From Actinobacteria bacterium HGW-Actinobacteria-6 (GTDB taxonomy: Bacteria; Actinomycetota; Coriobacteriia; Anaerosomatales; Anaerosomataceae): a stretch of DNA of 49,729 bases. Below are positions 1 through 49,729 of this stretch, piece after piece (positions within the stretch are counted from its first letter, which is position 1; each line of letters opens with the position of its first letter). The notes beneath the pieces are model-generated. The model did not search any database, had not been told where the DNA came from, and saw nothing but the letters and a program-made list of their open reading frames with translations. Where the stretch lies: contig PHEU01000013.1 in assembly GCA_002841295.1 (NCBI GenBank), positions 1 to 49,729 of the forward strand, read 5' to 3'. A program made the position numbers and the translations under genes.

Positions 1-2
1 TG

Positions 3-161
3 CTCCCCACGTACGGGATCACGCAGGTGCTTGTCGGTGTGACAACGTACGAGCTCGGTATCGCTGACGTCTGGCAGCAACTCCTCGGGGCCCTCGCCTG
101 GGTCGTCGTCATCTACCTGGCTGGCTTGTTCACACTCAAGCGGAAGGTGGAGTCACTATGA
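3..161 (+). CDS. ABC-2 type transporter permease, C-terminal fragment (5' end outside window)
   Basis: An open frame runs in from the left edge to a TGA at 159-161. It encodes the last 52 residues of a membrane protein: a hydrophilic segment, a strongly hydrophobic helix (LGALAWVVVIYLAG) and a short basic tail ending KRKVESL. A last transmembrane helix followed by a short positive tail is typical of ABC-2 (DrrB/YhhJ-like) permeases. Its stop overlaps the ATG of the next permease (158) by four bases, so the two are translationally coupled and probably form one heterodimeric exporter. An ATPase gene is expected upstream, outside the window. The family call rests mainly on this context. Confidence 0.7.
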   Translation, partial: LPTYGITQVLVGVTTYELGIADVWQQLLGALAWVVVIYLAGLFTLKRKVESL

Positions 162-1222
162 GTTTCACACGCATGCTAAGGGTGCTCGGTAAGGATCTGG
201 CGCTAGGACCCCGTTCTCCCATCTTCATGTGGGCCATCTTGCTGCCGGTCGCGCTTACCTTCATCCTCCAGGTCGCCTTCGGATCGCTCTTCGCCCCGGA
301 ACCCCGACTGGCGGTCGTCGATGATGGGTCTTCCGAGATCACGAAAGAGCTCCAGAAGATGGACGGGATCGAGCTCACCATCGTCGATACAGCCGAGAAC
401 CTCCGCGACGGCGTGAGGGCGAACGACTTCGACGCAGGGCTCGTGCTCGTCGAAGGCTTCGATGCGGCGGTGAAGGCGGGAGAAAAGCCGCTGCTGGACT
501 TCTATATCAGTGGCGAGAGTCTCTCTTCGAATCGGCTCATCTTGAGTGTGACCGCGCTTGATCTCGTCCGACAGGTTGAGGGTTCCACGCCCCCGGTCGA
601 CGTTCGGATCGAGAACTCTGGCGACGAAGGACTACCCATGTCCGTGCGGCTGGTCCCGGTCATCATGATGTACGCGCTGTTCATCGCAGGAGCGTTCGTT
701 CCTGCCTCGAGCCTGGTGGAGGAGAAGGAAAGTGGGACACTCTCCGCCTTGCTGGTCTCACCCGTGAGAGCGAGCGAAGTGCTTGTGGCAAAAGCGATCC
801 TCGGTACCATTCTGGCCTTCGTCCTTGCGTTCATGACGCTCTTCATGAACAACGCGCTCGGTGGACAGCCGTTCGCGCTCGTAGTCGTGATCCTTGCCGC
901 GGCAGCATTCTCTTCGGTGCTCGGCCTGGTAATCGGCACCGCCGCCAAGGACAGCGCTTCTATGTTCGCGATGGTGAAGGGTAGTGGAATCCTCTTGTTC
1001 GGCCCGGTGATCTTCTACGTCTTCCCCGAGTGGCCGCAGTGGATCGCGATGCTCTTCCCAACGTACTGGACGATCGATCCGATCTGGCAGGTCGCGGTGC
1101 TCGGCAAGGGACTCGAAGCTGTATGGCTCGACCTCCTTGTGGCTCTCGGGATCTCTCTGGTTCTAGTCCCGGTCATCGGTCTCCTGTCACGCCGTATGCA
1201 GCGCAAGTTGGTTGCCGAATAG
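158..1222 (+). CDS. ABC-2 family transporter permease
   Basis: This 354-residue protein has the layout of the ABC2_membrane_3 (YhgE/YhfI/DrrB-like) export permeases. An N-terminal helix (about residues 20-45) is followed by an extracytoplasmic domain of about 130 residues and then five or six hydrophobic helices. The segment SSLVEEKESGTLSALLVSP (about 185-203) is the conserved amphipathic motif of ABC-2 permeases just before the helical bundle. ATG 158 overlaps the stop of the previous permease. The substrate cannot be read from the sequence; relatives export drugs, lipids or peptides or act in Na+ efflux. It should sit in the cytoplasmic membrane with a separate ATPase. Confidence 0.85.
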   Translation: MSFTRMLRVLGKDLALGPRSPIFMWAILLPVALTFILQVAFGSLFAPEPRLAVVDDGSSEITKELQKMDGIELTIVDTAENLRDGVRANDFDAGLVLVEGFDAAVKAGEKPLLDFYISGESLSSNRLILSVTALDLVRQVEGSTPPVDVRIENSGDEGLPMSVRLVPVIMMYALFIAGAFVPASSLVEEKESGTLSALLVSPVRASEVLVAKAILGTILAFVLAFMTLFMNNALGGQPFALVVVILAAAAFSSVLGLVIGTAAKDSASMFAMVKGSGILLFGPVIFYVFPEWPQWIAMLFPTYWTIDPIWQVAVLGKGLEAVWLDLLVALGISLVLVPVIGLLSRRMQRKLVAE

Positions 1223-1240
1223 TCCCAGGGAGGGATCATC

Positions 1241-1375
1241 ATGGAATGGTACTGGTGGATTCTCATTGCTGTAGCCGTCGTTGGCATCGGCTACCTGAAG
1301 CTCAAAGTTTGGGGCAAGATTCAGGCATCGATGAAAGCCAAGCGCGAGGCCCAACAGGCGATTGAAGACGAGTAG
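1241..1375 (+). CDS. 44-residue single-pass membrane microprotein
   Basis: A short ORF opens with ATG 1241 after a strong ribosome-binding site (AGGGAGGG, 1226-1233) and ends at TAG 1373-1375. The product begins MEWYWWILIAVAVVGIG, one aromatic-rich transmembrane helix. A basic, amphipathic, alanine- and lysine-rich cytoplasmic tail follows and ends in acidic residues. It lies 18 bases after the permease stop, so it is probably the last gene of the ABC operon. I do not recognise the family; a small accessory or stabilising subunit of the exporter is one possibility. The good Shine-Dalgarno sequence, operon spacing and clear helix-plus-tail architecture argue that it is translated. Confidence 0.6.
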   Translation: MEWYWWILIAVAVVGIGYLKLKVWGKIQASMKAKREAQQAIEDE

Positions 1376-1470
1376 CACAACCGCGGCGGGCTCTCGCGTA
1401 TCGTTGCTGTATCCTGATTGCAGGGAATACCCACCGTACGGCTTGCGACATAACTGAACCGGAGGCTCGC

Positions 1471-1980
1471 GTGCGCATAAAGTGGCTGATATCCCTCCTC
1501 AAGACGCTCGCGGTGCTCGCTGTCATCGCGGTGCTCGCGTTCATGGGCATGCGTTCAGCTGTGGGCACAACAGGGTCGGGCTTTCCGCTTATTGATGTCT
1601 TCTTCGTTCAGGGCGACTGGCTGGCGCCGTCTCGAGTGGTGTTAACGGATCCCGCGACGGTGTACATCGAAGGCTTCGCACCTGGCCTGGTATGGACCGC
1701 GCCAGAAGCGAATCGCCTGTGGCGTGTGTCCGGTTCGACACTCGTCCTTACCGAGGCGAACGAGAATACCTTTCCGGTTCCCGTTGACGGACGTGTTGTC
1801 GTCGAACAGAAGTTCGGCGCCGGTGTTTCGCACCAGGCTGCGGGATGGCATGTGGTCAAGATTCAACAGTTTGACCAAGGCGAGCCAAAGGCGACCGCAT
1901 TCGTGATCGTCGACCTAACGAAGGAAATCTGGCTCAAGCGCGTTGGCACGTTCGACTGGCAAGAGACACCGATGGAGTAG
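1471..1980 (+). CDS. Hypothetical membrane-anchored or secreted protein
   Basis: The start is GTG 1471, preceded by GGAGG (1461-1465). The 169-residue product has a basic N-terminus and one hydrophobic helix (about residues 7-27, SLLKTLAVLAVIAVLAFMGM), then a mostly beta-rich polar domain with no cysteines and no motif that I recognise. The helix could be an uncleaved signal anchor, placing about 140 residues outside the membrane. It is separated from the ABC operon by about 95 bases, enough for its own promoter, and is followed at once by a strong terminator. Function unknown. Confidence 0.65.
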   Translation: MRIKWLISLLKTLAVLAVIAVLAFMGMRSAVGTTGSGFPLIDVFFVQGDWLAPSRVVLTDPATVYIEGFAPGLVWTAPEANRLWRVSGSTLVLTEANENTFPVPVDGRVVVEQKFGAGVSHQAAGWHVVKIQQFDQGEPKATAFVIVDLTKEIWLKRVGTFDWQETPME

Positions 1981-1991
1981 CAACCAGAAAC

Positions 1992-2023
1992 AAGAAAGCC
2001 CCGGCAGATGCCGGGGCTTTCTT
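1992..2023. terminator. Bidirectional Rho-independent terminator
   Basis: A perfect 14-bp inverted repeat (arms 1992-2005 and 2010-2023, loop AGAT) has a GC core flanked by AAGAAA / TTTCTT. It therefore carries a T-rich 3' tract in both directions. It ends the plus-strand gene stopping at 1980 and also the minus-strand tRNA-Ile transcript coming from the right. Confidence 0.9.
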
Positions 2024-2032
2024 CATGTCGTG

Positions 2033-2109
2033 TGGTGGGCCCGGATGGATTCGAACCATCGACCTCACGGTTATCAGCCGTGCGCTCTAACCAACTGAGC
2101 TACGGGCCC
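2033..2109 (-). tRNA. tRNA-Ile (anticodon GAT)
   Basis: The minus strand reads as a complete 77-nt tRNA. It has a 7-bp acceptor stem GGGCCCG/CGGGCCC, a D arm with AGCTCAGTTGGTTAGAGC, an anticodon loop CTGATAA (anticodon GAT, plus-strand 2073-2075), a variable loop AGGTC, a T loop GGTTCGAATCC and an encoded CCA end. GAT decodes AUC/AUU isoleucine. It is a lone tRNA gene rather than part of an rRNA operon. Confidence 0.97.
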
Positions 2110-2130
2110 TCGCCAGGAAACAGCTTCGAT

Positions 2131-2160
2131 ACCATAGCCTAGGCTGCGCGACAGCGTCAA
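2131..2160 (-). promoter_or_regulatory. Promoter of tRNA-Ile
   Basis: On the minus strand, TTGACG (2155-2160) and TATGGT (2131-2136) are separated by 18 bases, a good housekeeping-sigma match. Initiation near 2124 would leave a short 5' leader before the mature tRNA end at 2109. Confidence 0.6.
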
Positions 2161-2214
2161 GCGCATCGATACAGGTTGCCGTGGTAGGGTAATCACAAGA
2201 GTGATTGGAGTGCC

Positions 2215-2712
2215 GTGATTGAGGTCCGCATAGCGAGCGTCAATGCAGACGCCGCGTCTGGTCAGCCGGTGTTGCTGCTCAAGCCATTGGAGCGCGAAGT
2301 CGCTGGCATGGACGAGCGGCTGCTGCCTATTTGGATCGGACAGCCTGAAGCATCAGCCATCATGCTGGAGCTTCAGGGTATCGAGTTGCCGCGACCGATG
2401 ACGCACGATCTACTGCGTGATCTCATCGCTCAGCTCGGCTACGACGTCATACACGTCGAGGTCACTCGCGTGGAGGAAGGCACCTACTACGCGTCAGTGC
2501 TCCTGAGCGGCGACGGGCGCACGCTGGCCGTGGATGCGCGCCCCTCTGATGCGGTAGCCCTCGCAGTACGGGCGCGATGCCCCATCTTCGTGGCAGAAGA
2601 CGTCTGGAACGAGGCTGCTGTCACCGTGAAGGCGGTCGACGAGGCCGAGGAGGAACTCGAGCGTTTCCGGGATTTCCTCGACCACGTCGATCCGAGCGAC
2701 TTCACAAGCTGA
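2215..2712 (+). CDS. DUF151 / bifunctional nuclease family protein
   Basis: The 165-residue product carries the DUF151 (BFN) signature: LPIWIGQPEAS (about 43-53), PRPMTHDLL (about 61-69) and a VDARPSDAVALAVR segment (about 102-115). These are followed by an acidic, coiled C-terminus ending DFTS. Family members are small beta-alpha proteins. Plant BFN homologues have been reported as combined DNase/RNase, and the mycobacterial member has been linked to oxidative stress; the role here is unknown. GTG 2215 is chosen because the family begins directly with MIEV(R/K), with GGAG (2207-2210) just upstream. It is convergent with the next operon, 11 bases away. Confidence 0.88.
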   Translation: MIEVRIASVNADAASGQPVLLLKPLEREVAGMDERLLPIWIGQPEASAIMLELQGIELPRPMTHDLLRDLIAQLGYDVIHVEVTRVEEGTYYASVLLSGDGRTLAVDARPSDAVALAVRARCPIFVAEDVWNEAAVTVKAVDEAEEELERFRDFLDHVDPSDFTS

Positions 2713-2723
2713 GCGCGGCTCCC

Positions 2724-3917
2724 CTACTCGTACCGGAGCGCGACGATCGGGTCGAGTTGGCTCGCCTTCCAGGCGGGGTATACGCCGAAGAACACACCGA
2801 CGCCTGCAGCGAAGAAGAAAGCGGTCGCGACCGCCCAGGGTGTGACGTTGGTCGGCACCGGCGTGAATTTCGCCATGAGCGCCGCGCCGCCCCAGCCAAC
2901 GGTGATACCGATGATTCCGCCGAGCACTGAGAGTCCAACGGCCTCGATCACAAACTGCGACAGGATGTCGTAGGTACGCGCGCCAACGGCCTTTCGGATG
3001 CCGATCTCGCGCGTTCTCTCGGATACGCTTACCAGCATGATGTTCATGATGCCGATACCGCCAACCAAGAGTGAGATGCCGGCGATTCCGGCAAGCATGT
3101 AGGTAAGCGTGCCGAGCAAGTCAGAGAGCAGCCCCAGCGTCTGCTCTTGGGTGAAGACCGTGAACTCCTCACCGTATCGAGGTGTGAGTACTCGGCGGAT
3201 GTCCGCCTTCACGACCTCGATTCGATCAGCGTCGGTCGCCTTGATGACAATCGTGTTGATGTAGTTGAGATTGAATACCCGCTGGGCTGTCGTCACTGGG
3301 ATGTATACCTGGCTGTCCTGGTCGCCAGCAAGTCCTCCGCCGAGCGATTCATAGTGTCCGACGACGGTGAACCGTTGGCCCTCAAGCGTAACGGTCTTGC
3401 CCACCGGATCTTGTCCGGGGAAGAGCGTGTCGCGAACAGTCGAGCCGATCGCGACCACACGCGACGCCGCCTGCACCTCGCTCCTGCGGTAGCCACGCCC
3501 CCCGGCAAGTGTTCCGCTGAACACTTCACTGCCACCTTCATTGGCCGCGGCCACAACAGCACGTACGGTCTGATTGCCGCGCTTCACTGTCGTGCTCGCC
3601 TGAATCACAGGAACAACAGCATCAAGACCAGGCACCCTTCGGGCAAGCAAGTCGGAGTCCTCAAGTGTGAACCGCCGAGAAGGAGGCGCCTGGTCTCCAC
3701 CCATACCACCGCCATATTGACCGGGGACCACGAAGAGCAGGTTGCTTCCCAAGCCCTCGACCTGGCCGGTGATCTCGTCTTGAACGCCGGTGCCGATTCC
3801 CACAAGCAAGATGACCGCCGCCACGCCGATGACAACCCCGAGCATCGTCAGGATGCTGCGGGCTTTGTTGGCGGCGAGAGCGCGAAACGCGATTCTGAAG
3901 CTCTCGGTGAAGTTCAT
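2724..3917 (-). CDS. MacB-like ABC transporter permease (FtsX family)
   Basis: This 397-residue permease has the MacB_PCD plus FtsX layout. One N-terminal helix (about 20-42, ILTMLGVVIGVAAVILLVGIG) is followed by an extracytoplasmic domain of about 220 residues and three C-terminal helices. The conserved FtsX-type loop (about 303-318) contains VSERTREIGIRKAVGAR. Such permeases act by mechanotransmission, passing ATPase motion to a periplasmic or exterior adaptor rather than forming a simple channel. ATG 3917 overlaps the ATPase stop by four bases. It is the third gene of an adaptor-ATPase-permease operon. The substrate is unknown; peptides, macrolides or lipids are typical of relatives. Confidence 0.92.
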   Translation of the reverse strand: MNFTESFRIAFRALAANKARSILTMLGVVIGVAAVILLVGIGTGVQDEITGQVEGLGSNLLFVVPGQYGGGMGGDQAPPSRRFTLEDSDLLARRVPGLDAVVPVIQASTTVKRGNQTVRAVVAAANEGGSEVFSGTLAGGRGYRRSEVQAASRVVAIGSTVRDTLFPGQDPVGKTVTLEGQRFTVVGHYESLGGGLAGDQDSQVYIPVTTAQRVFNLNYINTIVIKATDADRIEVVKADIRRVLTPRYGEEFTVFTQEQTLGLLSDLLGTLTYMLAGIAGISLLVGGIGIMNIMLVSVSERTREIGIRKAVGARTYDILSQFVIEAVGLSVLGGIIGITVGWGGAALMAKFTPVPTNVTPWAVATAFFFAAGVGVFFGVYPAWKASQLDPIVALRYE

Positions 3918-4681
3918 CCTGCTACCTCTTCCGCGGGAAGGGTGGCAAGCGCAGTGCCGGCCAGGATCCGATTCAGGACTATCTCCTCGGATTGGACGTG
4001 ACCATCGAATACATGAATGATGCGTTGGGCGTGGCGCGCGACGCGGTCATCGTGTGTGACGAGGATGACCGTGATGCCCTGGTCGTTGAGTTCCTGGAGA
4101 ATCGCCATCACCTCTATACCCGAGCGTGAATCCAGGTTTCCGGTTGGCTCATCGGCAAGGACGATGCTGGGGTTGTTCACGAGCGCGCGCGCTATAGCGA
4201 CGCGCTGCTGCTGCCCGCCCGAGAGCTGACTACTGAAGTGACTGAGCCGATCGCCAAGTGCGACACGCTCGAGCGCTTCTTTCGCCCGGCGCGAGCGCTC
4301 GGAGCCACTGATGCCTGCGTACACGAGCGGAAGTTCGACATTCACCTGTGCAGTCGTCCTGGCGAGCAGATTGAATGACTGAAACACGAATCCGATATGC
4401 TTATTCCGCAACTCAGAGAGTTGGTTCGGCGAGAGCCCGGAGACGTCGTCACCTTCAAGAATGACCTCACCGGTCGTTGGTTGGTCGAGCAGTCCGACGA
4501 TATGCATGAGCGTCGACTTACCCGAGCCCGACGGCCCCATGATGGTCACCATCTCACCCGCGCGAATCGCGATACTCACGCCACGAAGCGCGTTAACCTC
4601 GACTCCGTCGAGTTTGTACTGTTTGCCAACATCACGCGTCTCAAGAACGACACGTGATAGGGCTCGGGTGCCGTCTGGCAC
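3914..4681 (-). CDS. ABC transporter ATP-binding protein (MacB/LolD type)
   Basis: The 255-residue cytoplasmic ATPase contains Walker [10 protein letters not shown] (about residues 49-57), Q-loop FQSFNLLAR, signature LSGGQQQR (about 153-160), Walker B with [10 protein letters not shown] (about 175-184) and the H-loop VTHDDRVA. The full N-terminal core belongs to the MacB/LolD/FtsE group that pairs with FtsX-type permeases. GTG 4681 starts 3 bases after the adaptor stop. An insertion-free nucleotide-binding domain is followed by a short C-terminal extension of about 20 residues. The gene is flanked by its adaptor upstream and its permease downstream, giving a complete three-gene exporter. Confidence 0.95.
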
Positions 4682-4684
4682 GAG

Positions 4685-6190
4685 CTACTTCACCCTTATG
4701 TTGGCGCCATCTTGAAGATCACCGATGCCGCTTACGATAATGTCTGCACCTTCAGAAATCCCGGACATGACTTCTGCGCGAGTGTCGGTCAGGCGGCCGG
4801 TTGTGATCTCAACCTTCTTGGCGCGGCCATTCTCGGCGATGAACACGTAGCTCTTGCCGCCCTCGTCGAGTACGGACTCGACGGGCACAGTCAGAACGCC
4901 ATCGACTGATTCGATCTCAATGTCGACGCTGCCATTCATGCCAAGCAGTAGCTTGTCATCGGGATTCACTAGCCGGATGATCACCGAGAATGCAGTCCCA
5001 CCTGTGGGGGTGACGAGTGCCGTCTTATCGATGCGCTCGACGGTCGACTCAAAGGTATCGGCCGAAAGTGCGTCGAGGGTAACCGCTACCTTCATCCCGG
5101 GCTCGATCGCGGCGATATCGGCTTCGTCGACCTGCGCGTTGAAGACGAGCTGATCGAAGTAGACGATGCTGAACGGTGCTGAGGCCGGCGAGACGCTCGA
5201 GCCCACTGCAGGTTTTCCGGCGCCAGTTGAACCAAGACCCGCCGCGGAGAGTGCTGAGCCTGCACCGTTAAAGATGACCGTGCCGTCATGCGGGGCACGC
5301 ATCGTGCCCTTCTCAAGATTGGAAACCGCGTAGTCCAGCGCATCACGAGCGGCCCTCGCCGCGGTGTTTGCCGAGGACTTCGCAGCACTGGTGTTTGCCG
5401 AGGCAAGTTTCGCCTGCTGGGCGAGCGCCGACTGATAGGCGGCCCACGCCTGATCCTTCGCGCTCTTCGCCGCCGCCACCGCCGCACTCGTGTCTTGACC
5501 TGAAAGGACAACCGCGAGCGCCCTTTGCGCTGAGACGTAGTTCGTATACGCCTGGTCGCGAGCAAGCGAAAGTGCTGCGAGGGCCGTTTCCATCGTCGCG
5601 TCACGCGGAAGTGGTGCCGGATCGTAGACCGTCGACTTATACGTGTCGTATGCAGCCTGTGCTGCTTCGTAAGACAGTTGCGCACTTGCCACGGCCGCCT
5701 GGGCCTGGGCGATGGCTGTGGGGTCCGGGTCGAGGTTCTTCAGAGCGTTGTACTGATCAAGCGCTGCTTTGTACGCACCATATGCTGCGTTTACAGCCGC
5801 AGAAGCAGCGTTCTTGTCAGCCGATGACGGTGCCGATTGAGAGATACTGTCCGCCTGCGCGAGCGCAGCTTCGTACGCTGCCTGTGCTTGAGCAACCTGC
5901 AGCTCAAGTGGGGCGGTATCCATGATCGCAATGATGTCGCCCTCTTCGACCACCTGGCCGTCGGTGACCTCGATGCTGACAAGTGTGCCCGGCGCGGGCG
6001 GGTAGATATCGCCCTTCGTGTCTGTTTGAGTCTCTCCAGACGCGGCCACTGTGACCGCAAGCGAAGAACGCTCAGACTTCTCAACGGTGACTTCCGGAGC
6101 ACTAGCGCTGCGGCCGATAACGATTGCAGCCACGATGCCGCCTACGATCACAAGACCTGCGACCGCAGCGATCACTTTACCTTTTGACAC
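4685..6190 (-). CDS. HlyD/MacA-like efflux adaptor with long alanine-rich helical hairpin
   Basis: The 501-residue protein starts with a membrane helix (about 5-25). A split biotinyl-lipoyl domain follows (about 60-95, ending GDIIAIMDTAPLEL), then a very long alanine- and glutamine-rich alpha-hairpin (about 95-300), the lipoyl second half (THE-like MRAPHDGTVIFN, about 295-306), and a beta-barrel plus membrane-proximal domain (about 340-500). This is the membrane-fusion or adaptor architecture that partners MacB-like ABC exporters. The GTG start at 6190 has AAGGAGG six bases upstream. In a monoderm-like actinobacterium the hairpin would project into the cell envelope. At roughly 200 residues it is longer than the MacA norm. 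Confidence 0.9.
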   Translation of the reverse strand: MSKGKVIAAVAGLVIVGGIVAAIVIGRSASAPEVTVEKSERSSLAVTVAASGETQTDTKGDIYPPAPGTLVSIEVTDGQVVEEGDIIAIMDTAPLELQVAQAQAAYEAALAQADSISQSAPSSADKNAASAAVNAAYGAYKAALDQYNALKNLDPDPTAIAQAQAAVASAQLSYEAAQAAYDTYKSTVYDPAPLPRDATMETALAALSLARDQAYTNYVSAQRALAVVLSGQDTSAAVAAAKSAKDQAWAAYQSALAQQAKLASANTSAAKSSANTAARAARDALDYAVSNLEKGTMRAPHDGTVIFNGAGSALSAAGLGSTGAGKPAVGSSVSPASAPFSIVYFDQLVFNAQVDEADIAAIEPGMKVAVTLDALSADTFESTVERIDKTALVTPTGGTAFSVIIRLVNPDDKLLLGMNGSVDIEIESVDGVLTVPVESVLDEGGKSYVFIAENGRAKKVEITTGRLTDTRAEVMSGISEGADIIVSGIGDLQDGANIRVK

Positions 6191-6274
6191 CTGATCCTCC
6201 TTGGAAACGCCCAGTCAAACATCATCCAGACTGTACCCCATCAAACAGGGCCTTGTAGGCAGAAGGCGACCCGG

Positions 6275-6946
6275 CTACTCCCTGAAGAGAAGTCCCGGCA
6301 CCTCACTTACGTCATCGAGCAGGTACTCGGCCCCGGCGGCAACCAGACGCTCCTTGTCAGACACACCCCAACACGCCGCAATCGCAATCGCACCGGCACG
6401 CAGCGCCGACTCGACGTCATGCGGACTATCCCCGATATACGCCGTGGCACGCACATCGATGCCAAGCAGCGAAGCTGCGTGTACGAGCGGGTATGGGTCC
6501 GGCTTATGCAGCGGCACATCATCGGCGGTCACGACTACGTCGAAATAGCCGCCGATGTCGAACAGGTTTATTCCCCGGTTGGCCATCGGCGTGCCTTTTG
6601 AGGTCACGATACCCATTGGTATCCCGCGAGCCTTTATGGCCGAGAGTACCTCGACGGCGCCCGGGTACAGAGTGGCCATCTCGTCGTGCGTTGCGTGATT
6701 GAAGGTGCGATATGAGACGAGGAGACGATCGGCAATCTCTTGATCACGCCCGGAAAGCTCAAGCATCTGCTGGGCAAGGGGAATACCCACGTTGTGCATG
6801 AGTACGCTATCAGGCAGCGCCTCGCCAAAGATCTCAGCAGTCGCGTGTTGAAACGACGCCAGGATGTGCGGGATGGTATTCGCCAAGGTGCCATCGAAAT
6901 CGAACAACACGGCTTCAAGTGACTTTAAGCGGCTCTCGGAATCCAT
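6275..6946 (-). CDS. HAD-superfamily phosphatase (Gph/PpaX-like)
   Basis: The 223-residue protein has all four HAD motifs: nucleophile segment FDFDGTLANT (Asp16, acid/base Asp18), motif II with VTSKG, Lys in HKPDPYP, and motif IV YIGDSPHDVESA. The C1-type helical cap suggests a phosphoglycolate phosphatase or PpaX-like pyrophosphatase, but substrate cannot be assigned from motifs. ATG 6946 is chosen over in-frame upstream codons because GAGGAG lies just before it and because a longer form would run far into the MFS gene. It lies 14 bases after the MFS stop, so the two are probably cotranscribed. Confidence 0.88.
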   Translation of the reverse strand: MDSESRLKSLEAVLFDFDGTLANTIPHILASFQHATAEIFGEALPDSVLMHNVGIPLAQQMLELSGRDQEIADRLLVSYRTFNHATHDEMATLYPGAVEVLSAIKARGIPMGIVTSKGTPMANRGINLFDIGGYFDVVVTADDVPLHKPDPYPLVHAASLLGIDVRATAYIGDSPHDVESALRAGAIAIAACWGVSDKERLVAAGAEYLLDDVSEVPGLLFRE

Positions 6947-6960
6947 AATCTCCTCTTCGG

Positions 6961-8238
6961 TTATGGTTGTGATTCTACCACCGTGGCAGAGCTCTCCTCG
7001 ACGCGGACCTTTCGGAGAAGCATGAAGGTGGACACGGCTCCAGCAGCGTAGAAACCGGCCGTCAGGTACCACGGCAACGTATACGAAATGGCCATCAACC
7101 GACCGCCGAGAACGCTGCCGCCGAACCACGCGATGCTCCAACCAAACCGGACCCACCCCACAACAAGCGGGCGATCCGCCTGTGGGACGCCTTCTGTCGC
7201 AAGTTGGTTATAGACCGGCCACGACATGTTCATCAGCACGCCACGTACCAGCAGCAACGCAGCCGCAACCGGGAGACCTGTCGCAAGCGGCACCATTATC
7301 AGGAAAGGCAACGAGAGTAGCTCGGTGGTGACAACCGTGCCGACAAGCCCGAGCCTGCGCGATAGCCATGGCGCTCCGAAGGCGGCAAATGCCATCCCAA
7401 TGGAACTCGCCGCCTGGATCATGCCGACCTGGTCAACGCTCGCACCGAGCCTGTGCTTGAGGAACAGCGCAACGAACGGCATCGAGAGGCCGGCGCCGAA
7501 GCTGATGAGCGTCTCAGGCACGAGTAGCCTGCCGAGACGGCCCCATGAGCGGAAAGCTTTGATCGACTCACGATAGGAGACAAGCCCTGCCGCGGGGTCG
7601 GAGTGCTCGATGTGGCGGGCAGGAAGAAGCGACCCGGCCATGAACGCGGCTCCGATCACGATCGTTGCCCTAAGAGCGACCAACTCCCCCACCCCGACAC
7701 CACCGAGGACATCCGGCAAGAACCCGCCGATGAGCGCGCCAACGAACATCGCGCTCACCCGGAGCGTGAAGTCGACTGTGAAGAGATGGGTTCTGGAGCG
7801 TGGCGGTGCGTTCTCGGCGAGGAACGCGGTTCCGACCGTCATCATCGTGCCCTCGCCCACTCCGTACAGCAGGCCGAGCGCGACGATTGCAAGCGCTCCG
7901 GGAACAAGCGCCTGACCAAGCCGCGAGAATCCCAGTGCCAGCGCGGCCACGACGAGCAGCTTCTTGTATCCCACACGCGCGACCAGCGGCGGAAGAGCGA
8001 GACAGGTGATCGCGCTGCCGATTGCCAGAGCGCCCTCGACGTCTCCAACGACCGCCTCAGACAGACCAGCGTCCTTCAGGTAGATCGCGAACACTGTACC
8101 GAGAATACCGAAACCGACACTTTGCATAGCCGCAACCGCAAGGTATCGCCAGGCGTCGGGCGTGAAGGAACGTGCTGCCGCGCGGTAGTCCCTCGGCAAT
8201 AATGGCCTTACCAGGCGTTTTAGAACATCTAGAGACAC
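6961..8238 (-). CDS. MFS transporter (12 TM)
   Basis: The 425-residue membrane protein has two six-helix halves. The MFS loop 2-3 region reads LPPLVARVGYKKLLVVA (motif A-like, about 81-97), and a second half-repeat loop contains SRRLGLVG. Helix-breaking glycines and prolines are typical of drug- or sugar-efflux MFS proteins. There is no substrate-specific motif that I can name. The likely start is GTG 8238; its Shine-Dalgarno sequence is weak (GAAAG). It precedes the HAD phosphatase by 14 bases and follows the gyrA terminator, so MFS-HAD is a separate unit. Confidence 0.85.
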   Translation of the reverse strand: MSLDVLKRLVRPLLPRDYRAAARSFTPDAWRYLAVAAMQSVGFGILGTVFAIYLKDAGLSEAVVGDVEGALAIGSAITCLALPPLVARVGYKKLLVVAALALGFSRLGQALVPGALAIVALGLLYGVGEGTMMTVGTAFLAENAPPRSRTHLFTVDFTLRVSAMFVGALIGGFLPDVLGGVGVGELVALRATIVIGAAFMAGSLLPARHIEHSDPAAGLVSYRESIKAFRSWGRLGRLLVPETLISFGAGLSMPFVALFLKHRLGASVDQVGMIQAASSIGMAFAAFGAPWLSRRLGLVGTVVTTELLSLPFLIMVPLATGLPVAAALLLVRGVLMNMSWPVYNQLATEGVPQADRPLVVGWVRFGWSIAWFGGSVLGGRLMAISYTLPWYLTAGFYAAGAVSTFMLLRKVRVEESSATVVESQP

Positions 8239-8297
8239 GGCGTGACTTTCTACGACTCGCCGCGCTCAGGCTTAAGCGGGCACTTTCCTGATAATAG

Positions 8298-8331
8298 CGT
8301 GACGCGCCCCGCATATGCGGAGCGCGTCACG
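8298..8331 (-). terminator. Terminator-like hairpin after gyrA
   Basis: Arms 8298-8307 and 8322-8331 pair over 10 bp. An inner CCGC-ATAT-GCGG stem extends the helix past a single C.A mismatch. It lies 29 bases beyond the gyrA stop on the gyrA-sense strand. The following T tract is weak (CTATTAT), so it may be a terminator or an RNA-stabilising 3' stem. Confidence 0.6.
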
Positions 8332-8359
8332 TGAATGTGAACCGAATATACCGAGCGTG

Positions 8360-10930
8360 CTACTCGTCGTCCTCAAAATCCTCGGCTACGAGCATTTCAG
8401 CCTCGGCATCACGATCCGTCATACCCGGCATCCTTGTCGCCACGAGAGTCTCGTCATCAACGAGTACCCCTTGGCCTTCGGGAACCGCACGCTTCTTCTT
8501 CTTGGCGACGACTCGTGCAATCGCGGATACCCGATCGGCTCCTGCGACGTTCATGACCTTGACGCCCTGCGTCGAACGACCCAGTTGGCTGATGTCTTCA
8601 GCGTTGACGCGGATGACAACGCCCTCTTCCGAGATCAGCATGAGCTCGTGGCCCGGCATGACGACCTTCATACCCGCGAGGCGGCCCTTCTTGGCGGTGA
8701 CTTGGATGGTCTTCACACCCATGCCGCCGCGCTTCTGTATCGGGTACTCGTCAATCGGGGTGCGCTTACCGTAGCCGCGCTCGGTCACCACGAAGAGCTC
8801 GCTGCCCTCGGGTGCGATCTCCATGCCGAGAACGTGGTTGTCATCTTTGACGGTCATGCCGCGGACGCCGGTGGTGTCGCGACCCATCGGACGCGCATCG
8901 CCCTCATCGAACACGATAGCTTTGCCATCGGCCGACACCATGACAGCGTGCTCGCCGGTGTGAACGCGGCGTACCGCGATGAGTTCGTCGTCGTCACGCA
9001 GGTTGATCGCGATGATGCCATCCCTACGGGAGCGGTCGTATGCGCCTAGAGTCGTCTTCTTCACGAGGCCGTTGCGCGTTGCGAACAGGAGGTACTCGTC
9101 AGCGGCGAACTCGCGCGTGGTGATGACGGCCGCAATCTGCTCGGTCTGCTCAAACGGAAGCAGGTTCACGACGTTTGTACCTCGAGCATGCCGAGACCCG
9201 ATCGGGAGCTCGTGAACCTTGAGGCGGTAAACCTTACCCTTCGTGCTGAAGAAGAGCACGTAATCATGCGTCGATGAGATGAAGAGCTGCTCGACGAAGT
9301 CGTTCTCCTTCAAGTTCACTCCGGCAACACCTTTGCCGCCGCGCTTCTGCTGGCGATACGTCGCTACAGGCAGACGCTTCACGTAGCCGGCTTTGGTGAT
9401 CGTGACGACCATGTCTTCCTCGGCGATCAGATCTTCGACGTCGAGATCGCGTGCGGCATTCATAATCTCGGTTCGACGCTTGTCGGCATACTTCGCTTTG
9501 ATCTCAAGCATCTCGTCCTTGATGATCTGGAGTACGAGGTTGACGTCGCCGAGAACCTTCTTGTACCAGGCGATCTTCTCGCGAAGCTCGTTGAGCTCGG
9601 CTTCGATCTTGTGGCGCTCGAGGCCGGTCAGACGGCGGAGACGCATCTCGAGGATCGCGTCCGTCTGGATCTCCGAGAGTCCGAAGCGCTCGATGAGGCG
9701 CGCCTTGGCTTCCGAGTCATCCTTGCTGCCGCGGATGATCTTGATGACTTCATCGATATTATCAAGCGCGATCACATAACCTTCGAGGATATGCGCGCGC
9801 TCCTCGGCCTTGCGCAAGTCGTACTGCGTGCGCCGAACGATGACTTCCTTCTGGTGCTCGATGTAATGGTAGAGAATCTCTTTCAGGGTCAGCGTCTTCG
9901 GCACTCCGTCAACGAGCGCGAGCATGTTTGCGCCGAAGCCGTTCTCGAGAGTGGTGTGCTTGTAGAGCTTGTTCAAGACCACCTGGGGAATGGCGGTCGT
10001 CTTGAGCTCGATGACTACGCGCATGCCTTTGCGGTCAGACTCATCGCGCAAGTCGGAGATCTCTGTAAGCTTCTTCTCTCGGACCAGCTCGGCGATCTTC
10101 GACACGAGCTTGCTCTTGTTCACCATGTACGGGATCTCGGTGATGATGATCTTCATGCGGCCCGTCGAGGTCTGCTCGATGTGAGCCTTGCCGCGGATCT
10201 TGATCGAACCGCGACCAGTCAGGTAGGCGTCGCGGATACCCTCGCGACCCATGATGACGCCACCGGTTGGGAAGTCTGGTCCCGGCATGATCTTGAGGAA
10301 GTCCTCGACCTCAGCGTCGGGGTTGTCCATCAACAACACGGCACAGTCGATGACTTCACCCAGGTTGTGCGGCGGTATGTTTGTCGCCATACCCACAGCG
10401 ATACCCGAGCTACCGTTCACGAGCAGGTTGGGGTACCGCGCCGGCAGGACGAGCGGCTCCTGTAGCGATTCATCGTAGTTGGGGCCGTAGTCGACCGTCT
10501 CACGATCGATGTCGCGAAGCAGCTCCATGGCCATACGGTGGAGGCGGGACTCCGTGTATCGCATAGCAGCCGCGGAGTCGCCGTCGATTGACCCGAAGTT
10601 TCCGTGACCGTCGACAAGCGGTACACGCATGGCGAAGTCCTGCGCCATACGCACCATCGTGTCGTACACCGCCGAGTCACCATGCGGATGGTATTTACCG
10701 ATGACTTCACCGACGGTCCAGGCGGACTTCTTGAATGCCTTGGTCGGCGTGAGCCCCGATTCATTCATCGCGTAGAGGATGCGCCTGTGCACCGGCTTGA
10801 GGCCGTCACGGACGTCCGGGAGCGCTCGTGAGACGATTACGCTCATCGAGTACTCAAGGAAGGAGCTTCGCAACTCCTGCTCTATGTCGATCGGGAGAAT
10901 GTTGCTCTCGCTCGCGATCGGTTCAGTCAC
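8360..10930 (-). CDS. gyrA: DNA gyrase subunit A
   Basis: The 856-residue breakage-reunion subunit introduces negative supercoils together with GyrB. The catalytic tyrosine is Tyr125 in AAMRYTESR. The quinolone region [10 protein letters not shown] (81-90) carries the wild-type Ser86 and Asp90 (equivalent to E. coli Ser83/Asp87). The GyrA box QKRGGKG that lets the C-terminal domain wrap DNA is present (about 545), and a related QKRGGMG occurs later. The C-terminus ends in a strongly acidic tail (AEDFEDDE) resembling the regulatory tail of E. coli GyrA. GTG 10930 follows GAGGAG. It is the last gene of gyrB-X-gyrA, 27 bases after X. Confidence 0.98.
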
Positions 10931-10957
10931 TTCTCAGTCTCCTCGCATGTAGGCTTG

Positions 10958-11491
10958 CTACAGGTTGTACTTTCGGAACAAGAGTACGGCCCCACCCATC
11001 AACAGGAAGCCCCAGGTTATCAACAGCAACGAAGCCAAGGTTGGCATCATGCCCTGGTCACTCCCCACTTTAGAAAACAACACGGTGGCCCAAATCACGA
11101 AGCCGATACCACTTACCACCAGTAGCCCGCTCACGGTGTTAGCGACGACTTTGTAGCTCTTTGTTACTGCGGGCTCCTGGTGCTTCAACCCGATAAGCAT
11201 CGTTGCCAGCTCGGCTGAACTGGGACCTTTCGATCCTACTTGCTTGTCTCTAGGTACGGCCTCTTCAGCTTGGTCGCTCTCAGGTGGTCCTTTTGGTTCC
11301 GCTTCCTGCGCTACTTCCTCTTGTGACTCCACCACAGGAACAACTCGGTCATCTCGTACCGCGGCAAGCGCTGCGTCGAGCTCCGCTTCTTGCTGCAACT
11401 CCCGACGCTTCTTCTCGAAACGCTCGAAAGCATCCTGTTCCCATGGCGGCGGCTCAAACTGCCGACTATGTCGTCTATCGCGCTCGTCCAC
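10958..11491 (-). CDS. Unknown two-TM membrane protein inside the gyrase operon
   Basis: The 177-residue protein has a highly charged, proline- and glutamate-rich N-terminal half (about 1-110) containing a possible short coiled coil (ERFEKKRRELQQEAELDAA). Two C-terminal transmembrane helices follow (about 118-140 and 148-170), ending FRKYNL. The start is GTG 11491, with only a weak upstream GAAAG. It sits 30 bases after gyrB and 27 before gyrA on the same strand, so it is almost certainly cotranscribed with both gyrase subunits. I do not recognise the family. Mycobacteria carry a DUF3566 membrane gene near gyrBA, but the resemblance here is only positional. Confidence 0.7.
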   Translation of the reverse strand: MDERDRRHSRQFEPPPWEQDAFERFEKKRRELQQEAELDAALAAVRDDRVVPVVESQEEVAQEAEPKGPPESDQAEEAVPRDKQVGSKGPSSAELATMLIGLKHQEPAVTKSYKVVANTVSGLLVVSGIGFVIWATVLFSKVGSDQGMMPTLASLLLITWGFLLMGGAVLLFRKYNL

Positions 11492-11521
11492 CGCGACCCA
11501 TCTTTCGTCGACTGGGTAATT

Positions 11522-13453
<1,932 letters not shown>

Positions 13454-13509
13454 CTACGGCTGTGACGAGCGGAAATGTGCCAACCACGACATGTTGACAC
13501 CGCATGCAT

Positions 13510-13530
13510 ATTCTAACACAACGTGTTGTG
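13510..13530 (-). promoter_or_regulatory. Putative gyrB promoter with overlapping inverted repeat
   Basis: On the minus strand TGTTAGAAT gives an extended -10 element (hexamer at 13510-13515), while no good -35 is visible 17-18 bases upstream. Immediately upstream lies a 6-bp inverted repeat CACAAC-GT-GTTGTG (13517-13530) that would cover the spacer. It could be an operator. The mRNA leader would be about 65 nt. Confidence 0.4.
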
Positions 13531-13572
13531 GTAGACGGGTGAATTGTCCCCTGTCTGGCCATGAGAACGCGC

Positions 13573-14091
13573 CTACGGCTCGTTGCGTGTTCTCGCACCC
13601 TTTTTCCACTCTAAGTCCTTAATCATCACCCTGAGGGCAGCGCTTCGTAGGTCTTCATCTTTCACGGCTTCTGCGATGTACTCCGCTTGTCGCCGCTCGC
13701 TTTCATCAAGTGGCACGGAGGGTGTCGCATCCGGCTTGTAAAAACCAGAGGTTTCATCCTCTTCTTCTTGTTGGATCTTCTGCTCGGCCACCCTTTTAGA
13801 GACAGTGAACCTCATCCTCTTGACCGTGGTCTCACCAATCTCTAAACGGATACTTTCCAGATAGTGATCTTTCATGAGGTCGAGTTGGTGTGCCCAGGCG
13901 GCCGAGTCAACACTGACTACAAACTCCCCATCACGCACACTCGTAGCGACTGTATGTCTTGAGACGTCAGCCCCAGCCACCTTCTCCCATACAAGAGCGG
14001 CCCGGGCACCGTAGCGCCGTTTCTGAGGGTCGGCGCGTCTGATAACTGAATCAGTGATCTGCCCCAGGCTATCAAGCCGTCTTCTTCTCAT
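13573..14091 (-). CDS. DUF721 family protein (DciA-like replicative helicase factor)
   Basis: The 172-residue protein has the DUF721 core at about residues 8-100: VWEKVAGADVSRHTVATSV followed by SVDSAAWAHQLDLMKDHYLE. The conserved W.K.VG..ia.ht and s.aWa.qL patterns of the family are both present. The C-terminal part is acidic and probably disordered. DUF721 defines DciA, which replaces DnaC/DnaI as the DnaB helicase loader or recruiter in most bacterial phyla and is essential in mycobacteria. ATG 14091 is 3 bases after the recF stop, tying it to the dnaN-recF unit. Assignment to DciA function is by family and location. Confidence 0.85.
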   Translation of the reverse strand: MRRRRLDSLGQITDSVIRRADPQKRRYGARAALVWEKVAGADVSRHTVATSVRDGEFVVSVDSAAWAHQLDLMKDHYLESIRLEIGETTVKRMRFTVSKRVAEQKIQQEEEDETSGFYKPDATPSVPLDESERRQAEYIAEAVKDEDLRSAALRVMIKDLEWKKGARTRNEP

Positions 14092-14094
14092 GGG

Positions 14095-15198
14095 CTACAT
14101 GTCTCCCGCGTTGATGACCAGTGCTTCGGCGAGAAGCTCGGGATCAAAATGGGCTTCCTCTGTAGTTGTTATGAATGTCTGGATGTTTCGTTGCACGAGA
14201 CCAGTGAGTGCCCGCCGGCGATTCTCATCTAGTTCCGACATAACATCATCCAAGAGAAGCACTGGTTTCTTATGGGCGACATCCTCGACCACGTCGACCT
14301 CTGCTAGTTTCCACGCGAGTGCGATCGTGCGTTGCTGTCCTTGTGATGCAAAAGCTCTAGCATCTCTGTCGCCTAGCCGAAATATGATTTCATCTCGATG
14401 TGGGCCAACGAGGGTCGTCCTGCGCGCCCTTTCCTCATCACGGCGATTCTCAAGCGTTGAGAAGATTGTCTTCTCTGCTAGCTCTATTTGAATCTCCTCG
14501 TCCAAACATGAGGTCGAGAGACCACATCTATCTAGATAGTGAATCGTTAGGCCTTCGTCTTGGGAGAGCTCCTGGTATGACTCTTTGGCGCGCTCGGCGA
14601 TCTTGCGGAGCAGTCTTCTTCTGTGGACAAGCAACTTGCTACCAAGGGAAGCCAGCTGAACATCCCATGGCTCAAGATCAATATCTGAGGCTTGCCACTC
14701 ACGCAGTAAGACGTTTCTATGACGGACCACTTTGTTGTAGTCCCGCCTCACTGCTCCATACGTCTTGGATAGCTGTTCACCGAGGTCGTCCACTTCCATA
14801 CGCCTGACTTCAGCGGATCCTTTACTGAGGTCAAGATCATCCGGGGTGAATACAACCACAGGCAGAATACCAGCGACATCTGACACTCGCTTTTTAGCCA
14901 GACCATTCAGGCGAAATGTTCTCTGTGCACCGCGCTTGATGACAACTTCAACCTTTGAAGAGGTTGTGGCGGAGGAGAGGTTCGCTGAAATCATCGCTGA
15001 ATCTTCGTCCCATTTGATGACTTCGTCCCATTTAGGCCGCCTAAAAGAACGCCCAGATGTCACTATTTGAACCGCTTCGATTACATTCGTTTTTCCGGAT
15101 GCATTTATCCCTATAAGAACCGTCAGACCAGGAGAGGGGTATATCTCCCGGTCTGAGTAGTTCCGGAACGATTTAAGCCGGATAGACTCGATATGCAC
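14095..15198 (-). CDS. recF: DNA replication and repair protein RecF
   Basis: The 367-residue SMC-like ATPase acts with RecO/RecR to load RecA on gapped DNA. The start MHIESIRLKSFRNY is the family N-terminus. Walker A GINASGKT (30-37), signature SQGQQRTIALA, and Walker B with D-loop LLLDDVMSELDENR (about 318-331) are all intact. GTG 15198 lies 13 bases after the dnaN stop and has no obvious Shine-Dalgarno, so translation is probably coupled to dnaN. A DUF721 gene follows after 3 bases. Confidence 0.96.
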   Translation of the reverse strand: MHIESIRLKSFRNYSDREIYPSPGLTVLIGINASGKTNVIEAVQIVTSGRSFRRPKWDEVIKWDEDSAMISANLSSATTSSKVEVVIKRGAQRTFRLNGLAKKRVSDVAGILPVVVFTPDDLDLSKGSAEVRRMEVDDLGEQLSKTYGAVRRDYNKVVRHRNVLLREWQASDIDLEPWDVQLASLGSKLLVHRRRLLRKIAERAKESYQELSQDEGLTIHYLDRCGLSTSCLDEEIQIELAEKTIFSTLENRRDEERARRTTLVGPHRDEIIFRLGDRDARAFASQGQQRTIALAWKLAEVDVVEDVAHKKPVLLLDDVMSELDENRRRALTGLVQRNIQTFITTTEEAHFDPELLAEALVINAGDM

Positions 15199-15211
15199 GC
15201 GCAGTATGAAT

Positions 15212-16309
15212 CTAGCCGAGACGAACAGGCATGAGCAGGTAGATGAAGTCTTCTCCCTCGGGATGCTTCATAACACCCGGCTTCAAAGGACTGACTATCT
15301 CGAGCGCAATCTTGTCGCCATCTGCCACAGATATTCCGTCGGTTAGATAGGCGTGGTTGAACGCAATCTCAACATCTTCGCCTTGAATATCAACTTCGAG
15401 ATCCTCTGTTGCTTCTCCAACGTCTTGTGTCTGTGCTGAGATAGTGAGGATTCTGTCAGCAGTAGTCACTTTCAAACGCAAAGGTGCACTGTGCTGCGCC
15501 ATGAGTGAGACTCTCTTAACAGCTTCAAGGAATTCCTGCCGACCAACAATAAGTTTGGTGACGAACTCTTTTGGAACCAACTGTTTATGGTTTGGAAACG
15601 ATCCTTCAATTCTTCGGCTAATGAATGTGGTGTCGCCAAAAGAGAACACGACTTGATTCTCCGAGACTCCGATCTTCACTGTCTTTGACGAGGACCCAAG
15701 GCGTGCCACATCTTCAATGGCCCGTCCAGGAACGACGGCCTCAAGTGAGCCAAGAACTCCTTCGACTGGAACCTCTCTCACACATAGGCGATAGGAGTCC
15801 GTCGCAACCATGCGCAGCTGCCCTTCTTCAACGACAACAAGCACACCTGTGAGGATGGGCCTGGTTTCATCTCGGCTCACTGCTCTTGAGACCTGATGAA
15901 CGACCTCTGAAAACACTCCTGTTGGAAGAGAAACCATTTCGCCTGGAACCACATCGGGGAACTTAGGAAAATCATCTGCAGAAAGTGTTCTTACAACGAA
16001 AGACGATTGAGCACATGAGACGGTTGCCCCCGTGGGATTTGTTTCAATAGTGACAGCTGACTCTGGGAGATTACGAACAATGTCAGTGATGAGCTTTCCA
16101 GGGATAACCGCACTTCCTGCTTCATCAACCCTTGCTTTTGAACTTGTCTTGATCGATATCTCAAGGTCGGTCGAGTTGAGGCGCAGCTCATCTGCTTGAG
16201 CTGAGAAAAGGATTCCTGAAAGAATCGGAAGAGTTGTTCTTGAAGAGAGTCCCTTTGAGGCTATCGATAGGGCGTCTAACAACTCTGTGCGGGCTATAGA
16301 GACCTTCAT
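15212..16309 (-). CDS. dnaN: DNA polymerase III beta sliding clamp
   Basis: The 365-residue protein has three consecutive clamp folds. It starts MKVSIARTELLDALSIASKG and ends YLLMPVRLG, the canonical beta C-terminus that forms part of the peptide-binding pocket. It dimerises round DNA and tethers Pol III and other clamp clients. ATG 16309 follows AAGGAA by seven bases. The 217-bp gap to dnaA carries the putative unwinding element, so dnaN likely has its own transcript as well as readthrough from dnaA. Confidence 0.97.
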   Translation of the reverse strand: MKVSIARTELLDALSIASKGLSSRTTLPILSGILFSAQADELRLNSTDLEISIKTSSKARVDEAGSAVIPGKLITDIVRNLPESAVTIETNPTGATVSCAQSSFVVRTLSADDFPKFPDVVPGEMVSLPTGVFSEVVHQVSRAVSRDETRPILTGVLVVVEEGQLRMVATDSYRLCVREVPVEGVLGSLEAVVPGRAIEDVARLGSSSKTVKIGVSENQVVFSFGDTTFISRRIEGSFPNHKQLVPKEFVTKLIVGRQEFLEAVKRVSLMAQHSAPLRLKVTTADRILTISAQTQDVGEATEDLEVDIQGEDVEIAFNHAYLTDGISVADGDKIALEIVSPLKPGVMKHPEGEDFIYLLMPVRLG

Positions 16310-16335
16310 TCCGATTCCTTTCTTAGATAATCAAC

Positions 16336-16374
16336 TAATAGTAATAGTAGTAGTGGTGTTGATGATGTGGATAT
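16336..16374 (-). other. Putative origin unwinding element: DnaA box plus DnaA-trio tract
   Basis: A DnaA box (ATATCCACA on the minus strand, 16366-16374, one mismatch to TTATCCACA) directly abuts ten triplets that all start with T on the plus strand (16336-16365). Reading 3'-5' from the box on the plus strand they are AGT AGT TGT GGT GAT GAT GAT AAT GAT AAT. The last six match the DnaA-trio consensus 3'-[G/A]AT-5', which in Bacillus subtilis loads a DnaA filament on single-stranded DNA next to a DnaA box. AT-richer sequence toward dnaN (16316-16335) would be the melted region. Further boxes lie at 16441-16449 and 16512-16520 (TTGTCCACA). Confidence 0.7.
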
Positions 16375-16526
16375 CTCTCAAAACCGCAGGTGAATCTCGG
16401 CGTGTCTATTGTGGGAATTGCTGTGAACTAACTGCTCCGTATATCCACACTTTCAACAGGTACCAATTTCTTTCAACAGGTTCACCCTGTAATCCCCACT
16501 CTACCCCCAGGTTGTCCACATAGTTG

Positions 16527-17909
16527 TTAATTACGTTGTTTTACAAGGTTTGTAAGTGTTTGGACCTGGTTGTAAACCTCACGCTGTGCATTGAGAAGCT
16601 TCGTGATCTTAGCTGTGGCATGCATCACGGTTGTGTGGTCTCTTCCACCGAATTCAGTCCCGATTCGCGGTAGAGACATATCTGTTAGTTCGCGCGCGAG
16701 GTACATAGCCACCTGTCGCGGATAGACAATAGCCTGGGAGCGCTTGTTGCCCACTAGGTCATTCTTGCTAATTCCGTAGAACTTGCAGACTTCTTGTTGG
16801 ATTGTGCCTACACCGATCGGCTTTATGGAGCGCTCTGGGAAGATATCCTTCAGAACACCCCGTGCCATATCTGTATCAATGACGTGCCGAGTTAAAGAGC
16901 TGAAAGCGACGATCCTAATCAAGGCGCCTTCTAGCTCCCTAATATTAGATGAGATTCGATCAGCGATGAACGTGAGTACGTCCGGGGGGACAGTCAGCCC
17001 TTCAACTTCAACCTTGCGTCTGAGAATCGCTATACGGGTCTCAAGTTCCGGTGGTTGGATATCAGTGATGAGGCCCATTTCAAACCGGCTACGCAATCGA
17101 TCTTCAATGCTACCGATATCTTTTGGAGGCCGGTCTGAGGATAAGACGATCTGCTTCCCCGCCTGTTGTAGTGTGTTGAAGGTATGGAAGAACTCTTCCT
17201 GTGTTCCCTCTTTGCCGGCGAGGAACTGAATATCGTCAACCAAGAGAACGTCGTTTGTACGATACTGTCGCCTAAAACCCTCGATCCGGCTCTTATCTCT
17301 GTTACCGATCGAGTTAATGAAGTCGTTTGTAAATTGCTCAGTGGAGACATACTTCACCCGCATGTGCGGGAAGCTTGTCTTCACGTAGTGGCCGATTGAC
17401 TGTAGAAGATGAGTCTTCCCGAGACCGACGCCGCCATAGATGAATAGCGGGTTGTAGGCGCCACCCGGCGTCTCTGCTACAGCCAACGCAGCGTGGTACG
17501 CGAACTGGTTGGATGTGCCCATGACAAACGAGTCGAACGTGTACTTCGGGTTGAAGTCCCCCTCGGTAGCTTCCTTTACTCTCTTCTGTTCAACTTCCTC
17601 AAGATCAGGCATTCCTGTGGGATTGCTGACTGGAGCCACCGACACCTCAAGTGCTGTGGTGTCTGAGGGAACACGGAAAGAAACACCCATTGGTTTGCCA
17701 ACCACTTGAGCCAGCGCAGACGAGAGAAGCCCTGAGTATCTGGACTCCAACCAATCACGAGCGAACTCATTCTGCACGGAGACAACCAAGGTATCGTCAA
17801 TCACTCCAAGAGGAGCCGTGTTCTCGAACCACGTCTTGAATGTTGGTGTATTCAATTCACCGCGAACCACGGCTAGGGTTTTGTCCCATAATTCCTGAAC
17901 GTCTTGCAC
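16527..17909 (-). CDS. dnaA: Chromosomal replication initiator protein DnaA
   Basis: The 460-residue AAA+ initiator has domain I at about 1-80, a short linker (about 85-115) and an ATPase with Walker A GGVGLGKT (159-166) and Walker B VLLVDD (221-226). The sensor/arginine-finger region is [10 protein letters not shown] (271-280). Domain IV ends with the DnaA signature [11 protein letters not shown] (about 422-432), which reads TTATCCACA boxes. GTG 17909 is preceded by GGGGG, and the stop of the upstream GHKL gene lies only 13 bases away, so dnaA is probably the second gene of its operon. Domain II is short compared with streptomycetes. Confidence 0.98.
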
Positions 17910-17922
17910 GTCATCCCCCGGA

Positions 17923-18759
17923 TCAGTTGTTGAAGAGTGAATCCAAAGAACTCACACCGAGAGGTGCGAGTACCCTCTTGCCGTTCTCATCAGAAATAAT
18001 CAACCCACACTCTTCTAGTGATGCCAGATCCCGGTAAGCGGTCGACAAACCAACACCGAGTTCTTTCGATACCACCGATGGGCCCACTGAGCCCAGCTCG
18101 AGAACCAATGACAAGACTTGTTTCTGCCTAAGACTGAGTCGTGGGGCAGCAGCGTCTCTATCAAGAGACAGCTCGTCAGGTTCAACCACCTCAGGCTCTG
18201 GGTCCAAATGAATCGTGACCACACAACCTTGTCCGAGGTTATCTTCGATCGTGATCATGCCGCGAGAGAAGGTGAGGCATTCTTTTGCAACCGGAAGCCC
18301 AGAGCCAACACCTTTGATCACACTCTTCATATCCTGTGTTGCAGTTGAGAACCCCGGCATGAACACACGCTCTTTGTCGGGGATACCAGGTCCTTGATCT
18401 GCGAACCGGATCGTATTCCCGGCATCAAGAATCGTCACGACCACCTCAGCGAAGTGGGCGTGGATGAGATTCTCAACAACCTCACGGATGACCATATAAG
18501 GCAAAGAGCCGCCGCACTCGTGCGACAACTGATATGTGCGTGAGGAAAGGGCCTCGACAAAAGCACGCGCATCCGAACCCGCTACGTCCTCAACTCTCGG
18601 AGAGGACGTGAGTGAGTCATAGATCGCAACTCGCGCCGAGGATGCCCGCGCCGTCTGCGAGAGCATCGGAGTCTCGCTCAACCGAACCTCTGCGGCTGCA
18701 AGGGTCGGCTTCGGTGCACTAGCAGTATTGGTAGAGCCACCATCAAAGAATGATTTCAA
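17923..18759 (-). CDS. GHKL ATPase / winged-helix protein cotranscribed with dnaA
   Basis: The 278-residue protein combines a GHKL (HATPase_c, anti-sigma/histidine-kinase-like) domain with a DNA-binding domain. The N-box is [13 protein letters not shown] (Asn97), the G1 box is DQGPGIP (121-127) and the G2 box is [12 protein letters not shown] (149-160). There is no His-phosphoacceptor domain. After an acidic linker (about 185-204), residues 205-258 form a helix-turn-helix ([12 protein letters not shown]...[20 protein letters not shown]). TTG 18759 is preferred because AGAGGGGGAGG lies just before it, while a longer reading would extend through the DnaA-box field. Its stop is 13 bases from the dnaA start. 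Family and role unknown; a regulator of dnaA or the origin is plausible. Confidence 0.8.
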
Positions 18760-18773
18760 CGCCTCCCCCTCTC

Positions 18774-19299
18774 TAGTCCACAGATTTATCAACAAAGGTG
18801 ATTTGAAGGCTGTCAGATTAACGTGCTGGTAGATGCCGTATCCACAACGCTGGAGTGAGACTGTAGGCACTCCTTGTGGAAGCCGCTCACCTGGTGCTTT
18901 ACGACTTATCCACAATACTTTCCACATCTGTGGAGAACATCGGCGCCGTTTGAAGCTGCGATAATCAAAACACGCAGGTTGGACGCTATTTGCGGCTGTT
19001 CGACCCTTCCAGGCAACGCCGAAAGCAGGTTCTCCGTACGGATTCTGTGGACAGCACGCCCAACCCGGGATCCGCTAACGGAAGAGGTTGTGGAAAACCG
19101 AACACCTGTCCGTACGTCAATACCTGGAAGGAGCCCCAAAGAGGTCATTACCAGGCTGTTTTCAAGGTGAACCGAGGCATATCCAGCCCTGTGGAAACAG
19201 CGCTGATTCTAACAGAGGGACCCCAAGGGAACAACGAGCGCCAGAGAGTTATCCACAGCTTTCACACTCGTGAATCCTGGGTTTTCCACACTATCCACA
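18774..19299. other. oriC DnaA-box cluster upstream of the dnaA operon
   Basis: The 709-bp gap between the GHKL gene and rpmH is rich in DnaA boxes. Perfect TTATCCACA occurs at 18906-18914 and 19249-19257. TTNTCCACA matches occur at 18929-18937 (minus), 19089-19097 (minus) and 19282-19290. One-mismatch copies occur at 18786-18794, 18838-18846, 19190-19198 (minus) and 19291-19299. Weaker copies are at 18774-18782, 18918-18926 and 19046-19054 (minus). They group into clusters near 18906-18937 and 19249-19299. With the trio element in the dnaA-dnaN gap this is a two-part origin, as in B. subtilis. No gene is visible in this gap before rpmH. Confidence 0.85.
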
Positions 19300-19386
19300 A
19301 TTTCACGACTATTTTCATGCCTGCAGAAGGAAAACAACCGACATGACTATGGAAAGTCCTGAGTGATGATCTCAGCACGCACTTGT

Positions 19387-19416
19387 TTGACACTATTACA
19401 GGCAGGTCGGTATAAT
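19387..19416 (+). promoter_or_regulatory. Consensus sigma-70-type promoter of rpmH-rnpA
   Basis: TTGACA (19387-19392) and TATAAT (19411-19416), both perfect hexamers, are separated by 18 bases. The start of transcription should be near 19423, giving a leader of about 45 nt to rpmH. It is the strongest promoter match in the window, as expected for a ribosomal protein gene at the origin. Confidence 0.9.
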
Positions 19417-19468
19417 CACGAGCCTTAGCGCCCGGGCGTCTACTCGGGTGTCTCGAACGGAGGATCTT

Positions 19469-19612
19469 GTGAAGCGCACATACCAGCCGAACAATCGGAA
19501 GCGTGCAAAGACGCACGGTTTCCGCGCACGCATGGCAACCAGAGGCGGACGGGCCATCATCGCCGCACGTCGCCGCAAGGGCCGTCGGGTTCTTACGCCG
19601 AGCGCTGCGTAG
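19469..19612 (+). CDS. rpmH: 50S ribosomal protein L34
   Basis: The 47-residue highly basic protein begins [20 protein letters not shown] and ends RRVLTPSAA, the complete L34 consensus. The start codon is GTG 19469, with GGAGG (19459-19463) six bases upstream. It is a component of the large ribosomal subunit and marks the plus-strand edge of oriC in most bacteria. It is followed after a short gap by rnpA. Confidence 0.98.
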
Positions 19613-19644
19613 CAACTATTCCCGCCCGGATGAAGGCGCGGGAC

Positions 19645-19983
19645 ATGATGCAAACGATCAAGGCCTCGGCCGACATCGATAGCCTTTTTTCGAAAGGGCA
19701 ACGCGGGACCAGCAGACGTGTACTCGTCTTAGGACTCCCGACACCAGAGGCGCGCGACTGCGGTACAGGTCGCGTGCTTTTTGTTGCCGGAAAGAAGCTC
19801 GGAAACGCCGTGCTCAGGAATCGCTGCAAGCGGGTACTCCGGGCCGCGTGCAGCAGGCTTGGGGGGCCGTGGCCGGGTTTTGATGTAGCCCTTGTTTCAC
19901 GAGCTGGTCTTGCGGACGCACCATCAAGTGATGTCGACCGTGATGTCCTTGAGGCCCTCCGGAAAGCTGAGATACTCCAATGA
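19645..19983 (+). CDS. rnpA: Ribonuclease P protein component
   Basis: The small basic protein (112 residues from ATG 19645; ATG 19630 and ATG 19648 are alternatives) assists the RNase P RNA in tRNA 5' maturation. The N-terminal pattern (M)[19 protein letters not shown] aligns with RnpA starts, and [20 protein letters not shown] contains the RNR-type RNA-binding signature. GAAGG upstream favours 19645. Its TGA overlaps the ATG of yidD by four bases. Confidence 0.95.
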
Positions 19984-20222
19984 ACCCCCTCAGGCGTATC
20001 GTCACTCTTCCGATCAAGGCATATCAGCGGTTCGTATCACCACTCTTTCCGCCTACGTGTCGGTTCGCGCCGACATGCTCAGCCTACGCAGTGACGGCGA
20101 TAGAGCGCCACGGGGTTATACGCGGCGGGTGGTTGGCCCTGAAGCGGGTCGGTAGGTGTCACCCCTGGAATCCAGGCGGGTTGGATCCAGTTCCTCCGAC
20201 CAAGAACAACGGCGGGCTATAG
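19980..20222 (+). CDS. yidD: Membrane protein insertion efficiency factor YidD
   Basis: The 80-residue protein has the YidD signature: an amphipathic N-terminus ([15 protein letters not shown]), then [11 protein letters not shown] (about 27-37), [13 protein letters not shown] and [13 protein letters not shown]. It is thought to sit on the inner face of the membrane and assist YidC/Sec insertion. ATG 19980 overlaps the rnpA stop, in the conserved rpmH-rnpA-yidD-yidC order. Confidence 0.96.
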
Positions 20223-20361
20223 TCTATTAGTGTTGGCGGTTTCTCATAATCGCGCGCGTGTGGTAGATAGAAGAGTGAAAAGAGAAGACCCCCGGAACCG
20301 CCGGAGTGGCATACAAGCGAGTATTCCTGGCCATCGTGCCTGACTGAGGAGGTTGTCCCCT

Positions 20362-21105
20362 GTGCTCGACCCAATTATCAAGTTCTTGTTCGATGTTCTG
20401 AGTTTCTTCTATAAGTATGTGAATGACTGGGGCGTGGCTATTGTCTTGCTGACCTTGGCAATCCGCGTCGTGCTGCTACCACTTACTATCAAGCAGACGA
20501 AGTCGACCTATGAACTACAGCGGATCCAGCCGAAAATCAAAGAGCTTCAAAAGAAATACAAAGACAACAAAGAGAAGCTCCAAGAAGAGACGCTGAAGTT
20601 TTATCAGGAAAATAAAGTCAATCCACTCGGTGGCTGCTTGCCATTGCTCCTGCAGATGCCGATCTTCTTTGCGTTGTTCCAGATGCTCGGTTCAACCACA
20701 AAGACCATTGACGGCCAGAAGACTGTGGTCCTCGGCCGACTTCTGGAGCACATTGACTCGCTGCCCGCGGTTGAAGCCATTGCGCAGAAGAAGTTCTGGA
20801 TAATTCTTCCAGACCTTACTCTAACACCGCAGAAGATGTTCGAGGCCCAAGGTCTTGTTGCAGTGATACCTTACGTGCTTCTTGTGATCATGTTCGGGTT
20901 GAGTGTCTATCTCCCCCAAAGGATGCAGCCCAGTACCGACAAGTCGCAGAAGAACATCGCGTTGTATATGTCTGTGATGATGCTGTGGTTCGGGTGGGTC
21001 TCCCCCGCCGGAGTCCTTGTCTACTGGGTGACCTCCAGCCTGCTACAGATCGGCCAGCAGTGGATAATGCAGAAGATGTACGCCCGTAACGAGGGAGCCG
21101 AATAG
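20362..21105 (+). CDS. yidC: Membrane protein insertase YidC (short, Gram-positive type)
   Basis: The 247-residue Oxa1/YidC insertase lacks the large periplasmic domain of proteobacterial YidC. The first helix (about 6-45) contains the conserved hydrophilic-groove arginine in LTLAIRVVLLP. A cytoplasmic coiled hairpin follows (about 50-85, QRIQPKIKELQKKY...), then GGCLPLLLQMPIFFALFQML and three further helices. GTG 20362 is chosen over the TTG at 20353 because GAGGAGG directly abuts the TTG but is nine bases from the GTG. It integrates membrane proteins with or without SecYEG, and its stop abuts the jag start. Confidence 0.94.
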   Translation: MLDPIIKFLFDVLSFFYKYVNDWGVAIVLLTLAIRVVLLPLTIKQTKSTYELQRIQPKIKELQKKYKDNKEKLQEETLKFYQENKVNPLGGCLPLLLQMPIFFALFQMLGSTTKTIDGQKTVVLGRLLEHIDSLPAVEAIAQKKFWIILPDLTLTPQKMFEAQGLVAVIPYVLLVIMFGLSVYLPQRMQPSTDKSQKNIALYMSVMMLWFGWVSPAGVLVYWVTSSLLQIGQQWIMQKMYARNEGAE

Positions 21106-21858
21106 ATGATCATCAAGGAAACTACTTTCGAGGGACCTTCGGTGCCTGAAGCTATTGATGCCGCTCTCGAGGAAATGGGAGTGCAGCAGGACGCTGTTCA
21201 ATACGAGGTGCTCGAAGAAGGGGGCAGGGGCCTGTTTGGGTCTTCCAAGCCCGCCAAGGTTCGGGTGTGGTTGAAGCCTGGCTTCGTCCCCCCGATGGAG
21301 GCTAATCAAGACGAGCCCGATGAGATCAACGATGACACCGGCTCCGATGAGGTCAATCGGGGTGGCTATGACTCTGTGTCTCCTGCGGAGCTCTCCGACG
21401 AGGAGCTCGATGCCATCGCCGACACCGCAGTTGGGGTCGTGAACAGCATCATCACGCCACTCGGTATCGATTCTGAGATCGAAGAGTATGAAGGTGATGA
21501 GAACGAGATCATCCTAGATATCGTCGGAGACGACCTTGGCATCCTAATTGGTCGTCATGGGAAGACATTGGATGCGCTGCAGGTTCTCGTCTCTGCGATT
21601 ACAAACCGGAAGATCGAACGACGCTTCCCCATCGTTGTTGATGTCTCAGGGTATCGTCATCGTCGTCGGATGAAGCTTGAGGAGATCGCCCGGCGCGCTT
21701 CCGATAGAGTGGCCCGTCAGGGCCGCCCGGTCGAGCTGCGTCCGATGACCAGCTTTGAGCGCAAGGTGATCCACATGGTGTTGAGGAATGACAAGAGGGT
21801 CACCACGGTCAGCGAGGGTGACGAGCCATTTCGCCAGGTGGTTGTTCACCCCAAATAG
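21106..21858 (+). CDS. jag: RNA-binding protein Jag/KhpB (Jag_N, KH, R3H)
   Basis: The 250-residue protein contains a Jag_N domain (IIKETTFEGPSVPEAIDAAL... LFGSSKPAKV, about 2-60) and an acidic linker (about 66-105). A type II KH domain carries ILIGRHGKTLDALQVLV (about 146-162). The R3H domain has the Arg-x3-His core in FERKVIHMVL (about 223-232) and ends VVVHPK. In Gram-positives KhpB/EloR works with KhpA as an RNA chaperone affecting cell elongation. ATG 21106 directly follows the yidC stop, with GAGGGAG upstream. A terminator follows the gene. Confidence 0.93.
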   Translation: MIIKETTFEGPSVPEAIDAALEEMGVQQDAVQYEVLEEGGRGLFGSSKPAKVRVWLKPGFVPPMEANQDEPDEINDDTGSDEVNRGGYDSVSPAELSDEELDAIADTAVGVVNSIITPLGIDSEIEEYEGDENEIILDIVGDDLGILIGRHGKTLDALQVLVSAITNRKIERRFPIVVDVSGYRHRRRMKLEEIARRASDRVARQGRPVELRPMTSFERKVIHMVLRNDKRVTTVSEGDEPFRQVVVHPK

Positions 21859-21881
21859 GGTGACGGTGGTTTCCGTAGTAC

Positions 21882-21907
21882 AAGGGGCGCCCAGTGGGCG
21901 TCCCTTT
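21882..21907 (+). terminator. Rho-independent terminator after jag
   Basis: An 11-bp stem (21882-21892 with 21896-21906, one G-T pair, loop AGT) is followed by TTTCTGTT. It ends the rpmH-rnpA-yidD-yidC-jag unit, so rsmG-parA-parB should start from a promoter in 21910-22070. Confidence 0.85.
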
Positions 21908-22011
21908 CTGTTACCATTCCCCCGACGGGATCTACCATACCCCGTCTCTTGCCAAGAGTTCATGACTCGTGGGTTCTTGGCGAATGTGCGGCGCAGCAGC
22001 TCTCAACAGGA

Positions 22012-22027
22012 TGTTTCACGTGAAACA
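22012..22027. promoter_or_regulatory. parS site 1 (perfect)
   Basis: TGTTTCACGTGAAACA is a perfect 16-bp palindrome identical to the universal parS consensus bound by ParB/Spo0J. It lies about 1.7 kb from the parB gene and a few kb from oriC, the usual place for the chromosomal centromere. Confidence 0.97.
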
Positions 22028-22069
22028 TTTTGTTGATGGCGCGAAATCACCGGACAGCCACGACGGCGA

Positions 22070-22085
22070 GGTTTCACGTGAAACA
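22070..22085. promoter_or_regulatory. parS site 2, overlapping the rsmG start
   Basis: GGTTTCACGTGAAACA has the full 14-bp palindromic core (22071-22084) and differs from parS only at the first outer base. The likely rsmG start codon GTG (22078-22080) lies inside the palindrome and its ribosome-binding site GAGG (22068-22071) overlaps the left edge. The centres of the two parS copies are 58 bp apart. Confidence 0.93.
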
Positions 22086-22803
22086 TCAAAGCATCGAACT
22101 CATTGATTCGGCGGAAGTTCTAGTCGCGCTCGCTTCAGTCGGAGTTACAGCAACCGACACCCAGGCGGAGCTGCTAGCGGCCCATACAAATGCGGTGCTG
22201 GATGAGAACGTCCGCATGAATCTCACTAGGGTGACTGAGCGTGACCAAGTATTGCGCCTCCATATAGCCGACTCAGCTACTGTCGTCCCGATCCTGGAGA
22301 AGCTTGAGCCGGGTCGAATCATAGACATTGGGTCTGGCGCCGGGTATCCCGGGTTCTGCCTGCGCATCCTCACTGGCTGGGACACCACCTTGGCGGAGTC
22401 GGTTAAGAAGAAGGCTTCATTCCTCGACCGTACGGCAACTTCCCTTCGTCTAGATGTCGTTGTACTGGCTGAGCGCGCAGAAGAAATTGCGCTCCATGAC
22501 CGGCATGGCTACCGGTACGTGGTTGCGCGAGCAGTATCGTCGCTCCCTTCCCTCATTGAGCTTGCTTCTCCCCTCCTTTCCAAGGGCGGACGACTTATCG
22601 CCATGAAGGGCGATATTGATTCAGAAGAGGTTCTACGCGCGGACTCTGCCGGCAAGCAATGTGGAATGTCGCGAGTTGAGACGATATCTCTCGAACTTCC
22701 TGGCGGAGAGAAGCGAGCGATCATTTCGTACGCCAGAACCGGCAAGCCAAAGCTTGAATTACCGCGCAGAAGTGGCATGGCCCAGCGACACCCGCTTGCT
22801 TAG
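22078..22803 (+). CDS. rsmG: 16S rRNA (guanine527-N7)-methyltransferase RsmG
   Basis: The 241-residue Rossmann methyltransferase (GidB) has motif I IIDIGSGAGYPGFCL (about 82-96), followed by LAESVKKKASFL and VVARAVSSLPSLIELASPLL. It methylates N7 of G527 in the 530 loop of 16S rRNA; loss gives low-level streptomycin resistance in several bacteria. GTG 22078 is preferred to ATG 22036 or TTG 22030 because only it has a Shine-Dalgarno (GAGG) at proper distance. Its start lies within parS 2. It precedes parA as in many genomes. Confidence 0.93.
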   Translation: MKHQSIELIDSAEVLVALASVGVTATDTQAELLAAHTNAVLDENVRMNLTRVTERDQVLRLHIADSATVVPILEKLEPGRIIDIGSGAGYPGFCLRILTGWDTTLAESVKKKASFLDRTATSLRLDVVVLAERAEEIALHDRHGYRYVVARAVSSLPSLIELASPLLSKGGRLIAMKGDIDSEEVLRADSAGKQCGMSRVETISLELPGGEKRAIISYARTGKPKLELPRRSGMAQRHPLA

Positions 22804-22865
22804 CCTTTCTATCAGCAGTCGGTTCGCATATACTTCGCTGGAGTACCCGTTCGGGAGGAGGCGTT

Positions 22866-23678
22866 GTGTCCGATACACCTGTGTCAGGTACGGAGAGCCG
22901 GGGTAGTGGTTCTCCTCCGACGCGCGTGTTGGCCGTCGTGAACCAAAAAGGGGGCGTCGGTAAGAGCACAACCGCTGTGAACCTTACGGCTGCCCTCGGC
23001 GACGAAGGCAAGCGTGTTCTACTTGTCGACCTGGATCCACAAGGTAACGCTACCTCTGGGTTCGGGCTTAATCGGAACCAGCGGGAGGAGTGCATCTACA
23101 ACGCGCTTCTTGGCGATACTCCCCTCAAAGAGTTGATCGAGCCAGTTGAAGTCCCGAATGTCTTCGTTGTACCAGCTACGATTCAGCTTGCCGGCGCGGA
23201 GATCGAGCTCGTATCCGCCTTCAGCCGCGAAACCAAGCTCAAGAGTGTTCTTGAGTCAGTGCTAGACGATTTCGACTTCATCATCATCGATTGTCCCCCG
23301 TCACTCGGACTTCTGACGGTAAACGCCCTTTCCGCGGCGAATGGTGTGATCATCCCAGTCCAGTGCGAGTACTACGCCCTCGAGGGACTCTCCAAGCTTC
23401 TTGAGAGCTTTAAGCTGGTCAAGACACACTTGAACCCGAAGCTTGAGGTCTTCGGTGTCCTTATGACCATGTTTGACGGAAGAACGAGACTCTCTCAGCA
23501 GGTCGTGGAGGAAGTAAAGGACTTCTTCGACGAGACTGTGTTCGAAACCGTCGTTCCTCGCAGTGTTCGGCTCTCTGAGGCACCGAGCTTCGGCCAGCCT
23601 GTGACCATCTATGACCCGAACGGGCGCGGCGCCGTCGCGTACCGTAGTTTAGCGAAGGAAGTGATCAGCCGTGGCTAA
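22866..23678 (+). CDS. parA: Chromosome partitioning ATPase ParA/Soj
   Basis: The 270-residue deviant Walker A ATPase contains VVNQKGGVGKSTTAVN (about 25-40, signature Lys), VDLDPQGNAT, and the Walker B IIIDCPPSLG. It binds DNA nonspecifically as an ATP dimer and moves ParB-parS complexes; in Gram-positives Soj also regulates DnaA. The N-terminus has a short disordered extension (SDTPVSGTESRGSGSPP). GTG 22866 follows GGGAGGAGG. The stop overlaps parB by eight bases. Confidence 0.97.
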   Translation: MSDTPVSGTESRGSGSPPTRVLAVVNQKGGVGKSTTAVNLTAALGDEGKRVLLVDLDPQGNATSGFGLNRNQREECIYNALLGDTPLKELIEPVEVPNVFVVPATIQLAGAEIELVSAFSRETKLKSVLESVLDDFDFIIIDCPPSLGLLTVNALSAANGVIIPVQCEYYALEGLSKLLESFKLVKTHLNPKLEVFGVLMTMFDGRTRLSQQVVEEVKDFFDETVFETVVPRSVRLSEAPSFGQPVTIYDPNGRGAVAYRSLAKEVISRG

Positions 23679-24540
23679 GCGCGGACTCGGAAGAGGCCTT
23701 TCGGCCCTCATCCCTGGGGCAGGCCATGAATTCTCAGGCGGAGAACCGACTGAGCTCCCTATCGACATGGTTTCCCCAAACCCGAATCAGCCCCGTACTG
23801 CCATGGAGGAGACCGGCATCGAAGAGCTCGCGGACTCCATCGCCAAAGTTGGCGTGCTGCAGCCGATCATCGTGCGGCCGCATGCAGAGGGATACCAGAT
23901 CATTGCAGGAGAGCGTCGCTGGAGGGCTTCGCGGCTAGCCGGTCTCACGAAGGTGCCGGTTCGCGTAATGGCTTCGACTGAGACTGAGTCGCTGGCTCTT
24001 GCACTCATAGAGAATCTTCAGCGTCAGGACCTGAATGCAATAGAGGAGGCTCGCGGCTACAAGCGTCTGATCGAAGAGTACTCGATGACACAGTCCGAGT
24101 TGGCTGACAGGGTTTCAAAGTCGCGGTCTGCCGTGACAAACGCCTTGCGACTCCTGGACCTTCCTGAGGAGATTCAGGAGCTGATGTACGAGGGTAAGCT
24201 CACCGCCGGCCACGCACGCGCGGTGCTCTCGCTCCCTGGCGACGCTCCGAGGACCCGCCTCGCTCATAAGATCATCGATGACGGCCTATCAGTTCGCGAT
24301 GCAGAGAACCTTGCTCGTCTGATAGCCGCCGGGCAGGGCGAGCGCACGCCTCGGCCGGTTTCCCCGAAGTCATACAAGGTTGTGGCTCGTAAGCTGCGCC
24401 GTTTGCTAATGACGAATGTTCGTGTTCGTCAGACCGCGAAGAAGGGCAAAATCGAGATTGACTTCGTCGATGAGAGCGACTTGGAGCGAATCATGCGCGT
24501 TCTCACCGAGAGCGAGGTCCCGGAAGGAGACGATGAGTGA
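23671..24540 (+). CDS. parB: Chromosome partitioning protein ParB/Spo0J
   Basis: The 289-residue CTPase/DNA clamp has the ParB N-terminal catalytic motifs NPNQPRTAM (about 37-45) and GERRWRASRLAG (about 79-90). A helix-turn-helix that reads parS follows (MTQSELADRVSKSRSAVTN, about 138-156), and then a C-terminal dimerisation region. CTP binding lets it load at parS and slide. Both target sites lie upstream at 22012-22085. GTG 23671 overlaps the parA stop, and the basic start MAKRGLGRGLSALIP is typical of ParB. Confidence 0.97.
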   Translation: MAKRGLGRGLSALIPGAGHEFSGGEPTELPIDMVSPNPNQPRTAMEETGIEELADSIAKVGVLQPIIVRPHAEGYQIIAGERRWRASRLAGLTKVPVRVMASTETESLALALIENLQRQDLNAIEEARGYKRLIEEYSMTQSELADRVSKSRSAVTNALRLLDLPEEIQELMYEGKLTAGHARAVLSLPGDAPRTRLAHKIIDDGLSVRDAENLARLIAAGQGERTPRPVSPKSYKVVARKLRRLLMTNVRVRQTAKKGKIEIDFVDESDLERIMRVLTESEVPEGDDE

Positions 24541-24842
24541 TGCGTCACCGCCGACTGGAATATTTTGTCATTGGTATGTTCGTCGGAGCTGCGGGCGGCG
24601 TCCTGTTGGGCCTGCTGTTCGCGCCGGATAGTGGCACCCGCACACGCCAGCGCCTGGCAAATGAGGCGCTGCGAGTTGCAGATACTGCTCGGGCAGTAGC
24701 GGATCGCGCTGAAAGGGCTGCAGAGATGGTTGGCTCACGCATGGACCATTATCTTGGGCGTGAAGAGGAAGTCGCCTGGCGCAAAGTCCGCGAACTACGC
24801 GAGGGCGTGCAGAAGTACTCACGCACGGTGATGATGCCCTGA
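24540..24842 (+). CDS. YtxH-like membrane protein
   Basis: The 100-residue protein has one N-terminal glycine-rich helix (FVIGMFVGAAGGVLLGLLFAP, about 9-29). A long amphipathic helical region with alanine, arginine and glutamate heptads follows (about 35-75), plus a short basic tail. The hallmark YtxH layout (GxxxGxxxGlLfAPxsG) is clear. ATG 24540 overlaps the parB stop by one base (GTG 24537 is an in-frame alternative), so it is the tail of the parAB operon. Function of YtxH proteins is poorly known; membrane or envelope stress association is reported in firmicutes. Confidence 0.8.
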   Translation: MRHRRLEYFVIGMFVGAAGGVLLGLLFAPDSGTRTRQRLANEALRVADTARAVADRAERAAEMVGSRMDHYLGREEEVAWRKVRELREGVQKYSRTVMMP

Positions 24843-24894
24843 CGTCAGACCTGCATGCTACGCTTCCTTTGGTCACATTGAGGGGAGCGGTATC

Positions 24895-27798
24895 GTGGGT
24901 CTTACGATCGTCACAGGTGGCGCTAATGCTGGGAAGACAGGAGAGCTTCACGAAGCGATTCGTGAGGCTGTTCTGCGTGGTGAGGCCCCGCTGCTTCTCT
25001 TACCATCCGCACCTGAGGTAGATCGGGCCGAGGACGAATTCTCGTATAGCGGATCATCGCTCAGTGTCAGTATTCTGCAATTCGATCGGTACCTGGACTC
25101 GCTTTGGGGTCTTCACGGCGACGGACGAGCGCTCGTTCGCCCCACGCAGCGCCTGCTCATTATCAACAAGGTGCTCTCGGTGGCTGATCTGAGCGTGCTG
25201 GCCCGCTCAGCCGCGCGCCCGGGCTTTGCGCGACTGTTTGAGTCTGTGGTGCAGAGGGCGGGGGAGTCGCTGTCCTTAGACGGTTATCGGGCCGCCGTCG
25301 CGCACGGGCGTGCCGCTAGGGAGCTTCTCGGCCTGGTAGACGCCTATGCCGATGCGCTCAGGGAATCTGATCTCGTTGAGCCCCCTGAGGCGCACAGGTT
25401 GCTTTCGATGACGCTTGCAGCTGACGCGTTGCCCAGCCTTATCGCAATCAACCGGTTTGCGAGTTTCACGCCTGCCCAGGCCGCCTTCATCAGGCGCTGT
25501 GCAGCGCTTGATGTGGATACTCGTGTCGCTCTAACGTGGGTAGATGGGCATCCGGCCACAACCGCAGCCGCATCGGTCGTGGGTGAACTCCTGGATATCG
25601 ACGGAGCGCGACTTGTGGTCGTTGATGATGCCCCACACGAGAACGCGGAGTTGCGCTCGGTCGGGCAGCGGCTGTTCTTCAGTGGGGAGGAGATCGGGCC
25701 TGATGGCTCAAGCGGTTCGGTCACGCTTTCTGGGGCGGCCGGAACGTCCGGTGAAGCGGCTAGAATCACCCGGGAAGTACAAGAACTGGCAATATCTGGC
25801 AGCTCGTACGGTGACATAGCTGTTGTCTTCAGGAACCCTGAGGGCCACGTTACCCGTCTCGTCAATGCTTTCCGTGAAGCGGGCGTTCCCGCTGATATCG
25901 ACGCCCAGATCCAAGCCGCAGGAACGGGCTTGGGCCGGGCACTGGTGCTTCTCCTCGGCTATCTTTGCGGCGGGCAGCATCGAGCCGATCTCATGGGATT
26001 TCTAAGGAGTGGCTACTCTTGGGCTGACTCGGCAGAAGTCGATTCGGTCGACGAGGCGCTGCGTCGCAGCCGTGTATTGGTCGGTCGGGCGGTCTTCACG
26101 CGGGCGCTCACTGTGGGTCCACGTACGCGCCTACTGCTTGAGCGAGCCAGTGAGCTCGCAGGCGCACCCGTCGACCCATCCGCCGTCGATGGTTGGAGAT
26201 GGCTGGTAGCGGACATGCTTCGCTCGGCGCATGGGCCGGCCGTGATTCTCGATGATCGCGGGATGGTCGACGCCGCCGCGCAGCGCACGGTCATGGCGGC
26301 CATCCAGGAAATCGCCACGCTCGGTGGTGGAGACGCTGGCGCCATCGAGGTGCTTCGTATCCTCGGCGATGCGCGCGTCACTCTTAAGCCAGATGCGACC
26401 CGCAGCGATCGCGTGCAGGTAATGAGCGCCGAAAGGGCGCGCTCCCGGCGATTTGCTGTCGTGATTCTCGGTGGGCTGAACGCAGGGGAGTTCCCGGCGC
26501 TGCCATCCGAGGATGCCTTGAGTTCGCCTGAGCTTGCAGCCGACCTCCTCTCGGCGGGCATCGACATGTCGTCGCGAATTGATGCCGACGCCGAGCGACT
26601 CCTCTTCTACCAGGTGATCACAGGTGCCCGCGAGCGCCTCGTGCTGAGCAGGATGGTCTGCGATGACGACGGGCGTCCCGTCAGGGCGTCATCGCTCTGG
26701 GAGGAGTTCCTCGACCTGTACCGCGACCCCGTGTCCGGCATGCCGTACGGCGGCCGCGAGCTGCCGGTGCGCAGGCTCGAGCTCGGGGACCTCACTGAGA
26801 CAGAAGACGCGCCACTTGCCGAGCGGCGCAGGCTCCGCGCGCTGGCGTTGGTAGGGGAGAGCACAGAGCCGCGGGTTAGCGCCGCACGCTGGCGGACGAG
26901 GCCCCGCGCTGGCTGCCTAAGCACGGAGTTGACAGCTGAACTTGCGGCCCGCGATACCTTCTCGGCTAGCGAGATCGAGGGGTATCTAGCGTGTCCGTTC
27001 GGCTGGTTCTACCAGCGGGTACTGGGCGCAGCGCCGCTTGATGAGGAGATGGGTGCGCTCGAGAAGGGCCGGTTGGCGCACGACATCATGAAGCGTGTGT
27101 ATGACGATCGTACGGAGAGCGCGCTTGGCAGAATCACCCCGGAGAACACCCCTGAAGCTTTGTCGCGGTACGCCAGAATCGCGGCCGAAGCGTTGGCGGC
27201 GAGCAGTGCAGCATCGACGCTCCTGGAAGATGAGATGCTGCTCTCGGCGGTGGCTAGCAGCGAGCGCATCATGAAACGAGACGCGACGTTCTTGCCCGGT
27301 TTCGAGCCGATCGCTCATGAGTTCTCCTTCGGGATGGGGGAAGATGATGCCCCAGTACAAATTGGAAGCTTCTTCCTCAGGGGACGCATTGATCGCATAG
27401 ACGCATCCAAGTCAGGAGTGGTCATCATCGACTACAAGACGGGGGCTGCGGTCTCAAAGAAGTCCGACTTTGAGAAGAAGCGGTTGGTGCAGCTGCCGCT
27501 CTATGGCCTTGTGGCTGCCGAGAGACTTGGGCGTCGGCTCCTCGGCGGGCTGTATCGCAGCATGCAGTACGGCGGCGATCGCGGATTCTATCGAGCCGAC
27601 CAAGCGGGACTTGAGGGTCTGGCGGGCAATGACATGTGCGACGACGCGGAGTTCGATGAAGTGCTCAAATCGGCTATTGAGCGGGCCGAGCAGGCCGTGG
27701 CCGGGATTCGCGCCGGGCGCATACCTGCTGAGCCGGTAAGTAAGTCAGCCTGCGCGTACTGCAGTGCGGCAACAGTGTGCGGGGGGAGGCAATCATGA
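24895..27798 (+). CDS. addB: AddB-like ATP-dependent nuclease subunit (Fe-S PD-(D/E)XK nuclease)
   Basis: The 967-residue protein matches the AddB/RexB architecture. A degenerate N-terminal helicase begins with a Walker-A-like GGANAGKT (8-15), helicase-like segments follow, and the C-terminal nuclease carries DYKTG (Asp846, Lys848) and QLPLYG. Four cysteines, Cys700 (ACPFGWFYQ) and Cys953/956/962 (CAYCSAATVC), form the AddB/Cas4-type iron-sulphur staple. With AddA it degrades double-strand ends and loads RecA at Chi-like sites. GTG 24895 follows GAGGGGAG. The stop overlaps the addA ATG by four bases. Confidence 0.88.
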   Translation: MGLTIVTGGANAGKTGELHEAIREAVLRGEAPLLLLPSAPEVDRAEDEFSYSGSSLSVSILQFDRYLDSLWGLHGDGRALVRPTQRLLIINKVLSVADLSVLARSAARPGFARLFESVVQRAGESLSLDGYRAAVAHGRAARELLGLVDAYADALRESDLVEPPEAHRLLSMTLAADALPSLIAINRFASFTPAQAAFIRRCAALDVDTRVALTWVDGHPATTAAASVVGELLDIDGARLVVVDDAPHENAELRSVGQRLFFSGEEIGPDGSSGSVTLSGAAGTSGEAARITREVQELAISGSSYGDIAVVFRNPEGHVTRLVNAFREAGVPADIDAQIQAAGTGLGRALVLLLGYLCGGQHRADLMGFLRSGYSWADSAEVDSVDEALRRSRVLVGRAVFTRALTVGPRTRLLLERASELAGAPVDPSAVDGWRWLVADMLRSAHGPAVILDDRGMVDAAAQRTVMAAIQEIATLGGGDAGAIEVLRILGDARVTLKPDATRSDRVQVMSAERARSRRFAVVILGGLNAGEFPALPSEDALSSPELAADLLSAGIDMSSRIDADAERLLFYQVITGARERLVLSRMVCDDDGRPVRASSLWEEFLDLYRDPVSGMPYGGRELPVRRLELGDLTETEDAPLAERRRLRALALVGESTEPRVSAARWRTRPRAGCLSTELTAELAARDTFSASEIEGYLACPFGWFYQRVLGAAPLDEEMGALEKGRLAHDIMKRVYDDRTESALGRITPENTPEALSRYARIAAEALAASSAASTLLEDEMLLSAVASSERIMKRDATFLPGFEPIAHEFSFGMGEDDAPVQIGSFFLRGRIDRIDASKSGVVIIDYKTGAAVSKKSDFEKKRLVQLPLYGLVAAERLGRRLLGGLYRSMQYGGDRGFYRADQAGLEGLAGNDMCDDAEFDEVLKSAIERAEQAVAGIRAGRIPAEPVSKSACAYCSAATVCGGRQS

Positions 27799-30700
27799 AG
27801 ATGTCACTTGCTCCGGAGCAAGACGCCGTGGTTCACGCGGGGGCGGGGGACATCTTTGTTGCTGCGGCTGCGGGGTCGGGCAAGACCCGCGTGCTCGTCG
27901 CCAGGTTCGTAGCGGCTGTTCTCGGCGAGATCCCCCTCGGACCGTGCGGTGTGACGGACGTCCTCGCGGTCACCTTCACCGACAAGGCGGCCGGGGAGAT
28001 CGCCGAGCGCGTCCGCGGGGCGCTTTTGGCTGAGGGGCGGGGTGCCGAGGCGCGCCAGGTGGAGCAGGCGTGGGTTTCAACGATTCACAGCATGTGTACG
28101 AAGATTCTCAGGCGCTACGCCTTTGATGCGGGGCTCGACCCGCGGTTCTCGGTCGTGACCCAGGTGGAGGCAGGCATCCTGGAGCAAGAAGCGTTCGAGT
28201 CCGCGACCCGCGCGCTGATGACAACTGACAGCGGAGTCAAGCAGCTCGTCCTGGACCTGGGCGCATCGCGCATCGCCTCGATGGTCGCGTCGGCGCATGG
28301 CACGCTGCGTTCGATGGGCCGCGTGGTGTCGGATGTTCAGCTTGCGCTAGTTCCGAGCGACCGCGACGTGCGCGAGTGGTGCGCCGAGTTCGAGAGTATC
28401 GCCGAGGTGTACCCCACACTTGGTGCCACCAAGACCATCGAGGCTGGCGCCGACTCGGCAATCGGGTGCGCTGTGGCGCTCCGGGCGTATCTCGGCTCGG
28501 TTGATCGCGCTATGGAAGCCCGTACAGCCCTTCAGGCGCTCGGTGAGGCCGCCTTCAGGCGCCAGGGGTCGCAGAGTGTGAAGGAGCATGCCGAGGCCGC
28601 ACAGGCGCTCGTCGCGAAGGCGAGTGGAGGGCTCGCTCAGGTCGTTGCGGCGCCGTATGAGGAGGCGCTTCTTCGTGTCGTCGCCGCATTCGATGCGCGG
28701 TACGAGGAAACGAAAGCAGAGCAGGGTGTGCTCGACTTCGAGGACCTACAACTCAAGACGGCATCCCTGCTTGAATCGCGTCCGGAAATCGCGGCCCGGT
28801 ATCAAGAGGCGTTCCGGCTGGTGATGATCGATGAGTTCCAGGACACCAACGCGTTACAGCTGCGCATCGCTAGAGCGCTTTCGTCAGACGACTTGCTGAC
28901 TGTTGGGGACGACAAGCAATCCATCTACCGGTTCAGGCACGCCGACGTCGAGGTCTTTCGTTCGCTTTCTCAGTCGGCACCAGCGGTTCATATCCTCCGC
29001 GCCAACTACCGCTCGCACAGGGACGTGATCGAGGCGGTGAACGAGATATTCGACTCCACCACCTTCTTCGGTGGTGATTTCGTGCGGCTTGCGGCGAGCC
29101 GGGAAGAGCAGGAGACACAGACGTGGCCAGCGGGGGAGTCGCGCGTTCGGTTCTTACTCACCGACAGCCGCAAAGCGCCCGTTGGAGACAGGCGTGCGAT
29201 GGAGGCTTCGGCCATAGCTGCGCAGCTGGCATCGCTTCGGGCGGCGGGCGTACCTCAGGGTGACATGGTCATCTTGGTGCGAGCGATGAAAGGCCGTTCC
29301 GAGGGTATCGAGACCGCGCTGCGCGGCGAGGGGTTCGACGTCTACGTGGCTTCGGGTGGCACGTACTTCGATCGTCCTGAGGTCGATGAGCTCACATCGC
29401 TTCTCTCGGTCACCGACAATCCGCGCAACGACGAGGCGCTTATGAAAGTGCTCGCCGGGCGCTTGAGTGCGCTGAGCGAGGATTCGCTCTTCCGGATTGC
29501 GGCGGCGGCCCGTCGTGGTCGGCTGTGGGATGTGCTCGCCACACCCGAATCGCTCGCGCTTGAGCCCGCCGAGAAGGCGACGCTTGTCCGGGTGGTCTCG
29601 GCAATTGAATGGCTCAGGCGTAATCGTGGTCGCCAGGGAATCGCCGAACTCGTTCACGACGCGTGCGAGCGGCTTGATTACGACCTCACGCTCTTCGCTT
29701 CCGGGCCTGACGGTCCCCGGGCCTGGGCGAATATCCTCAAGCTCGCCCGTTTGGCCGAGGAGTACGAGCGGCGCTCCTCGGGGGATCTAGGCGGCTTCCT
29801 TGAGTACATAGCGCTGCATCGGAGCCTGGCGCCTGAGAAGCAGGCTACGCTGACCGGTGAGGGCATCGACGCGGTGAGAATCATGAGTATTCACGCTGCG
29901 AAGGGTCTCGAGTTCCCGGTGGTGGTCGTTGCCGACCTCGCGTCAGGCGGCAATGACGGTTGCGGCGAGCTCCTGCTTAGCAGGGACTCCAGCCCGGTGC
30001 TCTCTATCAAAGTGCCCAAGAGCCTGCTTCCGGACGGGAAGTCGGTCGAGAGCACTACATTCACGCAGATCAAAGACGCCGAGGCGACCGAAGACATCGC
30101 GGAGGCCGACAGGCTCCTGTACGTGGCGTGTACGCGAGCGCGTGAGTGCCTGATCATGAGCGCGACGGTGGATCCAGCGAAGGCGGCCGAGGGCTCGTGC
30201 GCCATCGACAAGTTGCGCAGGGCCGCGCACAGTGCCGACCCGGCGGAGCAGCTCGGGGGGGAAGTCGAACTTGGGGCGTTGGCGAAGATCGCAATCCACG
30301 TTGAGAGCATGCCGATTCCCGAGCCGTCGCTGTGCCAGCCGGGAGATTCAAGGGAGTCGATCGTGTTGCCTGTCGGCGACGACCAGCCGCCTCCTGAGGT
30401 GCCCGCTAGCATGCCCAGGAATGTGTCGTACACCGGTTTGTCGGTGTACCACGCATGTCCCTATAAGTTCTACGCGACGCGGGTTGCCCGGCTGAAGACG
30501 CCTGAGACGCCGGGCGACGCTGGTCCTCTCGGCTTCGGGAGCGCGGTACATGCCGCACTCCAGCTCTCGACGACGGAAGCGCCACCGGCCGAGCGCATAG
30601 AGGCAATCGCGCGTGCCAACGCACTTGGTTCGACGGACGTGCACAGGCTCAACGCGGCCGTGCAGGCATATCTCAGCAGCGAGACAGCCCGCTCGGTCGC

Positions 30701-31166
30701 AGGAGCGGAGCGCACGCATCGGGAGTGCCCGTTCGTGCTCAAGCTCGGCGAGACGCTGCTGCGAGGCAACATCGACTTGCTTGCATGGCATGGCGCCGAG
30801 GCGATCGTCGTCGACTACAAGACCGGTGCGAGCGCGCTGACCATCGAGGAGGCTACCGAACGGTATCGAGCGCAGGCGGAGTGTTACGCGCTTGCGGTCC
30901 TGAAGTCGGGCGCGCAGCTCGTGAGCGTGCGGTTCGTCGAGGTGGAGCGGGATTGCCGAGAGACCAGGTTCGACTTCGGGGTGGACGGTGCGGCCGTCAT
31001 CGAGGAAGGTCTGCTCGCAACCGTCGACAAGATCTCTGCAGGCCGGTTCGAGCCACTCTCGGCGTACACGGCCGGCGCATGCGAGGACTGCCCTGCGCTC
31101 GGCGGAATGTGCCCGATCAACCCTAGGCGAGGTGCCTTTGCCGGAGCTGACCACACGCGGCGCTGA
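27795..31166 (+). CDS. addA: AddA-like UvrD/RecB-family helicase-nuclease
   Basis: The 1123-residue SF1A helicase has Walker A AAAGSGKT (24-31), motif Ia VTFTDKAAGEI, motif II MIDEFQDTN, GDDKQSIYRFRHAD, motif V with IMSIHAAKGLEFPVV, and motif VI LLYVACTRAR. The C-terminal PD-(D/E)XK nuclease has VVDYKTG (Asp1007, Lys1009). Unusually for AddA it also has Cys888 (HACPYKFY) and Cys1096/1099/1106 (CEDCPALGGMC), a Cas4/AddB-like Fe-S pattern. ATG 27795 has GGGGGAGG upstream and overlaps the addB stop. The C-terminus overlaps the 3' end of rlmN by 44 bases. Confidence 0.9.
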   Translation: MKMSLAPEQDAVVHAGAGDIFVAAAAGSGKTRVLVARFVAAVLGEIPLGPCGVTDVLAVTFTDKAAGEIAERVRGALLAEGRGAEARQVEQAWVSTIHSMCTKILRRYAFDAGLDPRFSVVTQVEAGILEQEAFESATRALMTTDSGVKQLVLDLGASRIASMVASAHGTLRSMGRVVSDVQLALVPSDRDVREWCAEFESIAEVYPTLGATKTIEAGADSAIGCAVALRAYLGSVDRAMEARTALQALGEAAFRRQGSQSVKEHAEAAQALVAKASGGLAQVVAAPYEEALLRVVAAFDARYEETKAEQGVLDFEDLQLKTASLLESRPEIAARYQEAFRLVMIDEFQDTNALQLRIARALSSDDLLTVGDDKQSIYRFRHADVEVFRSLSQSAPAVHILRANYRSHRDVIEAVNEIFDSTTFFGGDFVRLAASREEQETQTWPAGESRVRFLLTDSRKAPVGDRRAMEASAIAAQLASLRAAGVPQGDMVILVRAMKGRSEGIETALRGEGFDVYVASGGTYFDRPEVDELTSLLSVTDNPRNDEALMKVLAGRLSALSEDSLFRIAAAARRGRLWDVLATPESLALEPAEKATLVRVVSAIEWLRRNRGRQGIAELVHDACERLDYDLTLFASGPDGPRAWANILKLARLAEEYERRSSGDLGGFLEYIALHRSLAPEKQATLTGEGIDAVRIMSIHAAKGLEFPVVVVADLASGGNDGCGELLLSRDSSPVLSIKVPKSLLPDGKSVESTTFTQIKDAEATEDIAEADRLLYVACTRARECLIMSATVDPAKAAEGSCAIDKLRRAAHSADPAEQLGGEVELGALAKIAIHVESMPIPEPSLCQPGDSRESIVLPVGDDQPPPEVPASMPRNVSYTGLSVYHACPYKFYATRVARLKTPETPGDAGPLGFGSAVHAALQLSTTEAPPAERIEAIARANALGSTDVHRLNAAVQAYLSSETARSVAGAERTHRECPFVLKLGETLLRGNIDLLAWHGAEAIVVDYKTGASALTIEEATERYRAQAECYALAVLKSGAQLVSVRFVEVERDCRETRFDFGVDGAAVIEEGLLATVDKISAGRFEPLSAYTAGACEDCPALGGMCPINPRRGAFAGADHTRR

Positions 31167-32157
31167 TGTCGGCGCCACGTTCGGTTCGCACCGAACACTC
31201 GACGTTGGTCGAGGCAAGCGCCATCTCAAACGCCTTCACGCGTGAATCGTCGGGACGGCGAGCACCCGAGCCTTCGACCGGGTTCACCGGGATGAGGTTC
31301 ACGTGGCAGAGCAGGCCCCTACAGAAGGTGACTAGCGCGGCGAGTTCAGCGTCGGAGTCATTGGTGTTGGCAACGAGCGCGTACTCCAGCGTCGGGCGGC
31401 GGCCTGTGCGCACGCCGTACATCGCAAGTGCCTCGCGCAGCTGCCCGAGAGGGTAGCCTTTCAGGCCGGGCATCATCGCGTCTCGCGTCGCCTGTACCGC
31501 CGAGTGCAGCGAGACCGCCAGTGTGAACTGCTCGGGCTCAGCAGAGAAGCGGCGGATCCCCGGCAGCAGACCGCAGGTAGAGACAGTGAGATGTCGGGCA
31601 CCGATGCCCATACCGTCCGGAGAGTTCATAAACCGAAGCGCTGCGAGCGTCGGCTCGTAGTTGGCAAACGGCTCGCCTTGGCCCATTGCAACCGCGTTTG
31701 AGACCCGTGCCGCCATGTCGGCTGCCACGCCAAGCACCTGGTCGGCTATCTCGCCAGGCGTCAGGTTGCGCGTGAGTCCGCTTTGGCCGGTCGCGCAGAA
31801 CGTGCACCCCATTCCACATCCGGCCTGGGTCGAGAAGCAAACCGTGAGTCGGTCGCCGGCTGGTATCCCGACGCTCTCAACGGTCGTGCCGTCGTGCAGT
31901 TCCCACAGATACTTGCGCGTGCCGTCGGCGGAGACCTCTTTGGCCGAGAGAGTCGGCCTGCCGAGGGAGTAGCGCGCGGCGAGTTCCACACGCAGGGCCC
32001 CCGGCAGGTCCGTCATCTCATCGAATCCTGCAACACCCCGACCGTAGAGCCAGCGCACGACCTGGCGCACGCGGAACGCTGGCTGGCCAAGATCGGACAG
32101 CGCACTTTCGATTCCGTGGAGATCCAGGCTCTTGATGTCGCGGGTGCTGTTAGTCAC
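31123..32157 (-). CDS. rlmN: 23S rRNA (adenine2503-C2)-methyltransferase RlmN
   Basis: The 344-residue radical-SAM enzyme has the [4Fe-4S] motif CGMGCTFC in GCGMGCTFCATGQSGLTRN (about 113-131). The RlmN N-terminal domain (QVVRWLYGRG) is present, as are late cysteines including CSVRTERGADI near the C-terminus, which carries the catalytic methyl-accepting cysteine. It methylates C2 of A2503 in 23S rRNA and A37 of some tRNAs. GTG 32157 abuts the rubrerythrin stop with no gap, so the two are translationally coupled on the minus strand. Confidence 0.95.
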   Translation of the reverse strand: MTNSTRDIKSLDLHGIESALSDLGQPAFRVRQVVRWLYGRGVAGFDEMTDLPGALRVELAARYSLGRPTLSAKEVSADGTRKYLWELHDGTTVESVGIPAGDRLTVCFSTQAGCGMGCTFCATGQSGLTRNLTPGEIADQVLGVAADMAARVSNAVAMGQGEPFANYEPTLAALRFMNSPDGMGIGARHLTVSTCGLLPGIRRFSAEPEQFTLAVSLHSAVQATRDAMMPGLKGYPLGQLREALAMYGVRTGRRPTLEYALVANTNDSDAELAALVTFCRGLLCHVNLIPVNPVEGSGARRPDDSRVKAFEMALASTNVECSVRTERGADISAACGQLRQRHLA

Positions 32158-32658
32158 TTACGCCTCGCCGAGCGCTTTCTTGTACTCGTCGCGGTGCTTG
32201 CGCTCGTAGGAGCCGACGGCGCGGAAGTACGACGCGATGTCGGCGTATCCCTCGGCCTCGGCATCTGCGGCCATCGTGGGGTACATATCGACGGTCTCGT
32301 AATTCTCGCCTTCGGCTGCGGCGCGGAGGTTGTCCTCGGTTGAGCCGAACCCGCTCATGTATGCGAGGTGACCGAGTGCGTGCGCGGTCTCCTCGGCAGC
32401 AGCATGGTCGAACGCGGCTGCAGCCTCTTCATTGCCCTCAAGCCGGGCGATCCGGGCGAAGAGCGTATAGCGGCGGTTGGCCTGTGACTCGCCGGCGAAG
32501 GCGGCCCTGAGGTTCTCGAGCGTCTTGGTGCCGGTCAGATCTCCGACGCCTTCGTACGGCAGGAAGAAGGACTGCGGCGCGCCACATACGGGGCAAACGT
32601 CAGGCGCCGGGCCGACGTGGAAGTAGCCGCAACCTTTGCAACGGGACATCTCAACCAT
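32158..32658 (-). CDS. Rubrerythrin with N-terminal rubredoxin domain
   Basis: The 166-residue protein starts with a rubredoxin-like Fe(Cys)4 knuckle pair, Cys7-x2-Cys10 and Cys22-x2-Cys25 (CPVCG). A ferritin-like diiron domain follows, with FAGESQANRRY (about 51-61), EETAHALGHL (about 88-97), and the later DAEAEGY and YERKHRDEY helices carrying Glu/His ligands. It should reduce H2O2 in the cytoplasm at the expense of NAD(P)H-linked donors. The rubredoxin-first order is the reverse of classical rubrerythrin. ATG 32658 has GAGGAG just upstream; in-frame upstream codons lack one. Confidence 0.9.
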   Translation of the reverse strand: MVEMSRCKGCGYFHVGPAPDVCPVCGAPQSFFLPYEGVGDLTGTKTLENLRAAFAGESQANRRYTLFARIARLEGNEEAAAAFDHAAAEETAHALGHLAYMSGFGSTEDNLRAAAEGENYETVDMYPTMAADAEAEGYADIASYFRAVGSYERKHRDEYKKALGEA

Positions 32659-32797
32659 GAGTTCTCCTCTCGAGGGTGCGCGCGACTTCAAGGCCGTCGC
32701 GCAGGGTTATTCTACCCGCTGCGGCCCGTCAGCATCGTCCCTCCGGGTATGTAATAGTCGAGTCGACATGCGAGCGCCTTTCCGCCAAGGAGGAGTT

Positions 32798-34141
32798 ATG
32801 AGTCTTAAGCTTCGGTTCGTTCTTGTAGCCAGCGCACTACTTCTGGCCGCTGTTTCTTCGAGCGCAGTGGCACTTCCTGAGGCTCCGAGTTCAGCGTTTC
32901 AGCCGTCAACGAGTTGCGGGTGCCATGCAGCGCTTCTCGAGCAGTGGCGCCCTTCGATGCACGCACAGGCGATCAGCGACCCGCTGTACCTCGCTAAACT
33001 CGAAGACGCGAACAAGGCCACCAACGGCGAACTCGGGGCGTTCTGCGATAGCTGCCATAGCCCGATAGCGACCATGTCAGGCGAGCAGAAGACCGGCAAT
33101 CTCTCGGCGGTGGCAAAGGAATCCGTTGGGTGCGACATGTGCCATCAGGTAACAGGGACCGAAGGTGCAACGCCTGGCAACGTCTCGATCGCTTTTGAGC
33201 CCGATGGGACCAAGCGTGCGCAGTTCGACGACGCGGTTTCCCCGATACACAGCACCGCATACTCGGCATTTCATCGCAGCGCCGAGTTCTGCGGGAATTG
33301 CCACAACGTCAACCATCCCGTGAACGGCATGCACCTGGAGACGACGTACACAGAGTGGAAGAACGGGCCGTATGCCACAGAGGGCATCGTCTGTCAGGAC
33401 TGCCACATGACGCCCGGCCCTGGTGTGACCAAACCGAATCCAGGGAAGGCCGCAGCAATGGGCCCCACCAGAGATCATATCTACACGATGACCTTTGTTG
33501 GCGGTAACGTTGCGCTCGGTGACGCTGATCTTGCCGAGGAGCGCCTGAAGGCCGCAGCCACGCTCGATCTTGAGGTTGAGGACACCATCGCAGCCGGTGA
33601 GAAGGCCGAGCTCAACACGATTATCACCAACGTCGGCGCTGGCCACTACATCCCAACGGGACTTACCGAGGTGCGCCAGATGTGGCTGGAGGTCACTGCC
33701 GTCAATACTGCGGGCGAGGAGCTCATGAAGGAGCGGCGCGATTTCGGCACGGTGTTGGAGGATAAGGACGGCAACTACCCCGCCGAGTTGTGGGATGCGA
33801 CCTCAATACATAGCGATGATCGAATTCCGCCGAGGGAATCGGTCAGCAATGACTACAGCTTCACTATGAGCCAGGGACCGATCACGGTGACCGCTGCGCT
33901 CTACTACCGTTCGGTGCCTGAAGAGCTCGCAAGTAAGGCCGGTGTCGATGTTCCGACGACGACCATGGTTTCGGTTACAAAGACCGTGTACTCCTCGGCA
34001 GAAGAGAAGGCCGATGCTCAGGACGCAAGTGAGACAGTCCAGCAGACCGGGATGCCACTCTGGGCATGGGGCGCACTTGTTGCGGCTCTTGGCGCGGGGG
34101 TTGTTGCGGTCGTTCTTTACAGCAAGCGGCACCGCGGCTAG
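32798..34141 (+). CDS. Membrane-anchored multiheme cytochrome c
   Basis: The 447-residue exported cytochrome has a signal peptide (about 1-25), four CXXCH haem motifs (83-87 CDSCH, 112-116 CDMCH, 165-169 CGNCH, 199-203 CQDCH) and an unusual CXCH (40-43, CGCH). The context CGCHAALLEQWRPSMHAQA resembles the first haem segment of cytochrome c554/c' proteins. Residues 235-400 look like a beta-rich domain, and a C-terminal helix (about 420-440) with a basic KRHRG tail anchors it. It probably passes electrons across the envelope; partner unknown. ATG 32798 has AAGGAGGAG. Confidence 0.9.
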   Translation: MSLKLRFVLVASALLLAAVSSSAVALPEAPSSAFQPSTSCGCHAALLEQWRPSMHAQAISDPLYLAKLEDANKATNGELGAFCDSCHSPIATMSGEQKTGNLSAVAKESVGCDMCHQVTGTEGATPGNVSIAFEPDGTKRAQFDDAVSPIHSTAYSAFHRSAEFCGNCHNVNHPVNGMHLETTYTEWKNGPYATEGIVCQDCHMTPGPGVTKPNPGKAAAMGPTRDHIYTMTFVGGNVALGDADLAEERLKAAATLDLEVEDTIAAGEKAELNTIITNVGAGHYIPTGLTEVRQMWLEVTAVNTAGEELMKERRDFGTVLEDKDGNYPAELWDATSIHSDDRIPPRESVSNDYSFTMSQGPITVTAALYYRSVPEELASKAGVDVPTTTMVSVTKTVYSSAEEKADAQDASETVQQTGMPLWAWGALVAALGAGVVAVVLYSKRHRG

Positions 34142-34159
34142 CGCATCGGCCGGACAGCA

Positions 34160-34187
34160 GAAAGGGCGCCCAATGAGGCGCCCTTTC
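34160..34187. terminator. Bidirectional terminator between cytochrome and htrA genes
   Basis: An 11-bp perfect stem (34160-34170 with 34177-34187, loop CAATGA) has a GGGCGCC core flanked by GAAA / TTTC. The T-rich 3' side serves the plus-strand cytochrome transcript and, by symmetry, the minus-strand protease transcript. Confidence 0.88.
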
Positions 34188-34207
34188 TTGATCTTGCGAC
34201 TTGGAAT

Positions 34208-35524
34208 CTACAAGTTGTTCGGCTTGATACCGACCTTCATCTCGACCTCGATGAGCTTGCCGTCGCGGTAGAGCGACAGCGTCACGGTGTCGCCGACCGC
34301 CTTGCGCCGAACGGCGAGAATCAGGTCGTCCATCGAGCGGATTTTTGTATCATCAAGCTTCACGATGATGTCGCCCTCGGTCAGGCCGGCCTTCTCGGCT
34401 TCGGTTCCCTTGGTGGTCTCAACGACGTATGCGCCTTCGTTGACCGGAAGGTTCTCGGTCGCCGCAAACGGGGCATCGACTGTTTGGCCCGATATTCCGA
34501 GGAAGGGATGCTCGACCGAGCCGGTCTTGATGAGGGCGTCGGCCACTCTCAGGGCCGCGTTCACGGGTACCGCGAAGCCGATCCCGTCATTGGCGCCGCT
34601 GCTTGAGTAGATGGCCGAGGGTATTCCGATGAGCGCCCCTGCGCGGTCGATAAGCGCGCCGCCGGAGTTGCCGGGGTTAATCGCCGCATCGGTCTGGATC
34701 ACGTCGACAAGTGGATAGGTCGTACCAGAGCCATCGAGCAGTGAGCGGTGAATGGCCGAGACGACACCGGACGTGACTGAGTGCTGCAGGCCGAACGGCG
34801 ACCCGATTGCCACGACGACCTGGCCGACAGAGAGCATCTCGGAGTCGCCCGTCGCGATCACCGGGATCTTCGCGTCTACCTTTACGACGGCGATGTCGGT
34901 TTCGGGGTCAGTGCCAACCACGGTGGCAGTGCTCCGGTTGCCCTCGGGGTCGGTGACCACGATGGTCTTGGCGTCGGCGACCACGTGATCGTTCGTGAGG
35001 ATGTACGTGCCACCATCATCGGCCGCCCTGAACGCAACGCCGGAGCCGTTGCCGGAAACCGGAACGCTCGGATGCGCGGTGGGTAGCGAAGACCCCTCGT
35101 TGGCGACTTCGCCGGTGATGTCGATGTTGACCACACTCGGAACAGCTACGGCCGCAGCTGCCGAGATAACCTCCTCGGTGTTGCCTTTCAGAACCGTGAG
35201 GGTCTGGGAGTTGGTCTTGAAGTAGCGTGAGCCGAGATACGCTCCACCTACGCCTGCGGCGCCTCCAAAGACAAGCGCGACCAGCAGCGCGACGACGATG
35301 ACGCGGCCCATCGGAACGCGAACAGGGGCCGCCGGGGCGGTCGTGACCGCTGGCAGGGGAGCGGGCGGCACCGGTGCGTAGGTGTAAGGTGCGGGCTCAG
35401 GCTCGATCGCAGGCGCGTCGGGGACCGGAATCTCGGCCGGAACCTCCGGCGCTTCAACCTCGGGCGGAGTGTCTACAAGAGGTTCGACGGGGCCCTCTTC
35501 GGGAACCGGAGTGTTGTTGTCCAT
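34208..35524 (-). CDS. HtrA/DegP-family S1C serine protease with PDZ domain
   Basis: The 438-residue protein has a long proline- and glutamate-rich cytoplasmic N-terminus (1-70), one transmembrane helix (about 74-95) and an external trypsin-like domain. The triad is His180 (TNDHVV), Asp210 (ETDIAVV) and Ser287 (GNSGGAL). A PDZ domain follows (about 345-435, KAGLTEGDIIVKLDDTKI). It is a membrane-anchored quality-control protease of the actinobacterial PepD/HtrA type. The acidic N-terminal tail may be disordered. ATG 35524 follows a GAAGG-like sequence. It diverges from the next gene by 186 bp, a region in which I see no gene. Confidence 0.93.
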   Translation of the reverse strand: MDNNTPVPEEGPVEPLVDTPPEVEAPEVPAEIPVPDAPAIEPEPAPYTYAPVPPAPLPAVTTAPAAPVRVPMGRVIVVALLVALVFGGAAGVGGAYLGSRYFKTNSQTLTVLKGNTEEVISAAAAVAVPSVVNIDITGEVANEGSSLPTAHPSVPVSGNGSGVAFRAADDGGTYILTNDHVVADAKTIVVTDPEGNRSTATVVGTDPETDIAVVKVDAKIPVIATGDSEMLSVGQVVVAIGSPFGLQHSVTSGVVSAIHRSLLDGSGTTYPLVDVIQTDAAINPGNSGGALIDRAGALIGIPSAIYSSSGANDGIGFAVPVNAALRVADALIKTGSVEHPFLGISGQTVDAPFAATENLPVNEGAYVVETTKGTEAEKAGLTEGDIIVKLDDTKIRSMDDLILAVRRKAVGDTVTLSLYRDGKLIEVEMKVGIKPNNL

Positions 35525-35710
35525 TAGGTACCTTCCTTACGCAGTGAGAGGTTCTGCCGTACTACGGCACGTCTATAGTATGTCCATCTGTCGTAACAAG
35601 ACCTATCCCACAGCCAAACAGCATGGAATCTGCATAACACCGATACCGCAGTTTTACGACCGGCGGCTGCTCCTCTAGACTGACGCAGAAGACGAGCCGA
35701 GGGAGTCCTT

Positions 35711-36346
35711 GTGAGCGACGAGCTTGAGAACATAGAAGACCCGCAGGTGTCTGAAGACGCCACTGCGGTAGAGCTGCCGATTCTTGAGCCAGAGGCCGAG
35801 GACGAACCTGAGGCGGCAGCAACCGAAGAGGTTGCCGAAGAGCCGGACGCTGCGGTCGCCGAAGAGCTAGAAGCTGAAGCAGCGGTCGAAGCAGCCCAGG
35901 AGTCTGAAGCTGAAAGCGCAGACGTTGCCGAAGCCGCACCGGAACCCGCGCCCGCCCCGGAATCTGAAGCCGAGCCCGTACCTGAGGCTCCAGCCGAGGC
36001 CCCGCACTCGGTCAGCTGGGTGCCGTTCTCGGTCTATCTTGCCCTCTGGGTGACCCTCGCCGTCGCGACTGTTCTTGTACTGCGTACATCCGCGGTCGCG
36101 GGCGGTGCGCTGTGGGCGCCCGAGTACGCGTTCAGCGTGTACGGCGGTATCGTGCTCGTAGCTCTCGGTCCGATCCTTGCGCTCGTTGTGTGGCTTGTGG
36201 CTCGTCAGAAGGTTGAGGCCGGTCATCGCACAGGCCTGCTGACGTCGTCGTTTCTGCGTGCCGCGGGTGCAACCTTCATCGGCGTGATTCTGTGGCTTGT
36301 CGCGCTCAATCTGCTTGACCTCTACCGTGTAGGCTTCCACGCCTAG
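35711..36346 (+). CDS. Acidic-tailed three-TM membrane protein, unknown
   Basis: The 211-residue protein starts with about 95 residues composed almost only of Glu, Ala, Pro and Val (AEVAEAAPEPAPAPESEAEP style). Three transmembrane helices follow (about 104-125, 137-163 and 180-202) with short loops. The low-complexity tail resembles that of the neighbouring HtrA and probably lies in the cytoplasm. GTG 35711 follows GAGGGAG. It is 25 bases upstream of ddl and likely cotranscribed with it. I do not recognise a family. Confidence 0.65.
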   Translation: MSDELENIEDPQVSEDATAVELPILEPEAEDEPEAAATEEVAEEPDAAVAEELEAEAAVEAAQESEAESADVAEAAPEPAPAPESEAEPVPEAPAEAPHSVSWVPFSVYLALWVTLAVATVLVLRTSAVAGGALWAPEYAFSVYGGIVLVALGPILALVVWLVARQKVEAGHRTGLLTSSFLRAAGATFIGVILWLVALNLLDLYRVGFHA

Positions 36347-36371
36347 GCGCTTCCCGTTGAAAGGGGTATCG

Positions 36372-37319
36372 ATGGCCGCCTCAATCGCTGGCCGTAAAGT
36401 TGCCGTATTGCTCGGCGGAACATCTGCCGAGCGGGAAGTCTCGCTGCACACAGGCGAGCAGGTGATGGCTGCTCTTTTGGAGGCAGGCGCCGAGCCCACG
36501 GCGATCGACACCGCCGATCTCTCGTTCATCGATACGCTTCGCACAGGCGGCTTCGATGTCGCCTTCATCTGCCTACATGGACGCTTTGGCGAGGACGGCA
36601 CCATCCAGGGCTTGCTCGAGATCCTCGGCCTGCCATACATCGGCTCCGGCGTGCTCGCCAGCGCGCTCGCGATCGACAAGGTCATGTCAAAGCACCTCTT
36701 CGCGGCCGCCGGCCTGCGTTCTCCCGAGTACGTGGCGCTCAGCGCGGGGGAGCCGGTCGACATCGCGGGTATTGTCGCGGCTCTCGGCGAGAAGTCGGTC
36801 GTGAAACCGGCAAACGAGGGCTCATCCGTTGGCATGACGATCGTGCACAACGCCGAGGAGCTCCCGGCGGCAATTGAGAAGGCTTTCGGCTTCGATCGCT
36901 CGGTGCTCGTTGAGCGCTTTGTTCCCGGTGCCGAGGTGACGGTTGGCGTGCTTGGAATGGATGAACCGTTTGCGCTGCCGACGCTCGAGATCGTGCCCGA
37001 GAACGAGTTCTACGACTACGAATCCAAGTATGTCCCCGGCATGAGCCGTCACATCATCCCGGCCAACGTGAGCATTGAGGCGCGCACGGAGTGCCAGCGA
37101 CTGGCGCTTGCGGCGCATCGCGCGCTCGGGTGCAGGGGACTGTCACGCGCGGACACGATCGTGACTGCCGACGGGACCGTCTACCTGCTTGAGATCAACA
37201 CGATCCCAGGAATGACGGCAACGAGTCTCCTGCCGGATTCAGCACGCGCCGCCGGAATCGAGTTCCCTGAGCTCTGTGCGACGCTCGTCTCCTACGCGCT
37301 CGGCTTGTCCGAGTCCTGA
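36372..37319 (+). CDS. ddl: D-alanine--D-alanine ligase
   Basis: The 315-residue ATP-grasp enzyme joins two D-Ala for peptidoglycan. LLGGTSAEREVSLHTG (about 13-28) is the Ddl N-terminal signature. CLHGRFGEDGTIQGLLE, the omega-loop EFYDYESKY (Tyr-type, indicating D-Ala rather than D-Lac specificity), SRADTIV and LLEINTIPGMT complete the active site. ATG 36372 has AAAGGGG five to six bases upstream and is favoured over the TTG at 36357. The 3' end overlaps the convergent histidine kinase gene by 28 bases. Confidence 0.95.
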   Translation: MAASIAGRKVAVLLGGTSAEREVSLHTGEQVMAALLEAGAEPTAIDTADLSFIDTLRTGGFDVAFICLHGRFGEDGTIQGLLEILGLPYIGSGVLASALAIDKVMSKHLFAAAGLRSPEYVALSAGEPVDIAGIVAALGEKSVVKPANEGSSVGMTIVHNAEELPAAIEKAFGFDRSVLVERFVPGAEVTVGVLGMDEPFALPTLEIVPENEFYDYESKYVPGMSRHIIPANVSIEARTECQRLALAAHRALGCRGLSRADTIVTADGTVYLLEINTIPGMTATSLLPDSARAAGIEFPELCATLVSYALGLSES

Positions 37320-39448
37320 GGCTCGTCGTCACCGACGCGCTTCAACTTCTGGACCACCGGAATCTCGAGTACGAACTTGGCGCCGCCGCCTTCAGCAGAT
37401 TCAACGCGTACCGATCCACCGTGGCTTTCGGCTATCGTACGCACGATGTAGAGGCCGAGGCCGAGGCCCGCATCGCCGGACACGCGCTGTAGCTGCGTAA
37501 AGCGCTCGAATATCGCTTCGCGCTGGTCTTCGGGAACACCGGGCCCGTGGTCTTCAACGGTCAGGATCCCACGCTCCTCGGTGGCGTCGATGGTGATAGT
37601 GACGTCGGTTCCCTCGGGCGTGTGTTTGACGGCGTTTCCAGCGAGATTCTCAATCGCCTGGCGCAACCGAAGCTCGTCGCCCAGTACTAGAGCCATGCGG
37701 TGTTTGGTCACCACGACGCGGCGTCCGGAGCTCATACGGATAGTCTCGGCGACCTCGTCGGCCAGAATGCCGAGCTGGACCTTCTTGAATGCCGCCGGTG
37801 CGAAGACCTGCTCGGCCCGCGTTGTTTCCATGAGCTCGGCCAGGAGTGTCGACATCCTGTTTGCAGCGGCGAGCGCGGCATCGGATGCTTTCGTCCGGGT
37901 TTCATCAGGAATCGGCTGCGCGAGCAGCTCAAGGTAGCCGGAGATTACCGTCAGAGGAGCGCGAAGGTCGTGCGAGACAAGCGAGATGATCTCGGATCGC
38001 AGTGCCTCAAGACGGTGTTCCTCAGTCACGTTGCGCGCTGTGAGGAGGAACGTGTCCGGTGATGCGCTTTCCGAGATCGTGATCTTCATCCAGCGCTCGG
38101 TATGTGTCGGTGAGTCGCAGCGCACCAGCGTTGGCCGATCGAGTGCTACCTCAAACAGCGAGTCTGTCGTGAGCACCTCGCCATCCTCGAGCTGCATGTT
38201 CATCTTGCTGAGCAGTTCGGCCGCTGGTTGCTGCAGAATCAGGCCGAGCGGCATACCAAGACACACCGCAGCGGCCGGGTTGGCGATATCAACGAAGCCC
38301 GCCCGCACGAGCAGCTTCACCTCGGACGAGTCATTCACGACTGTCCGGAAGGCCTGCTCGGCTGCAACCGTCAGCTCGTTTGCCTGTTTCAGTTCGGCTT
38401 GTCTCACGCGCAGCTGCCCGAGCAGATCTTCGATGACGCCAGCGAGCTCGCGGAACTCGTCAGGAAGCGCTGGATCGACGTCGAGCTTCTCTTTGAATGG
38501 CAGTCCTTCGATGGCGAGGTAGCCCTGTCCGCGCATGTAGCTGACGAACTCTTCTATCGGGCGGCTGATGAACTTGCCGAGCACGAGCCCCAGACTCAAA
38601 CCGAGAATCAACGAAGCGAGACCCAAGCCAAGCGGAATAGCGTAGCGGATGGCACTCGTCGACGAGGCGTACCACTCGTTCTGGTCCGCGATCTGTATGT
38701 AGCCGACCGGAGTCCCGCCAATGCCATCCAGCGTGGCGGCGGCCAGCACCTCCGAGCCGCTCAGTTTGACTGCCGCCGAAGAGTAGCCAGGTGGGACACT
38801 TATCGCGTCCCACCTGGTTATGTCGGCTGCAGGCTCATTTGATAGCGTTGCAGTTCGAGGCAGGGCGGGCTCGGCGGCGGAGAGCAGGGACGGCGCAAGC
38901 GGCTTCGCTATTGCAAGGAATCCCCGGCTCGTGTCAGCCGGGTCACCGATCACGGGCCGTATTGCCAGCATGTATGGACCGGACGGCAGGGAGACCGGCC
39001 CGGACAGGATCCCGTCCTCATCAGAGAGAGCGAGCTGAGTGACGAATGCGGCATCAGCGGGGGAGCCGAACTTGAAGATCGTAGTTCCGTTGAGGTCAGC
39101 CCATACGACGATCGTTGCGCCGCTTCTGTCGCGAATCCAGGGGTCGAGTTCCGCGGCCGCGAATGCCGGATCGGGGTCGGCTGTTTCGTCGTAGAACTCT
39201 TGCCAGTCTGTGAACGACTGCAGGTGGGAATCGAGGTAGCGCGACTCAAGCGAGAGTTGCAGCTGAATCGCGGCGAGGTGTCGGTATGCGTCCTGTCGTG
39301 CAAGCACGCTCGACTGGCTGTTGGTGGCTATCGTCGTTACGCCGTAGACGAGGACGAAGAGCAGCACGCTCGCCAAGACGATGGTCACAGTGAGCCGTGC
39401 GCGCAAGCTAGCTGGGAGAAGCTGTATCTTCGGTATGGACCGCGCCAT
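37292..39448 (-). CDS. Sensor histidine kinase (CHASE4-like, HAMP, PAS)
   Basis: The 718-residue kinase has a membrane helix (about 20-42) and an external domain of about 220 residues. That domain carries CHASE4-like features (FTDWQEFYDETADPDPAF). A second helix (about 268-290), a HAMP-type segment, a PAS domain (about 360-470), a HisKA H-box VSHDLRAPLTV (phospho-accepting His493) and a HATPase domain follow. The ATPase shows N-box QAIENLAGNAVKHTPEG, G1 DHGPGVPED and G2 GLGLGLYIV. No response regulator gene is adjacent in the window, so it may be an orphan. ATG 39448. Confidence 0.93.
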   Translation of the reverse strand: MARSIPKIQLLPASLRARLTVTIVLASVLLFVLVYGVTTIATNSQSSVLARQDAYRHLAAIQLQLSLESRYLDSHLQSFTDWQEFYDETADPDPAFAAAELDPWIRDRSGATIVVWADLNGTTIFKFGSPADAAFVTQLALSDEDGILSGPVSLPSGPYMLAIRPVIGDPADTSRGFLAIAKPLAPSLLSAAEPALPRTATLSNEPAADITRWDAISVPPGYSSAAVKLSGSEVLAAATLDGIGGTPVGYIQIADQNEWYASSTSAIRYAIPLGLGLASLILGLSLGLVLGKFISRPIEEFVSYMRGQGYLAIEGLPFKEKLDVDPALPDEFRELAGVIEDLLGQLRVRQAELKQANELTVAAEQAFRTVVNDSSEVKLLVRAGFVDIANPAAAVCLGMPLGLILQQPAAELLSKMNMQLEDGEVLTTDSLFEVALDRPTLVRCDSPTHTERWMKITISESASPDTFLLTARNVTEEHRLEALRSEIISLVSHDLRAPLTVISGYLELLAQPIPDETRTKASDAALAAANRMSTLLAELMETTRAEQVFAPAAFKKVQLGILADEVAETIRMSSGRRVVVTKHRMALVLGDELRLRQAIENLAGNAVKHTPEGTDVTITIDATEERGILTVEDHGPGVPEDQREAIFERFTQLQRVSGDAGLGLGLYIVRTIAESHGGSVRVESAEGGGAKFVLEIPVVQKLKRVGDDEPQDSDKPSA

Positions 39449-39569
39449 TGCGGTCTCCTAACGATGAGCGGTTCCCTGGACGAGATAATCGGCGTTTGCA
39501 GGGTACCACTTTAGCCGCTTGCCAGTTGTTTACAGGGTTGGACGGTATTATGCAAGTGCGAGGCTTGGC

Positions 39570-40121
39570 CTACTCTTCCAGCCACTCGACCTTGCCGGTC
39601 TTGAGGCTGCAGATTGCGCCGGCAATTTGGACCTCGCCGCCGAGGCGCTCGATCGTCTCCCGGAGGTGGGCCTCGACCTCGTGCACGGTCACCCGCACGT
39701 TGGCCTCGATCGCACACGTGACGTCGGTGTGTCCCGTCCGGGCGCGTATCGGTCCGATGACGGCGCCAAACGCATCTGGCGTGTTTGAGGACATCGCAGC
39801 CTCAACAGCCGCGCACCCCTCGTGGCCGAGGACGACGATGGTGTGAGCGCCAACGACCTCAACCGCGAACCACACCGAGGCCCAGCTTGCGGGCTCCATG
39901 ACGTGGCCTGCGCATCGGACGACGAAGAGCTCGCCGGGCCCCTGGTCAAAGACGGCTTCAGGTGGGACTCGTGCGTCTGAGCACGCGATGACAACAGCTT
40001 TCGGCTTGTGAACCGGAATCCCGCCGGCGGGGTCCGTCACACGCTCGTGACGGACCATCGCGCCGGAGGCGAAACGTTCGTTGCCTTCGCGAAGAGAGTT
40101 CAGTACATCATCGGGTCGCAT
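39570..40121 (-). CDS. Beta-class carbonic anhydrase
   Basis: The 183-residue enzyme interconverts CO2 and bicarbonate. The zinc ligands are Cys47 (in ACSDAR with Asp49-Arg51 dyad), His100 and Cys103 (GHEGC). Length and motifs fit the short clade D or mycobacterial-type beta-carbonic anhydrases. ATG 40121 is preceded by GAGGAG. It follows the P-type ATPase gene on the same strand, 44 bases downstream, and may be read from the same transcript. Confidence 0.95.
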   Translation of the reverse strand: MRPDDVLNSLREGNERFASGAMVRHERVTDPAGGIPVHKPKAVVIACSDARVPPEAVFDQGPGELFVVRCAGHVMEPASWASVWFAVEVVGAHTIVVLGHEGCAAVEAAMSSNTPDAFGAVIGPIRARTGHTDVTCAIEANVRVTVHEVEAHLRETIERLGGEVQIAGAICSLKTGKVEWLEE

Positions 40122-40165
40122 GGGTGGCTCCTCGATCGGTGTGTCATATCAGGGCACGTCGAACG

Positions 40166-42844
40166 TTATGAGGCAACCGCTTCTGCAGCAGCGTCACGCC
40201 GCCGCTTGAATACCTTCTCTATCTCTACTGCGATGAAGACCACCGACGAAATCGCCAGCGCGGCGCCAAGCTCCAGAGCCGTTAGCGCCTCTGTCTTGAA
40301 GATCGGCTGCAAGAAGGGCACGTAGATCGTGGCCATCTGAAGGGCGAAGGTCAGCGCCACGGCTCCCAAGAGCGGCATGTTGGAGCGAAGCCCCTGGCTG
40401 AACAACGACTGACGGTCCGAGCGGATCGACATGACGTGACCCATCTGGCTCAGACAAAGCACGGTGAACACCATCGTCTGCCAGTGGAGGCCAAGCTCGA
40501 TGGCGAACGCCTGCGTCACCAGCGATGCGGCGCCCATCAACAGACCGACCCACACAAGGTGCACCCCAAGCCCGTCGGCGAAGATGGACTCTTTAGGCGC
40601 TCGAGGAGCGCGCTGCATGATGTTCTTCTCGTGTGGCTCGCTTGCGAGCGCCAGGCCGGGAAGCCCGTCTGTGACCAGGTTGATCCAGAGGATGTGAATC
40701 GGGAGCAGCGGTATCGGGAGACCAACCAGCGGGGCGAGCAGGATGGTCCAGATCTCGCCCGAGTTGCTCGTCATCGTGTACTTGATGAACTTACGGATGT
40801 TGTCGAAGATGCGACGGCCTTCTCGGACAGAAGCGACGATCGAGGAGAAGTTGTCGTCCAGAAGCACCATGTCAGCGGCTTCCTTGGCAACGTCGGTTCC
40901 TGTGATGCCCATGGCCACGCCGATGTCGGCGCGGGCCAGCGCGGGCGCATCGTTCACACCGTCGCCGGTCATCGCGACGTACTCGCCCTTGTCCTGCAGG
41001 GCACGGACGATCTTGAGCTTCTGCTCCGGGGCCACGCGAGCGTAGACACGCACATCCTCAACCCGACGCTCGAATTGCTCCAAATCGAGCGCATCAAGTT
41101 CGGCGCCGGTCATCATCTCGTCGGCCGAGGTGGCGATGCCAAGTCGGCGGGCAATGGCGAGTGCGGTGGCGGGGTGGTCGCCGGTGATCATCACGGGGAC
41201 GATTCCGGCACCGATGCATACGGTGACCGCGTCGGCGGCTTCCTGGCGCGGCGGGTCAACTAGTCCGACGAATCCGAGGACCGTGAGGTCGCTCTCAAGC
41301 GCATTGGCATCCTTGGCGGGCAGTTCGTCCACGCGACGCATACCGAAGGCGAGTACGCGGAGTCCCTCGGCGGACCAGGTGTCCACGAGCGTCTCGGCAG
41401 CGACCCTGTCCAACGGGATGATCGACCCGTCGGGGCCCATGGCGTTTACCGCGCGGTCCATGACAGACTCGGCAGCTCCCTTGGTGAAGGCAACATAGCC
41501 ATCGCCCGGCAGCTTGTGCGCGGTCGTCATAAGCTTGCGGTCCGAGTCGAATGGCAGCTCAGCTGCGCGTGGCAGATCGCCCTCGAGCGCCGTGCGTATG
41601 TAGTCGCTCTTGGCGGCAACGCGCCAGAACGCAATCTCGGTCGGGTCGCCGACGAGCGCGTCGGTTTCGCCCTCGACGTCGTTGGAGAGTGCGAGCGCGC
41701 GCCCGAACCACATCCAGCCCTCGGGCGAGTCGTCGGAACGAGTGGGCAGCTCGGCGATCTGCGCTGCGCCGGTTGCAAGGTGCTCCACGGTCATTTCGTT
41801 GAGCGTGAGCGTGCCGGTCTTATCCGTGCAGATGAAGGTGACCGAACCAAGCGTCTCAACCGCGGGAAGCTTGCGAACCAGCGTGTGGTTCTTGACGAGG
41901 CGGCGCGCACCGAACGCGAGCGAGATGGTGGCGACGGCGGGCAGCGCTTCAGGAACGGCGGCGACAGCCAGGCTCACTGCGGTGAGGAACATCACCAGCG
42001 CGTCTTCCCCGCGGACGATGCCGACGATGAACACGATCGTGCACAGGCCGAGGGCTGCAAAGCCGAGACCTTTGCCAAACTGTGCAAGGCGCTTTTGCAG
42101 CGGCGTCTTCACGTCGCCAGCAGAGCCAAGCAAGTGTGCGATGCGGCCAAGCTCGGTCGCCAGGCCGATCCCTGTGACTACGCCGACGCCACGACCGAAG
42201 ACGATCTGTGTGCCCTTGTGAACCATGCCGGCACGATCGCCGACCGGTGCGGTGGGGCTCTCGATGGCGTCAGTGGACTTCTCTACCGGGAGTGACTCAC
42301 CGGTAAGCGCCGCCTCGGCAGCCCTCAGGCCGGCCGAGTCGATCAGGCGTAGGTCGGCAGGGACGACGCGCCCCGCCTCAAGCAAGACGATGTCACCCAC
42401 CGTGAGCTGGCTGGCGGGAATCTCGGTGACGCGACCGGCGCGCCGCACGGTGGCCGTCTCCCCGGACATTTCGCGAAGCGCCTCCATCGCGCGCTCGGCG
42501 CGGTACTCCTGGACGACGCCGATGACCGCGTTGAGTGTGACGATGACCAGGATGGCGATCGTGTCGGCCACCTCGCCGAGAAGACCGGAGATCACCGCTG
42601 CCCCAAGCAACAGCAGGATCAAGAAGTCCTTGAACTGGTCGAGGATCATCGTGAAGATCGAGCGGGTCTCGGCCTCGGGGAGCGTGTTGGGGCCAAGTTC
42701 GGCGGTACGCGATGCGACTTCTGCTTCATCAAGCCCGTCAGGTGTGCTGCCGAGGCGAGCGAGTACTTCCTCGGCGGGGATTGTGTGCGGGGCCTCAAGT
42801 GAGAAGCGTTCGGGTACGACTGATGACGGCACAGGGTGCGACAT
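40166..42844 (-). CDS. Cation-transporting P-type ATPase under Mn2+ riboswitch control (putative Mn/Ca exporter)
   Basis: The 892-residue P2A-type ATPase has an N-terminal cation-ATPase domain, the actuator TGES in ALTGESLPVEK, phosphorylation site Asp341 in CTDKTGTLTLNEMTV, hinge TGDGVNDAPAL, and ten predicted helices. M4 is VPEALPAVATISLAFG, the PMR1/SERCA-like ion site. ATG 42844 has GGAGG four to five bases upstream; the longer in-frame reading would run over the riboswitch. The yybP-ykoY leader implies induction by Mn2+, so Mn2+ efflux is likely, as proposed for similarly controlled ATPases in firmicutes; Ca2+ transport remains possible. Confidence 0.93.
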   Translation of the reverse strand: MSHPVPSSVVPERFSLEAPHTIPAEEVLARLGSTPDGLDEAEVASRTAELGPNTLPEAETRSIFTMILDQFKDFLILLLLGAAVISGLLGEVADTIAILVIVTLNAVIGVVQEYRAERAMEALREMSGETATVRRAGRVTEIPASQLTVGDIVLLEAGRVVPADLRLIDSAGLRAAEAALTGESLPVEKSTDAIESPTAPVGDRAGMVHKGTQIVFGRGVGVVTGIGLATELGRIAHLLGSAGDVKTPLQKRLAQFGKGLGFAALGLCTIVFIVGIVRGEDALVMFLTAVSLAVAAVPEALPAVATISLAFGARRLVKNHTLVRKLPAVETLGSVTFICTDKTGTLTLNEMTVEHLATGAAQIAELPTRSDDSPEGWMWFGRALALSNDVEGETDALVGDPTEIAFWRVAAKSDYIRTALEGDLPRAAELPFDSDRKLMTTAHKLPGDGYVAFTKGAAESVMDRAVNAMGPDGSIIPLDRVAAETLVDTWSAEGLRVLAFGMRRVDELPAKDANALESDLTVLGFVGLVDPPRQEAADAVTVCIGAGIVPVMITGDHPATALAIARRLGIATSADEMMTGAELDALDLEQFERRVEDVRVYARVAPEQKLKIVRALQDKGEYVAMTGDGVNDAPALARADIGVAMGITGTDVAKEAADMVLLDDNFSSIVASVREGRRIFDNIRKFIKYTMTSNSGEIWTILLAPLVGLPIPLLPIHILWINLVTDGLPGLALASEPHEKNIMQRAPRAPKESIFADGLGVHLVWVGLLMGAASLVTQAFAIELGLHWQTMVFTVLCLSQMGHVMSIRSDRQSLFSQGLRSNMPLLGAVALTFALQMATIYVPFLQPIFKTEALTALELGAALAISSVVFIAVEIEKVFKRRRDAAAEAVAS

Positions 42845-42862
42845 TATTCCTCCAGCGTAGCG

Positions 42863-42886
42863 TTCAGGACAGGGCACGTTCCTGAA
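42863..42886 (-). promoter_or_regulatory. Candidate riboswitch expression-platform stem
   Basis: TTCAGGA (42886-42880) can pair with TCCTGAA (42869-42863), a 7-bp stem. Its first strand shares bases 42884-42886 with the 3' strand of the aptamer P1 helix, so the two helices are mutually exclusive. No T tract follows, and the Shine-Dalgarno GGAGG lies just downstream. Control of translation or antitermination is more likely than simple termination. Confidence 0.5.
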
Positions 42887-42984
42887 GGTCTCGCACGCGA
42901 GGTGTCTCGGTAGCAGGACCGGGGTGGTGAACACCCGTGATGACGGCCTGCCTCCCGGCGCGAGCCGGGCAGCTACTCCCCTTC
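42884..42984 (-). ncRNA. yybP-ykoY (Mn2+-sensing) riboswitch aptamer
   Basis: The minus strand carries the diagnostic yybP-ykoY elements in order. GAAGGGGAGTAGC (42984-42972) is followed by a GC-rich stem-loop (42970-42950), GGCCGTCATCACGG (second metal loop, about 42948-42935), and 3' GCGAGACCTTC (42894-42884). The P1 helix is GAAGG pairing with CCTTC. In known aptamers the two loops dock to form paired Mg2+/Mn2+ sites. The P-type ATPase ATG follows 39 bases after the aptamer. Identification is by motif reading; covariance-model scoring was not possible. Confidence 0.82.
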
Positions 42985-42991
42985 GGGCGGG

Positions 42992-42997
42992 ACTATA
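42992..42997 (-). promoter_or_regulatory. Putative -10 element of the riboswitch-ATPase transcript
   Basis: TATAGT on the minus strand would place the transcription start at about 42984-42985, exactly at the 5' edge of the riboswitch P1 helix. No good -35 is visible 16-18 bases upstream, so strength is uncertain. Confidence 0.4.
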
Positions 42998-43033
42998 CCC
43001 GAAACCATGCCGCAAGCGCCAGAGCGACGCGAC

Positions 43034-43891
43034 CTATGGCAGTTGCTCCTTCAGCGCTTGCGCCGTGGGGGTGATGGCGAGTCCACCGCGCGCGGTCTCT
43101 CTGAGCGACGGCGGCATGCTACGGCCGACGAGGCCCATCGCGGTGATGACTTCATCAAGCGGTATCGGGAAAGTCGCTCCCGAGAGCGCCATCTCCACGC
43201 CGGCAAGCGCCACAGCGGTGCCGGTCGCGTTTCGCGCCACGCACGGGATCTCCACGAGGCCGCCGACAGGATCGCACGCCAGGCCGAGGAGTCCCTGCAT
43301 CGCGAAAGCCGCCGCATGCCCGGACTGCTCGGGCGTGCCGCCAGCGAGTTCGACTGCGGCTGCGGCCGCCATAGCCGCTCCGGAGCCGATCTCTGCCTGA
43401 CAGCCGCCGGCCGCGCCGGAGAGCGTTGCGCGCGCCGCGATGATCGCGCCGATGCCGGCAGCGGTGACGAGCGCCAGCACCTTCTGCTCACGTGAAGCGC
43501 CAACGCGCTCGGCGATGGTGGTGAGGACTGCGGGCAGCACGCCGGACGCGCCGCCGGTGGGGGCGGCCACGATGCGGCCCATGCTCGCGTTGACTTCGGC
43601 CACCGCAAGCGCACGGGCGATGGCGGTGGAGAGGCCGTCGCCGGAGAGCGCCGGAGCGTTCTCGGCAACGAGCTTTGCGTCGCCGCCGACAAGCCCGGAG
43701 CGCGAGTGCGCTTCGCCAGCCAGCCCGCGGGCTATTGCAGCCTCCATCACGCCGAGCGATTCGTCCATGTGCGCGAGAACCTGCTCGGCCGACTGGTTGG
43801 AGTTTTCAGCCTCGCGCGCGAGTGCCGCCGAGGAGAGCGAGCCTGTCTCGGCAGCAGCAGCTAGTAGTTCCCGGAATGATCCGTACGCCAT
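43034..43891 (-). CDS. sdaAA: L-serine dehydratase, iron-sulphur-dependent, alpha subunit
   Basis: The 285-residue subunit deaminates L-serine to pyruvate and ammonia with an oxygen-labile [4Fe-4S] cluster. The cluster-binding segments AAGGCQAEIGSG (about 160-171) and CDPVGGLVEIPC (about 210-221) are intact, with the family APTGGASGVLP motif. ATG 43891 follows GGAGG. The partner beta subunit gene lies 3 kb away on the same strand beyond the feo operon, which is transcribed in the opposite direction, so this pair is split. Confidence 0.95.
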   Translation of the reverse strand: MAYGSFRELLAAAAETGSLSSAALAREAENSNQSAEQVLAHMDESLGVMEAAIARGLAGEAHSRSGLVGGDAKLVAENAPALSGDGLSTAIARALAVAEVNASMGRIVAAPTGGASGVLPAVLTTIAERVGASREQKVLALVTAAGIGAIIAARATLSGAAGGCQAEIGSGAAMAAAAAVELAGGTPEQSGHAAAFAMQGLLGLACDPVGGLVEIPCVARNATGTAVALAGVEMALSGATFPIPLDEVITAMGLVGRSMPPSLRETARGGLAITPTAQALKEQLP

Positions 43892-43968
43892 GTGACACCT
43901 CCGCTAAGGGACGTGAAGATTGTAGCAGCGGGGGACGACACAATCGCGTCACGATGCGACGAGTGGCA

Positions 43969-44017
43969 TTGACTTCGCTAGTAACGCCCGTTAGAGTACG
44001 AGTACGAAAGAGTTAGA
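43969..44017 (+). promoter_or_regulatory. feo operon promoter with candidate operator repeats
   Basis: TTGACT (43969-43974), a 17-base spacer and TAGAGT (43992-43997) form a good promoter. Two direct GTTAGA copies (43990-43995 and 44012-44017) lie 22 bp apart, two helical turns, and each is followed by a GTACGA/GATACGA sequence. The first overlaps the -10. This would suit an iron-responsive repressor, but no perfect Fur or DtxR/IdeR box can be read. Confidence 0.5.
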
Positions 44018-44050
44018 CGATACGAATTCTACCTGCTAAGGACGGCAGCG

Positions 44051-44326
44051 ATGCGAAATCGGAACTGCAAGCGACAGGGAATGTGCGGCGGAACGCTCGA
44101 CACGATGCGACGCGGGCAGTGCTGCCGCGTGCTCGGCATCGATGACGACCGTGCTCGCAGCCAGGCGATTCGCTTCGGTATGGGCGAGGGCGCCATGCTC
44201 TCCTGCATCACGAAGCTGCCAGCCGGCCCGCTCGTCATGCGCTCGGGTCGCCAGGAGATCGCGATAGGTCGTGACCTTGCACGCCGCATTCGCGTAGAGC
44301 CGGTGTCTGCACAGGTGGTCTGCTGA
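44051..44326 (+). CDS. feoA: FeoA-domain ferrous iron transport protein A
   Basis: The 91-residue cytoplasmic SH3-like protein has the FeoA core: LDTMRRGQCCRVLGIDDD (about 16-33), RFGMGEGAMLSCITKLPAGPLVMRSG and EIAIGRDLARRIRV. The N-terminus adds a cysteine-containing basic extension (MRNRNCKRQGMCGG). FeoA is thought to bind FeoB and support Fe2+ uptake. ATG 44051 follows AAGGA. The TGA overlaps the feoB ATG by one base. Confidence 0.93.
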   Translation: MRNRNCKRQGMCGGTLDTMRRGQCCRVLGIDDDRARSQAIRFGMGEGAMLSCITKLPAGPLVMRSGRQEIAIGRDLARRIRVEPVSAQVVC

Positions 44327-46191
44327 TGGCGACCTGCCACACACCCACACCCTCACGTTCCAACGCGGCCGCACCTGAAGCCGCGCGGACTGTCGTGCTC
44401 GCCGGCAACCCGAACGTGGGCAAATCCGTCGTGTTCGCTGCGCTCACCGGCACCTACGTCGACGTCAGCAACTTCCCCGGCACGACTGTTGAGCTCTTCC
44501 GCGGCCACCGGGGCGAGCTTGAGATCATCGACACTCCCGGCGTCTACGGCGTCGGCTCCCTGAACGACGAAGAGGCCGTCGCCCGCGACGTCATCCTCAC
44601 GGCCGACACGGTCGTGAACGTGGTCGACGCGGTTCACCCGGAGCGCGACCTGTTCCTCACGCTTCAGCTCATCGACATGGGCCTCTCTGTGATCGTTGTC
44701 CTCAATATGGCCGACGAGGCGCGCAAGCAAGGCGTTGCGATCGACCGCGACTTGCTCGAGGACTTGCTCGGCGTACCGGTCGTTGAGATGGTCGCCGTGA
44801 CGGGCGAAGGCGTCGACGAACTCCTGCGCCGTCTGCCCGAGGCGCATCCGGGCCACGCCGACCCCACGCTTGACACCGACGTGCTGCCGCTTGCGGCCAA
44901 GATCGGCTCACGTGCCGAGGCGGTCCTCGTACTGGAAGGCGACGCGGTCGTCGCCGAGCGTCACGGCCTCGAGCCGCACACCTCGGCAGACTGCGTCTAC
45001 TCGGCCAGGCGTGCCCGCGTGAACGACGTCGTCGGCCACGTGCTCACGACCACCACCGAAGGCGCCGGTCTTGGCGCACACCTGAGCTACCTGATGATGC
45101 ACCCGCTCACCGGTCTGCCGATGCTGGGTGCGCTGCTCTGGCTCATGTACAAAGTGCTTGGCGAGTGGGTGGCAGCTGACCTGGTCGGCATCACCGAGGG
45201 CACGCTCATGAATGGCTACTACGAGCCGTTCATGCGCGGGCTGGTTGAGCGCGTCTTTGCCACCGGTACCGCCGGATACACCTTCCTCGCAGGCGAGTTC
45301 GGCATACTCACCATGACCGTCACGTACCTTTTCGGCGTCATCTTGCCGCTTGTGGCCGGCTTCTACCTCCTCATGGCACTCCTTGAGGACTCAGGTTATC
45401 TGCCGAGAATCGCCGCGCTCGCCGATCGCTCACTCACATCGCTCGGCTTAAACGGCCGCGCTGTTATCCCGCTCATCCTCGGCCTCGGATGCGTGACGAT
45501 GGGTACGCTGACCACGCGCATCCTCGGCAGCCGGCGCGAGCGCTTCATCGCGACGACGCTTATGGCGATCGCGGTGCCGTGCTCGGCACAGATCGCGGTC
45601 ATCACGGCGCTCATGGCGCGCGTTGGCGGCTGGTACGCGCTTGGGTACTTCGTGGCGCTTCTCGGCATCTTCGTGCTAGTGGGCACTGTGCTCAACAAGC
45701 TCACGCCCGGCGTGTCGACGGACCTGCTCATCGACTTGCCGCCGCTGCGCGTGCCGAGGATCGGCAATGTACTGCGCAAGAGCAGCCAGAAGGTCTATCA
45801 CTTCATGAAGGAAGTGGCCGTATTCTTCCTCGCGGGCGCGGCACTTATATCGACGCTCTCGATCACCGGCGCGCTCGCGTGGGTGCAAACCGCCGCCGAG
45901 CCGCTCACAGTCGGCTGGCTCCACTTGCCGAAAGAGGCTGCGACCGCGTTTGTGATGGGCTTCGTCAGGCGTGACTTCGGTGCGGCCGGGTTCTTCACGA
46001 TGAATCTATCCTCGGCGCAACTGCTCGTGGCGATGGTGACGATCACGCTGTTCGTGCCGTGTGTGGCGTCCGTGATGGTCATCCTAAAAGAGCGCGGGTG
46101 GAAGTATCTCGCCGGTCTGTTGATCACATCGGTGAGCGGCGCGTTCCTGGTAGGCGGTTTGCTTGCACAGCTGTTGGACGTGCTGACGTGA
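44326..46191 (+). CDS. feoB: Ferrous iron transporter FeoB
   Basis: The 621-residue protein couples an N-terminal G domain to a polytopic membrane pore. The G domain has G1 GNPNVGKS (27-34), G2 Thr in FPGTTVE, G3 DTPGVYG (69-75) and G4 NMADE. The gate-like helices carry GCVTMGTLTTR and VPCSAQIAVI, a divergent version of the usual FeoB Cys gates. Length is shorter than the roughly 770 residues of E. coli FeoB, lacking some C-terminal extension. It is translationally coupled to feoA and to a Cys-rich gene downstream. Confidence 0.93.
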   Translation: MATCHTPTPSRSNAAAPEAARTVVLAGNPNVGKSVVFAALTGTYVDVSNFPGTTVELFRGHRGELEIIDTPGVYGVGSLNDEEAVARDVILTADTVVNVVDAVHPERDLFLTLQLIDMGLSVIVVLNMADEARKQGVAIDRDLLEDLLGVPVVEMVAVTGEGVDELLRRLPEAHPGHADPTLDTDVLPLAAKIGSRAEAVLVLEGDAVVAERHGLEPHTSADCVYSARRARVNDVVGHVLTTTTEGAGLGAHLSYLMMHPLTGLPMLGALLWLMYKVLGEWVAADLVGITEGTLMNGYYEPFMRGLVERVFATGTAGYTFLAGEFGILTMTVTYLFGVILPLVAGFYLLMALLEDSGYLPRIAALADRSLTSLGLNGRAVIPLILGLGCVTMGTLTTRILGSRRERFIATTLMAIAVPCSAQIAVITALMARVGGWYALGYFVALLGIFVLVGTVLNKLTPGVSTDLLIDLPPLRVPRIGNVLRKSSQKVYHFMKEVAVFFLAGAALISTLSITGALAWVQTAAEPLTVGWLHLPKEAATAFVMGFVRRDFGAAGFFTMNLSSAQLLVAMVTITLFVPCVASVMVILKERGWKYLAGLLITSVSGAFLVGGLLAQLLDVLT

Positions 46192-46214
46192 GCGCCGCTA
46201 ACAAGGGAGAGACC

Positions 46215-46370
46215 GTGACACAAAAAGGGGGCCTCACCGTCACAGAGGTCAAGACGTCATGCCCCACGTGCGGTCATGTTGCCGAGGGGATCCGCTGCCC
46301 GCGCTGCAACACGTTCAAGTTGATCGGGTGTGGCGGGAGCTGTCGCACCTGCAAGACCAAGTGCGGCTAG
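46215..46370 (+). CDS. Cysteine-rich 51-residue protein linked to feoB
   Basis: GTG 46215 is preceded by AAGGGAGAG; an in-frame GTG at 46188 overlapping the feoB stop is an alternative. The product has eight cysteines: CPTC (16, 19), CPRC (28, 31), then Cys39, 43, 46 and 50 in CGGSCRTCKTKCG. The first four form a zinc-ribbon-like pair. The last four could hold a second metal or an Fe-S cluster. It takes the position that FeoC holds in enterobacteria, but it has no winged-helix length. Family not recognised. Stop is 8 bases from the convergent sdaAB stop. Confidence 0.75.
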   Translation: MTQKGGLTVTEVKTSCPTCGHVAEGIRCPRCNTFKLIGCGGSCRTCKTKCG

Positions 46371-46377
46371 CGGCCAG

Positions 46378-47049
46378 TTAGACGCTCGGCACGCTTCGGA
46401 CCTCGGTCACGCCGGCAATCGCCCCGATCGAGGCCGCAATCTCCTCGGCTACCGGCTCATCGGTCTCGATGAGCATCAGCGCGCGGGCGCCACGCCTCTC
46501 GCGCGCAACCTGCATGGACGCGATGTTGATGACGTCGGCTGCGAGCCGCGCCGTAACAGCCGCGACAACGCCGGGCTGATCCTGGTGGACGACGACAAGC
46601 ATCGGGAGCTCGCCGGTGACCTCCACCGGGAAGTCGTTGATGAGCGTGACAAGCACATCTCCGCCGCCGAGCGATGAACCCTGCACCAAGAACTCTCGGC
46701 CACTTTCGTCCGTCATACTCATACGTGCGGTGTTGGGATGTACTTCACCGAGGTCTTCTTCAGTGAAAACGATACTCAATCCTTGTTCGCGCGCGAGTTG
46801 TAGTGAGTCAGGCAAGCGTTCGTCGTCGGGAGCGAAGCCGAGTAGCCCCGCCACGAGCGCACGATCGGTACCATGGCCGCGTCCGGTGGTCGCGAACGAG
46901 CCGTGGAGCGCGATCTTTGCCGAGCGAGGAGTGCCGCCAACGACAGCCCGGGCAAGCGCGCCGAGGCGTGCAGCTCCGGCCGTGTGGCTGGAAGAAGGAC
47001 CGATCATGACCGGTCCGACGATATCGAAAAGGCTTCTTTGGCGCATCAT
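46378..47049 (-). CDS. sdaAB: L-serine dehydratase, iron-sulphur-dependent, beta subunit
   Basis: The 223-residue subunit has the hallmark DIVGPVMIGPSSSHTAGAARLG (about 9-30, quoted here as DIVGPVMIGPSSSHTAGA) and a C-terminal ACT domain (about 148-220). The ACT domain includes VVVHQDQPGVVAAV and probably binds a regulatory amino acid. It pairs with SdaAA, encoded 2.5 kb away beyond the feo operon. ATG 47049 has no Shine-Dalgarno. A TACAAT -10 lies six bases upstream, suggesting a leaderless mRNA. A much longer in-frame reading would extend over the divergent neighbour and is rejected. Confidence 0.93.
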   Translation of the reverse strand: MMRQRSLFDIVGPVMIGPSSSHTAGAARLGALARAVVGGTPRSAKIALHGSFATTGRGHGTDRALVAGLLGFAPDDERLPDSLQLAREQGLSIVFTEEDLGEVHPNTARMSMTDESGREFLVQGSSLGGGDVLVTLINDFPVEVTGELPMLVVVHQDQPGVVAAVTARLAADVINIASMQVARERRGARALMLIETDEPVAEEIAASIGAIAGVTEVRSVPSV

Positions 47050-47055
47050 GGCACG

Positions 47056-47061
47056 ATTGTA
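47056..47061 (-). promoter_or_regulatory. -10 element giving a leaderless sdaAB mRNA
   Basis: TACAAT on the minus strand is followed by six bases and then ATG 47049. Transcription would start at or next to the A of the start codon. No ribosome-binding site is present, consistent with leaderless translation. A TTCACA possible -35 (47082-47087) lies 20 bases upstream. Confidence 0.5.
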
Positions 47062-47080
47062 GCGTGTAGCTATGTGGTTA

Positions 47081-47110
47081 TTGTGAAAACGGCGCATCAC
47101 GGCGTATGAT
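47081..47110 (+). promoter_or_regulatory. Promoter of the first NTF2-like gene
   Basis: TTGTGA (47081-47086), an 18-base spacer and TATGAT (47105-47110) fit a housekeeping promoter. Start near 47117 gives a leader of about 40 nt to ATG 47159. The -35 region overlaps that of the divergent sdaAB promoter. Confidence 0.6.
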
Positions 47111-47158
47111 TTCCCAGCGCGTAAGCGTCGTTCAGGCAAGCGAGAAGGAAGGAATACC

Positions 47159-47719
47159 ATGTCCGACGAAGAGACCGGTGTTGTGAAAGCCGGCCCAAAC
47201 AAGATGGTAATTGCGTTGCTCAGCCTCGTGGCCGTGCTCCTGGTTGCGATCGTCGTGATCATCGTGATGCAGCAGAAGCCGGTCTCGACTCCGGTTGCCG
47301 CTAACACGGACACCGCTAGCACCACCGATGGTACGGCGAGCGGCATGGGTGGATCCGCACCTGCAGCCGACGTGCCGTTCGACGTTGCGACCGCAGTCAA
47401 GGTCGCCGAGGGTGTTACGCCCGAAGAGCACGTGAAGGCGTACTTTGAGGCACTCGTGAAGGACGACTACGCTACCGCGTACAAGCTCCTGCCGCTCGAC
47501 AAGCAGGCCGCGCAGGACGAGCCGACCTTTGCCAAGCAGCTTGGTGACTACGACGTGCAGTCGTTCAAGATCGACGACGCGAAGGTTACCGACACCGGTG
47601 CCGAGATCACCGCGACGGCCACCATGGCCGGCGGCGACTTCCAGTACCTGTGGACGTTCGTGAAGGACGGCGACACCTGGTTCGTCAAGTCGCGCACGCT
47701 TCCCGGTATGGGCGGCTAA
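47159..47719 (+). CDS. Membrane-anchored NTF2-like (DUF4878-type) protein, copy 1
   Basis: The 186-residue protein has a short cytoplasmic N-terminus, one helix (about 17-38), a Ser/Thr/Ala linker (about 40-72) and a domain of about 105 residues. That domain starts TPEEHVKAYFEALVKDDYATAYKLLPLDKQ and ends FQYLWTFVKDGDTWFVKSRTLPG, the DUF4878/NTF2-like pattern of small exported lumazine-binding-like folds. ATG 47159 has AAGGAAGGA upstream. A paralogue follows at 47860 with the same C-terminal domain. Role unknown. Confidence 0.75.
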   Translation: MSDEETGVVKAGPNKMVIALLSLVAVLLVAIVVIIVMQQKPVSTPVAANTDTASTTDGTASGMGGSAPAADVPFDVATAVKVAEGVTPEEHVKAYFEALVKDDYATAYKLLPLDKQAAQDEPTFAKQLGDYDVQSFKIDDAKVTDTGAEITATATMAGGDFQYLWTFVKDGDTWFVKSRTLPGMGG

Positions 47720-47743
47720 CACTCAGCTCCATAGGTCTTGATG

Positions 47744-47765
47744 GCGGCGCCCTTCGGGGCGCCGC
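47744..47765 (+). terminator. Terminator after NTF2-like copy 1
   Basis: A 9-bp perfect GC stem (47744-47752 with 47757-47765) with a stable TTCG tetraloop is followed by TTCTTGTTTCT. It ends the first NTF2-like transcript. Confidence 0.85.
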
Positions 47766-47797
47766 TTCTTGTTTCTCGGCAAGCAGGGCGGGGATTG

Positions 47798-47826
47798 TTG
47801 GGCGTCTTATGTTCTGTGAATATAAG
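47798..47826 (+). promoter_or_regulatory. Promoter of the second NTF2-like gene
   Basis: TTGGGC (47798-47803), a 17-base spacer and TATAAG (47821-47826), preceded by TGAA, lie between the terminator and the second paralogue. Start near 47833. Confidence 0.55.
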
Positions 47827-47859
47827 GCTGTGACCCGCCCCGGATGATTGGATGCCACC

Positions 47860-48579
47860 GTGAGCGACCAGTATCCCGCACCTCCGCCTTCGGGCCCCGC
47901 TGGACCGCCGGTGCAGAGCGTCCCCATGGATTCAAGCGCATGGCACCTTCAGTGGTGGTTCATCATCGTGTGCTTCCTGGTGTTCTGGCCGGTGGGCATG
48001 GTTCTGCTCTGGGTGAGTCCTGTCCCGAAGAAGAACGCGAAGATCGCGGTTACCGCGGTGATGGTGCTGGTTCCGCTTGTCGCTGGGTGCGGGCTCGTTG
48101 CTGTGCTGAGCGCCTTCAGGGTCGGCACCGATGCGATTATTGAGCAGTCCACAACTGAGCCAGCGATCGAGCAGCCGTTTGAGGAGGTCACCATCGGTGA
48201 GCTCCCCGAACCGGAGCCGGAACCGGAGGTACTGTTCGACCCGGGCACGGCTACGCGTGTGGCCGAAGAGCGTTCGCCCGAGGAGCACGTGCGCATGCAT
48301 ATGCAGAAGCTCGTGGACGGGGACTACGCCACGGCGTACGCGCTTCTTCCGGCTGACAAGCAGGTCTCGTACGGTGACGGTGGGGTCTTCGCCGCACAGG
48401 TTGGCGGATACGGCATACAGTCGTTCACGATTGACAACGCTGTGCAGGATGACACCATCGCCGAGGTAACCACAACGATGGTGACGTCCAACGGCGACTT
48501 CCAATACGTGTGGACGTTCGTGAAGGACGGCGACACCTGGTTGGTGAAGTCACGGACCATTGGCGGCATGACGGAATAG
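47860..48579 (+). CDS. Membrane-anchored NTF2-like protein, copy 2
   Basis: The 239-residue paralogue of the preceding gene has a proline-rich start (SDQYPAPPPSGPAGPP) and two hydrophobic helices (about 27-50 and 58-84). An acidic Glu-Pro linker (about 110-130) leads to the same C-terminal domain: SPEEHVRMHMQKLVDGDYATAYALLPADKQ and FQYVWTFVKDGDTWLVKSR. GTG 47860 is chosen because it gives the MSD start shared with copy 1; TTG 47848 is possible. The shared domain is strongly conserved while the membrane part differs, suggesting duplication followed by anchor exchange. Confidence 0.72.
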   Translation: MSDQYPAPPPSGPAGPPVQSVPMDSSAWHLQWWFIIVCFLVFWPVGMVLLWVSPVPKKNAKIAVTAVMVLVPLVAGCGLVAVLSAFRVGTDAIIEQSTTEPAIEQPFEEVTIGELPEPEPEPEVLFDPGTATRVAEERSPEEHVRMHMQKLVDGDYATAYALLPADKQVSYGDGGVFAAQVGGYGIQSFTIDNAVQDDTIAEVTTTMVTSNGDFQYVWTFVKDGDTWLVKSRTIGGMTE

Positions 48580-48616
48580 CCTTCACACGTCACACCTGCG
48601 TGCTACGCTTGCGGGC

Positions 48617-49729
48617 ATGATTCCCGATGCGCTCGCGCGCTTTCTCCAGCCCGGTACCGATCCGGATATCGCAGCGTCGTACGCGACGTTTGCCGAGCGT
48701 GCCCGCGATGCGGTTTTCGGCTTTGAGGAAGAGATCGCGTTCGTAGATGTGGAGACCACCGGGTTCAGCCCGTGGAATGACGAAATCATCGAAGTCGCCG
48801 TTGTGGTGGCCAAAGGGCCGGAGATCGTCAGCCGCTGGAGCACGCTCGTGCGCCCGCAGAAGCCGATCCCGCACGAGACCACACAGCTCACCGGCATCGA
48901 CAACGAGATGGTCGCCAAGGCACCCGTGATCGAGGGTGTTGTGGCCGAGATCGCCAAGGCGATCGGCAAGCGCGATATCGTTGCCCACAACGCGAAGTTC
49001 GATCGCGACTTTCTTGCTGCGTGCGGCTGCGGCCCCACCCGGCTGCGCGGCACGTGGATCGACAGCCTGGATGTGGCGCGCATCGCGCTGCCGCGCCTGC
49101 GCTCGCACCGGCTCGCGGACCTCTCGGCGGCGTTTGAGATCGACGCGGGGCCCGCTCATCGTGCGACTACCGACACCGAGGTGCTCGCCATGCTCTGGCG
49201 CGTGCTGCTGGTAGCGATCGACGAGCTGCCGGACGCCGTGCTCGGCGAGCTGGCGCGCATCGGCGGTGACGGCTGGGGGCCGGGACGCGTGCTCACGCAC
49301 CTTGCGGCCGCGCGCCCGAGGCCGCCGATCGACCTCAAGACGCTGCGGCACGATCGGCTCAAGCACGAGCGCGCCGACGCGATGGTGGACGCGGCCGAGC
49401 TCAAGCTCATCGCGCCGGAAGTCGAGGCGATCCTCGCGGAGTTTGCCGACGAAGGCGCCGTGCGGCGGATGTACCCGGGCTTCGAGTCGCGTGACGAGCA
49501 ACTCAAGATGGCCGAGGCGGTTCTCGGCGCGTTTTGCTCGGACACGCATCTGGCGGTGGAGGCGGGGACCGGTGTTGGCAAGAGCGTGGCGTACCTGGTG
49601 CCGGCCGCGCACCTCGCGCTTACCAACCGCGTGGCAGTGGGCGTGGCCACCAAGACGAACACGCTCATGGACCAGCTCCTCTACAGCGAGCTGCCGGCGC
49701 TCTCCAAGGCGCTTGGCGGCAAGCTTCGC
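48617..49729 (+). CDS. DEDDh exonuclease / DinG-type helicase (3' end outside window)
   Basis: 371 residues are visible and the frame stays open to the window edge. An N-terminal DEDDh 3'-5' exonuclease has Exo I FVDVETTG (Asp/Glu, about 43-50), NAKFDRDFL (Exo II, about 121-129) and HRATTDTEV (Exo III, about 178-186). After a linker, an SF2 XPD/DinG-type helicase begins with Walker A EAGTGVGKSVAYLVP (about 315-329). This fusion matches the DinG/YpvA-like proteins of Gram-positives. ATG 48617 has no clear ribosome-binding site, and TACGCT lies seven bases upstream. The rest lies beyond the window. Confidence 0.9.
   Translation, partial: MIPDALARFLQPGTDPDIAASYATFAERARDAVFGFEEEIAFVDVETTGFSPWNDEIIEVAVVVAKGPEIVSRWSTLVRPQKPIPHETTQLTGIDNEMVAKAPVIEGVVAEIAKAIGKRDIVAHNAKFDRDFLAACGCGPTRLRGTWIDSLDVARIALPRLRSHRLADLSAAFEIDAGPAHRATTDTEVLAMLWRVLLVAIDELPDAVLGELARIGGDGWGPGRVLTHLAAARPRPPIDLKTLRHDRLKHERADAMVDAAELKLIAPEVEAILAEFADEGAVRRMYPGFESRDEQLKMAEAVLGAFCSDTHLAVEAGTGVGKSVAYLVPAAHLALTNRVAVGVATKTNTLMDQLLYSELPALSKALGGKLR

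Follow-up and report, generated by a model that had tools for sequence, protein, structure and literature searches.

A probable DnaA-trio basal unwinding system between dnaA and dnaN in the actinobacterial order Anaerosomatales

The gap between dnaA and dnaN in the genome of Actinobacteria bacterium HGW-Actinobacteria-6 very probably contains the chromosome origin's DnaA-trio basal unwinding system (BUS), as judged from a 49,729 nt stretch of DNA, analysed as a whole and here called the window, and from the corresponding region of related genomes. An element of this kind was to be expected, and Bacillus and Clostridioides are among the bacteria in which a BUS is already known. With the present site, the probable unwinding point and the direction of unwinding can be placed at base-pair resolution in an order of Actinobacteria of which hardly any member has been studied. 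The first cultures of this order, Anaerosomatales (OPB41), have been described (PMC9686372), and a literature search on the origins of Coriobacteriia returned nothing relevant.

Read along the minus strand from 16374 to 16336, the site consists of ATATCCACA, TCATCAACA, CCA and the triplets CTA CTA CTA TTA CTA TTA, and the sequence then continues with GTTGAT. The first two elements are DnaA boxes with one and two mismatches, respectively, which are co-oriented and abut each other (Table 1). On the plus strand, positions 16336-16365 read TAA TAG TAA TAG TAG TAG TGG TGT TGA TGA and are followed at 16366-16374 by TGTGGATAT, whose reverse complement is ATATCCACA, with one mismatch to TTATCCACA. The plus strand, which by analogy is the strand that DnaA would capture, thus carries six in-phase DnaA-trios of the strict published form (3'-GAT GAT GAT AAT GAT AAT-5') pointing to dnaN. 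An earlier note on this DNA had described one box adjoining ten T-initial triplets, six of which match 3'-[G/A]AT-5' in phase. This holds as a reading of the letters, but the four box-proximal triplets are better read as box 2, which had been overlooked, together with the spacer, so that the single box and ten triplets give way to two boxes and six trios. The direction toward dnaN had been given correctly.

Table 1. Features of the proposed origin region, with positions in the window
Feature	Position	Strand	Description and basis
dnaN	15212..16309	-	Pfam
Least stable 30-bp stretch (likely DNA unwinding element, predicted from sequence)	16319..16349	.	Nearest-neighbour energies; trios and AT-rich continuation toward dnaN
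Six DnaA-trios	16336..16353	-	CTA CTA CTA TTA CTA TTA; genome uniqueness, shuffles, conserved phase
Spacer	16354..16356	-	CCA, 3 nt; relatives usually 4 nt, e.g. GCCC or GGCC
DnaA box 2	16357..16365	-	TCATCAACA, two mismatches; abuts box 1; sequence
DnaA box 1	16366..16374	-	ATATCCACA, one mismatch; sequence and box scan; tandem pair kept in relatives
ACCTGC half-block	16386..16391	-	-17 to -12 from box 1; column conservation over 45 genomes
GACACGCC half-block	16399..16406	-	Consensus GAYACRCC; -32 to -25 from box 1; column conservation
Further DnaA box	16441..16449	+	ATATCCACA, opposite orientation; box scan; TGTGGA columns kept in relatives
Further DnaA box	16512..16520	+	TTGTCCACA, opposite orientation; box scan
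dnaA	16527..17909	-	Pfam/NCBIfam
GHKL-ATPase and winged-helix gene	17923..18759	-	Between the origin halves; Pfam HATPase_c and TrmB
Upstream DnaA-box cluster	18786..19299	.	8 boxes with at most one mismatch; box scan

A whole-genome pattern search of the 2,352,599-bp assembly found six consecutive YTA triplets once, at the dnaA-dnaN site, and found no occurrence of the reversed pattern used as a control. Similarly, when the 217-bp gap was shuffled 20,000 times with its dinucleotides preserved, no shuffle produced a box with six YTA triplets within 16 nt, and the highest number reached was three. On both strands of the 49.7-kb window this is the only site at which a DnaA box has three or more YTA (or YTR) triplets no farther than 16 nt away. 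A permissive scan for at least three N-T-N triplets was dropped as a sole criterion, chance sites at 12483 and 44669 also matching; it is the strict YTA/YTR form that carries weight, because the looser rule matches other sites in the window. CTA repeats can arise by slippage, and the tract lies only 26-44 bp upstream of dnaN, which might suggest a trinucleotide repeat made by chance or slippage, or a part of the dnaN leader. We regard this as extremely improbable, given that the tract is unique in the genome and absent from the shuffles, that it is kept, with substitutions, through families in which dnaN identity is down to about 50 %, and that the gap contains no promoter-like or terminator-like site in the promoter and terminator scans and no Rfam match.

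The earlier note had proposed aligning related dnaA-dnaN gaps, and we compared 48 such gaps from the order Anaerosomatales (class Coriobacteriia), comprising the window and 47 further genomes. Nearly all of them have two boxes, a spacer and then about six Y-T-R triplets. The co-oriented abutting boxes lie 9 bp apart in 40 genomes and 8 bp apart in seven (47/48 together), and the spacer is 4 nt long in 34 and 3 nt in nine. The mean YTR run beside a box is 3.9 on the predicted strand vs 1.06 on the opposite strand of the 48 gaps, and 1.07 on either strand of the region upstream of dnaA (41 genomes); runs of at least three occur in 34/48 gaps on the predicted strand, in 0/48 on the opposite strand and in 0/41 upstream regions. 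Under the published N-T-N rule at least three triplets are found on the predicted strand in 45/48 gaps, yet also on the opposite strand in 11/48. When columns were counted in a fixed register from box 2, with the spacer left unfitted, columns 5 to 22 cycled through Y-T-R six times, after which the period was lost; the period-3 phase resultant in this register was 0.69 (n=40). The nominal probability of 4e-9 overstates the case, because the relatives share ancestry and are not statistically independent, but the differences from the opposite strand and from the upstream region stand without that figure. Loss of the triplets in close relatives, which would have spoken against the element, was not seen within the genus: genus-mates keep phased triplets beside the boxes, with changes limited to C/T at position 1 or A/G at position 3. 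The triplet phase is kept within the genus, the order and many other Actinomycetota. The dnaA-dnaN gaps of other Coriobacteriia, and of several further Actinomycetota, have clear box-plus-trio sites, which supports the view of an ancestral trio system. The comparison also supports the earlier interpretation that the helix would open at the dnaA-dnaN site, the opening itself being predicted from sequence.

Some of the variation counts against a BUS. The trios are degraded in one genus of the same family (G006, G016, G020 and G023) and in single genomes such as G037 and G051, and the box-to-trio distance is 12 in the window vs 13 in relatives of the genus, a shift of 1 bp, even though unwinding in B. 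subtilis is slowed when 1 bp is deleted inside the trios. Other changes in the relatives are natural variants in line with structural work on B. subtilis. The central T of the trios mutates mostly to G in trio 4 (CGA or CGG), which corresponds to a central cytosine on the strand that would be captured; in B. subtilis trios, cytosine is the only substitute at the centre that functions well (PMC10721633). A central G was observed in trio 4 in 13/48 gaps (for example, at the same-order loci L042, L043 and L045) and was commoner there than at other trio positions. The spacer, 3 nt in the window, is 4 nt in all three genus-mates examined (L032-L034), a natural 1-bp register change within one genus that could be used to probe the rigidity of the box-to-trio distance.

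The trio site also contains the least stable DNA of the window: nearest-neighbour energies gave the lowest duplex stability of the 49.7 kb at this site with segments of 20, 30, 50 and 100 nt. This would fit a plain AT-rich unwinding element, in which the triplets act through low duplex stability alone and are not read by DnaA, and a survey of bacterial origins describes trios as degenerate in B. subtilis and elsewhere (PMC8287927). However, the relatives keep the Y-T-R phase beyond what AT content would demand: G is often the third base, and trio 4 is CGA or CGG in many genomes, two features that make the duplex more stable; moreover, the period ends after six trios although AT-rich DNA goes on, and the DnaA residues that contact trios are conserved. 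Such an element is therefore, in our judgement, highly improbable. As regards the protein, the best PDB match of the encoded DnaA is that of B. subtilis (8btg), and the trio-binding residues reported there (E183, N187, I190, I193, R202, K222, E223 and E228), as well as the arginine finger R264 (PMC10721633, PMC8287927), are all identical in the window DnaA. N196, which in B. subtilis contacts the third trio base, is unmatched, but it lies beside a small insertion; this was counted against a BUS.

The BUS of B. subtilis (DnaA-box#6/#7 and the DnaA-trios) resembles the present site in its two co-oriented boxes, short spacer and six trios, its location downstream of dnaA and the conserved contact residues of DnaA, and six trios are engaged in the cryo-EM structure (PMC6669920, PMC10721633). 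The two differ in that the stronger box has one mismatch in the window and none in B. subtilis, that the window has a 3-nt spacer and most relatives a 4-nt one, and that an order-specific conserved block lies upstream in the window lineage. The survey cited above, which drew on origins in DoriC, states that a BUS was predicted in 1755/2070 bacterial origins under rules of a box with at most two mismatches, a spacer of at most 16 and at least three NAN trios, the spacers peaking at 10-13 (PMC8287927). The window site fits these rules on the correct strand, the trios lying 12 from box 1 and 3 from box 2.

DnaA-box clusters flank dnaA on both sides, as expected of a bipartite oriC of the B. subtilis / H. 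pylori / C. difficile type, and the earlier note had named the region at 18.8-19.3 kb as the alternative place of opening. This upstream cluster lies between the GHKL-ATPase gene and rpmH (18760-19468). Two of its eight boxes are perfect, their spacing is nearly constant through the order, and the last two form a tandem pair, TTTTCCACA-CTATCCACA (19282-19299), which belongs to a longer conserved stretch and is followed by AT-rich DNA. One possible explanation is that the helix opens here and that the dnaA-dnaN site is merely an accessory DnaA-binding site, as might be suggested by the greater number of strong boxes (eight with at most one mismatch), their nearly fixed spacing, the likewise abutting tandem pair with AT-rich DNA beyond it, and a GC-skew minimum closer to the upstream cluster. 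However, although the boxes are kept, no Y-T-R run of at least three stands beside a box on either strand in 41 genomes, so that trios as a sequence feature belong to the dnaA-dnaN half only, and the least stable 30-bp stretches of the cluster rank well behind the dnaA-dnaN site. Furthermore, the origin of C. difficile, which has the same layout, melts in oriC2 rather than oriC1 (PMC7561715), and we consider opening at the upstream cluster very unlikely. The raw GC-skew minimum lies at 19.6 kb, about 3 kb from the trio site; skew was set aside as too coarse for choosing between the two regions. It was also observed that the stretch at about 19180-19310, directly upstream of the rpmH promoter region, has an order-wide consensus (TTTTCAAGG, GATT.TA.CAA, ACAACG, GTTATCCACAGG and TCCTGGGTTTTCCACACTATCCACAGATT, at fixed spacing) and looks more uniform than the dnaA-dnaN gap.

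The likeness to C. difficile is close. There too the origin is bipartite, with boxes on the rpmH side, an oriC1 that has no clear trio, and DnaA boxes beside trios in oriC2, at the same place between dnaA and dnaN and in the same orientation (PMC7561715). The oriC2 trio tract, CTACTACTATTACTACTA, shares 17/18 bases with that of the window, CTACTACTATTACTATTA, when compared by eye; the full published C. difficile 24-mer matches the window in just 18/24 positions without gaps, because the spacer differs. In vitro, C. difficile DnaA melts DNA in the oriC2 region, as detected with P1 nuclease, and both halves are needed (PMC7561715). Melting has thus been shown there, whereas at the window site it is predicted from sequence, and the two halves of the window origin are separated by an extra gene besides dnaA. 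Because the upstream cluster is trio-less and more stable, and in view of the C. difficile layout, a bipartite origin that would unwind at dnaA-dnaN is the best and most likely reading, with the upstream cluster likely to be its second, non-unwinding half and/or a dnaA control region.

Our current working hypothesis, modelled on B. subtilis and C. difficile, is that domain IV of DnaA-ATP would dock on the pair of adjoining, co-oriented boxes (16374 to 16357) and that an AAA+ oligomer starting there would extend along the plus strand toward dnaN, with one trio of 16353-16336 captured per subunit. In this way the plus strand would be peeled off its partner where the DNA of the window is least stable, and the helicase would afterwards be loaded into the bubble. 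The upstream cluster at 18.8-19.3 kb would be brought near by DnaA, looping out dnaA and the adjoining gene.

That adjoining gene encodes a GHKL-ATPase/winged-helix protein of 278 aa with a TTG start, and it is interesting to speculate on its role. The bipartite motif GAYACRCC-N7-ACCTGC (16386-16406) is conserved across 45 genomes of the order, with its distance upstream of box 1 unchanged, and is possibly a site for another origin-binding protein; on column inspection GAYACRCC showed no fit to the TCCACA core of a DnaA box. Linking the two is speculation: origin opening might need a second factor, with the GHKL/winged-helix protein binding this motif and/or blocks of the upstream cluster and so licensing or restraining the DnaA filament on the trios, which we think unlikely. 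A literature search for a gene upstream of dnaA gave no relevant paper, and the protein reaches no NCBIfam cut-off and so carries no curated family name. It is a candidate replication regulator. Its AlphaFold model (mean pLDDT 83) has an ATPase part resembling histidine-kinase catalytic domains, and the top Foldseek match of the model is a structural-genomics entry, 3lmm (DIP2311), with a low TM-score. In all 80 named loci, from several phyla and spanning Coriobacteriia, Aquicultor, Thermoleophilia, Armatimonadetes, 'ANGP1' and some 'Bacillota' MAGs, dnaA lies directly downstream of the gene.
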